Source: Leifsonia shinshuensis (GTDB taxonomy: Bacteria; Actinomycetota; Actinomycetes; Actinomycetales; Microbacteriaceae). From it: a stretch of DNA of 64,000 bases. The stretch is from positions 3,472,001 through 3,536,000 of the forward strand of contig NZ_JACCFL010000001.1 in NCBI RefSeq assembly GCF_013410375.1, given 5' to 3'. Numbering within the stretch: position 1 is the stretch's first letter; every line of letters starts with the position of its first letter. A model generated the notes under the pieces. That model worked only from the letters and a program-made list of their open reading frames with translations, did not search any database and was not told the origin of the DNA. Below, one piece after another: positions 1 through 64,000 of the stretch. Both the position numbers and the translations under genes were made by a program.

Positions 1-974
1 TGCCCGGCCTCGCCGACCTGGTGCGCCTCCCGCTCGCCCGGCGGGAGCTCTCGCTGGCCTGGCAGTCGGGCATCGCCGTCGGCGGCATCCGCGGCATGGT
101 GCACGCGCCGAGCCTCCTCGCCCCGCTGCGCAAGCACGACACCATCAACGACGGCGACCAGATCGCGGTCACCATCCACGACGCGCTCGCCTGGACGCAC
201 CCCGACACGCTCGGCGCCACCACGGTGATGTGGACGAAGTCGATGGCCAAGCGCGCCCGCAAGCACGCCGACGCGATCGTCGTGCCGACCCACGCCGTCG
301 CGAACAGCCTGGCCGAGTCGCTCGACTTCGGCGACCGCATCCGCGTCATCGGCGGCGCGCCCGCGACGACGCTCCGGCTCCCGGCCGACGCCGACGAGCG
401 GGCCGCCCGGCTGGAGCTCCCCGACGCCTACGCGTTCACGCTGGGCTCGATCATGCCGCGCAAGGGGATCGCCCCGCTGATCCGCGCCGTCGCCCGGCCG
501 GAGGCGCACGACATCCCGCTGCTCATCGCCGGACCGGACCGCTACGGCGACGGCACCGCGACCGGCGTCGCGGCGGCGGCCGGGCTGCCGGAGGACCGCG
601 TGCGCGCGCTCGGCCGGCTCGACGACGCCGACCTCGCTGTGGTGCTCGACCGGGCCACGCTCTTCGTCTACCCGAGCCTCGCCGAGGGCTTCGGCCTGCC
701 GATCGTGGAGGCCTTCAAGTTCGGCCTCCCGGTGATCCACTCCGACGACCCGGCGCTGGTGGAGGTCGCCGCCGGCGCGAGCCTAGTCGTGGAGCGGCCG
801 GCCTCCGCCGAGGACGACGCCGGCTACAGCGAGCGCCTCGCCGGCGCGATCGGCCGGGTGCTCGACGACGCCGACCTGCGCGGCCGGCTCGGCGTGCTCG
901 CCTCCGACCGGGCGCGGGCGTTCAGCTGGCGCGACTCCGCCGAGCGGGTCTGGGCGCTGCACGCCGACCTCTGA
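1..974 (+). CDS. Glycosyltransferase family 4 protein, 5' end outside window
   Basis: The reading frame is open from base 3 with no convincing start inside the window. A GTG at 21 is in frame, but the residues before it (PGLADL) are coding-like, so the N-terminus lies upstream. The visible part has the C-terminal Rossmann domain of GT-B enzymes: TLGSIMPRKG opens the nucleotide-sugar domain, and the donor-binding signature EGFGLPIVEAFKFGLPVIHSD follows near codon 230. This pattern is known for retaining GT4 enzymes that move hexoses, often mannose or rhamnose, onto surface polysaccharide. The acceptor cannot be told. A cell-surface role fits the acyltransferase and LCP genes that follow. Confidence 0.85.
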   Translation, partial: PGLADLVRLPLARRELSLAWQSGIAVGGIRGMVHAPSLLAPLRKHDTINDGDQIAVTIHDALAWTHPDTLGATTVMWTKSMAKRARKHADAIVVPTHAVANSLAESLDFGDRIRVIGGAPATTLRLPADADERAARLELPDAYAFTLGSIMPRKGIAPLIRAVARPEAHDIPLLIAGPDRYGDGTATGVAAAAGLPEDRVRALGRLDDADLAVVLDRATLFVYPSLAEGFGLPIVEAFKFGLPVIHSDDPALVEVAAGASLVVERPASAEDDAGYSERLAGAIGRVLDDADLRGRLGVLASDRARAFSWRDSAERVWALHADL

Positions 975-994
975 CGCGCACGCGCACTCCACGC

Positions 995-1116
995 GATTCG
1001 TGCCGTATGTCGCGAATCAGCGCCCCATTCCCGCGATTCGTGCCGAATGTGCGTCCCCGCGATTCGTGCCGAATGTGGTGAATTCTCGCGCGAAAGCCGC
1101 GATTCGTGACGAATGT
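995..1116. repeat. Four-copy palindromic repeat cluster at convergent gene ends
   Basis: Four copies of GATTCGTGMCGAATGT (one with GTATGT) start at 995, 1035, 1061 and 1101. They form two pairs, each with a 40-base period. The unit is an imperfect palindrome, nearly ATTCGT-N-ACGAAT. The cluster fills the gap between the convergent ends of the glycosyltransferase and the acyltransferase, where it may act as a two-way terminator or a REP-like element. A related cluster is at 23796-23931. Confidence 0.75.
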
Positions 1117-1124
1117 GAGCGGCG

Positions 1125-2369
1125 TCAGGCGCGGGTCGAGGAGGCGATGGGCTCGCGGGGAGCGGCGTCAGCCGCGTCCTCGGGGCCGAACCAGGCGCGG
1201 TAGCGGGCGGACGCCCAGACGCCGACGGCCTTCGACCAGCCGTGGCTGCGCTTCTCGATCAGCCAGGTGAACCCCACGGCGACCAGCACCGCGAGCGGGA
1301 TGGCGAACAGCAGCGGCACGTACCAGGTCTGACCGGCGAACAGGTAGGTGCTGAACAGGATGATCGGCACGTGCACCAGGTACAGGCTGAACGAGATCGC
1401 GCCGAGGAACTGCAACGGCCGCGACTCGAACACCGCGCGCAGGGGCGTCCAGCCGAGCGCGGCCACCACGAGACCGGCCGCCGCCAGCGGGACGAGCCCC
1501 TTCAGCACGTTGTCCAGCTCGGGGATGCTCCCGACGCCCGGCCCGACCAGCCACGGCGCGATGAGCAGCAGTGCGCTCCCGATGGTGAGCCCGGCCCAGA
1601 GCGGATGCCGGAACCAGCGCGTGTTGATCCGCGCGGCCGCGTCGCGGACCGCGTCCAGCCGCACCGCGACGATCGCGCCGACGAAGAACGCGGGGAAGTA
1701 CTCCAGCTCCCCCGACCCGGCGTGCGCGCCCAGCCAGGTCAGCGCGCACGCCAGCGCCAGGCCGCCGATCCACCACCTGCGCACGGCGAGCGCCGCGATC
1801 GCGAACACCGGCAGCAGCAGCGAGAAGGCGAGCTCCCAGCGCAGCGACCACAGCGGGTTGTTGATCTGCCCGTCCCCGCCCAGGAGGTCGATCGCCTTCA
1901 CGATGTACTCCCAGGAGAAGTCGGGGGTCGAGGAGTTGCTGAGCCACGTGCCGCTCGGCTGCGGACTCACCTGCGGGATGGCGGCGACCCACGCCGCGGC
2001 GAGCACGACGGACGCCGCGACCGGCACCATCAGCCGCACCACGCGGCGCGGGAAGTAGGCGACCCAGTCGAAGCCGCGGCGCCGCACGACGGGCAGCGTG
2101 ACGACGAGCCCGGACAGCACGAAGAACACGATCACCGACTCCACGCCGGCGGTCGCGAGCTTGAGCGGCGTGTAACTGATCCACCACATGAACGACCCGG
2201 CCGGGGCGTGCCCGCCGCCCGGGGCGCCCGGGAACTCGGGGTTCGTGTAGAGCGAGTGGTGCAGCACGACCACGACCGCCGCAAGTCCGCGCAGCCCGTC
2301 GAGGGCCGTCAGGCGTGCACCGTTCTTCGTCACCGTCTTCTCGTCCACACGTCCACCAGTACCCGTCAT
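1125..2369 (-). CDS. Acyltransferase family 3 membrane protein
   Basis: A 414-residue integral membrane protein of the acyltransferase-3 (OafA/NodX-like) family, which transfers acetyl or other acyl groups to extracytoplasmic glycans. The family N-terminal signature is present: LTALDGLRGLAAVVVVLHHS at about residues 21-40, including the conserved RG and HH. About ten hydrophobic segments follow and it ends in a short charged tail. A GTG eight codons in (VDEKTVTKNG) is an alternative start; neither start has a clear Shine-Dalgarno sequence. It faces the surface-glycan glycosyltransferase tail to tail and precedes the LCP gene on the same strand, which suggests modification of a wall polysaccharide. 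The substrate is unknown. Confidence 0.85.
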   Translation of the reverse strand: MTGTGGRVDEKTVTKNGARLTALDGLRGLAAVVVVLHHSLYTNPEFPGAPGGGHAPAGSFMWWISYTPLKLATAGVESVIVFFVLSGLVVTLPVVRRRGFDWVAYFPRRVVRLMVPVAASVVLAAAWVAAIPQVSPQPSGTWLSNSSTPDFSWEYIVKAIDLLGGDGQINNPLWSLRWELAFSLLLPVFAIAALAVRRWWIGGLALACALTWLGAHAGSGELEYFPAFFVGAIVAVRLDAVRDAAARINTRWFRHPLWAGLTIGSALLLIAPWLVGPGVGSIPELDNVLKGLVPLAAAGLVVAALGWTPLRAVFESRPLQFLGAISFSLYLVHVPIILFSTYLFAGQTWYVPLLFAIPLAVLVAVGFTWLIEKRSHGWSKAVGVWASARYRAWFGPEDAADAAPREPIASSTRA

Positions 2370-2486
2370 AGGCGGGCGACGGTACCGGCGGGCCCTGGGC
2401 GGTTCCTGTGACCTGTTCAGGGGTCACCTGGGAGCGGCGGGGCCATCCGCGGGCGCGGAATTGCGCGGAATTGCGCCGATTCCGCC

Positions 2487-3854
2487 TCAGTGCCCGGCCG
2501 GGGCGGGGGTCGCGGTCGACGGCGTCAGCGCCTGCCGCACAAGCCGGTGGATCTGCGTGTAGTCCGGGTCCGTCGGGTCCGGGATCGTGGGCGGGACCAG
2601 CTCCAGCTTGTCGACGGGCTGCGCGCGGGTCTTCATGCCGAGGTCGACGAAGTAGCCGAGCATCGACTGCGGGATGTCGGTCTTCATCACCTGCGTGCCG
2701 GCCTTGGCGATGTCCTGGAACTTCGTGACCACGTTGAGCGGGTTGACCTGTTTGAGGATGGCGTCCTGCAGCTGCCGCTGCCGCGCCATCCGGTCGTAGT
2801 CGCTGGTGCCGTGCCTCGCCCGGGCGTACCACTGGGCGTGATAGCCGTCGAGGTGGCGCTGGCCGGGCTGGATCCACTCCACGACGCCGTTCAGGTTCTC
2901 GTCGCCGCCGATCGGCACCTTCTCGCTCACCGTGACATCGACGCCGCCGAGCGCGTCGATGAGGTCGGCGAAACCCTGCATGTCGATGAGGACGTAGTAC
3001 TGGATCGTCAGGCCGGTCGCGCCCGCCAGCGCGTCGCGCATCGCCTCGATGCCCGGCTCGCTCTGCTGCTTCTTCGCACCCGGGTACAGGTCCGGCTTGT
3101 AGAGCTCGACCTCCGTGTAGATGGAGTTGAGCTGGCAGACGTCGACATCGCATTTGTCGTGATAGCCGTAGCCGTCCGGGTAGAGGGCGTGCAGCGGCGA
3201 GCCGGCCGGGAAGGGCACCGGGTTCAGGTCGCGCGGCAGGCCGATCGTGACCGCCTTGCCGGTGCTCGCGTCGATGCTGACGATCGACATGCTGTCCGGC
3301 CGCAGTCCCTGCCGGTCCGGCCCGGCGTCGCCGCCCAGCAACATGATGTTGTAGCGGCCGTTCACCGGCGCGACGGGCGCCGCGTCAGCGAAGATGTCGC
3401 CGAGGGCGCCGCGGGCCGACCCGGCCACCGCCGACCCGTAGGCAGCGGTGCCCGCCAGCCCGACCAGGACGACGACCGAGAACGCGGCGATCCAGCCGCG
3501 CGCGTTCGCTCGGGCCTTGACCAGCCGGACGAGCCGCAGCGTGTCGAGCGTGAGCACGACCCACAGGATGGCGTACGCGCTGAGCAGCAGCTGGACGGCC
3601 GTCAGGCTTCCCGCCTGCGTCGCGAAGGTGTAGAGCGACGACGGGGACGCGAGCGCGAGGATCAGCGCCACGATCCCGAGGAGCCAGAGCAGCAGCGTCG
3701 CGAGGATCCCCACCCGTCCGAGGACCCGGTTGCCCGCGACCAGCTGCGGCGTGCCGGGGAGCAGGATGTTCAGGCCGACCAGCCACCAGCCGCGCGCGGT
3801 CATCTCCCCCGGCGACGAGACGTCAGGGTGGCGAAGCGGGGTCGCCGAGCTCAT
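2487..3854 (-). CDS. LytR-CpsA-Psr (LCP) family wall-polymer ligase
   Basis: A 455-residue protein with several N-terminal membrane segments (roughly residues 25-150) and then an extracytoplasmic LCP domain. The LCP landmarks are visible: [10 protein letters not shown] opening the domain, the arginine-bearing RPDSMSIVS and GLPRDL strands, [10 protein letters not shown], and the C-terminal [18 protein letters not shown] helix. LCP enzymes transfer lipid-linked glycopolymers to peptidoglycan (arabinogalactan or teichoic-acid type). The multi-pass N-terminus is longer than the usual single anchor. Its ATG overlaps the purE stop as ATGA, so the two are probably co-transcribed. In M. tuberculosis an LCP gene (cpsA) also lies near purEK. 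A second LCP gene is at 50971-52296. Confidence 0.9.
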
Positions 3855-4354
3855 AGCCGCGACTGCAGCGCCCGGTTCTTCTCCTCCACGCTCGCCTCGA
3901 GGTCGGCGGCGAAGCGCGCAAGAGCGTCCGACAGCTCCGGGTCGGAGGTGGCGAGGATCTTGATCGCGAGCAGCCCGGCGTTCCTGGCGCCGCCGATGGA
4001 GACCGTGGCGACGGGGACGCCGGCCGGCATCTGCACGATCGACAGCAGCGAGTCCAGCCCGTCCAGCCGCGCGAGCGGCACCGGCACCCCGATGACGGGG
4101 AGCGTCGTGACCGCCGCGACCATGCCGGGCAGGTGCGCCGCCCCGCCGGCGCCGGCGATGATGACGCGCACGCCGCGCGCGGCCGCCGCCTTGCCGAAGG
4201 CGATCATCTTCTCGGGCGTGCGGTGCGCGGAGACGACCTCCACCTCGTGCGCGACACCGAACTCGGTGAGCACCTTCGAGGCCTCCTCCATCACCGACCA
4301 GTCGGAGTCGGAGCCCATGATGACGGACACCGAAGGCAGGGACTGTGCGGGCAT
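3851..4354 (-). CDS. purE: N5-carboxyaminoimidazole ribonucleotide mutase
   Basis: A 167-residue class I PurE. It converts N5-CAIR, made by PurK, to CAIR in de novo purine synthesis. The phosphate/substrate loop GSDSDW is at residues 14-19 and the catalytic histidine is His44 in SAHRTPEKM. The [13 protein letters not shown] segment is the family's conserved second substrate loop. The length is typical. The start is supported by a -10 hexamer TATCCT seven bases upstream, so the mRNA is probably leaderless. The 3' end overlaps the LCP gene by four bases. purK lies upstream on the same strand, about 70 bases away. Confidence 0.96.
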
Positions 4355-4361
4355 GGGAACC

Positions 4362-4367
4362 AGGATA
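4362..4367 (-). promoter_or_regulatory. Leaderless -10 element of purE
   Basis: TATCCT read on the minus strand, seven bases before the purE ATG. This spacing puts the transcription start at or next to the start codon. It implies that purE and the LCP gene have a promoter separate from purK. Confidence 0.55.
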
Positions 4368-4424
4368 GGGGCGCCGCGGGATGGGCGGGTTAGGCGCGCG
4401 GAGGTGCGGGCCTAACGGCGCCGC

Positions 4425-5564
4425 TCACCCCTCGAAGAACGCCGCGGCCGCCCGCGCCCGGTAGACCACGTCGTCGAGGTCGTCGCCGCCCACCGTGACG
4501 TGCCCGACCTTCCGCCCCGGCCGCGGCGCCTTGCCGTAGCCGTGGAACTTCGCCTCGGGGTGCGCCGCCAGCGCGGCCGGGTAGCGGTCCTGGAGGGTCC
4601 CCTCGGCCGGTCCGCCGAGGATGTTGACCATGACCGACCAGTCCTCGCGGGGGGCCGTGGAGCCCAGCGGCAGGTCGAGGACGGCACGCAGGTGCTGCTC
4701 GAACTGGCCGGTGACGGCGCCCTCGATGGACCAGTGGCCGCTGTTGTGCGGGCGCATCGCGAGCTCGTTGATCAGGACGCGGTCGTCCGTGGTCTCGAAC
4801 AGTTCCACCGCGAGCACGCCCGTGACGCCGAGGCCTTCGGCGACGCGGCGGGCGATGTCGGCGGATGCCTGCGCGACCCGGCCGGCGGCGCCGGGGGCCG
4901 GCGCGATCACCTCGGCGCAGACGCCGTCGCGCTGGACCGTCTCCACCACGGGCCACGCAGCGACCTCGCCGGAGGGCCGGCGGGCGACCAGCTGGGCCAG
5001 CTCCCGGCGGAAGTCGACCAGCTCCTCGACCAGCAGCGCGCCGCCGTGGCCGTCCTCGGCGAGCGCGAGGAACCAGTCGTCCGCTCCCGACGCCTCGGTC
5101 ACCACGCGGACGCCCTTGCCGTCGTAGCCGCCGCGCGCCGTCTTCACGACCGCGCGGCCGCCGTGGTCGGCGAGGAAGACGCCGAGCTCATCCGCGGACT
5201 CGACCGCGGCCCAGTCCGGCACCGGCAGGCCGAGCTCGCTGAGCTTCGCGCGCATCTGCAGCTTGTCCTGCGCGTACAGCAGCGCGTCGGGGCCCGGGTG
5301 CACCGGGATGCCGCGGCCGACCAGCTCGCGCAGGATCGCCGGCGGCACGTGCTCGTGGTCGAAGGTCACCACGTCGACCGTCTCGGCGAACGCGAGCACG
5401 GTGTCCAGGTCGCGGTAGTCGCCGACGCCGGTCGCGGCCAGATCGGCGCTCATCCCCTCCGCCTCCTCGAGGACGCGGAGGTCGATCCCGAGCTCGACCG
5501 CGGGAGGGATCATCATCCGTGCCAGCTGTCCGCCGCCGATCACACCGACCCTGTTCCTGGCCAT
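4425..5564 (-). CDS. purK: N5-carboxyaminoimidazole ribonucleotide synthase
   Basis: A 379-residue ATP-grasp enzyme that carboxylates AIR with ATP and bicarbonate to N5-CAIR, the step before PurE. The glycine-rich N-terminal fold is seen in VGVIGGGQLARMM, the ATP-grasp core in ARGGYDGKGVRVV, and the metal/substrate end in LINELAMRPHNSGHWSIEGA. The frame is open further upstream, but MARNRVGVIGGG is the normal family start, and an AGGAGAG lies about eleven bases before it. It is transcribed divergently from the GtrA gene. Gene order purE-purK-GtrA matches M. tuberculosis Rv3275c-Rv3277. Confidence 0.95.
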   Translation of the reverse strand: MARNRVGVIGGGQLARMMIPPAVELGIDLRVLEEAEGMSADLAATGVGDYRDLDTVLAFAETVDVVTFDHEHVPPAILRELVGRGIPVHPGPDALLYAQDKLQMRAKLSELGLPVPDWAAVESADELGVFLADHGGRAVVKTARGGYDGKGVRVVTEASGADDWFLALAEDGHGGALLVEELVDFRRELAQLVARRPSGEVAAWPVVETVQRDGVCAEVIAPAPGAAGRVAQASADIARRVAEGLGVTGVLAVELFETTDDRVLINELAMRPHNSGHWSIEGAVTGQFEQHLRAVLDLPLGSTAPREDWSVMVNILGGPAEGTLQDRYPAALAAHPEAKFHGYGKAPRPGRKVGHVTVGGDDLDDVVYRARAAAAFFEG

Positions 5565-5683
5565 CTCCGATGTCTCTCCTCGATACTCTTCACATGGTGC
5601 GCGGGCAACTCCCAGATACCGGACACCTGGGCCGCGTATTGTGGCGAACGCACTCCTATCTTCTCGCATCACCAGGCTGGAGC

Positions 5684-6235
5684 ATGACGACCGAGACGAC
5701 CACAGCGCGCCGTACCGCGCGCATCCTCCCGCAGCTGATCAAGTTCGGCGCGGTGGGCGCCGTCGGCTTCGGCGTCAACCTCGTCGTGTTCAACGTGATG
5801 CTGCTGATCGTGCTGCGCAACGTGCAGCACGCGACGATCTACTCGACCATCATCGCCACGGTCATCGCCATCCTCACCAACTGGATCGGCAACCGCTACT
5901 GGGCGTTCTCCGGCCAGCGCCAGGAGAACGCCGCGCGGGAGGGCGTCGAGTTCTTCGCGGTCAGCCTCGCCACCGGCACCGGCATCCCGCTGGTCTGCGT
6001 GTGGGTGTCGCACTACCTGCTGGGCATGGCCAACCCGGTCGCCGACAACATCTCGGCGAACGTCGTGGGCCTGGCGATCGGCATGCTGTTCCGCTTCGCC
6101 CTCTACCGCTGGTGGGTCTTCGCGCCCGGCCGCGGCGCCGCGAAGGCCGCGCAGCGCGAGGCCGCGATCGAGCCCGCGGCGACGACGGCCTCGACGCTAG
6201 CGCGAACCCCAGACGGTGGTCTCGTCGGAGACTGA
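5684..6235 (+). CDS. GtrA-like membrane protein
   Basis: A 183-residue protein with four predicted transmembrane helices and the GtrA family signature: FGAVGAVGFGVNLVVFNVML in helix 1, then NWIGNRYWAFSG. GtrA proteins are thought to help flip polyprenyl-phosphate-linked sugars for surface glycosylation. The chosen ATG has GGAG four bases upstream and TATCTT as a likely -10 at 5657-5662. The last 39 bases overlap the end of the convergent PH-domain gene. Its place between purK and birA is conserved in actinobacteria, although no direct link to purines or biotin is known. Confidence 0.85.
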   Translation: MTTETTTARRTARILPQLIKFGAVGAVGFGVNLVVFNVMLLIVLRNVQHATIYSTIIATVIAILTNWIGNRYWAFSGQRQENAAREGVEFFAVSLATGTGIPLVCVWVSHYLLGMANPVADNISANVVGLAIGMLFRFALYRWWVFAPGRGAAKAAQREAAIEPAATTASTLARTPDGGLVGD

Positions 6236-6754
6236 CTCCGACTGCTGCCTGCGCACCGCGACGACGGTCTGCGCGTGCTCCATCAGCTCGGTCAGCGCGC
6301 GCTGCACCTGATCGGCCTTCGGCACGTCCTTGAGGACGACCGGGTGGTCGAGCCCGGAGTTGATCCGCACGTCGCCGGAGCGGAACATGCTCTGCAGCCA
6401 GTTCCGCTTGACCGCGACGTCGTAGCCGCGGCTGTGCAGGAGCTCCTGCCGCACCCGCACGAAGAACCCGTGCCGGAGGATGAGCCGGCGCGTGGTGATC
6501 GTGTAGCGGCGGCTCAGCCAGGCCGCGAGCGGCAGCAGGAACAGCAGCAGGACCACGGCGGCCGCGGCGCTCCAGAGCAGCACGACCTCCCACACCTCCG
6601 AGACGCGTCCGGCGAAGTAGCCGACGCCGCCCGCAGCGAGGATCAGAACGAGGCTCGGCCAGAACATCGCGCGCGCGTTCGATCGCAGCCGGGCGATGAC
6701 CCGCTCGGGCGGCGGCGCGGGCGTACCCTCCGGCGTGCTGCTCATGTCTCCCAT
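6197..6754 (-). CDS. Bacterial PH-domain membrane protein (YdbS-like)
   Basis: A 185-residue protein with a short cytoplasmic N-terminus, two adjacent transmembrane helices (about residues 30-80) and a bacterial PH (bPH2) domain beginning at RRYTITTRRLILRHGFF. The pattern YTIT-RLI-R-G followed by paired basic strands is characteristic of the YdbS/DUF304 family. The function in actinobacteria is not established. Its ATG shares one base with the birA stop (TAATG), so the two are translationally coupled. An internal ATG three codons in is an alternative start. It ends inside the 3' end of the convergent GtrA gene. Confidence 0.82.
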   Translation of the reverse strand: MGDMSSTPEGTPAPPPERVIARLRSNARAMFWPSLVLILAAGGVGYFAGRVSEVWEVVLLWSAAAAVVLLLFLLPLAAWLSRRYTITTRRLILRHGFFVRVRQELLHSRGYDVAVKRNWLQSMFRSGDVRINSGLDHPVVLKDVPKADQVQRALTELMEHAQTVVAVRRQQSESVSDETTVWGSR

Positions 6755-7515
6755 TAATACCGCAGGTGCGTCACGTCGCCCGCCGCCACCGCCGTCGGGC
6801 CGTCATCCGACTCCACGATCAGCCGGCCGGTCTCGTCGATCCCCGTCGCGGTGCCGAGCAGCACGTCGCCGCCGGGCAGCTCGACGCGCACCGAGCGCCC
6901 GATGGTGTGGCAGGCCTCCACGACCTCGTCGCGCAGCGCGCTGCGCACCGGGTCGCCGCCCGCGGCCACGAACTCCCGGTAGAGCACGCTGAGCTGGGTG
7001 AGGTACGCCGCCAGCACGGCGTCCGGGTCGATGTCCTCCGCGCCGGCGAGGGCCAGCGAGGTGGAGGTCGGGGTCGGCAGCTCGTCCTGCTCCAGCGTCA
7101 GGTTCACCCCCGCTCCCACGATCACGCCGTCCATGCCGGGGAGCAGCTCCGAGAGGATGCCGCAGACCTTCGCCTCCTCGATGAGCACGTCGTTCGGCCA
7201 CTTGACCGCGACGTCGCGGGAGACGAAGCCGGAGAGCGCGCGGCTCATCGCGACCCCCGCCAGGAGCGGAAACCAGCCGAGCGCCTCCGGGCCGAGGCCC
7301 TCCGGACGCAGCAGCACGGAGATCGCCAGCGCCTTGCCGGGCGGGGAGACCCAGACCCGGCCCAGCCGGCCGCGGCCGCCGGTCTGGTTGTCGGTGACGA
7401 CGACGGCGAGGTCGGGCAGGTCTCCGGCGCGCGCCTGCAGCACGTCGTTGGTGGATGCGGCCTCCGGCAGCACCTCGAGGACGGGGACGACGGCCCTGCT
7501 GCGACGGAAGCTCAT
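6754..7515 (-). CDS. birA: Biotin-[acetyl-CoA-carboxylase] ligase
   Basis: A 253-residue biotin protein ligase that makes biotinyl-AMP and attaches it to the carrier lysine of acyl-CoA carboxylases. The biotinyl-AMP loop GGRGRLGR (about 46-53), KWPNDV (105-110), the catalytic lysine in KVCGIL (about 116) and GAGVNL are all present. There is no N-terminal winged helix, so it is a monofunctional enzyme and not a BirA-type repressor, as is usual in actinobacteria. It is divergent from accD5, whose complex is its substrate. CAGAAT six bases before the ATG may be a leaderless -10. Confidence 0.94.
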   Translation of the reverse strand: MSFRRSRAVVPVLEVLPEAASTNDVLQARAGDLPDLAVVVTDNQTGGRGRLGRVWVSPPGKALAISVLLRPEGLGPEALGWFPLLAGVAMSRALSGFVSRDVAVKWPNDVLIEEAKVCGILSELLPGMDGVIVGAGVNLTLEQDELPTPTSTSLALAGAEDIDPDAVLAAYLTQLSVLYREFVAAGGDPVRSALRDEVVEACHTIGRSVRVELPGGDVLLGTATGIDETGRLIVESDDGPTAVAAGDVTHLRY

Positions 7516-7587
7516 TGCTCAATTCTGCCAGCGAACGGGCGCGGATTTGTAGGATTCCCTAGACGGCATGGCTGTTCGGCTGGCAGG

Positions 7588-7593
7588 TAGAGT
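7588..7593 (+). promoter_or_regulatory. Leaderless -10 element of accD5
   Basis: TAGAGT ends seven bases before the GTG at 7601. The spacing favours this GTG, with transcription starting on it, over the in-frame ATG at 7568, which would lie upstream of the promoter. Confidence 0.55.
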
Positions 7594-7600
7594 GAACGGC

Positions 7601-9205
7601 GTGACCGACACCGAAGCACGTCAGACCCCCGATCCCTTCACGACCGCCGGCAAGCTCGCCGACCTCAAGGAGCGGTTCCACGAGGCCGTGACCGCGAGCG
7701 GCCAGGCCGCGATCGAGAAGCAGCATGCGAAGGGCAAGCTGACCGCCCGCGAGCGCATCGACCTGCTCCTCGACCAGGGCTCGTTCGTGGAGTTCGACGA
7801 GTTCGTGCGCCACCGCACCCACGCGTTCGGCATGGAGGCCAAGCGGCCGTACGGCGACGCGGTCGTGACCGGCGTCGGCACCATCCACGGCCGCAACGTC
7901 GCGGTCTTCAGCCAGGACTTCACCATCTTCGGCGGCAGCCTCGGCGAGGTCGCCGGCGAGAAGATCATCAAGGTCATGGATCACGCGCTGAAGACCGGCG
8001 TGCCGATGATCGGCATCCTCGACTCCGGCGGCGCACGCATCCAGGAGGGCGTGGTCGCCCTGGGCAAGTACGGCGAGATCTTCCGCCGCAACACCGCGGC
8101 CTCCGGCGTCATCCCGCAGATCTCCATCGTGATGGGCCCGGCGGCGGGCGGCGCGGTGTACTCCCCCGCCCTCACCGACTTCGTCATCATGGTAGACAAG
8201 TCCAGCCACATGTTCGTCACCGGCCCGGACGTCATCAAGACCGTCACCGGCGAGGACGTCGGGTTCGAGGAGCTCGGCGGCGCGCTGACGCACAACAAGA
8301 TCTCGGGCGTCTCGCACTACCTCGCGAGCGACGAGGAGGACGCCCTCGACTACGCGCGCACCCTGCTCAGCTACCTGCCGCAGAACAACCTGGCCGAGCT
8401 GCCGGTGTTCGAGGCGGAGCCGGAGCTGGAGATCACCGACGCCGACCGCCGGCTCGACACGATCATCCCGGACTCCCCCAACCAGCCGTACGACGTGACC
8501 ACGATCATCGAGGGCATCGTCGACGACGGCGAGTTCCTGGAGATCCAGCCGCTGTTCGCGCCCAACATCGTGATCGGCTTCGCCCGCGTGGAGGGCCGCT
8601 CGGTCGGCATCGTCGCCAACCAGCCGAGCTCCATGGCCGGCACCCTCAACATCGACGCTGGCGAGAAGGCATCCCGGTTCGTACGCTTCTGCGACGCGTT
8701 CAGCATCCCGATCCTCACCCTGGTCGACGTGCCCGGTTACCTGCCCGGCACCGACCAGGAGTGGACCGGCGTCATCCGGCGCGGCGCGAAGCTGCTCTAC
8801 GCGTACGCCGAGGCCACGGTGCCGCTGGTGACGATCATCACCCGCAAGGCCTACGGCGGCGCCTACATCGTGATGGGCTCCAAGCAGCTCGGCGCCGACA
8901 TGAACCTCGCCTGGCCGACGGCCGAGATCGCGGTCATGGGCGGTCAGGGCGCGGTCAACATCCTCTACCGCGGCGAGATCAAGCGCGCGGAGGAGGCCGG
9001 CGAGGACGTCGCCGCCGTGCGCGCCCGCCTCGCCAGCGAGTACACCTACAACGTGGCCAGCCCGTTCCTCGCCGCCGAGCGCGGCGAGCTGGACGGCGTG
9101 ATCGAGCCGGCCGCCACCCGCATCTCGGTCATCAAGGCGCTGCGTGCGCTGCGCACCAAGCGCGCGTCGATGCCGCCGAAGAAGCACGGGAACATCCCGC
9201 TGTGA
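7601..9205 (+). CDS. accD5: Acyl-CoA (propionyl/acetyl-CoA) carboxylase, carboxyltransferase subunit
   Basis: A 534-residue carboxyltransferase beta subunit. It moves CO2 from carboxybiotin on the alpha subunit to acetyl- or propionyl-CoA, giving malonyl- or methylmalonyl-CoA. The crotonase-like double domain shows [18 protein letters not shown], the first oxyanion loop GGARIQEGV, and the second [20 protein letters not shown]. The length is normal for AccD5/PccB. The start is set by a -10 hexamer seven bases before the GTG. It overlaps accE by four bases and is divergent from birA; the alpha subunit gene is at 14940. Substrate preference cannot be decided from sequence alone, so the symbol follows synteny with Rv3280. 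Confidence 0.93.
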
Positions 9206-9456
9206 GCGGGGCGCATCAGGCGTCGGCCGGCCCGTCCCCGCTCGACCCGTCGCAGCTGCGGTTCCTCACGAAGGGCGTGACCCCGGAGGAGATCGCAGCG
9301 GTCACCGCTGTGCTCGCGACCGCCGCCGCCGAGGCCGCGGCGGCGGCGCGCGACGCGCGCCCGCAGCGGGGTCCGGACGGCTGGCAGCGCACCCAGCGCG
9401 GCCTCCGCTCGCCGCTCACGCCGGGCCCGGGCGTGTGGCGCTCGTTCTCCGGCTGA
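9202..9456 (+). CDS. accE: Acyl-CoA carboxylase epsilon subunit
   Basis: An 84-residue protein with a GTG start overlapping the accD5 stop (GTGA). It has the small epsilon-subunit pattern: [20 protein letters not shown] near the N-terminus, an Ala-rich helix, and the C-terminal [16 protein letters not shown] tail. The epsilon subunit is known in actinobacteria to stimulate the AccA3-AccD5 complex by bridging its two catalytic subunits. Position and overlap match Rv3281. Coding outside these motifs is low-complexity (Ala-rich), which is normal for the family. Confidence 0.88.
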
Positions 9457-9675
9457 GGCGTCCCCCGAGCGCGGGGCAACGTACCCCGAAACCGGATTTG
9501 TACCCCGATCGGGGAGTCCCCCACTCGTGGGTCAGTCGACATTCCGCCACACTCGTTTTGCGACGCCGGAAAAGTGTCCCCCAGGGGTCCCCCAAAATGA
9601 CGACTATGTATTTATCGCCCGGGCCGACAATATTGTTATTGCTAGGTGTCTCTCCTCGTGAGTCACACCGCCAAT
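9457..9675. other. Gene-free region between accE and the RNA candidate
   Basis: No gene is supported here. It holds a small CCCCG-AGCG-CGGGG hairpin just after accE, two direct copies of GTACCCCGA (9481 and 9500, nineteen bases apart), the palindrome CCCCGATCGGGG at 9503-9514, and C-rich boxes near 9575. From about 9595 the sequence turns AT-rich (TATGTATTTAT, CAATATTGTTATTG), unlike its surroundings, which suits a promoter region for the structured element downstream. No matching regulator can be named. Confidence 0.4.
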
Positions 9676-9797
9676 CACTCGCCGACTAGGGTAAGCGGGC
9701 GAGTGCTTTGGGGGCGAGTCAGGGCGATATTCGGGTTGTCGCCCTGACTCGGGGTTTGAAAAGGGGCCGACAAATTCGGGTGTCGGCCCCTTTCTCC
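9676..9797 (+). ncRNA. Candidate structured small RNA with terminator
   Basis: Three perfect hairpins lie in a row. The first is an 8-bp stem (9676-9683 with 9698-9705). The second is a 13-bp stem (9715-9727 with 9739-9751). The third is a 13-bp stem (9760-9772 with 9781-9793), followed by CTCCTTTT, which makes it a good intrinsic terminator on the plus strand. The loops of hairpins two and three share ATTCGGGT. There is no plausible coding frame. A TAGGGT at 9687-9692 could be the -10 of a shorter transcript of about 100 nt that keeps the last two hairpins. No RNA family was recognised, and the region could instead be two stacked terminators. Confidence 0.45.
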
Positions 9798-9846
9798 TTT
9801 TAACGCGCAGTCGGACCACGCGTCATCGGCCGGGAGCACGTGAACG

Positions 9847-9880
9847 GCCCCAGCCGCACGCCCGAGGGGCGTTCCGGGGC
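9847..9880 (-). terminator. Hairpin after the two-component operon
   Basis: ACGCCC-GAG-GGGCGT (9858-9872), enclosed by a GCCCC/GGGGC pair, lies just past the stop of the last gene of the minus-strand operon. There is no U tract. Confidence 0.5.
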
Positions 9881-9897
9881 TACGCAGCGCAGGGGGC

Positions 9898-10932
9898 TCA
9901 GGAGGAGGCGACGGCGACGGGCCGCGGGATCTCCAGCCAGAGGTCGACCTCGTCGTCCTCCGACTCCGCCCCGAGCGCGTTGGCGGCGCCGTCGTCGGAC
10001 ATCCGCAGGCCGACCACCGTCACGGCGGTCTTCGACGAGCGGGGCACGGTGCGCACGATCAGCTTGTCCGTCGTCGTGCCGCGGATGGCGTCCGCCAGCC
10101 GCCGCAGGACCGTCTCCAGGCCCGTCTGGTCCAGGTCGTCGATCCCGCCCTCGTCGAGCAGGCTGACGACCACTCCACGACGGCGGGCGTCCATGACCTC
10201 GCGCCGCACGTCGTCGTTGAGCAGCCGGCGGCCGCGGATCTCGTCGCGGATCGCGCCCTCCAGGTAGCGGCACTCCCGGCGCTCCGCCTCGGTGAGGTCG
10301 CCGCCCCTGCGCACGATCTCGGCGAGCATGGGAGCGGCGACCCGGTAGGTCTGCCGCAGCCGCAGCTGGCGCTCCATGACGTGCGCCTCCTGGGCGGCCT
10401 GCCACTCGGTGGCCTCCCGCTCGGCGCGCGCGAACTGCAGGGCGTCCCTGCCCGCCTTGGCGAGCGAACCGGAGATGACGACGGCGACGCCCACCCAGAC
10501 GACGGAGCCGATCACGCCCAGGCCGGCGAGCGCACCCGGACCCGCCCAGACGACCGTCTGCACCGCGAGGAAGCCGACGCCCACCCACGCGACGAACTGC
10601 TGGCGGCGCACCGCGGCGATCGTCATCAGCGTGCCGACGGCCGCGACGTACCAGGTCGCGTAGCCGTTGTCCTTGGCCGGGTTCAGCTCGCTGGTGACCA
10701 GGATCGGGATGACGACGCACACCGCGAGGTCGAACGCGGCGAGCCACAGCGGCATCTTGGTCGGGCTCGTCGGCCACAGGCTGATGACGGTCGCGACCGC
10801 GTACAGCGCCATCGCGACGACCGCCGGGACGGGCGTGCGCGGGATCGACAGCGACGAGAGGCCGAGGAACAGGTGGTACGCCGAGAACAGCGCCCCGAGC
10901 CCGAGGAACAGCAGGCGGTTGAGGGTGATCAT
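9898..10932 (-). CDS. Membrane protein, degenerate kinase-like partner of a two-component system
   Basis: A 344-residue protein with about six transmembrane helices (residues 5-170), a helical linker rich in charged residues (AKAGRDALQFARAEREATEW) and a C-terminal soluble part. The layout mimics the histidine kinase upstream. However, I see no phospho-accepting histidine in an H-box, and no N-box or DxGxG ATP-binding motifs. It may be a pseudokinase or sensor subunit. The ATG overlaps the kinase stop (ATGA), so it is the third gene of the response regulator-kinase operon and is translated with it. I do not recognise the family; the functional reading is inference. Confidence 0.6.
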   Translation of the reverse strand: MITLNRLLFLGLGALFSAYHLFLGLSSLSIPRTPVPAVVAMALYAVATVISLWPTSPTKMPLWLAAFDLAVCVVIPILVTSELNPAKDNGYATWYVAAVGTLMTIAAVRRQQFVAWVGVGFLAVQTVVWAGPGALAGLGVIGSVVWVGVAVVISGSLAKAGRDALQFARAEREATEWQAAQEAHVMERQLRLRQTYRVAAPMLAEIVRRGGDLTEAERRECRYLEGAIRDEIRGRRLLNDDVRREVMDARRRGVVVSLLDEGGIDDLDQTGLETVLRRLADAIRGTTTDKLIVRTVPRSSKTAVTVVGLRMSDDGAANALGAESEDDEVDLWLEIPRPVAVASS

Positions 10933-12209
10933 CCGGCCGCCTCCTGCTCGCGCTCCACGACGGAGCCGCGCTCGCCCGCCGGCCAGACGATGGTGACGGA
11001 GGTGCCCTCGCCCGGGGCCGACACGACCGTCGCCCGGCCGCCGACCTTGGCGAGGCGCTCCCGGATGCTGACCCGGAGCCCGAGCCGCTCCGCGGGGACC
11101 TCGTCGGCGTCGAAGCCGCGGCCGTCGTCGCTCACCACCACGCTGACCGCGGCGCCGTGGTCGCCGCCGCGCACGACCACGCTGCGGTGGACGTCCTCTC
11201 CCCCGGCGTGCTGCATGCTGTTGACCATCGCCTGCACGGCCGCCGAATAGACCGCCTCCGCGACGTTGACCGGGAGGCTGTGCAGCTCGGCGTCGTCGCG
11301 CACGTCCACCTCGAACGGCGACGAGAAGGCACGGGCCGCCGTGACCAGCCGGTCGGAGAGCTGCTCCACACCGACCTGCGTCTGGTCCTCCGGTCCGGAC
11401 GCCTCCGCGGCGTGCAGGTGGCCGATGGCGTCCGCCGCCATCCGGGCCGCGAGGTCCTTCTGCTCCGGCGTGCGGGCGCTCGCGGCGGAGAGCAGGGTAG
11501 TCAGCACGCTGTCGTGCACGATCGCGTCCACCTGCACGCGCTCGACCTCCGTGGCGTGCTGCCGAACGGCGTTGCCGTACTTGGCGAGCGCCTGGCTCTG
11601 CGCGACGTCGACAGCGGTCGCCGCCTGGCGCATCATCGCGATGATGGCCAGGATCACGCCGCCGAGGATGATCGCGTACACCGCGTCCAGGCCCGCCAGC
11701 TCGGCGCCGACCCCGCCGCCGGCGGGCAGCGCGCGGACGACGCCGTACGCGATCGGAGTGATGAACGTGTAGACGATCGCCAGCCAGAGCGGGTAGGCGA
11801 CGGCGGCGAACGCGGTGAACACCGAGCAGAGGAACCACACCCACGGCTTGTCCGAGGCGAACGCCTGCGGGTCGTCGGCGAGCAGCGGCCAGGTGACGAT
11901 CGCGGCGAAGTACACCAGCGAGAGCACGCCCATCGTGATCTTGACGAAGCGCTGCGCGAAGATCGCCAGCAGCACGGTGAACGCGAGGCCGCCGAAGACC
12001 AGCACCAGCACGACCAGGCCCCACGGGCTGCGCAGCGCGCCCAGCTGGCCGAGCGCCGTCGGGAAGGACTGCAGGCCGAACACCAGGCCGAACGCCGACA
12101 CCGTGCGGTCGGCGATGCGCTCGATCCTGGCGCGACTCAGCGGATTGCGTGGCTTGGACGTCTCGAGGGGTGCTCCCGCCGTGGAGCGCTCGAGGCTAGG
12201 AGCGCTCAT
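10929..12209 (-). CDS. Sensor histidine kinase, NarL-group type
   Basis: A 426-residue kinase with about six N-terminal membrane helices (residues 35-195), a dimerisation segment with VHDSVLTTLL (probable phosphorylated His232) and a C-terminal ATPase domain. The N-box is VNSMQHAG (Asn330), the D-box DDGRGFD (361-367) and the G-box GEGTSVTI. The HD pair in a short H-box is the HisKA_3-like arrangement that partners LuxR-type regulators. It overlaps the response regulator gene by 14 bases and the next gene by four. There is no large extracellular domain, so it probably senses a membrane-associated signal. The signal is unknown. Confidence 0.85.
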   Translation of the reverse strand: MSAPSLERSTAGAPLETSKPRNPLSRARIERIADRTVSAFGLVFGLQSFPTALGQLGALRSPWGLVVLVLVFGGLAFTVLLAIFAQRFVKITMGVLSLVYFAAIVTWPLLADDPQAFASDKPWVWFLCSVFTAFAAVAYPLWLAIVYTFITPIAYGVVRALPAGGGVGAELAGLDAVYAIILGGVILAIIAMMRQAATAVDVAQSQALAKYGNAVRQHATEVERVQVDAIVHDSVLTTLLSAASARTPEQKDLAARMAADAIGHLHAAEASGPEDQTQVGVEQLSDRLVTAARAFSSPFEVDVRDDAELHSLPVNVAEAVYSAAVQAMVNSMQHAGGEDVHRSVVVRGGDHGAAVSVVVSDDGRGFDADEVPAERLGLRVSIRERLAKVGGRATVVSAPGEGTSVTIVWPAGERGSVVEREQEAAG

Positions 12210-12846
12210 TGCCCGTGTCGGGGTCGAGCCCGGGCAGGATGCCGTCCTCCACCGCGCGGCGCAGCAGGTCGACCTTCGTCGGGGCCGGACGGCCCACCTC
12301 CACGTACTTGACGCGGATGCGGTCGAGGTACTCGCGCGCCGTCGAGTTCGCGATCCCGAGCTGGGCCGCGACGGCCTTGAGCGGGAGGCCGGACGCGTAC
12401 AGGTGCAGCACGTCGCGCTCGCGGCGGCCGAGCTGGGCCTTCGCGAAGTCGCTGTCGGCGTCGATCGCGGTCGCCCACTCCAGGTTGTTGAGCACGTCGC
12501 CGCGCGCGACCGTCTCGATCGCGTTCATCACGGTCGTGGTCGGCGAGGACTTGGGGATGACGCCCGCGGCGAGCGCCTCGCGCACGCTCGCGACCCGGTC
12601 GGCGATGCTGTGGACGAGCACGGCTGCGCCGGTCGCCTGCGCGCGCTTGACGTTGTCGGTGACCTTGGAGCCGTCGCCCAGGGAGAGGTCGAGGACCACG
12701 ACGTCGCACTCCTGCGAGCCGAGCTGCCGGACGAAGTCGTCCACCGTCGCCGCTGCGACCACCACGTCGTAGCCGGCGTCCTGACAGGCCGCTTTGAGCC
12801 CGAGCCGCACGGACTCGTGATCGTCGACGATTGCCACTCGCACCAT
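12196..12846 (-). CDS. Response regulator, LuxR/NarL family
   Basis: A 216-residue regulator. The receiver domain has acidic residues Asp8-Asp9 and the phosphorylation site Asp53 in VVVLDLSLGDG. The C-terminal LuxR helix-turn-helix runs from LGRRERDVLHLYASG to STAREYLDRIRVKY. The HTH sequence is atypical: the usual NxxxAxxLxISxxTVK is changed to LPLKAVAAQLGIANSTAREY. Two ATGs are possible (12855 and 12846). TACGAT lies seven bases before the second, so a leaderless start at 12846 is preferred. It heads an operon with the kinase and the kinase-like membrane protein. Targets are unknown. Confidence 0.88.
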   Translation of the reverse strand: MVRVAIVDDHESVRLGLKAACQDAGYDVVVAAATVDDFVRQLGSQECDVVVLDLSLGDGSKVTDNVKRAQATGAAVLVHSIADRVASVREALAAGVIPKSSPTTTVMNAIETVARGDVLNNLEWATAIDADSDFAKAQLGRRERDVLHLYASGLPLKAVAAQLGIANSTAREYLDRIRVKYVEVGRPAPTKVDLLRRAVEDGILPGLDPDTGNERS

Positions 12847-12853
12847 GCTGACC

Positions 12854-12859
12854 ATCGTA
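12854..12859 (-). promoter_or_regulatory. Leaderless -10 element of the two-component operon
   Basis: TACGAT on the minus strand ends seven bases before the ATG at 12846. It overlaps the upstream in-frame ATG at 12855, which argues against that codon as the start. Confidence 0.5.
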
Positions 12860-12884
12860 GTGCGCGAGTACAAGTATTCCGGCG

Positions 12885-14177
12885 TCAGGGGGTCAGCGTG
12901 GCGACGGCCTCCACGTGGTGGGTGTTCGGGAACAGGTCGAAGGCGCGCAGCGTCCGCAGCGGGTACCCGCGCTCGGCGAAGTAGGCGACGTCGCGGGCCA
13001 GGGCGACGGGGTCGCAGGCCACGTAGACGACCTGGGCCGGGCGCATCGACGCGATCGCGTCCACCACCTCGCGGCCGGCGCCGGAGCGCGGCGGGTCGAG
13101 CACGACCGTCGCCGCGCGCAACCGGGAGCGCTCGGCGGCGGTGGCCTCGGCGGCGAGCCCGGTCACGAAGCGCTCGACGCGCGCGGTGACGGCGGTCGCG
13201 CCGACCCACTCGGCCAGGTTCTCCGCGGCGTCGTCGGTGGCCGCCTCGTCGGCCTCCACCGAGGTGATGCGCAGGGTCGGGCCGAACCGGTCGCCGAGGG
13301 CCGCGGCGAGCAGGCCGACGCCGCCGTAGAGGTCGAGGTTCGCCGCGCGCGGGTCGAATAGCGCCTCGTCGACGGCGGAGCGCACCGCCTCCGTCAGCGT
13401 CGCCGCCGCCTGGCGGTGCACCTGCCAGAAGCCACGGGCGTCGAGCCGGAACTCCCGCTCGCCCACCCGCTCGCGGATCGGGACCGGCCGGCGGCGCGGG
13501 CGGATGAGCCGCTTGCCGCGCCGCTCCGGGCGGTCGTTGACCAGCACATGGGTCGCGCCGGACCCGGTCGCGACGACGTCCACCGACTCCGCGCCGGGGA
13601 AGCGCTGGCCGAACGGAGCGGACTCCTCGACCGTCGCGGTCGCGAGCGGCAGGTCGGTGACCGGGACGATGGTGTGCGTTCGCGCGGCGAACGGGCCGAT
13701 CGCGCCCTCCTCGCCGACCTGGAGGCGGACGCGCGTGCGCCAGCCCGTGCCGTCCTCGGTCTCGCCGGAGACGGCCTCCACCGCCGGACCCGCGCCGTCG
13801 ACGCCGAGCGCGTCGATGGTCTCCGCGTCCAGCCGGGCCGTGCGCTGGAGCGCGTCGACGATGACCCGGCGCTTGAGCTCGCGCTGGTGGTCGAGGCGGA
13901 TGTGGCCGAACTCGGCGCCGCCCGCGCGCTGTCCGGGGGCGCGGCGAACGGAGGCAGCGTCCCAGACGTGCTCGCGGCGCTCGGCGGCGGGCTCCAGGAC
14001 CTCCAGGAGCTCGGCGCGCCAGAACCGGTCGTGCGCGCGGTCGGCCACGCGGGCGCGGACGCGCTCCCCCGGGAGGGTGTCGGGCACAAAGACCACCCGG
14101 CCCTCGTGGCGGGCGACGAACACGCCGCCGTGCGCGACATTGATAATGTCGAGTTCGACCTCGTCCTTCTGGGGCAT
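12885..14177 (-). CDS. TRAM-domain RNA (uracil-5-)methyltransferase, TrmA/RlmCD family
   Basis: A 430-residue SAM-dependent methyltransferase. An N-terminal TRAM/OB-like domain (VELDIINVAHGGVFVARHEGRVVFV) is followed by a middle domain and a C-terminal Rossmann fold. Motif I is LDLYGGVGLLAAAL, motif IV is VVLDPPRSGAG and the catalytic cysteine lies in VVYVACDPVALARD. This is the m5U methyltransferase plan (RlmC/RlmD/TrmA). The RlmD-type N-terminal cysteines for an iron-sulfur cluster are not evident, so rRNA or tRNA specificity is open. It is divergent from maf, with only 24 bases between the starts. Confidence 0.88.
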   Translation of the reverse strand: MPQKDEVELDIINVAHGGVFVARHEGRVVFVPDTLPGERVRARVADRAHDRFWRAELLEVLEPAAERREHVWDAASVRRAPGQRAGGAEFGHIRLDHQRELKRRVIVDALQRTARLDAETIDALGVDGAGPAVEAVSGETEDGTGWRTRVRLQVGEEGAIGPFAARTHTIVPVTDLPLATATVEESAPFGQRFPGAESVDVVATGSGATHVLVNDRPERRGKRLIRPRRRPVPIRERVGEREFRLDARGFWQVHRQAAATLTEAVRSAVDEALFDPRAANLDLYGGVGLLAAALGDRFGPTLRITSVEADEAATDDAAENLAEWVGATAVTARVERFVTGLAAEATAAERSRLRAATVVLDPPRSGAGREVVDAIASMRPAQVVYVACDPVALARDVAYFAERGYPLRTLRAFDLFPNTHHVEAVATLTP

Positions 14178-14201
14178 CCATCGAGCATCCCACAGGTGAC
14201 C

Positions 14202-14837
14202 ATGCGCCTCTACCTCGCCTCCACCTCCCCCGCCCGCCTCGCCCTGCTGCGCGCGGCCGGGGTCGAACCGATCGTGGTGCCGTCGCACGTGGACGAGCCG
14301 GCCGCCGTCGCCGCGGCGGAGGCCGAGCACGGCCCGCTCTCGCCGCAGGCGATGGTGCAGCTGCTCGCGCGGCACAAGGCGGAGGCGGTGCGCGGCACGC
14401 TGAACGGCGCGCCGGTCGACGGCCTGATCCTGGGCGGCGACTCCGCCTTCGCGATCGACGGCCGCATCCACGGCAAGCCGCACCTGCCCGAGGTGGCGCG
14501 CGAACGCTGGCGGGAGCAGCGCGGCCGCACCGGGATGCTCCACTCCGGGCACTGGCTGATCGACCACAGGGACGGCCGCGAGAACGGCGCGGTGGGCGCG
14601 GCCGCGGTGGCGTCCGTCACCTTCGCCGACGTCAGCGACGCGGAGATCGACGCCTACGTCGCCAGCGGCGAGCCGCTCGAGGTCGCGGGCTCGTTCACCA
14701 TCGACAGCCTCGGCGGCCCGTTCATCACCCGGGTGGAGGGCGACCCGAGCACGGTCGTCGGCCTGTCGCTGTCGACGCTGCGCGAGCTGGTGCGGCGGCT
14801 CGGCGTGGAGTGGACGGAACTGTGGAACCGGGCATGA
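14202..14837 (+). CDS. maf: Maf/YhdE nucleotide pyrophosphatase
   Basis: A 211-residue Maf protein. The family hydrolyses non-canonical or modified nucleoside triphosphates to monophosphates and has been tied to control of division. The N-terminal LYLASTSPARLALLRAAG (Ser-x-Arg substrate loop), the acidic GGDSAFAIDGRIHGKP and the late SFTIDSLGGPFI segment are typical. A GTG two codons upstream is an alternative start. The length is slightly above the E. coli enzyme. In M. tuberculosis maf also lies between the accD5/accE genes and accA3, but here a two-component operon and a methyltransferase have been inserted before it. Confidence 0.92.
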   Translation: MRLYLASTSPARLALLRAAGVEPIVVPSHVDEPAAVAAAEAEHGPLSPQAMVQLLARHKAEAVRGTLNGAPVDGLILGGDSAFAIDGRIHGKPHLPEVARERWREQRGRTGMLHSGHWLIDHRDGRENGAVGAAAVASVTFADVSDAEIDAYVASGEPLEVAGSFTIDSLGGPFITRVEGDPSTVVGLSLSTLRELVRRLGVEWTELWNRA

Positions 14838-14925
14838 TCCCCGCGCCCTGTCACTTGTCGACTCTCTGACATCGTGAAAATGCTTTTTTGTGGGGATCGT
14901 CCAAAAGCTGGTCCCGCTCCCGGAA

Positions 14926-14931
14926 TAGGCT
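14926..14931 (+). promoter_or_regulatory. Leaderless -10 element of accA3
   Basis: TAGGCT ends eight bases before the GTG at 14940. The preceding 60 bases are AT-enriched (ATGCTTTTTTGTGG) relative to the flanks, as expected for a promoter. Confidence 0.5.
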
Positions 14932-14939
14932 AAGTAACT

Positions 14940-16703
14940 GTGCCTCGTATCTCCAAGGTCCTCATCGCCAACCGCGGCGAGATCGCCGTCCGCGTCATCC
15001 GTGCCGCGAAAGACAGCGGGATCGCCTCCGTCGCCGTCTACGCCGACCAGGATCGTGACGCCCTCCACGTCCGGCTCGCCGACGAGGCGTACGCGCTCGA
15101 AGGCACGACCAGCGCGGAGACCTACCTGGTCATCGACAAGATCCTCTCGGTCGCCCGCCGCTCCGGCGCCGACGCCGTGCACCCCGGCTACGGCTTCCTC
15201 GCCGAGAACGCCGACTTCGCCCGCGCCGTCATCGCGGCCGGCCTGACCTGGATCGGCCCGTCGCCGGAGGCCATCGAGCGCCTCGGCGACAAGGTGTCCG
15301 CCCGGCACGTCGCCGAGAAGGTCGGCGCGCCGCTGGCCCCCGGCACCCTCAACCCGGTCGCCGACGCGGCCGAGGTCCTCGACTTCGTCGATGAGTACGG
15401 CCTCCCGGTCGCCATCAAGGCGGCGTTCGGCGGCGGCGGCCGCGGCCTCAAGGTCGCCCGCACCCGCGACGAGGTCGCCGAGCTCTTCGACTCCGCGACG
15501 CGCGAGGCGATCGCCGCCTTCGGCCGCGGCGAGTGCTTCGTCGAGAAGTACCTCGACCAGCCGCGCCACGTCGAGACCCAGTGCCTCGCGGACGCCTACG
15601 GCAACGTCGTCGTGGTGTCCACGCGCGACTGCTCGCTGCAGCGCCGCCACCAGAAGCTGGTCGAGGAGGCGCCCGCGCCGTTCCTCACCCCGGAGCAGCT
15701 CGACAAGCTGTACACCGCGTCGAAGGCCATCCTCAAGGAGGTCGGCTACCAGGGCGCCGGCACCTGCGAGTTCCTGATCGGCAAGGACGGCACCGTGTCG
15801 TTCCTGGAGGTCAACACCCGCCTGCAGGTCGAGCACCCGGTCTCCGAGGAGGTCACCGGCATCGACCTCGTCCGCGAGCAATTCCGGCTCGCCGAGGGCG
15901 GCGAGCTCGACTACGCCGACCCGACGCCGCGCGGGCACTCCTTCGAGTTCCGGATCAACGGCGAGGACGCCGGCCGCAACTTCATCCCCTCCCCCGGTCC
16001 GGTGCACGTCTTCAAGGCGCCGGGCGGCCCCGGTGTCCGCGTGGAAAGCGGCATCCAGGCGGGCGACGTCATCTCCGGCGCGTTCGACTCGATGCTGGCG
16101 AAGCTCATCGTCACCGGCGCCAGCCGCGACGAGGCGCTGGAGCGCGCCCGCCGCGCCCTCGACGAGTTCGAGGTCGCCGGCCTGCCGACGGTGCTCCCCT
16201 TCCACCGCGCGATCGTGCGCGACCCCGCCTTCGCCCCGCAGGACGGCGAGCCGTTCTCGATCTACACCCGCTGGATCGAGACCGAGTGGGCCGGCGGCAT
16301 CGAGCCGTGGTCCGGCGAGCTGGGCGAGGCCGGCGCGGCCGAGCGCCGCAGCAACGTCGTGGTCGAGGTCGAGGGCAAGCGCATCGAGGTCTCCCTCCCC
16401 GCCCGCCTGCTCGCGGGCGGCGGACCGGCCGAGGCCGCGGCTCCGGCACCGCGCCGGCGCTCCGGCGCTCACGCCGTCGACACCGCGACCGGCGACTCGG
16501 TGACCGCGCCCATGCAGGCCACCGTCGTGAAGGTCGCGGTCGCCGACGGGGACGAGGTCGTCAAGGGCGACCTGGTGCTGGTCCTGGAGGCCATGAAGAT
16601 GGAGCAGCCCCTCACCGCCCACAAGGACGGCACCGTCGCCGGCATCAACGCCACCGTCGGCGAGACCGTCTCCTCCGGCCACCTCCTCCTCAACATCGTC
16701 TAA
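14940..16703 (+). CDS. accA3: Acyl-CoA carboxylase biotin carboxylase / carrier (alpha) subunit
   Basis: A 587-residue fused biotin carboxylase and biotin carrier. It carboxylates its own biotin with ATP and bicarbonate and passes the group to AccD-type subunits. The N-terminal domain starts [18 protein letters not shown]. The ATP-grasp glycine loop is [14 protein letters not shown] and the active-site region is [18 protein letters not shown]. The C-terminal carrier has EAMKMEQP with biotinylated Lys553, the target of BirA encoded at 6754. The GTG start has a -10 hexamer eight bases before it, so the message is probably leaderless. An Ala/Pro-rich linker at about 495-515 joins the two halves. 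Confidence 0.96.
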
Positions 16704-16711
16704 CCCCTCCA

Positions 16712-16750
16712 CCCCACCACCCCACCCCACCCCACCCCACCCCACCCCCC
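16712..16750. repeat. CCCCA tandem microsatellite
   Basis: Six CCCCA units, with one CCA interruption, end in a run of six C just after the accA3 stop. The minus strand has more than four G4 tracts separated by single T, a strong G-quadruplex pattern. The copy number is likely to vary between strains. Confidence 0.85.
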
Positions 16751-16757
16751 GTTCTTC

Positions 16758-16814
16758 CGCAGCTAGCGGAGGAGATCCCCCCTCCCCAGGCCCCGATCTC
16801 CTCCGTTAGCTGCG
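16758..16814. repeat. GGAGGAGATC palindromic repeat, copy 1
   Basis: A 20-bp stem with one G-U type mismatch (16758-16777 with 16795-16814) and a 17-base loop, lying between the convergent ends of accA3 and the DUF559 gene. A second copy in opposite orientation is at 17765-17815. The shared core is CGCAGYYAACGGAGGAGATC. It probably serves as a bidirectional terminator; it may also be a dispersed mobile repeat. Confidence 0.8.
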
Positions 16815-16826
16815 TTTCGGGGTCCT

Positions 16827-17648
16827 TCACGCGCGGAACTCCTCCGTTGCCAACACGCCCTCGATCGTCGCCACGACGGCATCGGCGTCCGCCAGGACAT
16901 CCCGCGCCGGGAAGCGCAGCCGTCGCGCGCCGAGGAGGGCCAGCGCGGTGTCCCTGGTGCGGTCCCGTTCGAACGCCTCCTTGCCCGAGTGGAACGCGTA
17001 CCCGTCGATCTCCACGAACAGGAGGCCGTCGATCCGGGCATCCACACGCCCCACTCCGGGCACGGCCACCTGCTGCTCGACGACATGACCACGGGCGGTC
17101 AGGCGTTGGCGGAGGATCGACTCCACCCCGGAGTCGGATCCGGGTCGTGCGGCTGCGGCCACCGCTCTGGCTTGAGCCGTGCTCGCGGCGAAGACGCCTC
17201 GCAGCCCGATCATGCTGACCAGCCGCGCGGCAAGCGCGGTGTCGAGGACCGCGACAGCGGTCTCCTCGTCCGCGCACTCGACCACCGACCGGAGGCAGTC
17301 CGCCAGAGAGACCCGCCACAGCTCGGGATTCTCGTCGTGCGCGCCCCAGTGCCGCACCGCGTCGTCGGCGACCCGCCCGGCATGCGGGTGGACACTCAGA
17401 TGCAGCCGGCCGTCCTGGCCTCCCCACAGCCCATAGCTCCGCGCGGCCGACACGCACGACAACCTCCCGCCTGCCGAAAGCGCCGCCAGCGCCTCGCGCG
17501 ACAGCTCCGGCAACGCATAGATCCCCCGCCTCGGTCGCAGAAGCCTTCCTTCGTCCACCGCGTTCGTCAGCGCGCGATCGGTGACGCTCCGCAACTCCCG
17601 CCGCGTCGCCGCCCCGCCCCGTTCACGAAGCACCCTGTGCCAACTCAT
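16827..17648 (-). CDS. AbiEi-like winged-helix plus DUF559 (Vsr-like) endonuclease-fold protein
   Basis: A 273-residue protein. The N-terminal 50 residues (WHRVLRERGGAATRRELRS, then LLRPRRGIYALP) resemble the AbiEi antitoxin-type winged helix. The C-terminal part has the DUF559 restriction-like fold: SGVESILRQRLTARGHVVEQ, VDARIDGLLFVEIDGYAFHSG with paired acidic residues, then RDTALALLGARRLRFPARDVL. Such proteins are very common in actinobacteria and their role is unproved; DNA repair or defence are guesses. The start M-S-W-H is chosen over an ATG seven codons upstream because family members begin close to this point. It is flanked by inverted copies of one palindromic repeat. Confidence 0.75.
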   Translation of the reverse strand: MSWHRVLRERGGAATRRELRSVTDRALTNAVDEGRLLRPRRGIYALPELSREALAALSAGGRLSCVSAARSYGLWGGQDGRLHLSVHPHAGRVADDAVRHWGAHDENPELWRVSLADCLRSVVECADEETAVAVLDTALAARLVSMIGLRGVFAASTAQARAVAAAARPGSDSGVESILRQRLTARGHVVEQQVAVPGVGRVDARIDGLLFVEIDGYAFHSGKEAFERDRTRDTALALLGARRLRFPARDVLADADAVVATIEGVLATEEFRA

Positions 17649-17764
17649 CCCCCCACACTGCGGAACCATCCGCTCGCGGGTCCGGCTCTCGCCTGATCTG
17701 TGGAGAACTCGCGCCGGCAGCGGTGTTGGGAGGGGAGGAGATTTGCACCGACCCGCCCGGGAAT

Positions 17765-17815
17765 CGCAGTCAACGGAGGAGATCGGGGCTACCGGAGGGT
17801 GGATCTCCTCCGGTG
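17765..17815. repeat. GGAGGAGATC palindromic repeat, copy 2
   Basis: CGCAGTCAACGGAGGAGATC with a facing GATCTCCTCCG at 17802-17812, just beyond the nhaP stop. It matches copy 1 read from the other strand over about 25 bases, so the pair brackets the DUF559 gene as inverted repeats. Confidence 0.75.
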
Positions 17816-17831
17816 GCGACGACGCGGTGGG

Positions 17832-19706
17832 CTAGCCGGTGGCCTCGGTGGGGTCGCCCTTGAGGTCGATGCTGATCTCGTCGGCGTCGAGGTTGCTGAG
17901 GGCGCCGGCCAGCACGTCGGCGCTGAAGGTGCCGTCGTCGCGGGCGTCGAGCAGCGCGTCGCGCTGCGCGCGGATGCGCTTCAGCCGCGCGGTCTTGTGC
18001 TGGGTGAACGCCTCCGGCGTCCGCTCGGTCGTCGACGGCATCGGCACGGCCTGACCGGCCTCGTGCAACAGCTCCAGCAGCCGTCGCCGCTCCTCCTTCT
18101 CGGCCTCCGGATCGGCGGGGGTCGGCTTCACCAGCCGCAGCGCCAGCCCGAGCGTGCCGCCCTGCAGGAGCAGCGACCCGGCCGCGACCAGGAAGGCGAT
18201 CAGCACGAGCACCGAGCGGCCCGGCGTGTTCGACGGGAGGCTCTGCGCCGCGGCGACGGTGACCGCCCCGCGCATCCCCGCCCACACCACGATGGAGCCC
18301 TCCCGCCAGCCGAGCGGGGCCGCGGTGAAGTAGTCGATGTCGGCGAGGACCCGGCGCAGCCTGGTGCCGAACCTGGCCAGGTTCTCGACCGTCCAGGCCC
18401 GCTGCCTGGCGCGCTGGCGCCGCACCAGCCGGGCGCGCCATCCCGACGCCGTGCCGAGCCGGTCGCGGGTGACGGCGGCCGCCTCCGGCACGCCCGCCAC
18501 CTTCGCGACCTCGGCGTGGGCGACGTCCGGGTCGGCGGCGAGCACGTCCGCGTGCGCGTCCGGATCCTCCGCCAGGTCGACCCCGGCCGGCAGGGCTGCA
18601 GCGGCGTCGGGCGGGGGCGGACCCTGCTCCAGCAGCCGCCGGGCGGCCTCCGGGTCCTCCAGCCGCTCCTGCAGCTTGGTGAGCGCCGGCCGCATCCGCT
18701 CGCGGCGGCGGCCTCTGCGCGCCAGCAGGGCGAGCAGCGGGGCGACGAACGCGGCCCGCACGACCAGGGTCAGCAGCAGCGCGACGGCCGCGATCCCCAC
18801 AGCGGGCAGAACGCCGGAGTGGTCGGTCTGCACCTTCTGCACGATGCCGAACAGCTCCAGCCCCATCGTGAGGAAGATCATCCCCTCCAGGACGAGCTCC
18901 ACGGTGCGCCAGTTCTGCGTGTCCGACAGCCGGTGCTCCGGCGACAGCACGCGCGGCGCCCTGCTGCCGGTGATGAGGCCGGCGACGACGGCGGCGACCA
19001 GCCCGGACGCGCCCAGCGCCTCGGCCGGGATGGACGCCAGGAACGGCACCGTGAACGAGATCACCGTGTTCACCGTCGCGTCCTTGACCCGGGCCCGCAC
19101 GATGAGGTTTAGCCGCCCGACGATCCAGCCGAACACCACGGCCACGACAACGGAGTACAGGAACGTCAGCGTCACCGCGCCGAATGTGAACGAGGCCACC
19201 GCCGCGGCCGCGACCGCCGCCCGCAGCAGCACCAGCGCTGTGGCGTCGTTGAGCAGGCTCTCGCCCTCCAGGATGGCCACCACGCGCGGCGACACCCCGG
19301 CGCGCTTCACGATCCCGGTCGCCACCGCGTCCGTCGGGCTGACGATCGCCCCGAGCGCGACGCCCCAGGCCAGTCCGAGTCCCGGGATGATCCAGGCGAA
19401 GAAGATCCCGAGGAGCACGGAGCTCACGATCACGAGCACGACCGAGAGGCCGCCGATCGCGCCGAACTCACGCCGGAAGTTCATCGCCGGCATCGAGACC
19501 GACGCCGAGTAGAGCAGCGGAGGCAGCACGCCCGCGATGATCCACTCCGGCTGGACCTCCAGCACCGGCACGAACGGCAGGAACGACACCAGGATGCCGA
19601 ACACCACGAGGATGAGCGGCGACGCCACCCCCGAGCGCTGCCCGTAGACGGTGGCGGCCGCGATGGTCAGCACGGCCAGGACGCCGACGACCAGGACCTC
19701 CTCCAT
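17832..19706 (-). CDS. Na+/H+ antiporter, CPA1/NhaP family
   Basis: A 624-residue membrane protein with about twelve N-terminal transmembrane helices and a long cytoplasmic tail. CPA1 features are clear: PPLLYSASVSMPAMNFRRE in the entrance helix, VSPTDAVATGIVKRAGV, and the ion-binding segment LEGESLLNDATALVL with the ND pair. It is expected to exchange sodium (or potassium) for protons in pH and salt control. The hydrophilic insert (about 340-440) rich in Asp, Ala and Arg is longer than in E. coli NhaP-type proteins. The start follows the lpdA stop by 15 bases, with GGGAGG seven bases upstream, so it is probably co-transcribed with lpdA. Confidence 0.9.
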   Translation of the reverse strand: MEEVLVVGVLAVLTIAAATVYGQRSGVASPLILVVFGILVSFLPFVPVLEVQPEWIIAGVLPPLLYSASVSMPAMNFRREFGAIGGLSVVLVIVSSVLLGIFFAWIIPGLGLAWGVALGAIVSPTDAVATGIVKRAGVSPRVVAILEGESLLNDATALVLLRAAVAAAAVASFTFGAVTLTFLYSVVVAVVFGWIVGRLNLIVRARVKDATVNTVISFTVPFLASIPAEALGASGLVAAVVAGLITGSRAPRVLSPEHRLSDTQNWRTVELVLEGMIFLTMGLELFGIVQKVQTDHSGVLPAVGIAAVALLLTLVVRAAFVAPLLALLARRGRRRERMRPALTKLQERLEDPEAARRLLEQGPPPPDAAAALPAGVDLAEDPDAHADVLAADPDVAHAEVAKVAGVPEAAAVTRDRLGTASGWRARLVRRQRARQRAWTVENLARFGTRLRRVLADIDYFTAAPLGWREGSIVVWAGMRGAVTVAAAQSLPSNTPGRSVLVLIAFLVAAGSLLLQGGTLGLALRLVKPTPADPEAEKEERRRLLELLHEAGQAVPMPSTTERTPEAFTQHKTARLKRIRAQRDALLDARDDGTFSADVLAGALSNLDADEISIDLKGDPTEATG

Positions 19707-19721
19707 GCCGCGGCCTCCCGC

Positions 19722-21158
19722 CTAGAGCACGATGTGCATCGCCCGGGCGGCGTCCGAGATCGATCCGGAGAGCGACGGGTACACCGTGAACGCCCGCGCG
19801 ACCTGGTCGACCGTGAGCCGGTGCTCGACGGCGAGGGCGAGCGGGAAGATCAGCTCGGAGGCCCGCGGCGCGACGATGACGCCGCCGATCACGGTGCCGG
19901 ATCCGGTGCGGGCGAACAGCTTCACGAACCCGTCGCGGATGCCGAGCATCTTGGCGCGCGGGTTGGACTTGAGCGCCAGCTTGTAGATGTCGCCCTGGGC
20001 GATGCCCTCCTCGATCTGCTTCTGGTTCCAGCCGACCGTCGCGATCTCGGGCTGCGTGAAGATGTTGGAGGTGACGTTCCGCAGCTCGATCGGGTTGACC
20101 GCGTCGCCCATCGCGTGGAACACCGCGGTGCGGCCCTGCATGGAGGCGACGGACGCCAGCGGCAGCAGGTCGGAGCAGTCGCCCGCCGCGTAGATGTTCG
20201 GGATGGAGGTGCGCGCGACCCGGTTGACCCGGATGTGGCCGGACGGCGTGAGCTGCACGCCAGCCTCCTCCAGCCCGATGCCCGCCGTGTTGGGGATGGA
20301 GCCGACCGCCATCAGACAGTGGCTGCCCTCCACCGTCCGGCCGTCGGTCAGCGTCGCGACCACGCCGCTCTCGGTGCGGACCACGGACTCGGCGCGCGAC
20401 TTGGAGAGCACCTGCATGCCGTTGCGCTTGAAGACGTTCTCGATGACGCGGGCGGCGTCGGCGTCCTCGCCCGGGAGGACCTGGTCGCGCGACGAGATCA
20501 GCGTGACCTTCGAGCCGAGGGCGGTGTACGCCGAGGCGAACTCCGCGCCGGTGACGCCCGACCCGACCACGATGAGGTGCTCCGGGACGGTGGCGAGGTC
20601 GTAGAGCTGCGTCCAGGTGAGGATGCGCTCCCCGTCCGGCACGGCGGAGGACAGGATGCGCGGGCTCGCGCCGACCGCGATGACGATGGTGTCGGCCTCC
20701 ACCCGGTCGAAGTCGGTGCCGGCGGCGCCCGTCCCGGTGGAGACGATGATCGCGTCGTCGCCGTCGAGCCGGCCCTCGCCGGTGACGATGCGGACGCCGG
20801 CGCGCACGAGCTCTGCGCGCATGTCCTCCGACTGCTGCCGGGCCAGCCCCATCAGGCGCTTGTTGACGGCGGCGAGGTTGACGGCGATCTCCGGGCGCAC
20901 CGGCTTGCCGCTCGCGCCGCGGGTGAAGAACTGCACGCCCAGGTCGGTCGCCTCGGCGATGGAGTTGGTGGCCTCGGCGGTCGCGATCAGGCTCTTCGAC
21001 GGGACCACGTCGGTGATGACGGCCGAGCCGCCGACGCCCGAGCGCTCCACGAGCGTGACGTCAGCGCCGAGCTGCGCGCCGGCCAGTGCCGCCTCGTAAC
21101 CGCCCGGTCCGCCGCCGAGGACGGCGATGCGCTGCTTCCGCTCGAATTCATAGGCCAT
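19722..21158 (-). CDS. lpdA: NAD(P)H-quinone dehydrogenase of the LpdA (flavoprotein disulfide reductase-like) type
   Basis: A 478-residue FAD/NAD(P) two-Rossmann flavoprotein. The FAD loop is IAVLGGGPGGYEAALAG and the NAD(P) loop is VVGSGVTGAEFASAY. The redox-cysteine pair of true lipoamide dehydrogenases is absent: the usual CxxxxCIPSK is SAVITDVVPSK. This matches M. tuberculosis LpdA (Rv3303c), which reduces quinones and not lipoamide. The C-terminal dimerisation domain (FTVYPSLSGSISDAARAM) is also without the His-Glu of disulfide reductases. The ATG with GGAAG about ten bases upstream is chosen; another in-frame ATG lies three codons earlier. Confidence 0.9.
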   Translation of the reverse strand: MAYEFERKQRIAVLGGGPGGYEAALAGAQLGADVTLVERSGVGGSAVITDVVPSKSLIATAEATNSIAEATDLGVQFFTRGASGKPVRPEIAVNLAAVNKRLMGLARQQSEDMRAELVRAGVRIVTGEGRLDGDDAIIVSTGTGAAGTDFDRVEADTIVIAVGASPRILSSAVPDGERILTWTQLYDLATVPEHLIVVGSGVTGAEFASAYTALGSKVTLISSRDQVLPGEDADAARVIENVFKRNGMQVLSKSRAESVVRTESGVVATLTDGRTVEGSHCLMAVGSIPNTAGIGLEEAGVQLTPSGHIRVNRVARTSIPNIYAAGDCSDLLPLASVASMQGRTAVFHAMGDAVNPIELRNVTSNIFTQPEIATVGWNQKQIEEGIAQGDIYKLALKSNPRAKMLGIRDGFVKLFARTGSGTVIGGVIVAPRASELIFPLALAVEHRLTVDQVARAFTVYPSLSGSISDAARAMHIVL

Positions 21159-21231
21159 GCCACTCATTCTTCCGTATCCCGGTGCACCGATGCGCATCCA
21201 CGCGAGCGCTGTACCGCCGAGGCCCGCTCAG

Positions 21232-21237
21232 TAGAGT
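21232..21237 (+). promoter_or_regulatory. Leaderless -10 element of the PNP gene
   Basis: TAGAGT six bases before the ATG at 21244, placing the transcription start on or beside the start codon. Confidence 0.55.
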
Positions 21238-21243
21238 TGCCTC

Positions 21244-22077
21244 ATGCTCGAAACCACGCAGAACCCGCTCGACGACCCCGCGACCGACCCGTTCGAGGTC
21301 GCCAGGGAGGCGGCCAGGCAGCTCGCCGAGAAGACCGGCGTCGAGAAGCACGACATCGCGCTGACGCTCGGCAGCGGCTGGGGCAAGGCCGCCGATCTGA
21401 TCGGGGAGACCGTCGCCGTCCTCCCCGCCCACGAGATCGTCGGCTTCAGCAAGCCCGCCCTGGAGGGCCACGCCGGCACCCTGCGCTCGCTCCGGCTGGC
21501 GAACGGCAAGCACGCGCTGGTCATCGGCGCGCGCACGCACTACTACGAGGGCCACGGCGTGCGCCGGGTCGTTCACAGCGTCCGCACCGCCGCGGCCGCC
21601 GGAGCGACGACGATGGTCCTCACCAACGGCGCCGGCGGCATCAAGGAGCACTGGAAGCCGGGCACCCCGGTCCTCATCAGCGACCACATCAACCTGACCG
21701 CGGACTCCCCGCTGGAGGGCGCGACCTTCATCGACCTCACCGACCTCTACTCGAAGCGCTTGCGCGACCTCGCGCGGACCATCGACCCGAGCCTCGACGA
21801 AGGCGTCTACACACAGTTCCGCGGCCCGCACTACGAGACCCCCGCCGAGGTGCAGATGGCCAAGGCGATCGGCGGCCACATCGTCGGCATGTCCACGGCC
21901 CTGGAGGCCATCGCCGCCCGCCAGGCCGGCATGGAGATCCTCGGCATGTCACTCGTCACCAACCTGGCGGCCGGCATCCAGAAGACCCCTCTCAGCCACC
22001 AGGAGGTGATCGACGCCGGCCGGGAGGCCGAGCCGGTCATCAGCGCCCTCCTGGCCCAGATCGTGGAGGCCCTGTGA
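21244..22077 (+). CDS. punA: Purine nucleoside phosphorylase (trimeric type)
   Basis: A 277-residue PNP of the low-molecular-mass trimeric class. It phosphorolyses inosine/guanosine to base and ribose-1-phosphate. The phosphate-binding GSGWG (43-47), RTHYYEGHG (97-105) and LTNGAGGI are present, as is GPHYETPAEVQMAKAIGG with the purine-site Glu, and SLVTNLAAGI carries the Asn of the base site. The length equals the M. tuberculosis enzyme (Rv3307, called deoD there). The gene overlaps the next by four bases, linking ribose-1-phosphate production to a phosphopentose/hexose mutase. Confidence 0.94.
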   Translation: MLETTQNPLDDPATDPFEVAREAARQLAEKTGVEKHDIALTLGSGWGKAADLIGETVAVLPAHEIVGFSKPALEGHAGTLRSLRLANGKHALVIGARTHYYEGHGVRRVVHSVRTAAAAGATTMVLTNGAGGIKEHWKPGTPVLISDHINLTADSPLEGATFIDLTDLYSKRLRDLARTIDPSLDEGVYTQFRGPHYETPAEVQMAKAIGGHIVGMSTALEAIAARQAGMEILGMSLVTNLAAGIQKTPLSHQEVIDAGREAEPVISALLAQIVEAL

Positions 22078-23789
22078 CCCCAGCAGACGCACACGCCGTC
22101 GACACCCCACAGCTCCTCGAGCAGGCGCGCGCCTGGCTCGCGCAGGACCCCGACCCGGAGACCCGCGCCGAGCTGCAGTCGCTCATCGTGGCCGCCGAGG
22201 CCGGCTCCGCGGTGGCCGTCGAGGACCTCCACGCGCGCTTCGACACCCGCCTGGAGTTCGGCACCGCCGGCCTCCGCGGCGCGATCGCGGCGGGCCCGAA
22301 CCGGATGAACCGGGTCCTGGTCGCCCAGGCGGCCGCCGGGTTCGCCCGCTGGCTGCTGGAGCACGCCGCGGGCACGCAGCCGTCGGTGGTCATCGGCTAC
22401 GACGGCCGCAAGAACTCCGACGTCTTCGCCCGCGACACCGCGGAGCTGATGGCCGGCGCCGGCGTGCGCGCCGTCCTGCTCCCCCGCCTGCTGCCCACCC
22501 CGGTGCTCGCCTTCGCCGTCCGGCATCTGGACGTCAGCGCCGGCGTCATGGTCACGGCGAGCCACAACCCGCCGAACGACAACGGGTACAAGGTCTACCT
22601 CGGCGGCGAGAACCACGGCTCGCAGATCGTCTCGCCGACGGACGCGCAGATCGAGGCGCACATCCTGGAGGTCGCGAAGGGCGACATCGGCGACCTGCCG
22701 CGCTCGGAGCAGTTCGAGATCGCGTCGGGCGACGTGGAGGCCGCGTACATCGAGGCCACCGCGGCCGTCGCATCCACCGCCGCCCCGCGCGACGCCGTCT
22801 CGTTCGCGTACACCGCGATGCACGGCGTCGGCTGGCGCACGGCGGAGGCCGTGTTCGAGCGCGCCGGCTTCTCGAAGCCGGTCGTCGTGGCGGAGCAGCG
22901 CGATCCCGATCCGGCGTTCCCCACCGTGGCCTTCCCGAACCCGGAGGAGCCGGGCGCGATGGACCTGTCGTTCGCGACCGGCCGCGCGGGCGGCGTCGAT
23001 CTCATCATCGCCAACGATCCGGACGCCGACCGGCTGGCCGTCGCCATCCCGGACGGCTCCACCGACGGCTTCCGCCGCCTGAGCGGCAACGAGGTCGGCG
23101 CGCTGCTCGGCTGGCGCGCCGCGGAGCTGGCCGAGCGGACCTCGACCGCCGGGGCTGCGTTCGGGACGCTCGCGTGTTCGATCGTGTCCTCGCCCGCCCT
23201 TGCGGCCGTCGCCGCCGCCTACCGCCTCGACTTCGCGGACACCCTCACCGGGTTCAAGTGGGTCTCCCGCGCCCCCGGCCTGATCTTCGGGTTCGAGGAG
23301 GCGCTCGGCTACCTGGTGAACCCCGCCACGGTCCGCGACAAGGACGGCATCTCCGCCGCCACGGCGTTCCTCGACCTCGCGAACGAGCTCGCCGCCTCCG
23401 GCCGGACGATCGCGGACCACCTGGACGCCTTCGCCGAGCGCTTCGGCTACTTCGCCAGCGACCAGATCTCGCTCCGCGTCACCGACCTGTCCCGCATCGG
23501 CGAGATCATGGCGGCGCTGCGCGCGACCCCGCCGAGCCGCCTGGGCGACGTCGCCGTCGACCACATCGACGACCTCCGCGACGGCTTCGGCGCGCTGCCG
23601 CCGAGCGACGTGCTGCGCATCGTCCTCGCGGACGGCTCGCGCGTCATGGTGCGGCCGAGCGGCACCGAGCCGAAGCTGAAGATCTACATCGACGCGTCCA
23701 GCGACCAGGGCGACATCGCCGAGCGTCGCGCCACCGCCACGGCCCGCGTGGCCGCCCTGGCGGACGCGATGCGCGCCCTCACGGCGTAA
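22074..23789 (+). CDS. Phospho-sugar mutase (phosphomannomutase/phosphoglucomutase/phosphopentomutase type)
   Basis: A 571-residue alpha-D-phosphohexomutase with a GTG start overlapping the PNP stop (GTGA). Domain 1 begins EFGTAGLRG (61-69) and carries the phosphoserine loop TASHNPPNDNGYK (Ser163). The metal site is NDPDADRLAV and the C-terminal phosphate clamp is RPSGTEPKLKIY. The counterpart in M. tuberculosis (pmmB, Rv3308) also follows the PNP gene. Because the partner releases ribose-1-phosphate, phosphopentomutase activity is a reasonable alternative to hexose activity, as seen for some members of this branch. The exact substrate is not decided. Confidence 0.9.
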   Translation: MTPADAHAVDTPQLLEQARAWLAQDPDPETRAELQSLIVAAEAGSAVAVEDLHARFDTRLEFGTAGLRGAIAAGPNRMNRVLVAQAAAGFARWLLEHAAGTQPSVVIGYDGRKNSDVFARDTAELMAGAGVRAVLLPRLLPTPVLAFAVRHLDVSAGVMVTASHNPPNDNGYKVYLGGENHGSQIVSPTDAQIEAHILEVAKGDIGDLPRSEQFEIASGDVEAAYIEATAAVASTAAPRDAVSFAYTAMHGVGWRTAEAVFERAGFSKPVVVAEQRDPDPAFPTVAFPNPEEPGAMDLSFATGRAGGVDLIIANDPDADRLAVAIPDGSTDGFRRLSGNEVGALLGWRAAELAERTSTAGAAFGTLACSIVSSPALAAVAAAYRLDFADTLTGFKWVSRAPGLIFGFEEALGYLVNPATVRDKDGISAATAFLDLANELAASGRTIADHLDAFAERFGYFASDQISLRVTDLSRIGEIMAALRATPPSRLGDVAVDHIDDLRDGFGALPPSDVLRIVLADGSRVMVRPSGTEPKLKIYIDASSDQGDIAERRATATARVAALADAMRALTA

Positions 23790-23795
23790 TCGCCC

Positions 23796-23931
23796 CGACA
23801 TTCGTCACGAATGTCGCCTTTCGCCGCGCGAGAGTCGACATTCGTGACGAATGTCCGCGTCGTCGTGCGCGCACCTTCGTGACGAATGTTGCCTTCGGCG
23901 ACGCGAGAGCCGACATTCGTGACGAATGTCG
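23796..23931. repeat. Four-copy ACATTCGTSACGAATGT palindrome cluster
   Basis: The 21-base palindrome CGACATTCGTSACGAATGTCG occurs intact at 23796-23816 and 23911-23931, with nearly complete copies starting at 23836 and about 23871. The spacers inside the two pairs are themselves alike (CCTTTCGCCGCGCGAGAGT and CCTTCGGCGACGCGAGAGC), so a unit of about 60 bases has been duplicated. It lies between the convergent ends of the mutase and PTS genes. It is related to the cluster at 995-1116. Confidence 0.85.
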
Positions 23932-23937
23932 GGGAGC

Positions 23938-24210
23938 TCAGCCGAGCGCCTCGTCGAGCTTCTGCTCCAGCTCGTCGAGGTCGAAGTAGTTCTGCACCAC
24001 GATCACGTCCGCGTTGGTCGGCCCGATCCGGTCGACCAGCTCGGGCGACGTGAGGATGATCTGGGCGTCGCTCGACGCCGTGGCGACGCTGGCGGCGTCG
24101 GCGGCGGTCACGTCCGCGTCGATGCCGAGGCGGTCGAGGACGCGCTCGGCGTTCACCTTGAGGATGCCGGAGGTGCCGATGCCGGCGCCGCAGATCGCGA
24201 CGATCTTCAC
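23938..24210 (-). CDS. PTS EIIB component, ascorbate/galactitol-like
   Basis: A 90-residue PTS IIB protein. It would relay phosphate from EIIA to a sugar during uptake. The phosphocysteine loop VAICGAGIGTSGILK (Cys7) is followed by an alternating fold typical of the lactose/ascorbate-galactitol IIB group. The GTG start has no strong Shine-Dalgarno and is placed by alignment with the family N-terminus. The EIIA gene stops 14 bases upstream. No EIIC membrane component lies in the window, so the transporter partner must be elsewhere, or the pair has a regulatory role. Confidence 0.85.
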   Translation of the reverse strand: MKIVAICGAGIGTSGILKVNAERVLDRLGIDADVTAADAASVATASSDAQIILTSPELVDRIGPTNADVIVVQNYFDLDELEQKLDEALG

Positions 24211-24223
24211 AGGACCGTGCCTG

Positions 24224-24682
24224 TCATCGCGCGGCTTCCTCGCTGAGCGTGAGGATGCGCTGCACCTCCGCGACGTCGGTCGCGGCCGCCAGGGCCGGGA
24301 TCGCGTCGGGATCGTTGAAGACGTTGGCCAGCTCGGCGACGCTCGTGACATGGCCCTCCGGCGACGTGACGGCGAGACCGATCACGACCGACACCGGGTC
24401 GTTGTGCGGGTGGCCGAACACCACGGGGGCGTCCAGCGTGACCACCGAGAGCCCGTCGCGGTTCACGTCCGGCCCCGGCCGGGCGTGCGCCAGCGCGAGG
24501 CCGGGCGCGATCACGATGTACGCGCCGAACTCCTCGATCACCTGGATCATCCGGGCGCCGTAGGTCTCCTCCGTCGCCCCGGAGCGGGCCAGCGCCTCCC
24601 CGGCGAGCTCGACCGCCTCGCGCCAGTCGGAGGCGTGGGCTCCGACGGTCACGGCGGAGTCGGGCAACGGTGGCAGCGGCAT
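24224..24682 (-). CDS. PTS EIIA component, fructose/mannitol/ascorbate type
   Basis: A 152-residue EIIA-2 domain protein that takes phosphate from HPr. The active-site histidine is His66 in GLALAHARPGPDV, and FGHPHNDPVSVVIGL is the conserved neighbouring strand. This form is paired with IIB in UlaC/SgaA-type systems. TACGCT six bases before the ATG suggests a leaderless mRNA starting here, so the EIIA-EIIB pair is an operon separate from the add gene, whose stop lies 24 bases upstream. It sits in a nucleoside salvage block, but no direct functional link is visible. Confidence 0.87.
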   Translation of the reverse strand: MPLPPLPDSAVTVGAHASDWREAVELAGEALARSGATEETYGARMIQVIEEFGAYIVIAPGLALAHARPGPDVNRDGLSVVTLDAPVVFGHPHNDPVSVVIGLAVTSPEGHVTSVAELANVFNDPDAIPALAAATDVAEVQRILTLSEEAAR

Positions 24683-24688
24683 GGGTCC

Positions 24689-24694
24689 AGCGTA
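24689..24694 (-). promoter_or_regulatory. Leaderless -10 element of the PTS EIIA-EIIB operon
   Basis: TACGCT on the minus strand, six bases before the EIIA ATG, within the 24-base gap after add. Confidence 0.5.
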
Positions 24695-24706
24695 CGCGTT
24701 AGCGGG

Positions 24707-25828
24707 TCACGAACCCTCGAAACCTGCTGTGATGATCTCGGCCAGTTCCTCACGCTGCTCGATGGGGAGGAAGGCCCCGGCGGCGGCGTTCAGCTGGAAG
24801 ATCTCCAGGTCGGTCAGGTCGTACGAGAACGCGTCGGCCAGGATGCTCAGCTCGCGCGTCAGCGTCGTGCCGCTCATCAGGCGGTTGTCGGTGTTGACCG
24901 TCACCCGGAAGCCGAGCTGGTACAGCAGGTCGAACGGGTGGTCGAGGATGTCGTTCCCCCAGGCGGCGATCGCACCGGTCTGCAGGTTGGAGGTCGGGCT
25001 GGTCTCCAGCGCGATCTCGCGGTCCTTCACCCACTGCGACAGGGTGCCGAGCGTCACGTAGGTGTTCTCGTCGTCCTGGCGCTCGATCGTGATGTCCTCC
25101 GCTAGGCGCACGCCGTGGCCGAGGCGCAGCGCGCGCCCGTCGAGCAGGGCGCCGCGGATGCTCTCCAGGCCGTCGGCCTCCCCCGCGTGCACCGTCGCCG
25201 GGAAGAACTGGGCGGCCAGGTAGTCGAAGGCGGCCTTGTGGTTCGAGGGCGGGAAGCCGGCCTCGGGGCCGGCGATGTCGAAGCCGACGGCGCCGCGGTC
25301 GCGGTGGCGCACGGCCAGCTCGGCGATCTCCAGGCTGCGGTCGGTGTGGCGCATGGCGCTCACCAGCTGGCCCACGCGGATCCGGCCGCCGTCGGCGCGC
25401 ACGTCCTCGATGCCCTGCTCCAGGCCCTCCTGGACGGCCTCGACCGTCTCGTCGAGGGTGAGGCCGCGGGTCAGGTGCTGCTCGGGCGCCCAGCGGATCT
25501 CGCCGTACACGACACCGTCGGCGCCCAGGTCCTGCACGAACTCGCGGGCCACGCGGGTCAGGCCCTCGCGGGTCTGCATCACCGCGGTGGTGATGTCGAA
25601 GGTCTTGAGGTACTCGACCAGGGAGCCCGAGTTGGACTTCTCGGCGAACCAGGCGCCGAGCGCCACCGGGTCGTCGGCCGGGAGCTCGAGGCCGATGCCG
25701 TCCGCGAGCTCCAGGACCGTCTCGGGGCGCAGGCCGCCGTCGAGGTGGTCGTGCAGGGAGACCTTGGGCAGCGCCCGGATGTCGGTCCCGTCGGCGAGCG
25801 TGTAGGTGCTGTTCTCGTTCAGGCTCAT
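24707..25828 (-). CDS. add: Adenosine deaminase
   Basis: A 373-residue amidohydrolase that converts adenosine or deoxyadenosine to inosine. Zinc ligands His26 and His28 are in KVSLHDHLDGG. VHAGEADGLESI holds the third zinc histidine and the catalytic Glu region. LGHGVRLAED carries the proton-shuttle His, and TVNTDNRLMSG the last zinc/substrate Asp. The start M-S-L-N is preferred over an ATG three codons earlier, because TAGATT lies seven bases before it (leaderless). Its product feeds the PNP encoded at 21244. It lies downstream of deoA on the same strand but with its own promoter. M. tuberculosis has the same add-deoA-cdd order. Confidence 0.95.
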   Translation of the reverse strand: MSLNENSTYTLADGTDIRALPKVSLHDHLDGGLRPETVLELADGIGLELPADDPVALGAWFAEKSNSGSLVEYLKTFDITTAVMQTREGLTRVAREFVQDLGADGVVYGEIRWAPEQHLTRGLTLDETVEAVQEGLEQGIEDVRADGGRIRVGQLVSAMRHTDRSLEIAELAVRHRDRGAVGFDIAGPEAGFPPSNHKAAFDYLAAQFFPATVHAGEADGLESIRGALLDGRALRLGHGVRLAEDITIERQDDENTYVTLGTLSQWVKDREIALETSPTSNLQTGAIAAWGNDILDHPFDLLYQLGFRVTVNTDNRLMSGTTLTRELSILADAFSYDLTDLEIFQLNAAAGAFLPIEQREELAEIITAGFEGS

Positions 25829-25835
25829 GGCTCTC

Positions 25836-25841
25836 AATCTA
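25836..25841 (-). promoter_or_regulatory. Leaderless -10 element of add
   Basis: TAGATT on the minus strand ends seven bases before the add ATG. It decides between two in-frame starts. Confidence 0.55.
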
Positions 25842-25866
25842 TCGGTGCGCGCGTGGTCGATGGCAG

Positions 25867-25927
25867 CCGCCGAGTACGCGAATAGTCTGCCTACTCGGCG
25901 GTTTTCGGTGGATTATTCGCGTACTCG
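25867..25927. repeat. Nested inverted repeats between deoA and add
   Basis: Two hairpins share sequence. CCGCCGAGTA (25867-25876) pairs with TACTCGGCGG (25892-25901), while CGAGTACGCGAATA (25871-25884) pairs perfectly with TATTCGCGTACTCG (25914-25927). They cannot form together. The element follows the deoA stop and precedes the add promoter, so it is probably the deoA terminator or a species-specific repeat. Confidence 0.7.
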
Positions 25928-25947
25928 CCGGGTGCTCGCTGCGAGCG

Positions 25948-27252
25948 CTAGGCGATGCGCTCGGCGACGAGAGGGGTCCGCGTGAAGGGGGTGCCCACCG
26001 GCGCGACGCGGTAGGCGCCCTCGAGGGCCTCCAGGGCGCGCTCGAAGCGGGCGGGCTCGTCGGCCGACAGCGTGAACAGCGGCTGGCCGGCGCGCACCTC
26101 GTCGCCGGGCTTGGCGTGCAGGTCGATGCCGGCGGCGTGCTGCACCGGGTCCTGCTTGCGGGCGCGCCCGGCGCCGAGCCGCCAGGCCGCGATGCCGAAC
26201 GGCAGCGCCTGCTGCTCGACCAGCACGCCGTCCGCCTCCGCGACGACGGTGTGGGTCTCGCGGGCGACGGGGAGGGCCGCGTCGGGATCCCCGCCCTGCG
26301 CGCGGATCGTCTCGCGCCACTTGTCCATCGCGCGGCCGTCCTTCAGCGCGGCCTCCACGTCGGCGTCGGGCTGCCCGGCCAGCGCCAGCATCTCCCGGGC
26401 CAGCGCCACGGTGAGCTCGACGATGTCGGCGGGTCCGCCGCCGGCGAGGACCTCGACCGACTCGCGCACCTCGTTGGCGTTGCCGATGGCGAGGCCGAGC
26501 GGCACGTTCATGTCGGTGAGGAGGGCGGAGGTCGCCACACCCGCGTCCCTGCCGAGCTCGACCATCGTGCGGGCGAGTTCGCGGGACTTGTCGATGTCCT
26601 TGAGGAAGGCGCCGGAGCCGAACTTGACGTCCAGCACCAGCGCGCTGGTGCCCTCGGCGATCTTCTTGGACATGATCGAGGACGCGATCAGCGGGATCGC
26701 CTCCACGGTCCCGGTGATGTCGCGGAGCGCGTACAGCTTGCCGTCCGCGGGCGCGAGGCCGGAGCCCGCTGCGCAGATCACGCCGCCCGGGCCGCGCAGC
26801 TGGGCGAACATCTCCTCGTTGCTGAGGTTCGCGCGCCAGCCCGGGATGCTCTCGAGCTTGTCGAGCGTCCCGCCGGTGTGGCCGAGACCGCGACCGGAGA
26901 GCTGCGGCACGGCGACGCCGAACGACGCGACCAGCGGCATCAGCGGGAGGGTGATCTTGTCGCCGACGCCGCCGGTGGAGTGCTTGTCGGCGGTCGGCTT
27001 GCCGAGGCCGGAGAAGTCCATGCGCTCGCCCGACGCGATCATGGCGAGGGTGAGGTCCTTGATCTCGCGGCGGGTCATCCCGTTGAGGAAGATCGCCATC
27101 GTCATGGCCGCCATCTGCTCGTCGCCGACGTAGCCGCGCGTGTACGCGTCGACCAGCCAGTCGATCTCCGGCGTGGTCAGCTCGCCACGGTCGCGCTTGG
27201 TCCTGATCAGGTCGACGGCGTCGAACGCCTCGACTCCTGCTGCGGTGCTCAC
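25948..27252 (-). CDS. deoA: Thymidine phosphorylase
   Basis: A 434-residue pyrimidine nucleoside phosphorylase, cleaving thymidine or deoxyuridine to base and deoxyribose-1-phosphate. The phosphate-binding glycine loop is DKHSTGGVGDK. SGRGLGHTGGTLDKLESIPG is the family signature, and SSIMSKKIAEG precedes the KFGSGAF strand. The C-terminal domain (LGAGRARKQDPVQHAAG) is complete. The GTG start has an AGAGGG about nine bases upstream. cdd ends about 75 bases before it and the deaminated product of Cdd is one of its substrates, so the run of genes from the BMP importer to deoA forms a pyrimidine nucleoside uptake and cleavage path. Confidence 0.95.
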   Translation of the reverse strand: MSTAAGVEAFDAVDLIRTKRDRGELTTPEIDWLVDAYTRGYVGDEQMAAMTMAIFLNGMTRREIKDLTLAMIASGERMDFSGLGKPTADKHSTGGVGDKITLPLMPLVASFGVAVPQLSGRGLGHTGGTLDKLESIPGWRANLSNEEMFAQLRGPGGVICAAGSGLAPADGKLYALRDITGTVEAIPLIASSIMSKKIAEGTSALVLDVKFGSGAFLKDIDKSRELARTMVELGRDAGVATSALLTDMNVPLGLAIGNANEVRESVEVLAGGGPADIVELTVALAREMLALAGQPDADVEAALKDGRAMDKWRETIRAQGGDPDAALPVARETHTVVAEADGVLVEQQALPFGIAAWRLGAGRARKQDPVQHAAGIDLHAKPGDEVRAGQPLFTLSADEPARFERALEALEGAYRVAPVGTPFTRTPLVAERIA

Positions 27253-27285
27253 GATGGATAACCCTCTTCGTTCGTCGTGCTGTGC

Positions 27286-27330
27286 CGGTGGGCGGTGTGT
27301 CAGTGGGCGGCGTGTCGGTGGGCGGGTCTC
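27286..27330. repeat. Three 15-bp tandem units at the cdd 3' end
   Basis: CGGTGGGCGGTGTGT, CAGTGGGCGGCGTGT and CGGTGGGCGGGTCTC follow without spacers. The last unit touches the cdd stop codon. It is a small minisatellite in the cdd-deoA gap, with no known role. Confidence 0.65.
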
Positions 27331-27769
27331 AGTCGGCTGCTGTGCCGTCGTCGACCCCGCTGTGCTCCTCGGCGTACGCCACGAGCTGGCGCGGGCCGAA
27401 CGCGTCGGGCAGCACCTCGTCGATCGTGCGGATGCCGGAGACCGTCTCCAGCAGCATCCCCTCCGCCGAGTGCTCGTAGAGCAACTGGCGGCAGCGGCCG
27501 CACGGCATGAGCGTGTCGCCGTCGCCGTTCACGCAGGTGAACGCGACGAGGCGCCCTCCCCCGGTCATCGCCAGCGACGACACCAGGCCGCACTCGGCGC
27601 ACAGCGTGACGCCGTAGCTGGCGTTCTCGACGTTGCAGCCGCTGACGATGCGGCCGTCGTCGACCAGCGCAGCCGCGCCGACCGGGAACCGCGAGTACGG
27701 CACGTACGCGTGCGTCATCGCCTCGTTCGCGGCGGCGCGCAGCGCCGGCCAGTCGATCCGCTCGGTCAT
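27329..27769 (-). CDS. cdd: Cytidine deaminase
   Basis: A 146-residue homotetrameric-type cytidine deaminase (cytidine/deoxycytidine to uridine/deoxyuridine). The zinc-catalytic motif CAEC gives Cys57 as ligand and Glu59 as proton shuttle; MPCGRCRQ supplies Cys90 and Cys93. NVENASYGVTLCAE and the SRFPVGAA substrate loop are standard. The C-terminus has an extra acidic tail (EEHSGVDDGTAAD). Its ATG overlaps the stop of the upstream permease gene (ATGA), so it is the fourth gene of the nucleoside ABC operon. Confidence 0.95.
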   Translation of the reverse strand: MTERIDWPALRAAANEAMTHAYVPYSRFPVGAAALVDDGRIVSGCNVENASYGVTLCAECGLVSSLAMTGGGRLVAFTCVNGDGDTLMPCGRCRQLLYEHSAEGMLLETVSGIRTIDEVLPDAFGPRQLVAYAEEHSGVDDGTAAD

Positions 27770-29051
27770 GACTTGATGTACGGCTTGCCCGACGCCGCCG
27801 GCCCGCGCGACTGACCGACCAGCCCGGCCACCGCGAAGATGGTGACGAGGTAGGGCAGCATCCGCAGGAACTCGCTCGGGATCGGCGCGTGCAGCAGGCC
27901 GAGCAGGCTCTGCAGCGCGCCGGCGAAGCCGAACAGCAGCGCGGCGAGGGTGGCCCGGATCGGGTCCCAGCGTCCGAAGATCACGGCCGCGAGGGCGATA
28001 TAGCCGAGGCCGCTGGTCATGTCCTTGACGAAGCCGCCGACGCCGCCGATCGTGAAGTACGCGCCGCCGAAGCCGGCGATCGCACCCGCGATCAGCACGG
28101 TCCAGAACCGGGTCGGGTTGACCTTGACGCCCACCGTGTCCGCCGCCTTCGGGTGCTCGCCCACCGCGCGGACCCGGAGGCCCCAGCGGGTGTGGAACAG
28201 GAAGAAGTAGACGCCGGCGACCGCCACGTACATCACGTAGACGATCAGGGTCTGGTTGAACAGCACCGGGCCGACGACCGGGATCTGGCTGAGCAGCGGG
28301 ATCGGCAGGTTCGGCAGGGTCGGCGGCAGGTTGAACGCCGCCGTGTTGTTCGCCATCACGGCCGTGTAGAAGAAGCCGGTGACGCCCGACACGAGCACGT
28401 TCAGCACGATGCCGACGATCACCTGGTCGACCAGGTACTTGATCGAGAACGCGGCCAGGATGAACGACACGATCATCCCGGCGACCGCGGCGCCGATGAG
28501 CCCGACGACGACCGAGTGGGTGATCGTCGCGAGCATCGCCGACGTGAACGCGCCGCCGAGCAGCTGACCCTCGATCGCCACGTTGACGACGCCGACGCGC
28601 TCGGAGAGCACGCCGCCCATCGCGCCGTAGATGATCGGGACGCTGAGGCCGAGCGCGGCCGCGAGGAGGCCCGCGACGGGCACGGTGCCGTCGCCGACCG
28701 ACCACGTGATGAACCCGACCAGGAGAGCGACCGCGAAGATCGCGCCCAGCCAGAGCGGGACGCTCCGGCCGCGGGCGACCAGCACGAACGCGACCGCGGT
28801 GATGATCAGGGCGATGATCGTCACGACGATGCCGGTCGCGATCGAGGGGATCTGGACGTTCGGGATGGTGAAGAAGTCGCTCTTCGTGCTGAACGTGTAG
28901 GTGGTCGTGCCCGGACGCGGGAAGACCAGGAACAGCAGGATGCTGATCGCGCTGAACACCGCGAAGACGATCGGCAGGCGCCAGTGGCGGACGACCACGC
29001 GCGTGCTCTCGCCGTCGGCGAGCGCCGGGGCCGGGTGCTGGGTGATGACGG

Positions 29052-29055
<4 letters not shown>
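27766..29055 (-). CDS. Nucleoside ABC transporter permease 2 (NupQ/YufQ-like)
   Basis: A 429-residue branched-type ABC permease with about ten hydrophobic segments. The BPD_transp_2 core is visible: PIIYGAMGGVLSERVGVVNVAIEGQLL, the helix ending VIVGIVLNVLVSG, then WGLRVRAVGEHPKAADTVGV (the cytoplasmic EAA-like loop that contacts the ATPase) and GGAYFTIGGVG. This permease type pairs with BMP lipoproteins that import purine and pyrimidine nucleosides. A hydrophilic 50-residue N-terminus and an extra pair of helices precede the core. Four-base overlaps join it to the upstream permease and to cdd. Confidence 0.9.
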
Positions 29056-30376
<1,321 letters not shown>

Positions 30377-30380
<4 letters not shown>

Positions 30381-31915
30381 GCGGAGGCTCCTTGGGCATC
30401 GACGAGGTATTCGGCCGGCGGGGCCTCGCCCGTCATCATCAGGCCGAGGATCTCGCGGGGCGTCGACGCCGGGACGATCCCGACGATGCCGCCGCGGTAC
30501 ATGACGGCGATCCGGTCGCCGAGCGAGACGATCTCGTCCAGCTCGGTGGAGACGACGATGACCGGCACGCCCGAGTCGCGGGCGGCGATGATCTGCTCGT
30601 GGACGAACTCGATCGAGCCGACGTCCAGGCCGCGGGTGGGCTGGGCGGCGACGAACAGCCGCAGGTCGCGGCTCAGCTCGCGCGCGAGCACGACCTTCTG
30701 CTGGTTGCCGCCGGAGAGCCGGCCCACGTGGGTGGTGATCCCCTGGGCGCGGACGTCGAACTCCTTCGTCTTCTCCTCCGCGAACGTGTCGCGGAACTTG
30801 AGCTGGAGGTTCGAGCCCTTGACGAACGGGCCGCGGCCCGAGCGGTCCAGCATCAGGTTCTCGGCGATCGAGAACTCGGCGACGAGCCCGTCGACGTTGC
30901 GGTCCTCCGGGACGAACCCGACGCCGGCGTCGAGCACCTTGCGCACGGACAGGCCGAGGATCTCCTTGCCGTCCAGCTCGACGGAGCCGGAGACGCGCTT
31001 CTGCAGGCCGAGGAGGGCCTCGGTCAGCTCGGTCTGGCCGTTGCCCTGCACACCGGCGATGGCGAGCACCTCGCCGCCGCGCACCTCGAAGTCGAGATGG
31101 TCGACGAGGACGACGCCGTTCGGGTCGGAGACCGTGAGGTCGCGGACCCGGAGGCTGTTGTCGGTGAGCGTCGGGGCTTCCTTGTGGACGCTCAGCTCGA
31201 CGCTGCGGCCGACCATGAGCGAGGCGAGCTCGGCGTTGGAGGCCGTGGGCTCCGCCTCGCCGACCACCTTGCCGAGCCGCATGACGGTGATGCGGGTCGC
31301 GACCTCGCGGACCTCGCGCAGCTTGTGGGTGATGAAGACGATGCCGGTGCCGCTCTCGGCGAGCTGGCGCATGATCGTCATCAGCTCGTCGGTCTCCTGC
31401 GGCGTCAGCACCGCGGTCGGCTCGTCGAAGACGAGGACCTTGGCGTCGCGGGAGAGCGCCTTGATGATCTCCACGCGCTGCTGGACGCCGACCGGGAGGT
31501 CCTCGACCAGCGCGTCCGGGTCGAGGTCGAACCCGAAGCGGGCCGAGATCTCGCGCACCTTCGCGCGGGCTGCGGCCAGGTCGAGCCGGCCGCCGAACTT
31601 CGTCTGCTCGTGGCCGAGCATGACGTTCTCCGCGACGGTGAAGACGGGGATGAGCATGAAGTGCTGGTGGACCATCCCGATGCCCGCCTTCATCGCGTCA
31701 CCGGGTCCGGCGAAGTCCTGGACGACATCGTCCAGGAGGATCTCGCCCTCATCGGCCTGGTAGAGGCCGTACAGGACGTTCATGAGGGTCGACTTGCCTG
31801 CGCCGTTCTCGCCGAGCAGACAGTGGATCTCGCCGGGTTCGACCGTGAGGTCGATGTGATCGTTGGCGACCAGCGCGCCGAAGCGTTTGGTGATACCGCG
31901 GAGTTCGAGTTTCAT
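30377..31915 (-). CDS. Nucleoside ABC transporter ATP-binding protein (NupO/YufO-like)
   Basis: A 512-residue double ATPase with two nucleotide-binding domains in one chain, as in ribose/nucleoside importers. NBD1 has Walker A GENGAGKS (35-42), signature LPVGVQQRVEIIKAL and Walker B VLVFDEPTAVLTP. NBD2 has the altered loop AGVQGNGQTELTEAL in place of a canonical Walker A, and the signature LSGGNQQKVVLARELS. This asymmetry is normal for the RbsA/YufO group. A hairpin lies between it and the BMP lipoprotein gene upstream, so expression may be lower than that of the binding protein. Confidence 0.93.
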
Positions 31916-31966
31916 GTGGGGGCCTTGTGGGTGTCGGGCGATGCGTCGCCCGGAAGCGGACGAGGT

Positions 31967-31994
31967 GGGGAGGCCGGCACGAGGCCGGCCTCCC
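31967..31994 (-). terminator. Hairpin between the BMP lipoprotein gene and the ATPase gene
   Basis: GGGAGGCCGGC pairs with GCCGGCCTCCC across a five-base loop, 30 bases after the lipoprotein stop. It has no U run. It is probably a partial terminator that lets the binding protein be made in excess. Confidence 0.65.
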
Positions 31995-32023
31995 GGGTGT
32001 CGCTTACGACCAGTCGGTGACGA

Positions 32024-33106
32024 CTACTCGGCGAACGCCGACGGGGACTCGACCTTGATCGAGCCGTCGATGATGCCGGCCTTGATCTTGTCGAGCTCGC
32101 CCTGCAGGCCGGGGTCGACCTTCGAGGCGAAGTCGTGGAACGGGGCGATGCCGACGCCGTTGTTCTTCAGCGTGCCGACGTACTGCGAGTTGTCGAACTT
32201 GCTGCCGGAGGCGGCCTGCTGCACGATCGTCGAGACGGTCGGCTTGATGTTCTTCATGATCGAGGTGAGGAACAGGCTGTTGTAGCCGTTCTGGTCGGTC
32301 AGGAAGACGTCGGCGTCGTTACCGATCAGGGCGACGTTCTTGCCGCCGTCCTTGATCGCCGAGGCGGCGCCCTGGTAGATCGGTCCGCCGATCGGGGCGA
32401 GCACGTCGGCGTTCTGGCCGAGCATGGTCTGCGCGATCGTCTTGGACGTGTTCAGGTCGACGAAGCTGTTGACGAACTGGCCGTCCTGCGAGGCGACGTC
32501 CCAGCCGATGACCTTCTTCGAGCCGCCCTTCTGCTGGTTGTAGTACTTGACGCCGTCCGAGATGCCGTCCATGAAGATGGTGACCGACGGCAGCTTCTGG
32601 CCGCCGTAGGTGCCGATCACGCCGGTCTTCGAGTAGCTCGCCGAGGCGTAGCCGGCAAGGAAGCCGGCCTCGTCGGTGTTGAAGACGACGGGCTTGACGT
32701 TGTCCGCCTTGATGCTGTTGTCGTCCACCATCACGAAGTTGACCTTCGGGTTCTCCGCGGCGGCCTGCTTGACGGGCGCGACGAGGTTGAAGCCGGAGGC
32801 GACGATGATGTTGCAGCCCTGCTGGATCAGGCTCTTGATGTTCGGCAGGTAGTCGTTGGCGCTCTTCGACTGGACCGACTTGTACGAGCTGCCGATCTTC
32901 TGAGCGGCCTCCTGGACGCCCTCCAGTCCGAGCTGGTTGAAGGAGCGGTCGTTGAAGCCGCCCTGGTCGGACACGATGCAGGGCAGGTACTTCGAGTTCG
33001 CGGCGGTGCTGGTCGAGCTCGGCGCCGATCCGCAGGCTGCGAGCAGCGCGACGACGCCGGCTGCGACAAGGCCGGTGAGGGCGGCCTTCGGGGCTGTGAT
33101 TGTCAA
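32024..33106 (-). CDS. BMP-family nucleoside-binding lipoprotein
   Basis: A 360-residue substrate-binding lipoprotein. The signal peptide ends in the lipobox LLAAC with lipidated Cys25. The mature part shows the BMP (PnrA/Med-like) pattern: VSDQGGFNDRSFNQLGLEGVQ, then CNIIVASGFNL, VMVDDN and GGQKLPSVTIFMDGI. The family binds nucleosides for ABC import. The start is a TTG with a strong GGAGG six bases upstream; an upstream in-frame ATG lacks one and would spoil the signal peptide. It is the first gene of the importer-cdd-deoA run. Confidence 0.92.
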   Translation of the reverse strand: MTITAPKAALTGLVAAGVVALLAACGSAPSSTSTAANSKYLPCIVSDQGGFNDRSFNQLGLEGVQEAAQKIGSSYKSVQSKSANDYLPNIKSLIQQGCNIIVASGFNLVAPVKQAAAENPKVNFVMVDDNSIKADNVKPVVFNTDEAGFLAGYASASYSKTGVIGTYGGQKLPSVTIFMDGISDGVKYYNQQKGGSKKVIGWDVASQDGQFVNSFVDLNTSKTIAQTMLGQNADVLAPIGGPIYQGAASAIKDGGKNVALIGNDADVFLTDQNGYNSLFLTSIMKNIKPTVSTIVQQAASGSKFDNSQYVGTLKNNGVGIAPFHDFASKVDPGLQGELDKIKAGIIDGSIKVESPSAFAE

Positions 33107-33312
33107 GGTTGTCCTCCAAGATGCGGTGCCCGCTCGGGTGCGCGCGGGCAAGGATACGCAGTGCACGTTACCGAATGTGACGAACCGCACTGTGGTCGAA
33201 TTCGGCTTCTTCATGCAAGCGTTACAAATGCGCGCCTGTTTGGCACCTGCTCATTTGAGCAGAACTCGCGGGTCCGCGCGGAGGCCGTCCCTCTTAAAGG
33301 AGCAGACCGTCC
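33107..33312 (-). promoter_or_regulatory. Upstream region of the nucleoside importer operon, with a palindrome
   Basis: This 206-base gap after corA holds the promoter of the BMP lipoprotein gene. CTGCTCATTTGAGCAG at 33247-33262 is a 7-2-7 palindrome, a possible operator about 140 bases before the start. Read on the minus strand, TGTAACGCTTGCA near 33220 has the look of a LacI-type half-matched operator. No regulator gene lies nearby, so the assignment is tentative. Confidence 0.4.
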
Positions 33313-34449
33313 CTACATCCAGCCGCGCTTCTTGAAGATGGCGTACAGCAGGCTGCTCAGGCCCAGCATCGCGAGGATCGCCATCGGGTAGCCGAGCGGC
33401 CATGCCAGTTCCGGCATGTTCTCGAAGTTCATCCCGTAGACGCCCGCGATCAGCGACGGCGCGAACAGGATGGCCGCCCACGAGGAGATCTTCTTGACCT
33501 CCTCGCCCTGCCGGTGCGACGAGTGCGCGAGCCGCGTCAGCTCCTCGTTCTGGCGTTCGGCGACGAGGGTCGAGTTCACCGTGAGGATGTCGCGCAGCAG
33601 GTAGCGGAACCCGTCGACGCGCTCGTTCACCTGGGTGAGGTGGTCGGCGACGTCGCGCAGGCGCCGCTCCAGCTCCTCGGTGACCCCGTACTTCGCCGAG
33701 CCGCGCTCGAGGGCGACCATCACCGAGGAGAGCGGGTGGGTCGCCCGCTGGAAGTCGATGACCTCCCGCGACAGCTCGTAGATGCGCCGGGAGACCAGGA
33801 CGTCGCCGCCGAAGACCTGCGTCTCGATCTCGTCGATGTCGTTGGCGAGGCCGGCGACGACCGGGCCGTAGGCGTCCACGACGGCGTCGATGATCGCGTA
33901 GAGGATCGCCTGCGGGCCGAGGGCGAGGAGGTCGCGCTCGCGCTCCATCCGGTGGCGCACCGTCGACAGGTCGGGCGACTCGCTGTGGCGCACCGTGATG
34001 ACGAAGTTCGGCCCGACGAAGAGGTGCAGCTCGCCGAACTCGACCTCCTCCGGCGCGTCCAGGTAGCTGGCCGCCTTCAGCACGACGAACAGCACGGAGT
34101 CGTAGCGCTCCAGCTTGGGCCGCTGGTGCGCGACGATCGCGTCCTCGATCGCCAGCGGGTGCAGGTTGAACTCCTCCGCCAGCGACATCAGCTCCTGCTC
34201 GGTCGGCCGGTAGAGGCCGATCCAGGCGACCCCGCCCGGGGTGTCGTCCAGCGCGCGGTAGGTCTCGGCCAGGGTGCGCGGCGAGGCCACCCGCACGCCG
34301 TCCGCGTAGATCGCGCTGTCCACCATGCTGGAGCGCGCGCCGGCCGGCTGCGGCTCGGTGAGGACCGGCGACGGCGAGCTCGGAGGATCGGCCCGCCGGG
34401 CTCGGGAGACGAAGGGCATCGGAATGCCGCGTCGATTCAGGTTCGCCAA
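33313..34449 (-). CDS. corA: CorA-family Mg2+/Co2+ transporter
   Basis: A 378-residue CorA-type divalent cation channel. It has a large cytoplasmic alpha/beta N-terminal domain, long helices, then two C-terminal transmembrane helices. The selectivity motif GMNFENMPEL (339-348) closes the first membrane helix. The start is a TTG with a complete AGGAGGTGATC ribosome-binding site five bases before it, stronger than any site for the in-frame ATGs at 34494 or 34419. The last residues KKRGWM are a basic tail typical of the family. It follows the glycosyltransferase gene on the same strand after about 75 bases. Confidence 0.93.
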   Translation of the reverse strand: MANLNRRGIPMPFVSRARRADPPSSPSPVLTEPQPAGARSSMVDSAIYADGVRVASPRTLAETYRALDDTPGGVAWIGLYRPTEQELMSLAEEFNLHPLAIEDAIVAHQRPKLERYDSVLFVVLKAASYLDAPEEVEFGELHLFVGPNFVITVRHSESPDLSTVRHRMERERDLLALGPQAILYAIIDAVVDAYGPVVAGLANDIDEIETQVFGGDVLVSRRIYELSREVIDFQRATHPLSSVMVALERGSAKYGVTEELERRLRDVADHLTQVNERVDGFRYLLRDILTVNSTLVAERQNEELTRLAHSSHRQGEEVKKISSWAAILFAPSLIAGVYGMNFENMPELAWPLGYPMAILAMLGLSSLLYAIFKKRGWM

Positions 34450-34523
34450 GATCACCTCCTGGTGCACGGAAACGTGAGGTGGCCCGTTCGACACCGGCCG
34501 GAGCCGGGGCGAGAAGGAGCCAC

Positions 34524-35693
34524 CTAACTGTATGCGCGCTGGCGGCCCACCCGCGGGGCTCCGCCGCGGCGGACGTCCGTGCAGGCGTCCAGAATCACCC
34601 GTTCGTAGTGGCCGATGAGCTCGGAGCAGAGCACGTCCCAGCCGCGGCCGAGCACGCGGCGGCGGCCGGCCTCCCCCATCCGCAGCCGGAGCGGCGCGTC
34701 AGTGGCGAGCATCGCGACGGCGGCCCGCAGGCCGCGGTCGTCGGCCGGCGGGAAGAGCAACCCGTCCACGCCGTGCTCGACCAGGTCGATCGGGCCGCCG
34801 GCCCGCGGCGCGATCACCGGGAGGCCGGAGGCGTGCGCCTCCTGCACGGTCTGCCCGAAGGTCTCCTCGGAGCCGGTGTGCACGAACAGGTCGAAGGCCG
34901 CGTACGCGGCGCCCAGGTCCGCTCCCCCGAGCCGGCCGAGCCAGGTGGTGGGGACGCCGTGCAGCTGACGCTCGACGGTCTCCCTGGCGGGACCGTCGCC
35001 GACGATCGCGACCGAGACGCCGGGCACTCCGCGGAGCACGCGCAGCCGCTCCACCTGCTTCTCCGGCGCGATCCGGCCGACGTAGCCGACGACCACCTCG
35101 CCGTCCGGCGAGAGCCGCTCACGCAGCGCGGCGGCCTCCGGCGTCCGGCGATTGTTGGGGTGATACCGCTCCAGGTCCACGCCGCGGCCCCACCGCGCCA
35201 GCCGGCTGACGCCGGCCTCGCGCAGGTCGTACTCGCTGGCCGAGGACGGCACGAGGGTGATGTCGGCGCCCTCGTGCACCCACCGCACGTACTTCCAGGC
35301 GATGGCGGCCGTCATCCCGAGCCCGTTGCGGCGGGCGAACCCGGCGACGTCGGTCTGGTAGATGGCGACGGAGGGCACGCCGACCCGGTTGGCGGCGGCG
35401 ATCGCCTGCGCGCCGAGGAAGAACGGAGAGGCCGCGTGCAGCACGTCCGGCTCGAACTTCGCCAGGATCCGCTGCACCTGCGGGCTCGGCAGCCCGACCG
35501 GGAACTGCCGGTACGCGATGGAGGGCACCTGGTGGATGCGATAACCCGCGTATTCATCCGGAGCGCCCGCCTCGGGGCAGATCACGATGGCCTCGTGCCC
35601 TTCGGCGGCCAGATGATCGAGCACCCGGAGGACGCTGGTGGTCACCCCGTTCACTGTGGGGAGGAAGCTCTCGCTGACGACGGCGACCCGCAT
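34524..35693 (-). CDS. GT4 glycosyltransferase, PimB/MgtA-like alpha-mannosyltransferase
   Basis: A 389-residue GT-B enzyme. The N-terminal acceptor domain begins VAVVSESFLPTVNGVTTSV, with the glycine-rich loop for sugar nucleotide phosphates. The donor domain has VGYVGRIAPEKQVERL and SEETFGQTVQEAHASGLPVIA. This set is shared by actinobacterial mannosyltransferases acting on phosphatidylinositol mannoside or glycolipid acceptors with GDP-mannose. The divergent neighbour makes GDP-mannose, which supports that donor. An in-frame GTG two codons earlier is possible. The acceptor is not determined by sequence. Confidence 0.87.
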   Translation of the reverse strand: MRVAVVSESFLPTVNGVTTSVLRVLDHLAAEGHEAIVICPEAGAPDEYAGYRIHQVPSIAYRQFPVGLPSPQVQRILAKFEPDVLHAASPFFLGAQAIAAANRVGVPSVAIYQTDVAGFARRNGLGMTAAIAWKYVRWVHEGADITLVPSSASEYDLREAGVSRLARWGRGVDLERYHPNNRRTPEAAALRERLSPDGEVVVGYVGRIAPEKQVERLRVLRGVPGVSVAIVGDGPARETVERQLHGVPTTWLGRLGGADLGAAYAAFDLFVHTGSEETFGQTVQEAHASGLPVIAPRAGGPIDLVEHGVDGLLFPPADDRGLRAAVAMLATDAPLRLRMGEAGRRRVLGRGWDVLCSELIGHYERVILDACTDVRRGGAPRVGRQRAYS

Positions 35694-35755
35694 GACCACA
35701 GTGTCCCGGGCGGGAATGTCGGGGCTGTGAACGGAAGGTGTCCAGAACCGCTCGG

Positions 35756-35761
35756 TATCCT
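35756..35761 (+). promoter_or_regulatory. Leaderless -10 element of manC
   Basis: TATCCT six bases before the manC ATG at 35768, in the 74-base divergent gap with the mannosyltransferase gene. Confidence 0.55.
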
Positions 35762-35767
35762 TTCGCC

Positions 35768-36889
35768 ATGACTTCTCCTGGCGCGCTCGACCGGTTCTAC
35801 AGCATCATCCCGGCCGGCGGTATCGGCTCCCGGCTGTGGCCGCTGTCCCGGGCGGACGCGCCGAAGTTCCTGCACGACCTGACCGGGTCGGGGCAGACGC
35901 TGCTGCGCGACACCTGGGACCGGCTCGCCCCGATCGCCGGCGAGCAGCGCATCATGGTCGTCACCGGCCGCGCCCACCGCGCCGCCGTCGAGGCCCAGCT
36001 GCCCGCGCTCGCGGACGCCAACATCGTCCTCGAGTCGGAGCCGCGGGACTCCACCGCAGCGATCGGGCTGGCCGCAGCCATCCTGGAGCGCAGGGAGCCC
36101 GGCGTGATCGTCGGGTCCTTCGCCGCCGACCACGTCATCCGCAACACGCGGCTGTTCGCCGCCACGGTCAAGGAGGCCGTCGCCGCCGCCGACGCCGGTT
36201 TCATCACGACCATCGGGATCAAGCCGACCGAGGCCGCGGTCGGGTTCGGCTACATCCGCTGCGGCGGCGAGCTGACGGTGACCGGCGCTCCCAACGCCCT
36301 CGCCGTCGAGTCGTTCGTCGAGAAGCCGGACCTGCCCACCGCGGAGGCCTACCTCGCCAGCGACTCCTACCTGTGGAACGCGGGGATGTTCATCGCACGC
36401 GCCGACCGGCTCCTGGAGGAGATCGGCCGCTCCAAGCCCGCCCTCCTGAAGGGTCTGCTGGAGCTGGCGGAGGCGTGGGACGACCCCGCCACGCGCGGCC
36501 CGGCGGTGGACCGGATCTGGCCGAACCTGGAGAAGATCGCGATCGACTACTCCGTCGCCGAGCCCGCTGCGGCGGCCGGGCGGCTGGCGGTCATCCCCGG
36601 CTACTTCGACTGGGACGACGTGGGCGACTTCGCGTCGCTCTCCAAGCTGAACTCCGGCGGCCGAACCACGGACCTGGCGATCCTCGGCGCGGACGCCCGC
36701 GTGCTCGCCGACGCCTCCAGCGGCATCGTCGTGAGCCAGACCAAGCGGGTCATCAGCCTGATCGGGGTGAAGGACATCGTCATCGTCGACACGCCCGACG
36801 CGCTGCTCGTCACCACCACCGACAACGCCCAGCGGGTGAAGTCGGTCGTGGACGCGCTCAAGGTCACCGGCTCGACCGACGTGCTCTGA
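35768..36889 (+). CDS. manC: Mannose-1-phosphate guanylyltransferase
   Basis: A 373-residue nucleotidyltransferase that makes GDP-mannose from mannose-1-phosphate and GTP. The GTP-binding signature is IIPAGGIGSRLWPLSRADAPK (about 12-32). The sugar-phosphate region is SFVEKPDLPTAEAYL and the later NAGMFIARADRLL is also conserved. It lacks the C-terminal isomerase domain of bifunctional ManC proteins, as in other actinobacteria. The start is fixed by a leaderless -10 six bases upstream. It supplies donor for the adjacent mannosyltransferase and for wall or lipoglycan mannosylation. Confidence 0.94.
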   Translation: MTSPGALDRFYSIIPAGGIGSRLWPLSRADAPKFLHDLTGSGQTLLRDTWDRLAPIAGEQRIMVVTGRAHRAAVEAQLPALADANIVLESEPRDSTAAIGLAAAILERREPGVIVGSFAADHVIRNTRLFAATVKEAVAAADAGFITTIGIKPTEAAVGFGYIRCGGELTVTGAPNALAVESFVEKPDLPTAEAYLASDSYLWNAGMFIARADRLLEEIGRSKPALLKGLLELAEAWDDPATRGPAVDRIWPNLEKIAIDYSVAEPAAAAGRLAVIPGYFDWDDVGDFASLSKLNSGGRTTDLAILGADARVLADASSGIVVSQTKRVISLIGVKDIVIVDTPDALLVTTTDNAQRVKSVVDALKVTGSTDVL

Positions 36890-36916
36890 GCGGCACCGCC
36901 GGGCCGCTCTCGCCAT

Positions 36917-36936
36917 TTATCTCGACGTCGAGATAA
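36917..36936. promoter_or_regulatory. 20-bp perfect palindrome upstream of sdhC
   Basis: TTATCTCGACGTCGAGATAA is a perfect palindrome about 100 bases before sdhC and 40 bases upstream of TAGACT (36976-36981), a plausible -10. It has the form of a dimeric-regulator operator for the succinate dehydrogenase operon. The regulator is not identifiable here. Confidence 0.6.
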
Positions 36937-37035
36937 CCAAGGGCACCCTAAGCAGCGCGGAACCGCCCCGCGGCATAGACTTGCCACGCGCTTCGTGCGC
37001 CTTCTTTCAGCGATCGCAACCAGGGAGGGTTGTTC

Positions 37036-37452
37036 GTGCCAGAGCAAGCGGCAGGGACCCTGCAACCGACGAAGTCGAGGCCGGGCGGCACGCTGTACCG
37101 CGGCCGTGAGGGCATGTGGTCGTGGGTGCTTCACCGCATCACCGGCGTCGCCATCTTCTTCTTCCTTCTCGTCCACATCCTCGACACCTCGCTCGTCCGG
37201 GTCAGCCCCGAGGCGTACAACGCGGTGATCGGCACCTACAAGAACCCGATCATGGGATTCGGGGAGATGGCGCTCGTCGCGGCGATCATCTTCCACGCCT
37301 TCAACGGCATCCGGATCATCCTGATCGACTTCTGGAGCAAGGGCGTCAAGTACCAGAAGGTCATGTTCTGGATCGTCATCGCCCTCTGGGTGATCCTCAT
37401 GGCCGGCTTCGTCCCGACCCAGCTCATCCACATCTTCTCGGAGGTGAACTGA
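37036..37452 (+). CDS. sdhC: Succinate dehydrogenase cytochrome b556 subunit
   Basis: A 138-residue membrane anchor of complex II with three transmembrane helices. The SdhC pattern RGREGMWSWVLHRITGVAIF holds the ubiquinone/menaquinone-site Ser and Arg, and the second helix has the heme-ligand candidate in FHAFNGIRIILIDF. The GTG start is preferred because GGGAGGG lies seven bases upstream; a TTG two codons earlier sits directly on that site. It is the first gene of sdhCDAB, oxidising succinate to fumarate and passing electrons to menaquinone in this phylum. Confidence 0.94.
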   Translation: MPEQAAGTLQPTKSRPGGTLYRGREGMWSWVLHRITGVAIFFFLLVHILDTSLVRVSPEAYNAVIGTYKNPIMGFGEMALVAAIIFHAFNGIRIILIDFWSKGVKYQKVMFWIVIALWVILMAGFVPTQLIHIFSEVN

Positions 37453-37453
37453 C

Positions 37454-37897
37454 GTGACGACCATCGAGGCTCCGCGCACGCCGGCCCGCCCGGCCCGCAA
37501 GGGCGTCAACTGGGAGAAGTGGGGCTGGATCTACATGCGGCTCTCCGGCATCCTGCTGGTGATCCTGATCTTCGGCCACCTGCTGATCAACCTCGTGCTC
37601 GGCGCGGGCGTCAAGCAGATCGACTTCGCCTTCGTCGCCGGCAAGTACGCCACGCCGTTCTGGCAGGTCTGGGACCTGCTCATGCTGTGGCTCGCCCTGA
37701 TCCACGGCGGCAACGGCATGCGCACCCTGATCAACGACTACGCGCACAACGTCCTGGTCAACCGCATCCTCAAGTGGGCGGTGCTCGCGGCGGTCGTCGT
37801 GCTGATCGTGCTCGGCACCCTGGTGATCTTCACCTTCGACCCGTGCCCGGCGGGAGCCCACGCGGCCGACCTGCCTTCGTTCTGCCCGGCCAAGTGA
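37454..37897 (+). CDS. sdhD: Succinate dehydrogenase hydrophobic membrane anchor
   Basis: A 147-residue subunit with three transmembrane helices that holds the SdhAB dimer and forms the quinone site with SdhC. WEKWGWIYMRLSGILLVILIF begins helix 1 with the conserved Arg-Leu-Ser-Gly. The helix-2 end ALIHGGNGMRTLINDY carries a heme-type His. The GTG start lies one base after the sdhC stop. The Cys-containing tail (DPCPAGAHAADLPSFCPAK) is unusual and may be exposed at the outer face. Confidence 0.92.
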   Translation: MTTIEAPRTPARPARKGVNWEKWGWIYMRLSGILLVILIFGHLLINLVLGAGVKQIDFAFVAGKYATPFWQVWDLLMLWLALIHGGNGMRTLINDYAHNVLVNRILKWAVLAAVVVLIVLGTLVIFTFDPCPAGAHAADLPSFCPAK

Positions 37898-37920
37898 CTG
37901 ATTGACGGAAAACAAACGCT

Positions 37921-39723
37921 GTGACAACTGAAACCACCGAATCCACCGTCATCGACGGCGTCCACTACCACGAGTTCGACATCGTCATCGTCGGCGCAGG
38001 CGGCGCGGGCATGCGCGCGGCCATCGAGGCCGGACCGCACGCCAAGACCGCGGTAATCTCGAAGCTCTACCCCACCCGCTCGCACACCGGCGCGGCGCAG
38101 GGCGGCATGGCCGCGGCGCTCGCCAACGTGGAGGAGGACAGCTGGGAGTGGCACACCTTCGACACCGTCAAGGGCGGCGACTACCTGGTCGACCAGGACG
38201 CGGCGGAGATCCTCGCCAAGGAGGCCATCGACGCGGTCATCGACCTCGAGAACATGGGCCTGCCGTTCAACCGCACGCCCGAGGGCAAGATCGACCAGCG
38301 CCGCTTCGGCGGCCACACCCGCGACCACGGCAAGGCGCCGGTCCGCCGGGCCTGCTACGCCGCCGACCGCACCGGCCACATGATCCTGCAGACGCTGTTC
38401 CAGAACTGCGTCAAGCTCGGCATCAACTTCTTCAACGAGTTCTACGTCCTCGACGTGATCATGAACGAGGTCGACGGCGTCGAGCAGCCGGCCGGCGTGG
38501 TCGCGTACGAGCTGGCCACCGGCGAGCTGCACGTCTTCCACTCGAAGGCGATCGTCTTCGCGACCGGCGGTTTCGGCAAGATCTTCAAGACGACCTCCAA
38601 CGCGCACACCCTCACCGGTGACGGCGTCGGCATCATCTGGCGCAAGAAGCTGCCGCTGGAGGACATGGAGTTCTTCCAGTTCCACCCGACCGGTCTCGCC
38701 GGCCTCGGCATCCTCCTCACCGAGGGCGCCCGCGGTGAGGGCGCGATCCTGCGCAACGCCTCCGGCGAGCGGTTCATGGAGCGCTACGCGCCGACCATCA
38801 AGGACCTCGCGCCGCGCGACATCGTCGCCCGCTGCATGGTCCAGGAGGTCGCGGAGGGCCGCGGCGCCGGCCCGCACAAGGACTACGTCCTCCTCGACTG
38901 CACGCACCTCGGCGCGGAGGTCCTGGAGACCAAGCTCCCCGACATCACCGAGTTCGCCCGCACCTACCTGGGCGTCGACCCGGTCGTCGAGCCGGTGCCG
39001 GTCATGCCGACCGCGCACTACGCGATGGGCGGCATCCCCACCAACAACAACGCCGAGGTGCTGCGCGACAACACCACCGTCGTCCCCGGTCTCTACGCCG
39101 CCGGCGAGTGCGCCTGCGTGTCCGTGCACGGCTCCAACCGTCTCGGCACCAACTCGCTGCTCGACATCAACGTGTTCGGCAAGCGCGCCGGCAACAACGC
39201 GGTCGAGTACGCACGGACCGCCACGGCCGTCCCGCTGCCGGCCGACCCCGCCAAGAACGTCCGCGAGATGATCGAGGGCCTCCGCAACTCCACCGGCACC
39301 GAGCGCATCGCCGCCATCCGCAAGGAGCTGCAGGACGAGATGGACCGGAACGCCCAGGTGTTCCGCACCGACGAGTCGCTCGAGAAGGTCACCGGCACCA
39401 TCCACCGCCTGCGCGAGCGCTACAAGAACATCGTGGTGCAGGACAAGGGCAAGCGCTTCAACACCGACCTCCTGGAGGCCGTGGAGCTGGGCTTCCTGCT
39501 CGACCTGGCCGAGGTCGTCGTCTTCTCCGCCCGCAACCGCAAGGAGTCCCGCGGTGGCCACATGCGCGACGACTACCCGAAGCGCGACGACGAGAACTAC
39601 ATGAAGCACACGATGGCCTACCTCACCGGCGACCCGCACTCCGCCGACGCGGCAGACCACATCACGCTCGACTGGAAGCCGGTCGTCGTGACCCGCTACC
39701 AGCCGATGGAGAGGAAGTACTGA
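37921..39723 (+). CDS. sdhA: Succinate dehydrogenase flavoprotein subunit
   Basis: A 600-residue flavoprotein, the catalytic subunit of succinate dehydrogenase. The FAD-binding loop is [17 protein letters not shown]. The covalent FAD histidine is His55 in [12 protein letters not shown]. The active-site HPTG and the catalytic-Arg segment in [11 protein letters not shown] are present, and the family signature [12 protein letters not shown] covers the capping region. The C-terminal domain ends ITLDWKPVV. The GTG start lies 23 bases after sdhD. The length is normal for the actinobacterial type. The stop overlaps the sdhB start as TGATG. Confidence 0.96.
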
Positions 39724-40484
39724 TGTCCAGCGCCGTGCTCGAGACTCCCCCGGCCCCGGAGGCCCCGGTCCAGTCGTTCACCGTGACGCTCATCATCCGC
39801 CGGTTCGACCCGGACGTGGACACGGAGCCGCGCTGGCAGGACTTCGACGTCGAGATGTTCCCGACCGACCGCATCCTGGACGCGCTGCACAAGATCAAGT
39901 GGGAGCAGGACGGCTCCCTGACCTTCCGCCGCTCCTGCGCCCACGGCGTCTGCGGCTCGGACGCGATGCGCATCAACGGCCGCAACCGCCTCGCCTGCAA
40001 GACGCTGATCAAGGACCTGGACATCTCCAAGCCGATCTACGTCGAGGCGATCAAGGGCCTGCCGCTGGAGAAGGACCTCATCGTCGACATGGAGCCGTTC
40101 TTCGCGAGCTACCGCGAGGTGCAGCCGTTCCTGGTCGCGAACAGCAAGCCGGAGAAGGGCAAGGAGCGCATCCAGTCCGTCGCCGACCGCGCCCGCTTCG
40201 ACGACACCACCAAGTGCATCCTGTGCGCCGCGTGCACGTCGTCCTGCCCGGTGTTCTGGACCGACGGCCAGTACTTCGGCCCGGCCGCGATCGTCAACGC
40301 GCACCGCTTCATCTTCGACTCCCGCGACGACAACTCGCAGGTGCGCCTCGACATCCTCAACGACAAGGAGGGCGTCTGGCGCTGCCGCACGACCTTCAAC
40401 TGCACCGACGCCTGCCCCCGCGGCATCCAGGTGACGCAGGCCATCGCGGAGGTCAAGCAGGCCATCATGCGCGGCAAGGCGTGA
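39723..40484 (+). CDS. sdhB: Succinate dehydrogenase iron-sulfur subunit
   Basis: A 253-residue iron-sulfur subunit carrying electrons from SdhA to the quinone site. The [2Fe-2S] ligands lie in FRRSCAHGVCGSDAMRING with a later Cys in RLAC. The [4Fe-4S] and [3Fe-4S] ligands are CILCAACTSSCP and the CTDACPRG element. It is translationally coupled to sdhA by a one-base overlap. The operon ends at a strong hairpin 30 bases downstream. Confidence 0.96.
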   Translation: MSSAVLETPPAPEAPVQSFTVTLIIRRFDPDVDTEPRWQDFDVEMFPTDRILDALHKIKWEQDGSLTFRRSCAHGVCGSDAMRINGRNRLACKTLIKDLDISKPIYVEAIKGLPLEKDLIVDMEPFFASYREVQPFLVANSKPEKGKERIQSVADRARFDDTTKCILCAACTSSCPVFWTDGQYFGPAAIVNAHRFIFDSRDDNSQVRLDILNDKEGVWRCRTTFNCTDACPRGIQVTQAIAEVKQAIMRGKA

Positions 40485-40515
40485 CGTCGGCCGCGACGGC
40501 CTGAGCGAACCGCTG

Positions 40516-40557
40516 ACGACGAAGGCGGCCCCGGGAGACCGGGGGCGCCTTCGTCGT
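40516..40557. terminator. Bidirectional terminator after sdhB
   Basis: A 19-base stem with one bulge (40516-40534 with 40539-40557) and a GAGA tetraloop, ending in GTCGTT on the plus strand. It separates sdhB from the convergent RhuM-Fic gene. Confidence 0.85.
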
Positions 40558-40590
40558 TCGCGGTTCACTGAACGATTCGGTGCGTTCGCC

Positions 40591-41595
40591 CTAATCGACC
40601 GAGATGAGGCTCCGGATCAGGGCCACCGTCTCATTCTTCTTGCTGGGGTCACTGGCGGCCGCGATGAGGGTGAGCGCAGTCAGCATGTTGCGCGGGACCG
40701 CCTTTTCGAGCCCGATGCCGTTCCGGTCGAGGAAGTAGGCGAACAGCGCCGCCCCGGTGCGCTTGTTGCCGTCACCGAACGGGTGATCTTTGACCACCAG
40801 GTAGAGAAGGTTCGCGGCCTTCTCCTGCGCGCTCGGATAGAGGTCCTGACCCGTGAACGTCTGGTCAATCTGCCCGATGACTCCGTGAATGGAGTCATCC
40901 TTTGCGATGCCCAGCCGTTCATCGTCCGGATAGCGCTCGCGGAGTTCTTCGACGATGCGTTCGACGTCGGCGATGTCAATACGGGCGGTCGCCAGCGCCT
41001 CCTCCGATACTTTCACCTCTCCTCGGTCATAGTCGGCGAGGCGGTCGAGGTCCCCGGCGTACCGCTGCATGATCCGACCGATACTCGCCAACTGCTCATC
41101 GTGGGAGGTCGCGAGCAGCTCCGTCACCTGGCGCAGCCGGTGGAGTTCAGCGGCATTCTGGTCCAGAATGCGCCGGCGGAGAATGCCGGTAGCCCACCGT
41201 CGAAAGTGAACGCCTCTCGGCGAATGCACCCGATAGCCGACCGAGATGATTCCATCGAGATCGTAGTGCTGGATGCTTCGTGCGACATCGCGAGAGCCTT
41301 CACGTCGAACTATCCGGAAATCCCGGATGGTTGCCTCACGTTCGAGCTCGCCGCTGCTGAAAGCATTTCCCAGGTGCTCGTTGATGGTGCGCACATCGAC
41401 CGCGAACAGTTCCGCCATCTGCGCCTGTGTGACCCACACCGTCTCTCCGTCGAACCGCACCGGCAGCTTCACCGCACCGTCAGGCGATGAGTAGAACTCC
41501 ACGCCGGTCTCCGACGCGAACGACTCTTCATCGGGCTCGGCGTTCGGCGTGCCACGCGTCTCTCGACTGCTCATAGCGACCTGCCCCTGATCCAT
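40591..41595 (-). CDS. RhuM-type protein with C-terminal Fic domain
   Basis: A 334-residue protein. The N-terminal half matches the RhuM (virulence protein) pattern: VEFYSSPDGAVKLPVRFDGETVWVTQAQMAELFAV and IQHYDLDGIISVGYRVHS. The C-terminal half has a Fic/Doc motif HPFGDGNKR (271-279), with the catalytic His and the phosphate-binding GNKR. Fic domains transfer AMP to Ser/Thr/Tyr of target proteins. Such fusions occur in accessory regions, often with toxin-like activity, but no antitoxin gene or obvious inhibitory helix is visible beside it. An ATG seven codons in is an alternative start. It opens the accessory block after sdhB. Confidence 0.85.
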   Translation of the reverse strand: MDQGQVAMSSRETRGTPNAEPDEESFASETGVEFYSSPDGAVKLPVRFDGETVWVTQAQMAELFAVDVRTINEHLGNAFSSGELEREATIRDFRIVRREGSRDVARSIQHYDLDGIISVGYRVHSPRGVHFRRWATGILRRRILDQNAAELHRLRQVTELLATSHDEQLASIGRIMQRYAGDLDRLADYDRGEVKVSEEALATARIDIADVERIVEELRERYPDDERLGIAKDDSIHGVIGQIDQTFTGQDLYPSAQEKAANLLYLVVKDHPFGDGNKRTGAALFAYFLDRNGIGLEKAVPRNMLTALTLIAAASDPSKKNETVALIRSLISVD

Positions 41596-41661
41596 GTGCT
41601 GCGTCCGTCGTTCGCGGCGCCTCAGCGCGCGGCGCTGCGGTGGAAGCGACAGCCCGAACGG

Positions 41662-41697
41662 GCGGAAGCGCCCCCGAATGTTCGGGGGCGCTTCCGC
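41662..41697 (-). terminator. Terminator after the Tat Ig-like gene
   Basis: A perfect 17-bp stem (41662-41678 with 41681-41697) with a two-base loop, 50 bases past the stop of the exported protein gene. Confidence 0.8.
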
Positions 41698-41746
41698 GCG
41701 TGGTGGTCGCTATGTCACGGCCGCGCCGACCGTGTGCAGGCGTCGA

Positions 41747-42535
41747 TCAGTTGACACCGTCCCACGTGTAGGCACGGGCGAACGGGACCTTGACCTCGGC
41801 ACCCAGGTTCGGTGCGAGCCACACGATCGTGAAGTAGCCGAAGTGCCGGACCAACTGGGTCTGCTTGACGTCGAACGAGAAGGTGTTGCCCACGAGCGTC
41901 ACTCCCCCGACGACTTCCCAGCCCTCGATGGCCGAGTAGGCCGCGAGAGCGATGTCGCCCTCCGGCAGCTGCGTGCCCTCGGGCACCAGGATCTTTCCGG
42001 TGAGCGTGGTCGTGCCTCCGCGCGGGCTCTCGAAGAGGAACTGGTCGTAGACGAGCGTCGGCGTCCCCACGGGGGGCGGGGTGGTGGGGAAGTCCTTCTC
42101 CAGCGCGGCCTCGGCGGGCACCCAGTTGGCGTGATTCGCGGCGGAGATCGTCACCCGGCCCGTCCGCGCCCCTGTGGGCAGTCCGTGCACGATGATCTCG
42201 AAGGTGCGTCGGTCGTCGCTCAGGACAGGCTGGGCCAGCACCTCGAAGTAAGCAGCGTCCTCGACGGTCGCGGTGAGGACGAGGTTCGCGGGGACGTCTC
42301 CCCCTGCCGCCGGAGTGATGGTTCCGGTGATCCGCCCCACGTAGGCGCCGGCCGGCTCCAGCGTGTAGGTGCTCTTGTCGATGCCGATCACGCCGGCGGG
42401 GTCCTTGGCCGGCGAGGCGGCGTGGGCCGGCGAGGCGGCGGCGAGGGCGATGGCCGGGGCGGCCCAGGCGGCCGTCTTGGCGACCGCGCGTCGGGAGACG
42501 AGACGAGGCGCGTCGGAGTCGGGTGTGTCGTTCAC
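41747..42535 (-). CDS. Tat-exported protein with Ig-like fold, unknown function
   Basis: A 262-residue protein with a twin-arginine signal: SRRAVAKTAAWAAPAIAL, RR at 15-16, cleavage near AHA-A (about 39). The mature part is beta-rich with two repeated-looking units and no catalytic motif. It opens with IDKSTYTLEPAGAYVGRITG, similar in position to the FDKALYTVAPSES segment of its neighbour at 44573. The GTG start is set by the shared leader: GAAAGG some 16 bases upstream and N-terminus MNDTP. It is the first of three paralogous exported proteins in a row. It might bind or anchor to the wall; no enzyme function is claimed. Confidence 0.75.
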   Translation of the reverse strand: MNDTPDSDAPRLVSRRAVAKTAAWAAPAIALAAASPAHAASPAKDPAGVIGIDKSTYTLEPAGAYVGRITGTITPAAGGDVPANLVLTATVEDAAYFEVLAQPVLSDDRRTFEIIVHGLPTGARTGRVTISAANHANWVPAEAALEKDFPTTPPPVGTPTLVYDQFLFESPRGGTTTLTGKILVPEGTQLPEGDIALAAYSAIEGWEVVGGVTLVGNTFSFDVKQTQLVRHFGYFTIVWLAPNLGAEVKVPFARAYTWDGVN

Positions 42536-42596
42536 GAGAGGAAGGCCTTTCTTGGCGTGCTGAAATTTCTCACGCCAATCTTACCTGCTAACCATG

Positions 42597-42624
42597 CTCG
42601 ATTGCACATCGAGGTGCGATCGAG
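42597..42624. promoter_or_regulatory. Inverted repeat upstream of the Ig-like gene
   Basis: CTCGATTGCAC (42597-42607) faces GTGCGATCGAG (42614-42624), ten of eleven pairs matched. It lies about 60 bases before the GTG start and next to AAGATT, a candidate -10. It could be an operator or the tail of the terminator behind it. Confidence 0.45.
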
Positions 42625-42642
42625 TGGTCAGTGGGTGCTCGG

Positions 42643-42675
42643 CGGAGGCGGGCGATGCACCGGCGCCCGCCTCCG
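42643..42675 (-). terminator. Terminator after the interrupted RCC1-like gene
   Basis: A 12-bp GC-only stem (42643-42654 with 42664-42675) with a nine-base loop, directly after the stop. Confidence 0.75.
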
Positions 42676-42687
42676 ACTCGCCTGGCC

Positions 42688-44382
42688 TCAGTCCCGCGCC
42701 TGCAGCATGAACGTCGCGTACTGCGTGGATGCGATCGCAGTGGCCTTGACCCCCGGAAGCACGCGCGGCACCTTCGTGCGGGACTCCTTCACACCGGCTC
42801 CGACCTCGTAGTTGCCGTTGTAACCCCAGCCGAGCACGCTTCCGTCCGTCAGGAGAGCGTGGCCGGTCTCGCAGCCCCACGCCATCGAGTGGACGTGGCT
42901 GAGGCCGAGGTCGACCGGGCTGACGCGGCGGGTCGTGTCGCCCAGGCCCATGTTGTAGTAGTTGCCGCGGCCCCACGCCCGCACCGTCGCGTCCGCGAGG
43001 ACGACACTGGTGTTGTACCAGCCGGTGTCGACGCGCACGGCGGTGTCGATGCCAGGCACCCGGGTCGGCACGGTGCGGTTGGTCACGGTGCCGTCGCCGA
43101 TAGCGCCGTGGCCGTTGTGGCCCCAGCCCCAGACCGTCCCGTCGTCGAGGACGGCGGTCGCGCCGTTGTACCGGCCGCCGATATCGACGACCTTCCGGCC
43201 CGGGGGGAAGCCGGTGATGCGGGTGGGGATCTGGGCGTCGCCGCCCGCGGAGCCCAGGCCCAGCGAGCCGTAGTTGCCGTGGCCCCAGACCCAGAGGGCT
43301 CCGTCGCCGTCGATGGCATAGACGGTGCGGGTGCTCGCGGCGATCTTCGTGACGTTCGAGATGTTGGCGAGCAGGACGGGGGTGAGCTGTTCGCTCTTGT
43401 TGTTCCCGTCGCCCATCGCGTAATACACGCGGGAGCCCCATGCCCAGACGTGGCCGTCCTCGGTGAGGACGTAGGTCGCCTTGTCGGTGCCCGCGACCTG
43501 GGCGATGTCCGTCGGGAGGCCGTGGATCGGCTGCGGGGTGGTCTTCGTGCCCCGCGAGGCCTGGACGTGGCCGGCGTCCGACCCCCAGCCCCAGAGCGTC
43601 CCGGAGGCGTCGACGGCCCAGCCCTTGCGGTTGGGGCTCGTGCCGATGAGCCGGATGGAGCCCACGCTGGCCGGGATGCTCACACCGGACGGGATCGGGC
43701 TGTTGCGGGTGGACCCGTTGCCGAGCTCGCCGGTGCCGCCGTAACCGGCGGACAGGACCATCATGACGGCCTGGACGCGAAGGAAGCCCTCGTCCGTGGC
43801 GACGTCCGGCTTGCCTGCGATGGTGCGGGTGGCGGTGACGGTGATACGCAGCACGCCCAGCCCCAGCCCCGCCCTGACCGGCGGAGGGGTCGCCAGGCCA
43901 CTGGCGGAGGAGGTGACAATGACCTTCTTGGGACCGTCGACGCCGCCGAAGCCGGCCGAGGCGGGGGAGCTGCTGCCAGGGTCGTCCGTATCGGGCTCGT
44001 CGTCCTCGCCCGGCTCCTCCGGCTCGGGCGCCTCGCCGTCCTCGATCTCGTCGATGCGGAACTCGACCTGCGCACCGGCCACCACGCCGTTGCGGTCGCG
44101 GACAGTGGCGGCGACCGCGGGAAGGGCGAACTCTTCGCCGGGCCTGGTCGTGTAGACCATCGACGTCAGCGTGACGGTGAACGTGCCGACGGGAGGAGGG
44201 GACGCGGCGAAGGCCGGCGAAGCGACCGCCAGGGCGACGGCGGGTGCGGCCCAGGCGGCGGTCTTGGCGACAGTGCGCCGGGTTATGCCGAAGGACGCAC
44301 CCTCATCTGCGGGGGGGGGGGGGGGCGATCCCGTCAGTTACGGATGCGGACTTCCGGGGGGGGGGGGGGTAATGCCGTTCAC
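42688..44382 (-). pseudogene. RCC1-repeat Tat-exported protein, interrupted by two poly-C tracts (possible phase-variable gene)
   Basis: A GTG at 44382 begins MNGITPPPP, like the MNDTP starts of both neighbours, and has the same GAAAGG leader. After a 14-C tract the frame meets TAA (44338-44340), giving a 14-residue peptide. Past a second 15-C tract the frame reopens with a normal Tat signal (GITRRTVAKTAAWAAPAVAL) and no usable start before it. The body has an Ig-like part and then at least six RCC1 propeller repeats with WGWG or WGRG strands. A tract pair of 15 and 14 C (or 12 and 17, and so on) would restore 564 codons. It is either phase-variable or a base-count error. Confidence 0.75.
44311..44369 (-). 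repeat. Paired homopolymer tracts, 15 and 14 bases
   Basis: G runs of 15 (44311-44325) and 14 (44356-44369) on the plus strand, 30 bases apart, encode C runs in the 5' part of the RCC1-like gene. Random occurrence of two such runs so close together is very unlikely even in high-GC DNA. They are the classic substrate for slipped-strand change. Confidence 0.9.
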
Positions 44383-44515
44383 TACGTCAAGGAGCCTTTC
44401 GCGGAACTCGTGAAATGTACAACGTACAATCTAGCACCTGGCACGCAGGAGCGTCTATGTGCGGTTCTCGTCCGCTTCCTTGCTCGGCATCCAACCGGCA
44501 ACCCGGAAGGGGTGA

Positions 44516-44559
44516 AGGCGGAGGGGCGCCCGAAGGCACGCCAGAGCGCCCCTCCGCCT
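44516..44559 (-). terminator. Terminator after the intact RCC1-like gene
   Basis: A perfect 13-bp stem (44516-44528 with 44547-44559) just past the stop of the gene at 44573, in the gap before the interrupted paralogue. Confidence 0.75.
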
Positions 44560-44572
44560 GGCTCGATCTTCG

Positions 44573-46207
44573 TCAGCGAGTGCTGGCGAAGTAGCTGTAC
44601 TGTGTCGTGCCGATGTCCCGGATCCCTACCAGGCCCTCCACCCGCTTCGGGCGCAGGACGGGGCTGACCCGGTTGCCGTTGCCGTTCTCTCCCGACCCGT
44701 TGTAGCCCCAGTGCCAGACCGAGCCGTCGTTCTTCAGAGCGAGGCCGGAGTGGGCGTTGAACACGACCTTCTTCACGCCGGTGAGTCCGTTGTCGAAGAC
44801 GCCGACCGGGTAGCCGCCGCTCACGCCCTGGCCGTTGGCCGCGTAGTCGCTGGTGCCCCAGGTGCGCAGCGAACCGTCGCCGAGCACGACCGCCGAGTTG
44901 TACCACCCGCCGAACAGGCTCTGCGCGTCCGCGATGCCCGGGACCTGCAGCACCGCCGCCCGGGCCGCGATGGAGGGCACACCGAGCATGTCGTAGAGCC
45001 CGCAGCCCCATCCCCACACCGTGCGGTCCTCCATGATCACGTGGCCGCCGTAGAAGTGGGCGGACACGTCGGTGGCACGCCGGCCCTCCGGGAGCTGGAC
45101 CCGCGTGGGCACCCACGTCCGCACGCCCAGGCCGTCACCGCGAGCCTCGAAGGCGATGTCGCCCCACGACCACACGGCGCCGTTCTCGTCGAGCGCATAG
45201 ACGTTCCAGAGCGCGGCGGCGACCTTGACGATCTTGCCCGCCTCTGCGGGGAACTTCACCTCGGACGGCGTGCGCTTGTAGCCGCCCTGGTCCGCGGTGT
45301 CGCCGTCGCCGAGCATGGCGTAGGCGCGGTAGCCCCACGACAGGACGCGACCGTCCGACATCAGGGCGTAGTGGGCGTAGTACCCGGAGACGACGTCGAC
45401 GGCCCCGGGGAAGGTGCCGACGCTCACCGGTTCGGGGTTGACGACGCTATTGCCGGGGATGCCGGGGACTCCGTAGCCCCAGCCCCAGATCCGGCCCGTG
45501 CTCCGATCGAGCGCGAACTGGCTGACCCCCGCCGAGCGGCCCAGTGTGAGCCCCGCGATGTCCGGGATGGTCGTGCCGAGCGGCACCACGGCGTCTCCCG
45601 CCGCGATGCCGGCTCCGAGGACGCCGAGATAGTTGTAGCCCCAGGACACGATGGCCGCGTCGCGGAAGACGCGGAGCACCGCCGCGGCGGAGGCGGGGAC
45701 TCCCGCGACCGTGGTCTCGGCAGTGACGTTCAGAGCGCCCTGCCACGCGCCGGCGGTGATGAGCGGGAGCACGAGCACTCCCGTCGGGGAGGTCACGCCG
45801 ACGAACGTCGTGCCTGCGGCGAACCTCGCCGTGGGGCGCTCGAGGCCCGAGACCCCCTCGCCCGGGTCCTCGACCCCCGGGCCGTCCACACCGTCGTCGG
45901 CTCCCGGGCCGCCGACGTCGTCGATCTGGGCGATCGTGACCGTCACGCGGGCGTTCGCGACGGGACCGCCCGCGTCGACCACCGTGACCACGACGCCGCC
46001 GGCCGGGAGGCTCTCGCTCGGCGCGACGGTGTACAGCGCCTTGTCGAAGCTCACTGCCAGGGCGGCCGGGGACGAAGAAGCGGCGAAAGCCGGGGAGGAG
46101 ACGGTCGCGAGGATCGCCGGCGCGGCCCACGCCGCCGTCTTGGCGACCGTGCGCCGGGAGACGAGGTGGTCGGAGCGCGCGGGCTCGGTCTCGGGGGTGT
46201 CGTTCAT
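44573..46207 (-). CDS. Tat-exported RCC1-repeat (beta-propeller) protein
   Basis: A 544-residue protein. The Tat signal has RR at 18-19 in LVSRRTVAKTAAWAAPAIL, with cleavage after FAA (about 43). An Ig-like segment with an acidic, Gly/Pro-rich stretch (GGPGADDGVDGPGVEDPGEG) comes next, then about seven RCC1 repeats (SWGYNYLGVLG, WGWGYGVPG, SWGYRAYAMLGDG, SWGDIAFEARGDG and so on). RCC1 propellers bind proteins or ligands. Outside the cell the role is unknown; adhesion or surface recognition is an inference. It is homologous to the interrupted gene downstream but has no homopolymer tract. The start is chosen at MNDTPE, with AAAGGA about eight bases before it. Confidence 0.82.
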   Translation of the reverse strand: MNDTPETEPARSDHLVSRRTVAKTAAWAAPAILATVSSPAFAASSSPAALAVSFDKALYTVAPSESLPAGGVVVTVVDAGGPVANARVTVTIAQIDDVGGPGADDGVDGPGVEDPGEGVSGLERPTARFAAGTTFVGVTSPTGVLVLPLITAGAWQGALNVTAETTVAGVPASAAAVLRVFRDAAIVSWGYNYLGVLGAGIAAGDAVVPLGTTIPDIAGLTLGRSAGVSQFALDRSTGRIWGWGYGVPGIPGNSVVNPEPVSVGTFPGAVDVVSGYYAHYALMSDGRVLSWGYRAYAMLGDGDTADQGGYKRTPSEVKFPAEAGKIVKVAAALWNVYALDENGAVWSWGDIAFEARGDGLGVRTWVPTRVQLPEGRRATDVSAHFYGGHVIMEDRTVWGWGCGLYDMLGVPSIAARAAVLQVPGIADAQSLFGGWYNSAVVLGDGSLRTWGTSDYAANGQGVSGGYPVGVFDNGLTGVKKVVFNAHSGLALKNDGSVWHWGYNGSGENGNGNRVSPVLRPKRVEGLVGIRDIGTTQYSYFASTR

Positions 46208-46430
46208 CGAGGTCCTTTCAGGTGGAGCGATGGAGAAGGTGGAGCGAGGGAGACGGACAGTCACGCCTGACAAATACCATGTACCAACCTGAAATCTAGC
46301 ACCGGTACGCTAACTATACAAATACTTGCGCGCTACACGGTCGCGCTGTAGGCGTCCCGCCGAGAGGGAGGCCCCCGGCGCCGGACGACGGATGCCACTG
46401 CCGCCGCCGGCGAGTCGATATCCTTTCCGC
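46208..46430. promoter_or_regulatory. Divergent promoter region between the RCC1-like and YihY genes
   Basis: On the minus strand GGTGCTAGATTTCAGGTTGG (TAGATT complement at 46293-46298) matches the GGTGCTAGATT before the interrupted paralogue (44428-44438), so the paralogues share a promoter motif. On the plus strand TATCCT at 46419-46424 lies six bases before the YihY GTG. Nothing else is seen in these 223 bases. Confidence 0.55.
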
Positions 46431-47675
46431 GTGGCCAGGAAGTCGCGACACGGGGAGGGCACGGTGACGGCGCAGCCCGATCCGTCGCTCCAGCGCGCCG
46501 AGGGGACGGTCGAGCCGGAGGAGACGCTCAAGGAGCGCATCCTCGACGCCGCCGAGCCGCTGAAGGAGCGGCTCGAGAAGCCGGTCGCGCGGGTCTCCCG
46601 CTGGGCCAAGTGGGTGCAGTCGCTACGGCCGTACCGCGTGTACATCAACTTCTCGCACTCCGACGGCAACCTCCGGGCCGCCGGGATGGGCTTCCAGTCG
46701 CTGTTCGCCGTATTCGCGGCGGTCTGGCTCGGGTTCTCCGTCGCGGGCGTCTGGCTGAGCAGCAACAACGACATCTACGAGTCGCTGGTGGAGATCATCA
46801 ACCGGGCGATCCCCGGGCTCATCTCCACGCCCACGTCGACCGGCGTCATCAACTCCGAGCAGCTGGAGTCGGCGACGTCGTTCGGCTGGTCGGGCGTCGT
46901 CGCCGCGGTCAGCCTGCTCTGGACCGCGATCGGCTGGCTGTACTACACCCGCCAGGCCGTGCGCGCGGTCTTCGGGCTCAGCCGGGACACCACCAACTAC
47001 GTGCTGCAGAAGATCCGCGACCTGTTCCTCGCGCTCGGGTTCGGGCTGGTCCTCATCTTCTCCGCGCTGATCTCGATCATCAGCACCCAGGCCGTCGCCT
47101 TCTTCCTCCAGCTCGTCGGACTCAGCTCCGACACGTTCTGGACCGACGCGCTCACCCGGTTCTCCGGGCTGCTGATCTCGGTGGTGCTCAACATTTTCAC
47201 GCTGGGCGCGATGTTCCGCGTGATGGCGCGGGTCGCGATCCCGTGGCGCAACCTGTTCTTCGGCGTGCTGCTCGGCGCCTGCGTGCTCGCCGGGCTGAGC
47301 GCCCTCGGCGGCCTCCTGCTGACCGGGGCGACCAAGAACCCGCTGCTGGCGACCTTCGCCGTCTTCGTCGGTCTGCTGATCTGGTTCAACCTGGTGTCGC
47401 GCGTCATCCTGCTGTCGGCCTCCTGGATCGCGGTCGGGATGTTCGACAGCGGCATCTCGCCGCGGATGATCACGCCCGAGCAGGCCGCGGCCGAGCGCGC
47501 GGCGGCGGAGTACGAGGCGCGGGTGCTGGTCGCCAAGGCGGAGCTGCAGAACGCGCGGGACGAACTGGCGCGGGCGAAGTTCCTCGCCCGGCTGAGCGCG
47601 CAGCGCAGGGTCGAGAAGGCCGAGCACCAGCTCAACGACCTGCTCGACGAGAGCGGCGTCGCCGCCCGCCGCTAG
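46431..47675 (+). CDS. YihY/BrkB-family membrane protein
   Basis: A 414-residue protein with about six transmembrane helices of the YihY family, once annotated as ribonuclease BN in error. Conserved helix ends include NLRAAGMGFQSLFAVFAAVW and LLWTAIGWLYYTRQAVRAVFG. The C-terminal 80 residues form a charged helix (EYEARVLVAKAELQNARDEL) that is probably a cytoplasmic coiled coil and is longer than in many members. The start is the GTG with TATCCT six bases upstream; open sequence before it is not coding-like. The function is unknown; a role in envelope transport has been proposed for relatives. Confidence 0.85.
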   Translation: MARKSRHGEGTVTAQPDPSLQRAEGTVEPEETLKERILDAAEPLKERLEKPVARVSRWAKWVQSLRPYRVYINFSHSDGNLRAAGMGFQSLFAVFAAVWLGFSVAGVWLSSNNDIYESLVEIINRAIPGLISTPTSTGVINSEQLESATSFGWSGVVAAVSLLWTAIGWLYYTRQAVRAVFGLSRDTTNYVLQKIRDLFLALGFGLVLIFSALISIISTQAVAFFLQLVGLSSDTFWTDALTRFSGLLISVVLNIFTLGAMFRVMARVAIPWRNLFFGVLLGACVLAGLSALGGLLLTGATKNPLLATFAVFVGLLIWFNLVSRVILLSASWIAVGMFDSGISPRMITPEQAAAERAAAEYEARVLVAKAELQNARDELARAKFLARLSAQRRVEKAEHQLNDLLDESGVAARR

Positions 47676-47684
47676 GCTGGAGGC

Positions 47685-48524
47685 ATGCCCTCGAAACCCC
47701 TGCGCATCGCGACGGTCAACGTCAACGGCATCCGTGCCGCCTACCGCAAGGGCATGGGAGCGTGGCTCGACGCCAGGGACGTGGACATCCTCGCACTGCA
47801 GGAGGTGCGCGCCAGCACCGAAGACCTCCAGGGCCTGCTCGGTCCCGAGTGGGACGTCGTGCACGACCCTGCGACGGCGAAGGGCCGCGCGGGCGTGGCG
47901 ATCGCCAGCCGGCACCCGCGCGCCGAGATCCACCGGGTCGAGCTCGGCGCCGCCGACTTCGACAGCGCGGGCCGCTGGCTGGAGGCCGACTACGAGGTCG
48001 ACGGCACGGTCGTCACGGTGGTCAGCGCCTACGTCCACTCCGGCGAGGCGGGCACCGAGAAGCAGGACGCCAAGTACACCTTCCTCGACGCGATGGAGGC
48101 CCGGCTCCCCCGGCTGACCGCGCACAGCGCGTACGCCGTCGTGATGGGCGACCTCAACGTGGGCCACCGGAAGCTCGACATCCGCAACTGGAAGGGCAAC
48201 GTCAAGAAGGCGGGCTTCCTCCCCGAGGAGCGCGCCTACTTCGACCGCATCCTGGGTGCGGAGGACGACCCGCGCTACAACGACGGCGCCGGGCTCGGCT
48301 GGGTCGACGTCGGCCGCAAGGCCGCGGGCGAGGTGGACGGCCCGTACACCTGGTGGTCGTGGCGCGGGCAGGCCTTCGACAACGACACCGGCTGGCGGAT
48401 CGACTACCAGCTGGCCTCCCCGGAGCTGGCGGCGACGGTGAAGAACTATGCGGTGGACCGTGCGGCCGCCTACGACGAGCGATGGTCGGACCACTCCCCC
48501 GTGGTCGTCGACTACGCCCTCTAG
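47685..48524 (+). CDS. xthA: Exodeoxyribonuclease III
   Basis: A 279-residue EEP-fold nuclease acting in base-excision repair as AP endonuclease and 3'-to-5' exonuclease. Catalytic elements in order: TVNVNGIRAA, LQEVRAS (metal Glu), YVHSG, MGDLNVGHRKLDIRNWK (Asp and Asn of the active site), TWWSWRG and WSDHSPVVVDY (catalytic Asp-His). TAGGCT, which includes the stop codon of the upstream gene, ends six bases before the ATG, so the message is probably leaderless. The GGAGG between is too close to be a ribosome-binding site. The same 15-base start region precedes the DUF2269 gene. Confidence 0.95.
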   Translation: MPSKPLRIATVNVNGIRAAYRKGMGAWLDARDVDILALQEVRASTEDLQGLLGPEWDVVHDPATAKGRAGVAIASRHPRAEIHRVELGAADFDSAGRWLEADYEVDGTVVTVVSAYVHSGEAGTEKQDAKYTFLDAMEARLPRLTAHSAYAVVMGDLNVGHRKLDIRNWKGNVKKAGFLPEERAYFDRILGAEDDPRYNDGAGLGWVDVGRKAAGEVDGPYTWWSWRGQAFDNDTGWRIDYQLASPELAATVKNYAVDRAAAYDERWSDHSPVVVDYAL

Positions 48525-48557
48525 CATCCGCACCCCTTCTACTTCGAAAGCAGTGAC

Positions 48558-49568
48558 ATGAGCACACTCCCCCGCCTGTACTCCGGCATGCAGCCGTCGG
48601 CGGACTCCCTCCACCTCGGCAACTACGTCGGCGCCCTCCTGCAGTGGAAGGACCTGCAGAGCACGCACGACGCGTTCTTCTCCGTGGTCGACCTGCACGC
48701 CATCACGGTCGCGCAGGACCCGGCCGAGCTCCGCGAAAAGACCCGCCGCACAGCGGCGCAGTACATCGCCGCGGGCATCGACCCGTCGGCCTCCACCCTG
48801 TACGTGCAGTCGCACGTGCCCGCGCACGCGCAGCTGGCTTGGGTGCTGAACACGATCACCGGGTTCGGCGAGGCCTCCCGGATGACGCAGTTCAAGGACA
48901 AGTCGGCCAAGCAGGGCGCGGACGCGACCTCGGTCGGGCTGTTCGCCTACCCGGTGCTGATGGCCGCGGACATCCTGCTGTTCGACTCCGAGGTCGTGCC
49001 GGTCGGCGACGACCAGCGCCAGCACGTCGAGCTGACCCGCGACCTGGCCGAGCGGTTCAACAGCCGGTTCGGCGAGACGTTCGTGGTGCCGCAGGCGATG
49101 ATCCTCAAGGACGGCGCGCGCATCTACGACCTCCAGAACCCGGAGTCGAAGATGTCCAAGTCCGCCGAGTCTGGCGCCGGCATCGTCTGGATGCTGGACG
49201 AGCCGGACGTGACGCGCAAGAAGATCATGCGCGCCGTCACGGACACCGACGGCGTCGTGTCGTTCGACCGCGCGGGCAAGCCGGGCATCTCCAACCTGCT
49301 CAGCATCTACTCCGCGCTCTCCGGCCGCGCGGTGGCCGACATCGAGCTGGAGTACGACGGCAAGGGCTACGGCGACTTCAAGAAGGGCCTCGTGGAGGTC
49401 GTGGTGGAGACGTTCGGGCCGATCCGCGAGCGCGCCCTCGACCTGCTGTCCGACCCGGCCGAGCTCGATCGCATCCTCGCGGGCAACGCGGCGCGGGCCA
49501 GCGAGGTCGCCGAGCGGACGCTGGCGAAGGCCTACAACGCGATCGGCCTGCTGCGGCGGGCGCACTGA
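48558..49568 (+). CDS. trpS: Tryptophanyl-tRNA synthetase
   Basis: A 336-residue class I synthetase that charges tRNA-Trp. The nucleotide motif of the HIGH type is SLHLGNYVG near the N-terminus and the second is KMSKS in [31 protein letters not shown] is the Trp-binding helix signature. The length is standard for the bacterial enzyme. It is followed by the GNAT gene with a one-base stop/start overlap, so trpS, GNAT and HAD are one transcription unit. Confidence 0.96.
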
Positions 49569-50167
49569 TGGCTCCGGCGCCGGTGGAGCTGGCGGGCGGC
49601 CCCGTCGTCCTGTCGGCGCCGGTGGAGGCCGACATCGACCGGATCGCGGAGTTCTGCCGCGACCCGGAGATCGCAGCCTGGACCACGGTGCCGTCGCCGT
49701 ACGAGCGCGCCGACGCCGAGAAGTTCGTGGCCGGGATCGTCCCGGACGGCTGGGCGAGCGGCCGGGAGTGCACCTGGGCGCTCCGGGACGCGCAGACGCG
49801 CCTGCTGCACGGGATGATCGGGCTGCACCACCTCCACGACGGCGAGGGCGAGATCGGCTTCTGGCTGTCCGCGGGCGCCCGCGGGCGCGGTTGGATGGCC
49901 GCCGCCGTCGACGTGGTGCTCGACTACGCGTTCGACGCGTCTGCGGGGCTCGGCCTCCAGCGCGTCGTGTGGCACGCCTTCGCGGGCAACGCCGCGAGCG
50001 CCGCGGTCGCGCGCCGGGCCGGCTTCCAGTGGGAGGGCGTCGCCCGCCTGGGCGCCCCGCATCGCGGCGTGCGGCGCGACGACTGGCAGGCAGCGCTCCT
50101 GCCCGGCGACCCGCGGCAGCCCGCGGACGGCTGGCCGGCCTTCACCTCCGCGCAGGCCGCGCGGTGA
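49568..50167 (+). CDS. GNAT-family N-acetyltransferase
   Basis: A 199-residue acetyltransferase of the RimJ/RimL type. The acetyl-CoA pyrophosphate loop is GAGARGRGWMAAAVDVVLDY-like: the visible core is SAGARGRGWMAAAV, followed by LGLQRVVWHAFAGNAASAAVARRAGF, the usual N-x-AS-x-VA-x-x-GF end. GFEWEGV-type sequence (FQWEGVARLG) follows. Its substrate is not predictable; the family modifies ribosomal proteins, antibiotics or small amines. Start overlaps the trpS stop (TGATG) and its own stop overlaps the HAD gene. Confidence 0.88.
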   Translation: MAPAPVELAGGPVVLSAPVEADIDRIAEFCRDPEIAAWTTVPSPYERADAEKFVAGIVPDGWASGRECTWALRDAQTRLLHGMIGLHHLHDGEGEIGFWLSAGARGRGWMAAAVDVVLDYAFDASAGLGLQRVVWHAFAGNAASAAVARRAGFQWEGVARLGAPHRGVRRDDWQAALLPGDPRQPADGWPAFTSAQAAR

Positions 50168-50898
50168 CCGGCCCTCGCGTCGTCCTCTTCGACCTCGACG
50201 ACACCCTGTTCGCGCATCGCGCGGCGGTGTCGACGGGAATCCAGCACTACGCCTCCCGGCTCGGCGAGCCGTACGCCACGATGGAGGCCGTCGACCTGAC
50301 CGCGCTCTGGCACGACCTGGAGGAGGAGCACTACCACTCCTACCTCGCCGGCCGGCTCGACTTCGAGGGGCAGCGCCAGGCGCGCGCCCGCGACTTCGCC
50401 GCCCGGCACGGCGTCGCGCTGAGCGACGCCGAGGCGAGCGCCTGGTTCGCGGACTACTTCGAGCACTACGTGGCGGCCTGGTCGCTGCACGACGACGCGA
50501 TCCCATGCCTGGACGCGTTGGAGGCCGCGATCCCCGGCGTCCGGTTCGGGCTCATCACCAACGGCGACCTGGCGTTCCAGCGACGCAAGGTGGAGGCTGT
50601 GGGCCTGGACGCCCGCATGGAGCACCTGATCGCCTCCGGGGAGGTCGGGGTGGCGAAGCCGGACCGGCGCATCTTCGAGCACGCGTGCGCGGTCTTCGGG
50701 GTGCTCCCCGCCGAGGCGGCCTATGTCGGCGACCGGCTCCGCACGGACGCGATCGGCGCGGCGCGCGCAGGGCTGACGGGCGTGTGGCTCAACCGGCGCG
50801 GGGATGTGCCGACGGGCGAGGATGCGGCGGAGGCCGCGGAGCTCGGCGTGATCGAGCTCACAACGCTCGCCGAGCTGCCCGCGGCACTCGCTCGCTGA
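50164..50898 (+). CDS. HAD-superfamily hydrolase (YjjG-like)
   Basis: A 244-residue HAD phosphatase. Motif I is VLFDLDDTLF (nucleophile Asp10, Asp12), motif II is in LITNGDLAFQ, motif III is the Lys in VAKPDRRIF, and motif IV is YVGDRLRTDAIGA. The helical cap of subclass I lies between residues 15 and 95. YjjG relatives remove phosphate from pyrimidine nucleotides, including abnormal ones, but the substrate here is uncertain. A GTG start overlaps the GNAT stop by four bases. Confidence 0.87.
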   Translation: MTGPRVVLFDLDDTLFAHRAAVSTGIQHYASRLGEPYATMEAVDLTALWHDLEEEHYHSYLAGRLDFEGQRQARARDFAARHGVALSDAEASAWFADYFEHYVAAWSLHDDAIPCLDALEAAIPGVRFGLITNGDLAFQRRKVEAVGLDARMEHLIASGEVGVAKPDRRIFEHACAVFGVLPAEAAYVGDRLRTDAIGAARAGLTGVWLNRRGDVPTGEDAAEAAELGVIELTTLAELPAALAR

Positions 50899-50904
50899 TC
50901 CGCT

Positions 50905-50952
50905 TGGCACAACACGCCGCGTGCCGCTCTACCCAGACGGCGTGTTCTGCCA
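50905..50952. repeat. Inverted repeat between convergent HAD and LCP genes
   Basis: TGGCACAACACGCCG (50905-50919) faces CGGCGTGTTCTGCCA (50938-50952), matched at 14 of 15 positions with an 18-base loop. There is no U tract. It occupies the whole convergent gap and is likely to act as a two-way terminator or repeat element. Confidence 0.7.
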
Positions 50953-50970
50953 GGGAGTCAGGGCCCGCGG

Positions 50971-52296
50971 TCAGTTCCCCTTCGTGCAGGTCTGCTGCGC
51001 GGCCGTCTGACCGGTGACGTTCGACGGGAGGCTGACCGCCGACGAGGTCGGGGCCGGCGTGCTGCCCGTCGCCGTGCTGCCGCCCGCCGTGCTGCCGCCG
51101 GCGGTGCTGCCGCTCGCGGCGCTCGACGTCGCACTCGGCGCGGGCGTCGCGGCCGTGCTGGGCGTGGCCGGCGTCGCGGACGGGCTCGGCGTCGCCGACA
51201 CCGTTCCGTTGCCCGTCGTCCCGGTGAGCTGGACCGGGGTGTCGGAGGCGAGCGCCTGCTTGAGGGCGTCCACTCCGGTCGGCTCGGGGACGACCCGGTT
51301 GACGTTCTCCGGGTCCGTCATCGCCGGGTACTGGAGGAAGACGAAGTCGCTCAGCGGCACGCTCTTCAGCGCGAGCCCGATCGACACCAGGGTGGTCGGG
51401 GAGGACATCGTGTCCGAGAGCGTGAGGTTGGAGGTCGCGGCCTTCGCGAGCGTGAACAGCGTCAGCGGGTTGGCCAGCACGCCCGCGCTCGTCACCTTGC
51501 GCAGCAGCGACGACAGGAACAGCTGCTGGTTGCTGATCCGGCCGAGGTCGCTGCCGTCGCCGACGCCGTGCCGGCTGCGGACGAACGCGAGCGCCTGGGC
51601 GCCGACCAGGGTCTGCTGCCCGGCGGGGAGCTTGAGCCCGACGTACGGGTCGGTGAGCGGCGTCGCGAGGCAGACGGTGACGCCGCCGACGGCGTCGGAC
51701 ATCGCCGAGACGCCGTCGAAGCTCACCTCCGCCGCGTACGGGATGCTGAGGCCGGTGAGCGCCTCCGCCGTGAGCACGACGCAGGATAGGCCGCCGGTCG
51801 ACAGCGTGGTGTTGAACTGGGCCTTGTCCTGGGGCGAGGTGGAGCCGCCTCCGGACGTCGGGCAGGACGGGATCGGCACCATCAGGTCGCGCGGGATGCT
51901 GATCACCGTCGCGTGCTGGTGGTCGGCCGAGAGATGCAGGACCATCGTGACGTCGTTGTTGCCGGCGCCCGAGCTCCCGGCGAGCTCCTGAGCGCTGGCG
52001 AACTGGCCGCCCTGGCCGGTCCGGGTGTCGGTGCCGGCCAGGAGGATGTTGACAGCTCCGGACTCCGCGCCGATGCTGGGCACCGTCACGGCCTTGCCTG
52101 CCGCGGACACCAGGTGGACGGAGGGCTTCAGGGAGCGGACGGTGTCCTGCACCGCGTACGCCGCGACGGCTCCGGCGGAGACCACGGCGACGGCGACGAT
52201 GGCCGCGAGCAGGCGCGCGACCGGTCCGCGGGCGCGACGGACCGGGAGACGGCCGTGCCGTACCGGGGTCGGTCGCGGGACCGTGGAATGACGCAT
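50971..52296 (-). CDS. LytR-CpsA-Psr family protein with Gly-Ser-Thr repeat tail
   Basis: A 441-residue LCP protein: a short basic N-terminus, one transmembrane helix (about 28-50), then the LCP domain. VNILLAGTDTRTG, the arginine pair in VISIPRDLMVPIP and AQALAFVRSRHGVGDGSDLGRISNQQ are the family landmarks. The C-terminal 90 residues are low-complexity, rich in Ala, Thr, Ser and Pro, with four GGSTA-like repeats, a possible wall-spanning or variable stalk. LCP enzymes attach wall glycopolymers to peptidoglycan. TAGCTT six bases before the ATG indicates a leaderless start. It is the second LCP gene of the window. Confidence 0.9.
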   Translation of the reverse strand: MRHSTVPRPTPVRHGRLPVRRARGPVARLLAAIVAVAVVSAGAVAAYAVQDTVRSLKPSVHLVSAAGKAVTVPSIGAESGAVNILLAGTDTRTGQGGQFASAQELAGSSGAGNNDVTMVLHLSADHQHATVISIPRDLMVPIPSCPTSGGGSTSPQDKAQFNTTLSTGGLSCVVLTAEALTGLSIPYAAEVSFDGVSAMSDAVGGVTVCLATPLTDPYVGLKLPAGQQTLVGAQALAFVRSRHGVGDGSDLGRISNQQLFLSSLLRKVTSAGVLANPLTLFTLAKAATSNLTLSDTMSSPTTLVSIGLALKSVPLSDFVFLQYPAMTDPENVNRVVPEPTGVDALKQALASDTPVQLTGTTGNGTVSATPSPSATPATPSTAATPAPSATSSAASGSTAGGSTAGGSTATGSTPAPTSSAVSLPSNVTGQTAAQQTCTKGN

Positions 52297-52302
52297 CCTT
52301 CG

Positions 52303-52308
52303 AAGCTA
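52303..52308 (-). promoter_or_regulatory. Leaderless -10 element of the second LCP gene
   Basis: TAGCTT on the minus strand, six bases before the ATG at 52296. Confidence 0.5.
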
Positions 52309-52380
52309 AGGCAGCAATCTGCGCGAATCCTTTCCCGGGGATGAGGAGTCTGCAAGAATCCACATCCACACTGCAACGCA

Positions 52381-52414
52381 CGAGCGCCGCCCGGCGGAAG
52401 CCGGACGGCGCTCG
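52381..52414 (-). terminator. Terminator after glpK
   Basis: A 9-bp plus 5-bp stem (CGAGCGCCG-CCGGC/GCCGG-CGGCGCTCG) with one mismatch and a four-base loop, 33 bases past the glpK stop and upstream of the LCP gene promoter. Confidence 0.7.
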
Positions 52415-52446
52415 GTGGCACTGGCCAGAGGCTGGTTGTGCGGAGG

Positions 52447-53961
52447 CTACTTAACGTCGTCGTCGACCCAGTCGAACGTCTTCGTGACGGCCTTCTTCCA
52501 GAGGCGGAGCTGGCGGTCGCGCTCGGCGGCGTCCATCTTCGGCTCCCAGCGGCGGTCCTCCTGCCAGTTCTTGCGCAGGTCGTCCAGGTTCTCCCAGAAG
52601 CCCACCGCCAGTCCGGCAGCGTAGGCGGCGCCGAGCGCGGTGGTCTCCGCGACGACCGGTCGGACGACCGGCACGCCGAGGATGTCGGCCTGGAACTGCA
52701 TGAGGGTGTTGTTGGCGATCATGCCGCCGTCGACCTTCAGCTCGGTCAGGTCCACGCCGGAGTCGGCGTTGACCGCGTCCAGCACCTCGCGGGTCTGGAA
52801 GGCCGTGGCCTCCAGTGCGGCGCGGGCGATGTGGCCCTTGTTGACGTAGCGCGTGAGGCCCACGAGGGCGCCGCGCGCGTCCGACCGCCAGTACGGCGCG
52901 AACAGGCCCGAGAACGCCGGCACGAAGTAGGCGCCGCCGTTGTCCTCGACGGTCTTCGCCAGGTCCTCGATCTCGGGGGCGCTGGAGATGAGGCCGAGGT
53001 TGTCGCGCAGCCACTGCACCAGCGAACCGGTGACGGCGATCGAGCCCTCCAGGGCGTAGTGCGGCTTGTCGTCGCCCAGCTTGTAGCCGAGCGTCGTCAG
53101 GAGGCCGTTCTTGGAGTGGACGATCTCCTCACCCGTGTTGAAGATGAGGAAGTTGCCGGTGCCGTAGGTGTTCTTGGACTCGCCCGGATCGAACGCCGCC
53201 TGGCCGAACGTGGCCGCCTGCTGGTCGCCGAGGATGCCCGCGACGGGCACCTCGCGGAGCAGGCTGGAGGACTCGACCGTGCCGTAGACCTCGGACGAGG
53301 CCTTGATCTCCGGGAGCATCGAGCGCGGCACGCCGAACACCTCGAGGATGTCGTCGCGCCAGCTGAGGGTCTCCAGGTCCATGAACATGGTGCGGGAGGC
53401 GTTGGTCACGTCGGTGGCGTGCACGCCGCCGTCCGGGCCTCCGGTGAGGTTCCAGAGCACCCACGCGTCGGTGTTGCCGAACAGCAGGTCCCCGCGCTCG
53501 GCGCGCTCGCGGGCGCCCTCCACGTTCTCCAGGATCCAGGCGATCTTCGTGCCGGAGAAGTAGGTCGCCAGCGGGAGGCCGACGATCTGCTTGAACCGCT
53601 CGACGCCACCGTCCGCCGCGAGGCGGTCGACGATCGGCTGGGTGCGGGTGTCCTGCCAGACGATGGCGTTGTAGACGGGCTCACCGGTGTTCTTGTCCCA
53701 CACCACCGCGGTCTCGCGCTGGTTCGTGATGCCCACCGCCGCGATGTCGTGCCGGGTGAGGTCCGCCTTGGAGAGGGCCTGCCCGATCACCTCGCGGGTG
53801 TTGTTCCAGATCTCCTTCGGGTCGTGCTCGACCCAGCCGGCGCGCGGGAAGATCTGCTCGTGCTCCAGCTGCCCGGTCGACACGATCGACCCGGACTTGT
53901 CGAAGATGATCGCCCGCGTGCTGGTCGTGCCCTGGTCGATAGCGACGACGTAGTCGGCCAT
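52447..53961 (-). CDS. glpK: Glycerol kinase
   Basis: A 504-residue FGGY kinase phosphorylating glycerol to glycerol-3-phosphate. The N-terminal ATPase loop is [17 protein letters not shown]. Substrate-site residues are in [12 protein letters not shown] and the FGGY signatures are [12 protein letters not shown] and [20 protein letters not shown] with ILGVPVVRP. The length equals E. coli GlpK. AAAGGAG six bases before the ATG fixes the start. It is the last gene of glpD-glpF-glpK, separated from glpF by a hairpin that may lower its expression. Confidence 0.96.
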
Positions 53962-53995
53962 ACGTAACTCCTTTGTTTGGGGGTGGGACTGAAGA

Positions 53996-54024
53996 GGGCC
54001 GGTCGGGGTCTCCCCCGGCCGGCC
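53996..54024 (-). terminator. Hairpin between glpF and glpK
   Basis: GGGCCGGTCGGGG faces CCCCGGCCGGCCC with one mismatch in 13, directly after the glpF stop. No U tract follows, so it is more likely an attenuator or processing site than a full stop. Confidence 0.6.
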
Positions 54025-54032
54025 CCCGGGTG

Positions 54033-54812
54033 TTACTTGGTGAGGATGGGGAGCAGCAGCAGCGCGAGCCAGCCGGCGAGCAGGCCGCCGATGATCGGGC
54101 CGACGATCGGGACCCACGAGTAGGACCAGTCGCTGGTGCCCTTGCCCCGGATGGGCAGGACGGCGTGCGCGATGCGCGGGCCGAGGTCACGCGCCGGGTT
54201 GATCGCGTACCCGGTCGGACCACCGAGGCTGGCGCCGATGCCGACCACGAGGAGGGCGACGGGCAGTGCGCCGAGGGCGGCGAGACCGGCTGCGGTGCCG
54301 GGCTGGTGACCGAAGGCGATCACGACGAACACCAGGACGAAGGTGCCGATGATCTCGGTGACCAGGTTCCACGCGTAGCTGCGGATCGCAGGTCCGGTCG
54401 AGAAGACGCCGAGCTTGTTGCCCGGGTCCGGCTCCTCGTCGAAGTGCTTCTTGTACGCCAGGAACGTCAGGCAGGCGCCGATGAACGCTCCGATCAGCTG
54501 GGCCACGATGTACAAGAGCACGGTGACGAAGTTGACCGGCACGAGCGTGTGCGCCGCGGCGTTACCGAACGCCTTGGCTCCGTTGGCGACCAGGCCCAGC
54601 GTGACCGCCGGGTTCAGGTGGGCTCCCGAGTTGTACGCGACGACGACGCCCGAGAAGACCGCGATGCCCCAGCCGAAGTTCACCATCAGGAACCCGCCGT
54701 TGAAGCCCTTGTTCTTGATCAGGGCGACGTTCGCGACGACACCGGTACCGAGAAGCACCAGCATTGCCGTTCCGCACAACTCTGACAGGAAATCAATACC
54801 GATATTGTCCAC
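54033..54812 (-). CDS. glpF: Glycerol uptake facilitator (aquaglyceroporin)
   Basis: A 259-residue MIP channel with six transmembrane helices and two half-helices bearing the NPA motifs HLNPAVTLG and [11 protein letters not shown]. Extended loops with acidic residues ([13 protein letters not shown]) and an Asp-rather-than-bulky residue after the second NPA (ARD) are typical of glycerol-conducting members. It lets glycerol enter for the kinase encoded next. The start is ATG at 54812. An operator-like palindrome lies about 115 bases upstream at the end of glpD. Confidence 0.94.
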
Positions 54813-54927
54813 GTTGACCTTCCAGTTGTTCAGTTGACCCGCACCCTGTCGTGCGATGGTGTGGCTCTCGCCAGGGTGGGCCTTTGAACGCTATTGCGGT
54901 CGGGTCCGCCCGGGCAAGGACCGTTCT

Positions 54928-54943
54928 ATGCACGTTCGTGCAT
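54928..54943. promoter_or_regulatory. Glp operator candidate 1 (upstream of glpF)
   Basis: ATGCACGTTCGTGCAT is a near-perfect palindrome (seven-base arms, two-base centre) touching the glpD stop. It lies just upstream of a possible glpF promoter: TTGCCC, 18 bases, TAGCGT on the minus strand. The same arms, ATGCAC and CGTGCA, recur at 56762. Confidence 0.6.
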
Positions 54944-56682
54944 TATCGGAGCGCCGCGGCCTCGCTTCCGTCCCCCGACGCCAGGTTCACCCGGTGGGCG
55001 GCCGCCAGTTCCGCTTGGAACGCATCTTCCTCCTCCGACCGACGGTTTGGCGACCATCCGAGGGCGTTTGCGACGATTTCCCCGATCTCGCGGACCAGCG
55101 GGATCGAGACCGATCCGGTGAACGCGAGGCTCGTCCGGCGCAGGAAGACGTCGGAGAGGTGCGCGACCCGCTCGGTGCGCACCAGGTGGTCGATCTCGGC
55201 GCGGGAGTACTCGGGAGCGGCGGCGAGCGGCGCGTCGTCGCCGTCCCAGCCGGCGATGGCGTCGATGACGAAGGCCGCCTTGGTGCCGTAGCGGTGCAGC
55301 AGCGCGGTGGCGCGGGCGGCGCCCACGTCGGCGCCGTAGCGGGCCACCCAGTCGCGCTCCGCCTCCGGCGTGGCCGGGAAGCCGGCTCCGCCGCCGATCG
55401 GCAGGCCGAGCGTCGCGACGGTGCGGGTCATCCCCAGGGCCGCCAGCGTCTCGTTGGCGAGGTGCTCGCTCAGGGCGCGGAAGGTCGTCCACTTGCCGCC
55501 GACGAGGCTGAGCACGGTGGTGTCTCCGAGGCCGGCGATCGTGCCGGGCACGATGCGGTAGTCGCGGGAGACGAAGCCGGGCGCCGTGTCGTCGTGGTGC
55601 GGCAGCGGGCGGACTCCGGAGAAGCTGTAGACGATCTGCTCGCGGGTCACCGGGATCGTTGGGAAAACGTGCGACACCAGTTCGATGAAGTAGTCGATCT
55701 CCTCCTCGGTGCACACCGCGGGGACCGCCATGTCGGCCTCGAGGTCGGTCGTGCCGACCATGACCTTGCCCTTCAGCGGGTAGATGAGTACGATGCGGCC
55801 GTCGTTGTTCTCGAAGAAGATCTCCCGGCCGGCGCACGCCTCCAGCAGCTCCGGGTTGTCGAGGACGATGTGCGAGCCCTTGGTTCCGCCCATGAACTGC
55901 GTGGCCCGGCCCAGGGCCGCGTTGGTGAGGTCGGTCCACGGACCGGAGGCGTTGACGACGATGTCGGCGGTGATCGTGAACTCGTCGCCGGTCTCCCGGT
56001 CGCGGACGAGCACGCCGCCGTCCTGCGCTCCGATCGCCTCCAGGTAGTTGGCGGCGCGGGCGTGCGGGCCGGCCGCGAGCCCGTCGGCGAGGACGTCGAG
56101 CGCCAGGCGCTCCGGGTCGTGCACCGAGGCGTCGAAGTAGGTCGCCGTGTACTTGAGCTCGGGGTTGAGCTTCGGGAGGGTCTCCAGCGACTTGCGGCGG
56201 CCGTGGAAGCTGTGCCGCGGCACGGTGCCGCCCTCGCGCGAGAACGTGTCGTAGATGGTCAGGCCGGTCTTGATGAGGAACGCGCCGCGCTCCTTCGGCT
56301 TGCCCTGCTTGTGGGTGAGGAAGCGCAGCGGCGCGGCGAGGATGCCGGAGAAGGTGGAGTAGATCGGGATGGTGGTCTGCAGCGGCTTGACATAGTGCGG
56401 CGCGATCTTCAGCAGGCCGTTGCGCTCGGTGACCGACTCCTTGACCAGGCGGAACTCGCCGTTCTCCAGGTAGCGGATGCCGCCGTGGATCATGTGGCTG
56501 GAGGCCGCGGACGCGCCGGACACGAAGTCGTTGCGCTCCACGAGCACCACGTCGACGCCCTGCAGGGCGAGGTCGCGGAAGGTGCCGAGCCCGTTGATGC
56601 CGCCGCCCACGATGACGACCTGCGCGTTCGGGCGTTCGCGCAGCTGCTGGATCTCGGGGCGGGGATTCGACTTCGTCGTCAC
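54943..56682 (-). CDS. glpD: Aerobic glycerol-3-phosphate dehydrogenase
   Basis: A 579-residue FAD enzyme oxidising glycerol-3-phosphate to dihydroxyacetone phosphate at the membrane, giving electrons to menaquinone. The FAD loop VVIVGGGINGLGTFRDLALQ near residue 22 and the substrate segment SGASAASSHMIHGGIRYLE follow the family. The C-terminal domain carries VGGKWTTFRALSEH. The GTG start has AGGAG five bases upstream and is divergent from the SorC-type regulator. A typical start 20 residues before the FAD loop supports this choice. Confidence 0.95.
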   Translation of the reverse strand: MTTKSNPRPEIQQLRERPNAQVVIVGGGINGLGTFRDLALQGVDVVLVERNDFVSGASAASSHMIHGGIRYLENGEFRLVKESVTERNGLLKIAPHYVKPLQTTIPIYSTFSGILAAPLRFLTHKQGKPKERGAFLIKTGLTIYDTFSREGGTVPRHSFHGRRKSLETLPKLNPELKYTATYFDASVHDPERLALDVLADGLAAGPHARAANYLEAIGAQDGGVLVRDRETGDEFTITADIVVNASGPWTDLTNAALGRATQFMGGTKGSHIVLDNPELLEACAGREIFFENNDGRIVLIYPLKGKVMVGTTDLEADMAVPAVCTEEEIDYFIELVSHVFPTIPVTREQIVYSFSGVRPLPHHDDTAPGFVSRDYRIVPGTIAGLGDTTVLSLVGGKWTTFRALSEHLANETLAALGMTRTVATLGLPIGGGAGFPATPEAERDWVARYGADVGAARATALLHRYGTKAAFVIDAIAGWDGDDAPLAAAPEYSRAEIDHLVRTERVAHLSDVFLRRTSLAFTGSVSIPLVREIGEIVANALGWSPNRRSEEEDAFQAELAAAHRVNLASGDGSEAAALR

Positions 56683-56761
56683 GGTGACTCCTGGTGCTTC
56701 TACTGAACGGCGGTGGGTTTCGCTATAGTCTTCGATGCCGGCACAACTTCGATCAAGCCGG

Positions 56762-56777
56762 ATGCACATACGTGCAA
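56762..56777. promoter_or_regulatory. Glp operator candidate 2 (regulator promoter)
   Basis: ATGCACATACGTGCAA shares its arms with the site at 54928. It lies about 30 bases downstream of TATAGT (56724-56729), a possible -10 of the regulator gene, so binding there would block its own transcription. It is also in the control region of glpD. Confidence 0.6.
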
Positions 56778-56805
56778 CCACCCGAAAGCAGAAGGCGGTC
56801 CCCGA

Positions 56806-57828
56806 ATGTCCGCACCCGAGACCCAGAACCTCCCGGAGAAGGTCCGCGACGCCCTCAAAGCGGGCCACCTCTACTACATGCAGGACCTGACGATGGAGGC
56901 CATCGCCCACGAGATGCACACCTCGCGGTCCAGCGTCTCCCGGCTCCTCTCCTATGCGCGCGCCTCCGGGCTGGTCACCATCCAGATCGCCCAGCCGCAC
57001 GAGGGCGCCACCCGCGTCCAGCAGGAACTGCACGCCCGCTACGGCATCGGCGCGCACATCGTCCCGATGCCGAGCGCCATCAGCGACGTCGACCGGCTGG
57101 AGCGCGTCGCGATCTCCGCTGCACGGATTCTCGACCGCTTCATCGACTCCAACATGACGGTCGGCGTGGCATGGGGCTCGACGATGAGCGCCCTCAGCCG
57201 GCACCTCATCCCGAAGGACCTGCACAACGTGGAGTTCGTGCAGCTCAACGGGGCGGGCAACACATACACGACCGGCGTGCTCTACGCGTCCGAGATCCTG
57301 CGCCGGTTCGGCGACACCTACTCGGGCACGATCCAGGAGTTCCCCGTGCCGGCGCTGTTCGACGACCCGCAGACCAAGCAGGCGATGTGGCGCGAACGCA
57401 GCACGCGGCGCATCCTCGACATCCAGGAGCGCATGGACGTCGCCCTCTTCGGCCTCGGCTCGCCGTTCTCGGAGGTGCGCTCGCACGTCTACGCCGGCGG
57501 CTACCTCGACGCGGCGGACTACGCGTCGCTGGACACGTCCGGAGTGGTCGGCGACGTGGCGACGGTCTTCTTCCGCGAGGACGGCAGCCACCACGGGATC
57601 CCGCTGAACGAGCGCGCGAGCGGTCCGGACATCGACCTCATCAAGCGGGTGCCGCGGCGGGTGTGCATCGTGTCGGGTCCGTCGAAGGTGCACAGCCTCC
57701 GCGGGGCGCTGGCGGCGGGGCTGATCACCGACCTGATCGTGGACGAGGGGACGGCGCGTGCGCTGGCGGATATTGGGGAGGCGGGCGAGGCGGCGGGGGC
57801 GGTGGGGCCCGTGGAGGACGCGGCCTGA
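56806..57828 (+). CDS. SorC-family sugar-binding transcriptional regulator of the glp genes
   Basis: A 340-residue regulator. The N-terminal helix-turn-helix is QDLTMEAIAHEMHTSRSSVSRLLSYAR (about 25-50) and the rest is the SorC effector domain, GVAWGSTMSALSRHL with the sugar-phosphate loop and SSPSKVHSLRGAL-like end. SorC proteins bind phosphorylated sugars; here glycerol-3-phosphate or dihydroxyacetone phosphate would make sense. Divergence from glpD and the repeated palindrome at 54928 and 56762 tie it to the glp operon. It is not of the usual DeoR-type GlpR. The C-terminus is unusually Glu/Ala-rich. Start M-S-A-P is preferred; an upstream frame to 56713 lacks a site. Confidence 0.87.
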   Translation: MSAPETQNLPEKVRDALKAGHLYYMQDLTMEAIAHEMHTSRSSVSRLLSYARASGLVTIQIAQPHEGATRVQQELHARYGIGAHIVPMPSAISDVDRLERVAISAARILDRFIDSNMTVGVAWGSTMSALSRHLIPKDLHNVEFVQLNGAGNTYTTGVLYASEILRRFGDTYSGTIQEFPVPALFDDPQTKQAMWRERSTRRILDIQERMDVALFGLGSPFSEVRSHVYAGGYLDAADYASLDTSGVVGDVATVFFREDGSHHGIPLNERASGPDIDLIKRVPRRVCIVSGPSKVHSLRGALAAGLITDLIVDEGTARALADIGEAGEAAGAVGPVEDAA

Positions 57829-57927
57829 CGTCGCCTGAAATTTAACCTTCTAACTGCAATCTAACGTTTGTAGTGTTGAAGTCGACGATCGGAATCTGGT
57901 CGCCAATTCAACGATGAAGGGAACCCC

Positions 57928-58506
57928 ATGACCTTTGGGCTCAACGCAATCCGTGTCGGCATGGCTTCGGCGCTCGCCGGCGCGCTCGCCTTATCCGGCG
58001 CGCTCGCCGCCCAGGCCGACGACGCGACCGCGGAGACGGAGACAATCTCCGTCGCGATGGTCCCGTCCGGATTCGACTCGGCCGTCGCGGAAGCGAACGG
58101 TTACCGGATCGTCACGGACAGCGATGGTCAGCAGCGTTCGGTCGCCGTGAGTCCCGAAGCCGTCCGGTTCGAGAAGTCACTCGCGATGAGCCGTACCACC
58201 TGGGTCGAGGGTCCCTGCGGCAACTCCTGGATCAACGCCGTCAGCCGCGGCAACTCGAAATTCATCTCCACTGGTTTCGTCGTCCCGCGGCCGGTGATCG
58301 CCAAGAACTGGACCGTGCAGGTGTGGGGATGGTCGGGCATGCCCTCGTACTGGTGGGGCGGCGCGAGCGGGTCCTCCTGGAGCAGTAGCTGGTCATTCTC
58401 CATGCCCGGGGATGGCTTCGCGAACGTGCTCCCTGGCTCCAACGTCGTCATGAACAACGGGGCCGTCTGCGCATCCGGATCGCCGGGAGAGAATTTCCAT
58501 TCGTGA
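57928..58506 (+). CDS. Secreted protein of unknown function
   Basis: A 192-residue protein with a Sec signal peptide: a basic N-terminus, hydrophobic core MASALAGALALSGALAA, and cleavage after AQA (about 30). The mature protein has two cysteines (97 and 181), which could form a disulfide, and a Trp/Gly/Ser-rich region (WGWSGMPSYWWGG, WSSSWSFSMP) in its second half. AAGGGAA four bases upstream supports the start, and TAGTGT at 57871-57876 may be the -10. No family is recognised. It follows the glp regulator after an AT-rich gap. GC content is lower than in neighbours, which suggests acquired DNA. Confidence 0.65.
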   Translation: MTFGLNAIRVGMASALAGALALSGALAAQADDATAETETISVAMVPSGFDSAVAEANGYRIVTDSDGQQRSVAVSPEAVRFEKSLAMSRTTWVEGPCGNSWINAVSRGNSKFISTGFVVPRPVIAKNWTVQVWGWSGMPSYWWGGASGSSWSSSWSFSMPGDGFANVLPGSNVVMNNGAVCASGSPGENFHS

Positions 58507-58556
58507 CCGACCGAGCACGACGAGCGGGTGTCATCGCGGCGGCCACACCCGCTTGC

Positions 58557-59108
58557 TCAAATCCGCCCGAACGAACGCAACGCCTCCGAGTAGCCGGCCA
58601 CGTCGCGGCGGGTGACGCTCGAAACGACGAGCGTCGCCGCGGAGAGCTTCCGCCAGTACCCGCCGGCGAGAGGGAGCTCGATGACCGTCCGCAGACCGCG
58701 CTGCCAGGCGACGCGGACATCCTCGACGACCGCCCTCTCGGCATTGTAGAAATCGGGGGCTCCTCGCCACGAACGCACGCCCTCGCCGGCATCGAGACCG
58801 AGCTCATCCGCGAACGCTCCGACGTCGGGCGCAGCCCAGAGTTCGGGGTGCTCCGCCACAGCGAGCGGGTCGAGCTCATGCACACGCCGCGAGTGCTCGA
58901 GGCTGTCCTTCCAGAGCTTCTCCCAGGTCCCGACCAGTCGGTGGTCATCCGAGGAAACCGGTTCCCCGGGAAGCGTCGCCGGCGGCAACGACGGCTCGGC
59001 GTTTCCCACCGCCATGTGGCGCAACCACAAGAGGTCGATCAGGTTCGCACCGTCGGACACGCGAATCGTCATGTCGTTCGACCATTCATGGGCATCTTCA
59101 AACCGCAT
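58557..59108 (-). CDS. Protein of unknown function
   Basis: A 183-residue soluble protein with no signal peptide or membrane segment. It is acidic and Trp-rich (WLRHMAVGN, GTWEKLWKDS, LPLAGGYWRKLSAA), with helices interrupted by a loop. ADELGLDAGEGVRSWRG and FYNAERAVVEDVRVAWQRG are clear amphipathic helix stretches. I do not recognise a family. It is convergent with the secreted-protein gene (stop-to-stop 50 bases). An ATG is present at 59108; an internal ATG at codon 13 (MTIRVSDG) is possible. Codon use is less GC-biased than in the adjacent rib genes. Confidence 0.6.
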   Translation of the reverse strand: MRFEDAHEWSNDMTIRVSDGANLIDLLWLRHMAVGNAEPSLPPATLPGEPVSSDDHRLVGTWEKLWKDSLEHSRRVHELDPLAVAEHPELWAAPDVGAFADELGLDAGEGVRSWRGAPDFYNAERAVVEDVRVAWQRGLRTVIELPLAGGYWRKLSAATLVVSSVTRRDVAGYSEALRSFGRI

Positions 59109-59260
59109 GACTGCTCCTTACTCGCCTACGAAATCTTCCATCAGCACTCATACATCTGAGACGCCAGCGTCCCCTGAGCCTACCAACTCGCCGCAGGCAA
59201 GACGCTGCTCCTCGATGTCCGCATATGTCCGGGAATAGTCCGCGCGTTCCGGCGTTGATC

Positions 59261-59266
59261 TACACT
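59261..59266 (+). promoter_or_regulatory. -10 element of the rib operon
   Basis: TACACT about 20 bases before the FMN riboswitch, so transcription would start just before its first stem. No convincing -35 is seen. Confidence 0.45.
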
Positions 59267-59280
59267 CGACAACAGAAGAA

Positions 59281-59429
59281 CGTGCTCCGGGGTCGGTGAG
59301 AGTCCGAACCGGCGGTGACAGTCCGCGAGCGGGAGGCGAGAGCCCCCTGCCGAGCCGGTGGAATTCCGGCACCGACGGTAATGCGTGCAGGCGAGAGCCT
59401 GGGCGCTCAGTCCGGATGGGAGGCGCACG
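59281..59429 (+). promoter_or_regulatory. FMN riboswitch (RFN element)
   Basis: The conserved blocks are present in order: CCGGGGTCGGTGAGAGTCCG, AACCGGCGGTGACAGTCCGCG, GCCGGTGGAATTCCGGCACC, GACGGTAATGCG, then AGTCCGGATGGGAGGCGC. CGTGC at 59281 pairs with GCACG at 59425 to close the first stem. It senses FMN and turns down riboflavin synthesis. The 108 bases to ribD contain CTTTCGG hairpin-forming sequence but no clear terminator, so the control point (transcription or translation) is not settled. Confidence 0.95.
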
Positions 59430-59537
59430 TCGGCGGTCGACAACCGCCGCGAACGCGAGCTTTCGGCTCCAGCGACCCCGGCATCACGTCTCACATGACG
59501 AGAGAGATCTCGCAGCGAGAGACAGGACGACGCCCGG

Positions 59538-60575
59538 ATGACCCGGACTGGAGAATGGGAAGCGGCGATGCGCACCGCGCTTCGGCTCGCCGAAGGCGGT
59601 CCGGCCACCGGCGTGAACCCGCGCGTCGGCTGCGTGATCCTCGACGCCGAGGGCCGCACGATCGCGGAGGGCTTCCACCGCGGCGCGGGCACCGCGCACG
59701 CCGAGGTGGACGCGCTGAGCAGCCTCCCCGAGGGCGGCGCACGTGGCGCGACCGCCGTCGTCACCTTGGAGCCCTGCAACCACTGGGGACTCACCGGGCC
59801 GTGCTCGGAGGCGCTGATCGCCGCCGGCGTCGCCCGCGTGGTCTACGCGGTCGCGGACCCGGGCCGGCACTCCAGCGGAGGGGCCGAACGGCTCCGGGAG
59901 GCCGGCGTCGAGGTGATCGGCGGAGTCCTCGCGGATGAGGCGGAGCGCTTCCTCGGCGACTGGCTGACGGCCGCGCGGCTGGGCCGCCCGCACATCACGG
60001 TCAAGTGGGCCAGCACCCTCGACGGCCGCACGGCCGCGGCCGACGGCACCAGCCGGTGGATCACCGGAGCTGCGGCCCGGCAGCGCGTGCACGAGCAGCG
60101 CGAGGCCTCCGACGCGATCGTCGTCGGCACCGGCACCGTGCTGGCCGACGACCCGAGCCTGACCGCGCGCGGCGACGCGGGCGAGCTGTTGCCGAAGCAG
60201 CCGACGCCGGTCGTCGTGGGCACGCGCGCCGTCCCGAAGGACGCCGCGGTGTTCCGGCACCCGCACCCCGTGATCTTCGAGGGCACCCACGACCTCCACG
60301 AGGTCGTCGCGGACCTCCACCAGCGCGGCTTCCGCCGGGTCTACGTGGAGGGCGGCCCGACCCTGGCGAGCGCGTTCGTCGCCGCGGGGCTCGTGGACGA
60401 GTTCGCCATCTACCTCGCGCCCGCGCTGCTCGGCGGCCCGAAGCTCGCGCTCGGCGACATCGGCGCGGACACCATCGGCGACCAGCGCAAGCTGCGCATC
60501 CTCGACGTCGAACGGCTCGGCGTCGACCTCTACCTGCGGGCCGTGCCCGTCCCGACCAGCCACCAGGAGGCCTGA
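59538..60575 (+). CDS. ribD: Bifunctional diaminohydroxyphosphoribosylaminopyrimidine deaminase / reductase
   Basis: A 345-residue fused RibD. The N-terminal deaminase has zinc ligands in AHAEVDAL (His54, with catalytic Glu56) and PCNHWGLTGPC (Cys80, Cys89). The C-terminal reductase has TVKWASTLDGRTAAADGTSRW and GTGTVLADDPSLTAR, and ends with the EGGPTLASAF NADPH loop. It carries out steps two and three of riboflavin synthesis. An ATG at codon 11 (MRTALRLAEGG) is an alternative start closer to some family members. It is first in the riboswitch-controlled operon. Confidence 0.95.
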   Translation: MTRTGEWEAAMRTALRLAEGGPATGVNPRVGCVILDAEGRTIAEGFHRGAGTAHAEVDALSSLPEGGARGATAVVTLEPCNHWGLTGPCSEALIAAGVARVVYAVADPGRHSSGGAERLREAGVEVIGGVLADEAERFLGDWLTAARLGRPHITVKWASTLDGRTAAADGTSRWITGAAARQRVHEQREASDAIVVGTGTVLADDPSLTARGDAGELLPKQPTPVVVGTRAVPKDAAVFRHPHPVIFEGTHDLHEVVADLHQRGFRRVYVEGGPTLASAFVAAGLVDEFAIYLAPALLGGPKLALGDIGADTIGDQRKLRILDVERLGVDLYLRAVPVPTSHQEA

Positions 60576-60577
60576 GC

Positions 60578-61237
60578 GTGTTCACCGGAATCATCGAAGA
60601 GCTGGGCGAGGTCACCGCCGTCGAGCGCGACGCCGACGCCATGCGGATCACCGTGCGCGGCCCGCTCGCGGTCAGCGACGCGGGCCACGGCGACTCCATC
60701 TCGGTCAGCGGCGTCTGCCTCACCGTGATCGACCAGGACGCCGAGACCTTCACCGCCGACGTGATGGCCGAGACGCTCGCGATGAGCACGCTCGACGACG
60801 TCGCGCCGGGCCGGCGGGTGAACCTGGAGCGTGCCGCGCAGGTCGGCGACCGCCTCGGCGGCCACATCGTCCAGGGCCACATCGACGGCACCGCCACCGT
60901 CCTCTCCATCGAGGACGGCAGCGCGTGGCGCGTCGTCCGGCTCAGCCTGGACCCGGAGCACGCGCCGCTGGTCGCCCGCAAGGGCTCCATCGCCATCGAC
61001 GGTGTCTCGCTCACCGTGAGCGACGTGGGCGGCGGCCGCCAGGATGGCTGGTTCGAGGTCTCGCTCATCCCGGAGACCCTCACCGCCACCACGCTCGGCG
61101 ACCGGGTCCCCGGCGACCGCGTGAACATCGAGACCGACATCCTCGCCCGGCACGTCGAGCGCATGCTCGCGCTCGAGCCCGACTTCGCCGCCCGATTCGA
61201 ACCCGCAGTGCCCGCTGCAGAACGGAGTGCGTCATGA
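60578..61237 (+). CDS. ribC: Riboflavin synthase alpha chain
   Basis: A 219-residue riboflavin synthase (called ribE in some naming schemes), dismutating two lumazine molecules to riboflavin. Each of the two barrel repeats is seen: the first starts FTGIIEELGEVTAVE with GDSISVSGVCLTV, the second with QVGDRLGGHIVQGHIDGTATV and GSIAIDGVSLTV. The GTG start has AGGAGG seven bases upstream and lies just after ribD. The stop overlaps the ribBA start by four bases. Confidence 0.95.
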   Translation: MFTGIIEELGEVTAVERDADAMRITVRGPLAVSDAGHGDSISVSGVCLTVIDQDAETFTADVMAETLAMSTLDDVAPGRRVNLERAAQVGDRLGGHIVQGHIDGTATVLSIEDGSAWRVVRLSLDPEHAPLVARKGSIAIDGVSLTVSDVGGGRQDGWFEVSLIPETLTATTLGDRVPGDRVNIETDILARHVERMLALEPDFAARFEPAVPAAERSAS

Positions 61238-62520
61238 CACTCGCCACCATCCCCGAGGCCCTCACCGAGCTGCGCGCCGGCCGGCCGGTCATCGTGGTCG
61301 ACAACGAGAGCCGCGAGAACGAGGGCGACGTCGTCATCGCCGCCGAGCTGGCCAGCCAGGAGTGGATCGCCTGGACGGTCAAGAACTCCTCCGGCTTCAT
61401 CTGCGCGCCGATGACGAACGAGATCGCCGACCGCCTCGAGCTGCCGGTGATGGTCGCGAACAACGAGGACGCGCGCGGCACCAACTACACGGTGAGCGTC
61501 GACGCCGCCAACCGGCTGTCCACCGGCATCAGCGCCGCAGACCGCGCGCACACCCTGCGCGTGCTCGCGAACACCGAGTCAACCCCCGCCAGCCTGCACC
61601 GGCCCGGCCACATCATGCCCCTGCGCGCGGTCGACGGCGGCGTGCGCGAGCGCGACGGCCACACCGAGGCCGCGGTCGACCTCCTGAAGCTGGCCGGCCT
61701 CAACCCGGTCGCCGCGATCTCGGAGATCGTCGCGGACGACGGCGAGATGATGCGCCTCCCCGGCCTGCTGGAGCTCGGCGAGCGCGAGGGCGTCCTGGTC
61801 ATCACGATCGAGGCGCTGATCGCGTACCTGCAGGAGTTCCACTGCGACCAGCAGCTCGCCTCCCCGACCCCGATCCCGGAGTCGTCGCGCGTGATCTTCG
61901 AGGTGGAGACGACCGTCCCCACCACGAACGGCTCGTTCCGGATGCGCGCCTACCGCGACCGGATGACCGGCGCCGACCACGTCGCCATCGTCTCCGGCAC
62001 GCCCGCCGCCGAGGGCACGCTCGTCCGGGTGCACTCGGAGTGCCTGACCGGCGAGGCGTTCGGCTCGCTCAAGTGCGAGTGCGGCCCGCAGCTCGACGCG
62101 GCGCTGGCGACCATCCAGCGCGAGGGCGGCGTCGTCGTCTACCTGCGCGGGCACGAGGGCCGCGGCATCGGGCTCATCAACAAGCTGCGCGCGTACAAGC
62201 TCCAGGAGGACGGCCTCGACACGCTTGACGCCAACCTCGCGCTGGGCCTGCCGATCGACGCCCGCGACTACGGCGCGGCGACCGCGATCCTGAACGACCT
62301 CGGCGTCGAGTCGGTGCGCCTGCTGACCAACAACCCCGAGAAGGTGCGCCAGCTGGAGGAGCACGGCATCACCGTCGCGGAGCGCGTGCCGCTCGTCGTC
62401 GGCGTCGGCGTGTTCAACGAGGGCTACCTGGAGACCAAGCGCGACCGGATGGGTCACGTGATCGACGAGATCGAATCAGACGACGACGCCGCCATCGCGG
62501 CGGAGAGGACAGCACGATGA
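61234..62520 (+). CDS. ribBA: Bifunctional DHBP synthase / GTP cyclohydrolase II
   Basis: A 428-residue fusion. The N-terminal 3,4-dihydroxy-2-butanone-4-phosphate synthase has [18 protein letters not shown] (Mg site), [11 protein letters not shown] and [11 protein letters not shown]. The C-terminal GTP cyclohydrolase II has the zinc cysteines of [17 protein letters not shown], and [11 protein letters not shown], then [17 protein letters not shown]. Both start the two branches of riboflavin synthesis. Overlaps of four bases on each side couple it to ribC and ribH. Confidence 0.96.
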
Positions 62521-62993
62521 GCGGAGCCGGAGCGCCGAACGCGAACGAGGCCATCGACGGGAGCGGCCTGCGGGTCGTCATCGTCGCGGGCACCTGGCAC
62601 GAGCAGATCACCGACGGGCTCATCGCGGGCGCGACGAGGACGCTGGAGGCGTCGGGCGCGGACTACTCGCTCGTGCGCGTCCCCGGCAGCTTCGAGCTCC
62701 CGGTCGTGAGCAAGGCCGCGCTGGAGTCCGGAGCGGACGCGGTGGTCGCCCTCGGCGTCATCATCCGCGGTGGCACCCCGCACTTCGAGTACGTCTCGGC
62801 GGCGGCGACCGACGGCCTCACCCGCGTGGCGCTGGACACCGGCAAGCCCGTCGGGTTCGGCGTGCTCACGCTGGACGACGAGGCGCAGGGCATCGACCGC
62901 GCCGGCCTGCCCGGTTCCAAGGAGGACAAGGGCGAGGAGGCCGCGCACGCGGCGCTCGCGACCGCGATCGCGCTGCGGGAGCTGCGCGGCTAG
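62517..62993 (+). CDS. ribH: 6,7-dimethyl-8-ribityllumazine synthase
   Basis: A 158-residue lumazine synthase. It condenses the RibD product (after dephosphorylation) with the RibB product. [19 protein letters not shown] is the N-terminal strand with the aromatic ring site, [16 protein letters not shown] the phosphate region, and [20 protein letters not shown] holds the catalytic His. The start overlaps the ribBA stop (ATGA). Length is typical. It closes the rib operon. Confidence 0.96.
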
Positions 62994-63027
62994 GCCCGGT
63001 ACATCGAGGCGGCCTGGCGCTCGAAGG

Positions 63028-63486
63028 CTACGGCTTCCACACCATCAGGACGACGACGGCGACCAGAAGCAGGCTGGCGACGCCGGAGCCGGCGGCGATG
63101 GCGGGGTACTTCGAGGGCGTCGCGGTCGCGGACCCGCCCTCCGCGGCGCCCGCGGCCGTGAGCGCCTCGGCGGCGCGGCGCATGGTCGGCACGACGAGGA
63201 ACAGGGTCAGCCCGAGCGCGACGACGTAGAGGATGATCGACCAGAGGATCCACGGCGTCACGATGCTCAGGCCGTACTTCTTGTCCGCGAGCCCCATCAC
63301 GCCGAAGCCGAAGAAGACCACGAGCAGCGACAGCAGCGAGATCAGGTTCGTCGACTTCGCGAGCACCTCCACCTGACCGGCGTTGCCCGCGCGCACGGCG
63401 CGCATAGCGGTCATCGGCAGGATGGCCATCGGCCCGACGATGAAGACGGCGGACACGACGTGCAGGACGGCGAAGAGGGTTTCCAT
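63028..63486 (-). CDS. DUF2269-family membrane protein
   Basis: A 152-residue protein with four transmembrane helices: LFAVLHVVSAVFIVGPMAIL begins helix 1, with HVVSAVFIVGP as the family signature, then LISLLSLLVVFFGFGVMGLA, SIILYVVALGLTLFLVV and a C-terminal helix. A Gly/Ala/Ser-rich loop precedes the last helix. The role is unknown. TAGGCT six bases before the ATG indicates a leaderless start, in the same 15-base start sequence as xthA. It converges with ribH. Confidence 0.82.
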   Translation of the reverse strand: METLFAVLHVVSAVFIVGPMAILPMTAMRAVRAGNAGQVEVLAKSTNLISLLSLLVVFFGFGVMGLADKKYGLSIVTPWILWSIILYVVALGLTLFLVVPTMRRAAEALTAAGAAEGGSATATPSKYPAIAAGSGVASLLLVAVVVLMVWKP

Positions 63487-63492
63487 GCCTCC

Positions 63493-63498
63493 AGCCTA
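63493..63498 (-). promoter_or_regulatory. Leaderless -10 element of the DUF2269 gene
   Basis: TAGGCT on the minus strand, six bases before the ATG at 63486. Confidence 0.5.
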
Positions 63499-63544
63499 TC
63501 GAGCGGTGCGCGTGCCCCGATTCGGCCGGGCCACGCGGGCGGCA

Positions 63545-63572
63545 TAGGGTGAAAAGGGCGCCACAAGCGCCC
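63545..63572 (+). promoter_or_regulatory. -10 element and hairpin before the MHS transporter gene
   Basis: TAGGGT (63545-63550) is a likely -10, followed by GGGCGC-CACAA-GCGCCC (63556-63572), which would be the 5' end of a leader of about 100 bases. No known riboswitch was recognised. Confidence 0.4.
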
Positions 63573-63656
63573 GTCCCTCCTCTCACCGCCCGCGCGACGC
63601 CCGACCGACGCCCACGCTCTGCGGCTGTTCGTCACGTCACCGGAAGTTCTTCACGC

Positions 63657-64000
63657 ATGTCCACGACGGCCTCCGTCACCCCTCCCGCCACCGCCAACAC
63701 GCGCGGACGCGTCATCCTCGCCAGCCTCATCGGCACCTCGATCGAGTTCTACGACTTCTACGTCTACGCCACCGCCGCCGTGCTGGTCTTCCCCGCACTG
63801 TTCTTCACCAGCGAGGACCCCACCACCGCCCTGCTCGCCTCCTTCGCCGTCTTCGGCGTCGCGTTCATCGCGCGCCCGGTCGGCTCCATCCTGTTCGGCC
63901 ACTTCGGCGACCGCATCGGCCGCAAGGGCACCCTCGTCGGCTCGCTGCTGACGATGGGCATCGCGACGGTGCTGATCGGCTGCCTCCCCACCGCGCAGGT
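63657..64000 (+). CDS. MHS-family (metabolite:H+ symporter) transporter, 3' end outside window
   Basis: The first 114 codons of a major facilitator superfamily protein of the MHS group, which imports organic acids, shikimate or osmolytes with protons. After a 17-residue polar N-terminus comes ILASLIGTSIEFYDFYVYAT, the MHS hallmark GTxxExYDF in helix 1. Then RPVGSILFGHFGDRIGRKG is the MFS loop 2-3 motif. The substrate cannot be inferred from this part. GGAAG lies about 11 bases before the ATG. Confidence 0.88.
   Translation, partial: MSTTASVTPPATANTRGRVILASLIGTSIEFYDFYVYATAAVLVFPALFFTSEDPTTALLASFAVFGVAFIARPVGSILFGHFGDRIGRKGTLVGSLLTMGIATVLIGCLPTAQ

Follow-up and report, generated by a model that had tools for sequence, protein, structure and literature searches.

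In the sortase-pilus system of Bifidobacterium breve, a G-tract lying between the signal and the body of the pilin was shown by experiment to slip (PMC9187656). Together with Gardnerella and the pglX gene of Streptomyces, this case contradicts an earlier note on the present DNA, which held homopolymer phase variation to be known chiefly from pathogens and not from high-GC actinobacteria; such switching being already known there, the surprise that the note attached to the host group falls. In Propionibacterium acnes, G/C tracts are variable, and the authors read this variation as slow accumulation. In Mycobacterium smegmatis, NucS leaves indels of 1-2 nt unrepaired, which the authors link to mycobacterial phase variation (PMC11551767). 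As for the RCC1-repeat proteins of bifidobacteria, they are described as diversifying and wall-anchored, with 10 of them in B. actinocoloniiforme (PMC4449606), while 19 RCC1 copies are reported in B. asteroides in a paper according to which these proteins have been given no distinct function (PMC3447821).

Here, we describe a gene of Leifsonia shinshuensis located in a 64,000-nucleotide stretch of DNA that was analysed as a whole (the window), and which we regard as probably, if by no means certainly, a phase-variable (contingency) gene encoding an exported protein with an RCC1 propeller, off in the assembly and held by a serial two-tract lock. By its habitat, Leifsonia lies outside the usual host-adapted examples. 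On the minus strand of the window sequence, the elements follow one another in the order leader, tract, spacer, tract, signal and body (Table 1), and the C14 and C15, 30 bases apart between a GTG leader and a Tat-type signal, are indeed where the earlier note had read them. The region of ITRRTVAKTAAWAAPAVALAVASPAFA, a putative twin-arginine signal, displays in translation a twin-arginine motif, a hydrophobic stretch and an AxA-like site. At the present tract lengths, the body frame offers no ATG, GTG or TTG before the ATG at 44160, which lies past the signal. The assignment of an RCC1-like propeller to the body comes from two models, PF25390 and PF00415, both exceeding their curated cut-offs, and its best solved relatives by sequence are the propellers of UVR8 and HERC2. 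Upstream of the leader, the GAAAGG stretch, judged by eye, resembles a ribosome site. A near direct repeat, TTGTAC/GTTGTACATTT (window 44413-44429, minus strand), also lies 5' of the leader, its second half being kept in the related genome G020; it is a possible regulator site.

Table 1. Elements of the two-tract gene and of its surroundings (positions are those of the window).
Feature	Position	Strand	Basis
GTG start and leader GTGAACGGCATTA	44370..44382 (GTG 44382-44380)	-	sequence
First tract, C14	44356..44369	-	sequence
Spacer, 30 nt, both non-open frames bearing a stop	44326..44355	-	frame enumeration
Second tract, C15	44311..44325	-	sequence
Putative twin-arginine type signal ITRRTVAKTAAWAAPAVALAVASPAFA	about 44203..44286	-	translation; same signal type in sister genes
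Body, 490 aa, annotated from an internal ATG	42688..44160	-	481/490 identical protein in another strain
RCC1-like propeller region	42736..43758	-	PF25390 181.3 bits (cut-off 150); PF00415 130 bits (cut-off 21.7)
Upstream block common to the G020 tract gene, holding TTGTACATTT and a ribosome-site-like GAAAGG stretch	44383..44439	-	110-nt alignment
Paralogue with RCC1 repeats and open leader, without long run	44573..46207	-	PF13540 and PF00415 above cut-off; PF25390 134.9 bits, below the cut-off of 150
Exported (putative) 262-aa gene with a like leader, without long run	41747..42535	-	no Pfam match
Conserved membrane-protein gene at the island edge	46434..47675	+	present in 28/28 genus genomes

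Reading frames were enumerated over a 10 by 10 grid, the length of either tract running from 10 to 19 C. With the assembled lengths (14/15), translation stops after 14 codons; when the first tract alone is corrected (15/15), it stops after 26 codons, and lengths of 15/14 open a frame of 564 codons. Across the grid, this long frame requires a first tract of 0 mod 3 combined with a second of 2 mod 3, since translation in either of the other frames meets a stop inside the spacer; run-length changes therefore move the gene in or out of frame, and both tracts are required. The arithmetic given in the earlier note (a stop after 14 residues, 564 codons, and an early end when only the first tract is changed) is exact throughout the grid. 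Since opening the frame from 14/15 needs a change in both tracts, either switching would be rare or the assembled lengths are inaccurate.

The mechanism that we propose is one in which the two C tracts, lying as they do between start codon and signal peptide, would slip during replication and so set the reading frame. The stop-bearing spacer makes both tracts necessary, as in an AND lock, and the exported protein would be made only in cells having both tracts in register. The assembled 14/15 state is off, and on cells may be rare, or the assembled lengths may not be those of the main state. We infer slippage at this locus, its reversibility, the export of the product and its surface role; the tracts of this locus were not seen to vary in length.

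The two runs stand out sharply in their genome. The chromosome (4,418,190 bases) holds eight C/G runs of at least 8, with lengths of 8, 8, 8, 8, 8, 10, 14 and 15, and the only ones reaching 12 or more in these 4.42 Mb are the C14 and C15 of this locus; the other C/G runs of the window do not exceed 6. A long homopolymer in a 5' coding region is thereby far above the genome background, and a chance origin of the C14 and C15 was ruled out by the run counts of both the window and the chromosome. A C9 or longer run beside a Tat signal was sought in 398 family genomes, including 10 of the 28 genus members and without G020, and was found in a single one, the genome under study.

An orthologous tract of another length does exist in G020. 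There, the tract gene adjoins the same membrane-protein gene and leads from TTGAACGGCGTTA through a C31, placed at the same codon as the tract of the window, to a putative Tat-type signal. Over the 110 nt up to the tract, the alignment between the window and G020 scores 66.0, as compared with a mean of 24.2 and a maximum of 38.9 for 300 letter shuffles. The mature protein behind the C31 is different from the RCC1-like body of the window: it has no Pfam match, and its relatives in other Leifsonia (40-41% identity) start without a proline run. Since upstream block and leader match while the product differs, the promoter-leader-tract part is common to both genomes and the exported part is not. 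In our own translation from the TTG, the C31 leaves the signal out of frame, and the protein deposited for this gene begins within the signal.

The gene is part of an island, i.e. a small group of genes sharing a leader and a Tat-type signal (MNDTP...SRRTVAKTAAWAAPAIALAAASPAHA and variants), which is flanked on one side by succinate dehydrogenase genes, and on the other side by the conserved membrane-protein gene, presumably YihY. The island was read in nine genomes: such genes number three in the genome under study, two in each of G020, G027 and G010, one in each of G024 and G026, and none in G008, G002 and G022. Besides its two island genes, G027 carries a broken RCC1 copy on the far side of the membrane-protein gene. 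The intact paralogue to which the earlier note had pointed at 44573 does have an open leader and RCC1 repeats, without a long run. Sister leaders carry ACCCCC or ACACCC at the tract position, which is likely the seed from which the tract arose. Two other upstream blocks were considered as homologues of that of the tract leader and rejected: the block of the paralogue scores 22.1, no better than its shuffles (mean 23.0), and that of the gene at 41747 scores 45.3, which is suggestive but inside the range of its shuffles (mean 25.2, maximum 48.6). None of the 145 proteins examined has, among its first 60 residues, the proline run expected of an in-register copy. Beside the island (window 40591-41595, minus strand) lies a RhuM and Fic domain protein matching the PADLOC candidate defence models PDC-S23.

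Profile searches of the genome under study found NucS and, at the thresholds used, no MutS; in a control set of 14 genomes, the model for NucS gave matches in 7 and that for MutS in 11. C12 or longer runs are present in at least 18 of the 28 genus genomes, for most of which the first run alone was read. Some of these runs sit in clusters of GC runs or at contig ends and, as several may be assembly trouble, the genus-wide count was dropped as evidence by itself. At L069, L075 and L078, long runs of G alternate with long runs of C in clusters that are possibly assembly artefacts, and the long runs at L063, L065 and L083 look intergenic. A G23 of G014 (L070:1501-1523) is found within an open frame with a NUDIX domain, and a C23 of G008 (L071:1501-1523) separates an acyltransferase-3 domain from an SGNH domain in different frames, making it a candidate for a second switch in the genus. 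A further locus could be compared between two genomes, G004 (L073:1501-1520) and G022 (L162:1587-1602): along 3,012 aligned columns, one substitution and one gap were counted, the sole gap falling at a poly-C tract (C20A5 versus C16A3). As the net difference is six bases, the frame is preserved, and what the locus shows is therefore instability and not switching; the difference may also originate from assembly error. The frame beside this tract bears a weak resemblance to STAND-like ATPases.

A parallel emerges in another family, among the exported RCC1-repeat genes of bifidobacteria. The bifidobacterial genome G039 has 22 runs of C11 or more, six of which lie inside the signal-peptide codons of such genes (loci L195-L200). 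Two of the six genes read through their tract and four are broken exactly at it, while a seventh copy, devoid of tract, is open; these counts cover the RCC1 loci read, the genome having further RCC1 matches. A signal-and-start query matched 4 of the 101 genomes of the bifidobacterial family, with 36 matches in all. Tract genes are in frame in two cases and out in three in G527, whereas in G537 four are in frame, each with a G10, and seven out, each with a G11 (the tract loci of both genomes fall among L203-L231); the three copies of G507 are all without tract. The total is 22 bifidobacterial exported RCC1 genes with a G10-G14 tract in their signal-peptide codons, eight in frame and 14 out, a count which leaves out six G537 matches that came without a locus and two G527 copies cut by a contig end. 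Elsewhere in G039, a C11 and a C15 lie 23 nt apart (L176:1467-1515), with no clear coding frame seen, and in Bifidobacterium apousia a G12 (L036:3221) is located about 1.8 kb upstream of an RCC1 match. The word homopolymer has no occurrence in the main texts of PMC4449606 and PMC3447821, in the form in which these were available.

A different history could leave a similar locus behind, namely a recently silenced gene in which the ACCCCC of the leader grew by unrepaired slippage, the frame was lost and the runs now drift unused. Every assembly examined is out of register, an intact paralogue adjoins, the absence of MutS would let runs grow without selection, and the related RCC1 gene of G027 (L093:4718-6341) is dead, a deletion having disrupted it at a site remote from long runs. 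The body itself speaks otherwise. The protein of another L. shinshuensis genome is identical at 481 of 490 positions, of equal length and annotated from the same internal ATG, which suggests that its leader is also out of register. Several independent inactivating changes, the mark of a plain pseudogene that the earlier note had proposed to look for in related strains, are absent from the 490 codons of the genome under study and from this second protein, where not a single lesion was seen. Six of the nine replacements between the two strains are BLOSUM62-positive, against 25% expected of random missense (P about 0.011, for one strain pair), a conservative pattern that argues weakly against silencing; in the same single pair, the intact neighbour at 41747 differs at 7 of 262 positions and is no less changed than the body (Fisher P 0.44). 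The codon-position GC of the body is like that of the paralogue, and altogether this one strain pair gives modest evidence of constraint on the body. With G020 moreover keeping its tract at this codon, followed there by another protein, we judge silencing unlikely, while giving it real weight.

The run lengths might also be errors of assembly, in which case almost every cell would have the gene in frame, without variation. Sequencing through runs of 14 and 15 is difficult, and a B. breve G-tract recorded as G11 turned out to be mostly G12 (PMC9187656), but both runs would need to be wrong, the protein of the second genome is likewise annotated from the internal ATG and, even then, runs so long should slip; we hold this to be quite improbable. 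Even less credence goes to a switch at the level of decoding, where RNA polymerase or the ribosome would slip on the runs and yield some protein without DNA change: poly(A) transcriptional slippage is reported in Buchnera (PMC2831843), but a single message would need two slips.

The phase variation suggested by the earlier note is thus supported in part. What is observed in its favour is the anatomy of the locus and its frame logic, the tract of other length in G020, a lesion-free body, NucS without MutS, another unstable poly-C tract in the genus and the bifidobacterial RCC1 analogue; to its detriment, both tracts must change, and no variation of either was seen here. The contingency reading is further weakened because all three assemblies (that under study, that of the second strain by inference, and G020) are out of register, as random lengths would also give, and because one slip cannot open the frame from 14/15. 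It also suffers from the frame-keeping difference between G004 and G022, from the G027 RCC1 copy simply broken away from a long run, from the rarity of tracts adjoining Tat signals (a single one of 398 family genomes, that under study), from a constraint comparison that is one strain pair with a neighbour no less changed, and from the reading of P. acnes tract variation as slow accumulation.

A broader proposal can be formulated, which we consider possible but rather doubtful. Two or more actinobacterial families would have arrived independently at homopolymer phase variation of exported RCC1 propellers, which would thus be a recurrent target; the promoter-leader-tract module of Leifsonia would keep its place while the exported protein is exchanged; and the genome under study would harbor a serial two-tract AND gate with a stop-coded spacer, a deep off state and rare on cells. 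If the contingency reading is true, a MutS-less actinobacterium gambles, through C runs that slip, on displaying or concealing an exported protein. To our knowledge, the function of bacterial RCC1 proteins is largely open, and the bifidobacterial parallel gives a hypothesis for them, that of variable surface propellers at times worth hiding. The serial two-tract lock would moreover lend itself naturally to testing how the rate of switching is tuned.

In the literature searched, no match was found for secreted bacterial RCC1 proteins combined with phase variation, absence there not being absence from print, and the one paper on bacterial phase variation retrieved for two tracts applies that phrase to tracts in a genome. 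The pilus switch of B. breve is comparable with the locus of the window in belonging to a high-GC actinobacterium and in its homopolymer, which is set there between secretion signal and surface-protein body and was shown to slip; it differs in having one tract, a Sec signal and a pilin, with no serial lock and no RCC1 protein. In Streptomyces coelicolor, again a high-GC actinobacterium, the phage-defence gene pglX is also switched by tract length, but its tract is single and short (8 to 7 G; PMC4365076). Actinobacterial homopolymer tracts are shared with Gardnerella, where those of at least 8 vary between colonies (PMC11287997); Gardnerella has many tracts per genome, whereas the genome under study has two of at least 12 in its entirety. 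The bee-gut bifidobacterial RCC1 families, as far as the available texts describe them (PMC4449606, PMC3447821), are similar in their exported propellers and, in G039, G527 and G537, in the homopolymers of their signal codons, but differ in being multi-copy and wall-anchored, with poly-G and one tract per gene. As far as our searches went, and in the portions of the literature they returned, the new elements would be the occurrence in this genus, the lock of two tracts in series, the conserved tract leader whose downstream protein is exchanged, and the poly-G in RCC1 signal codons.
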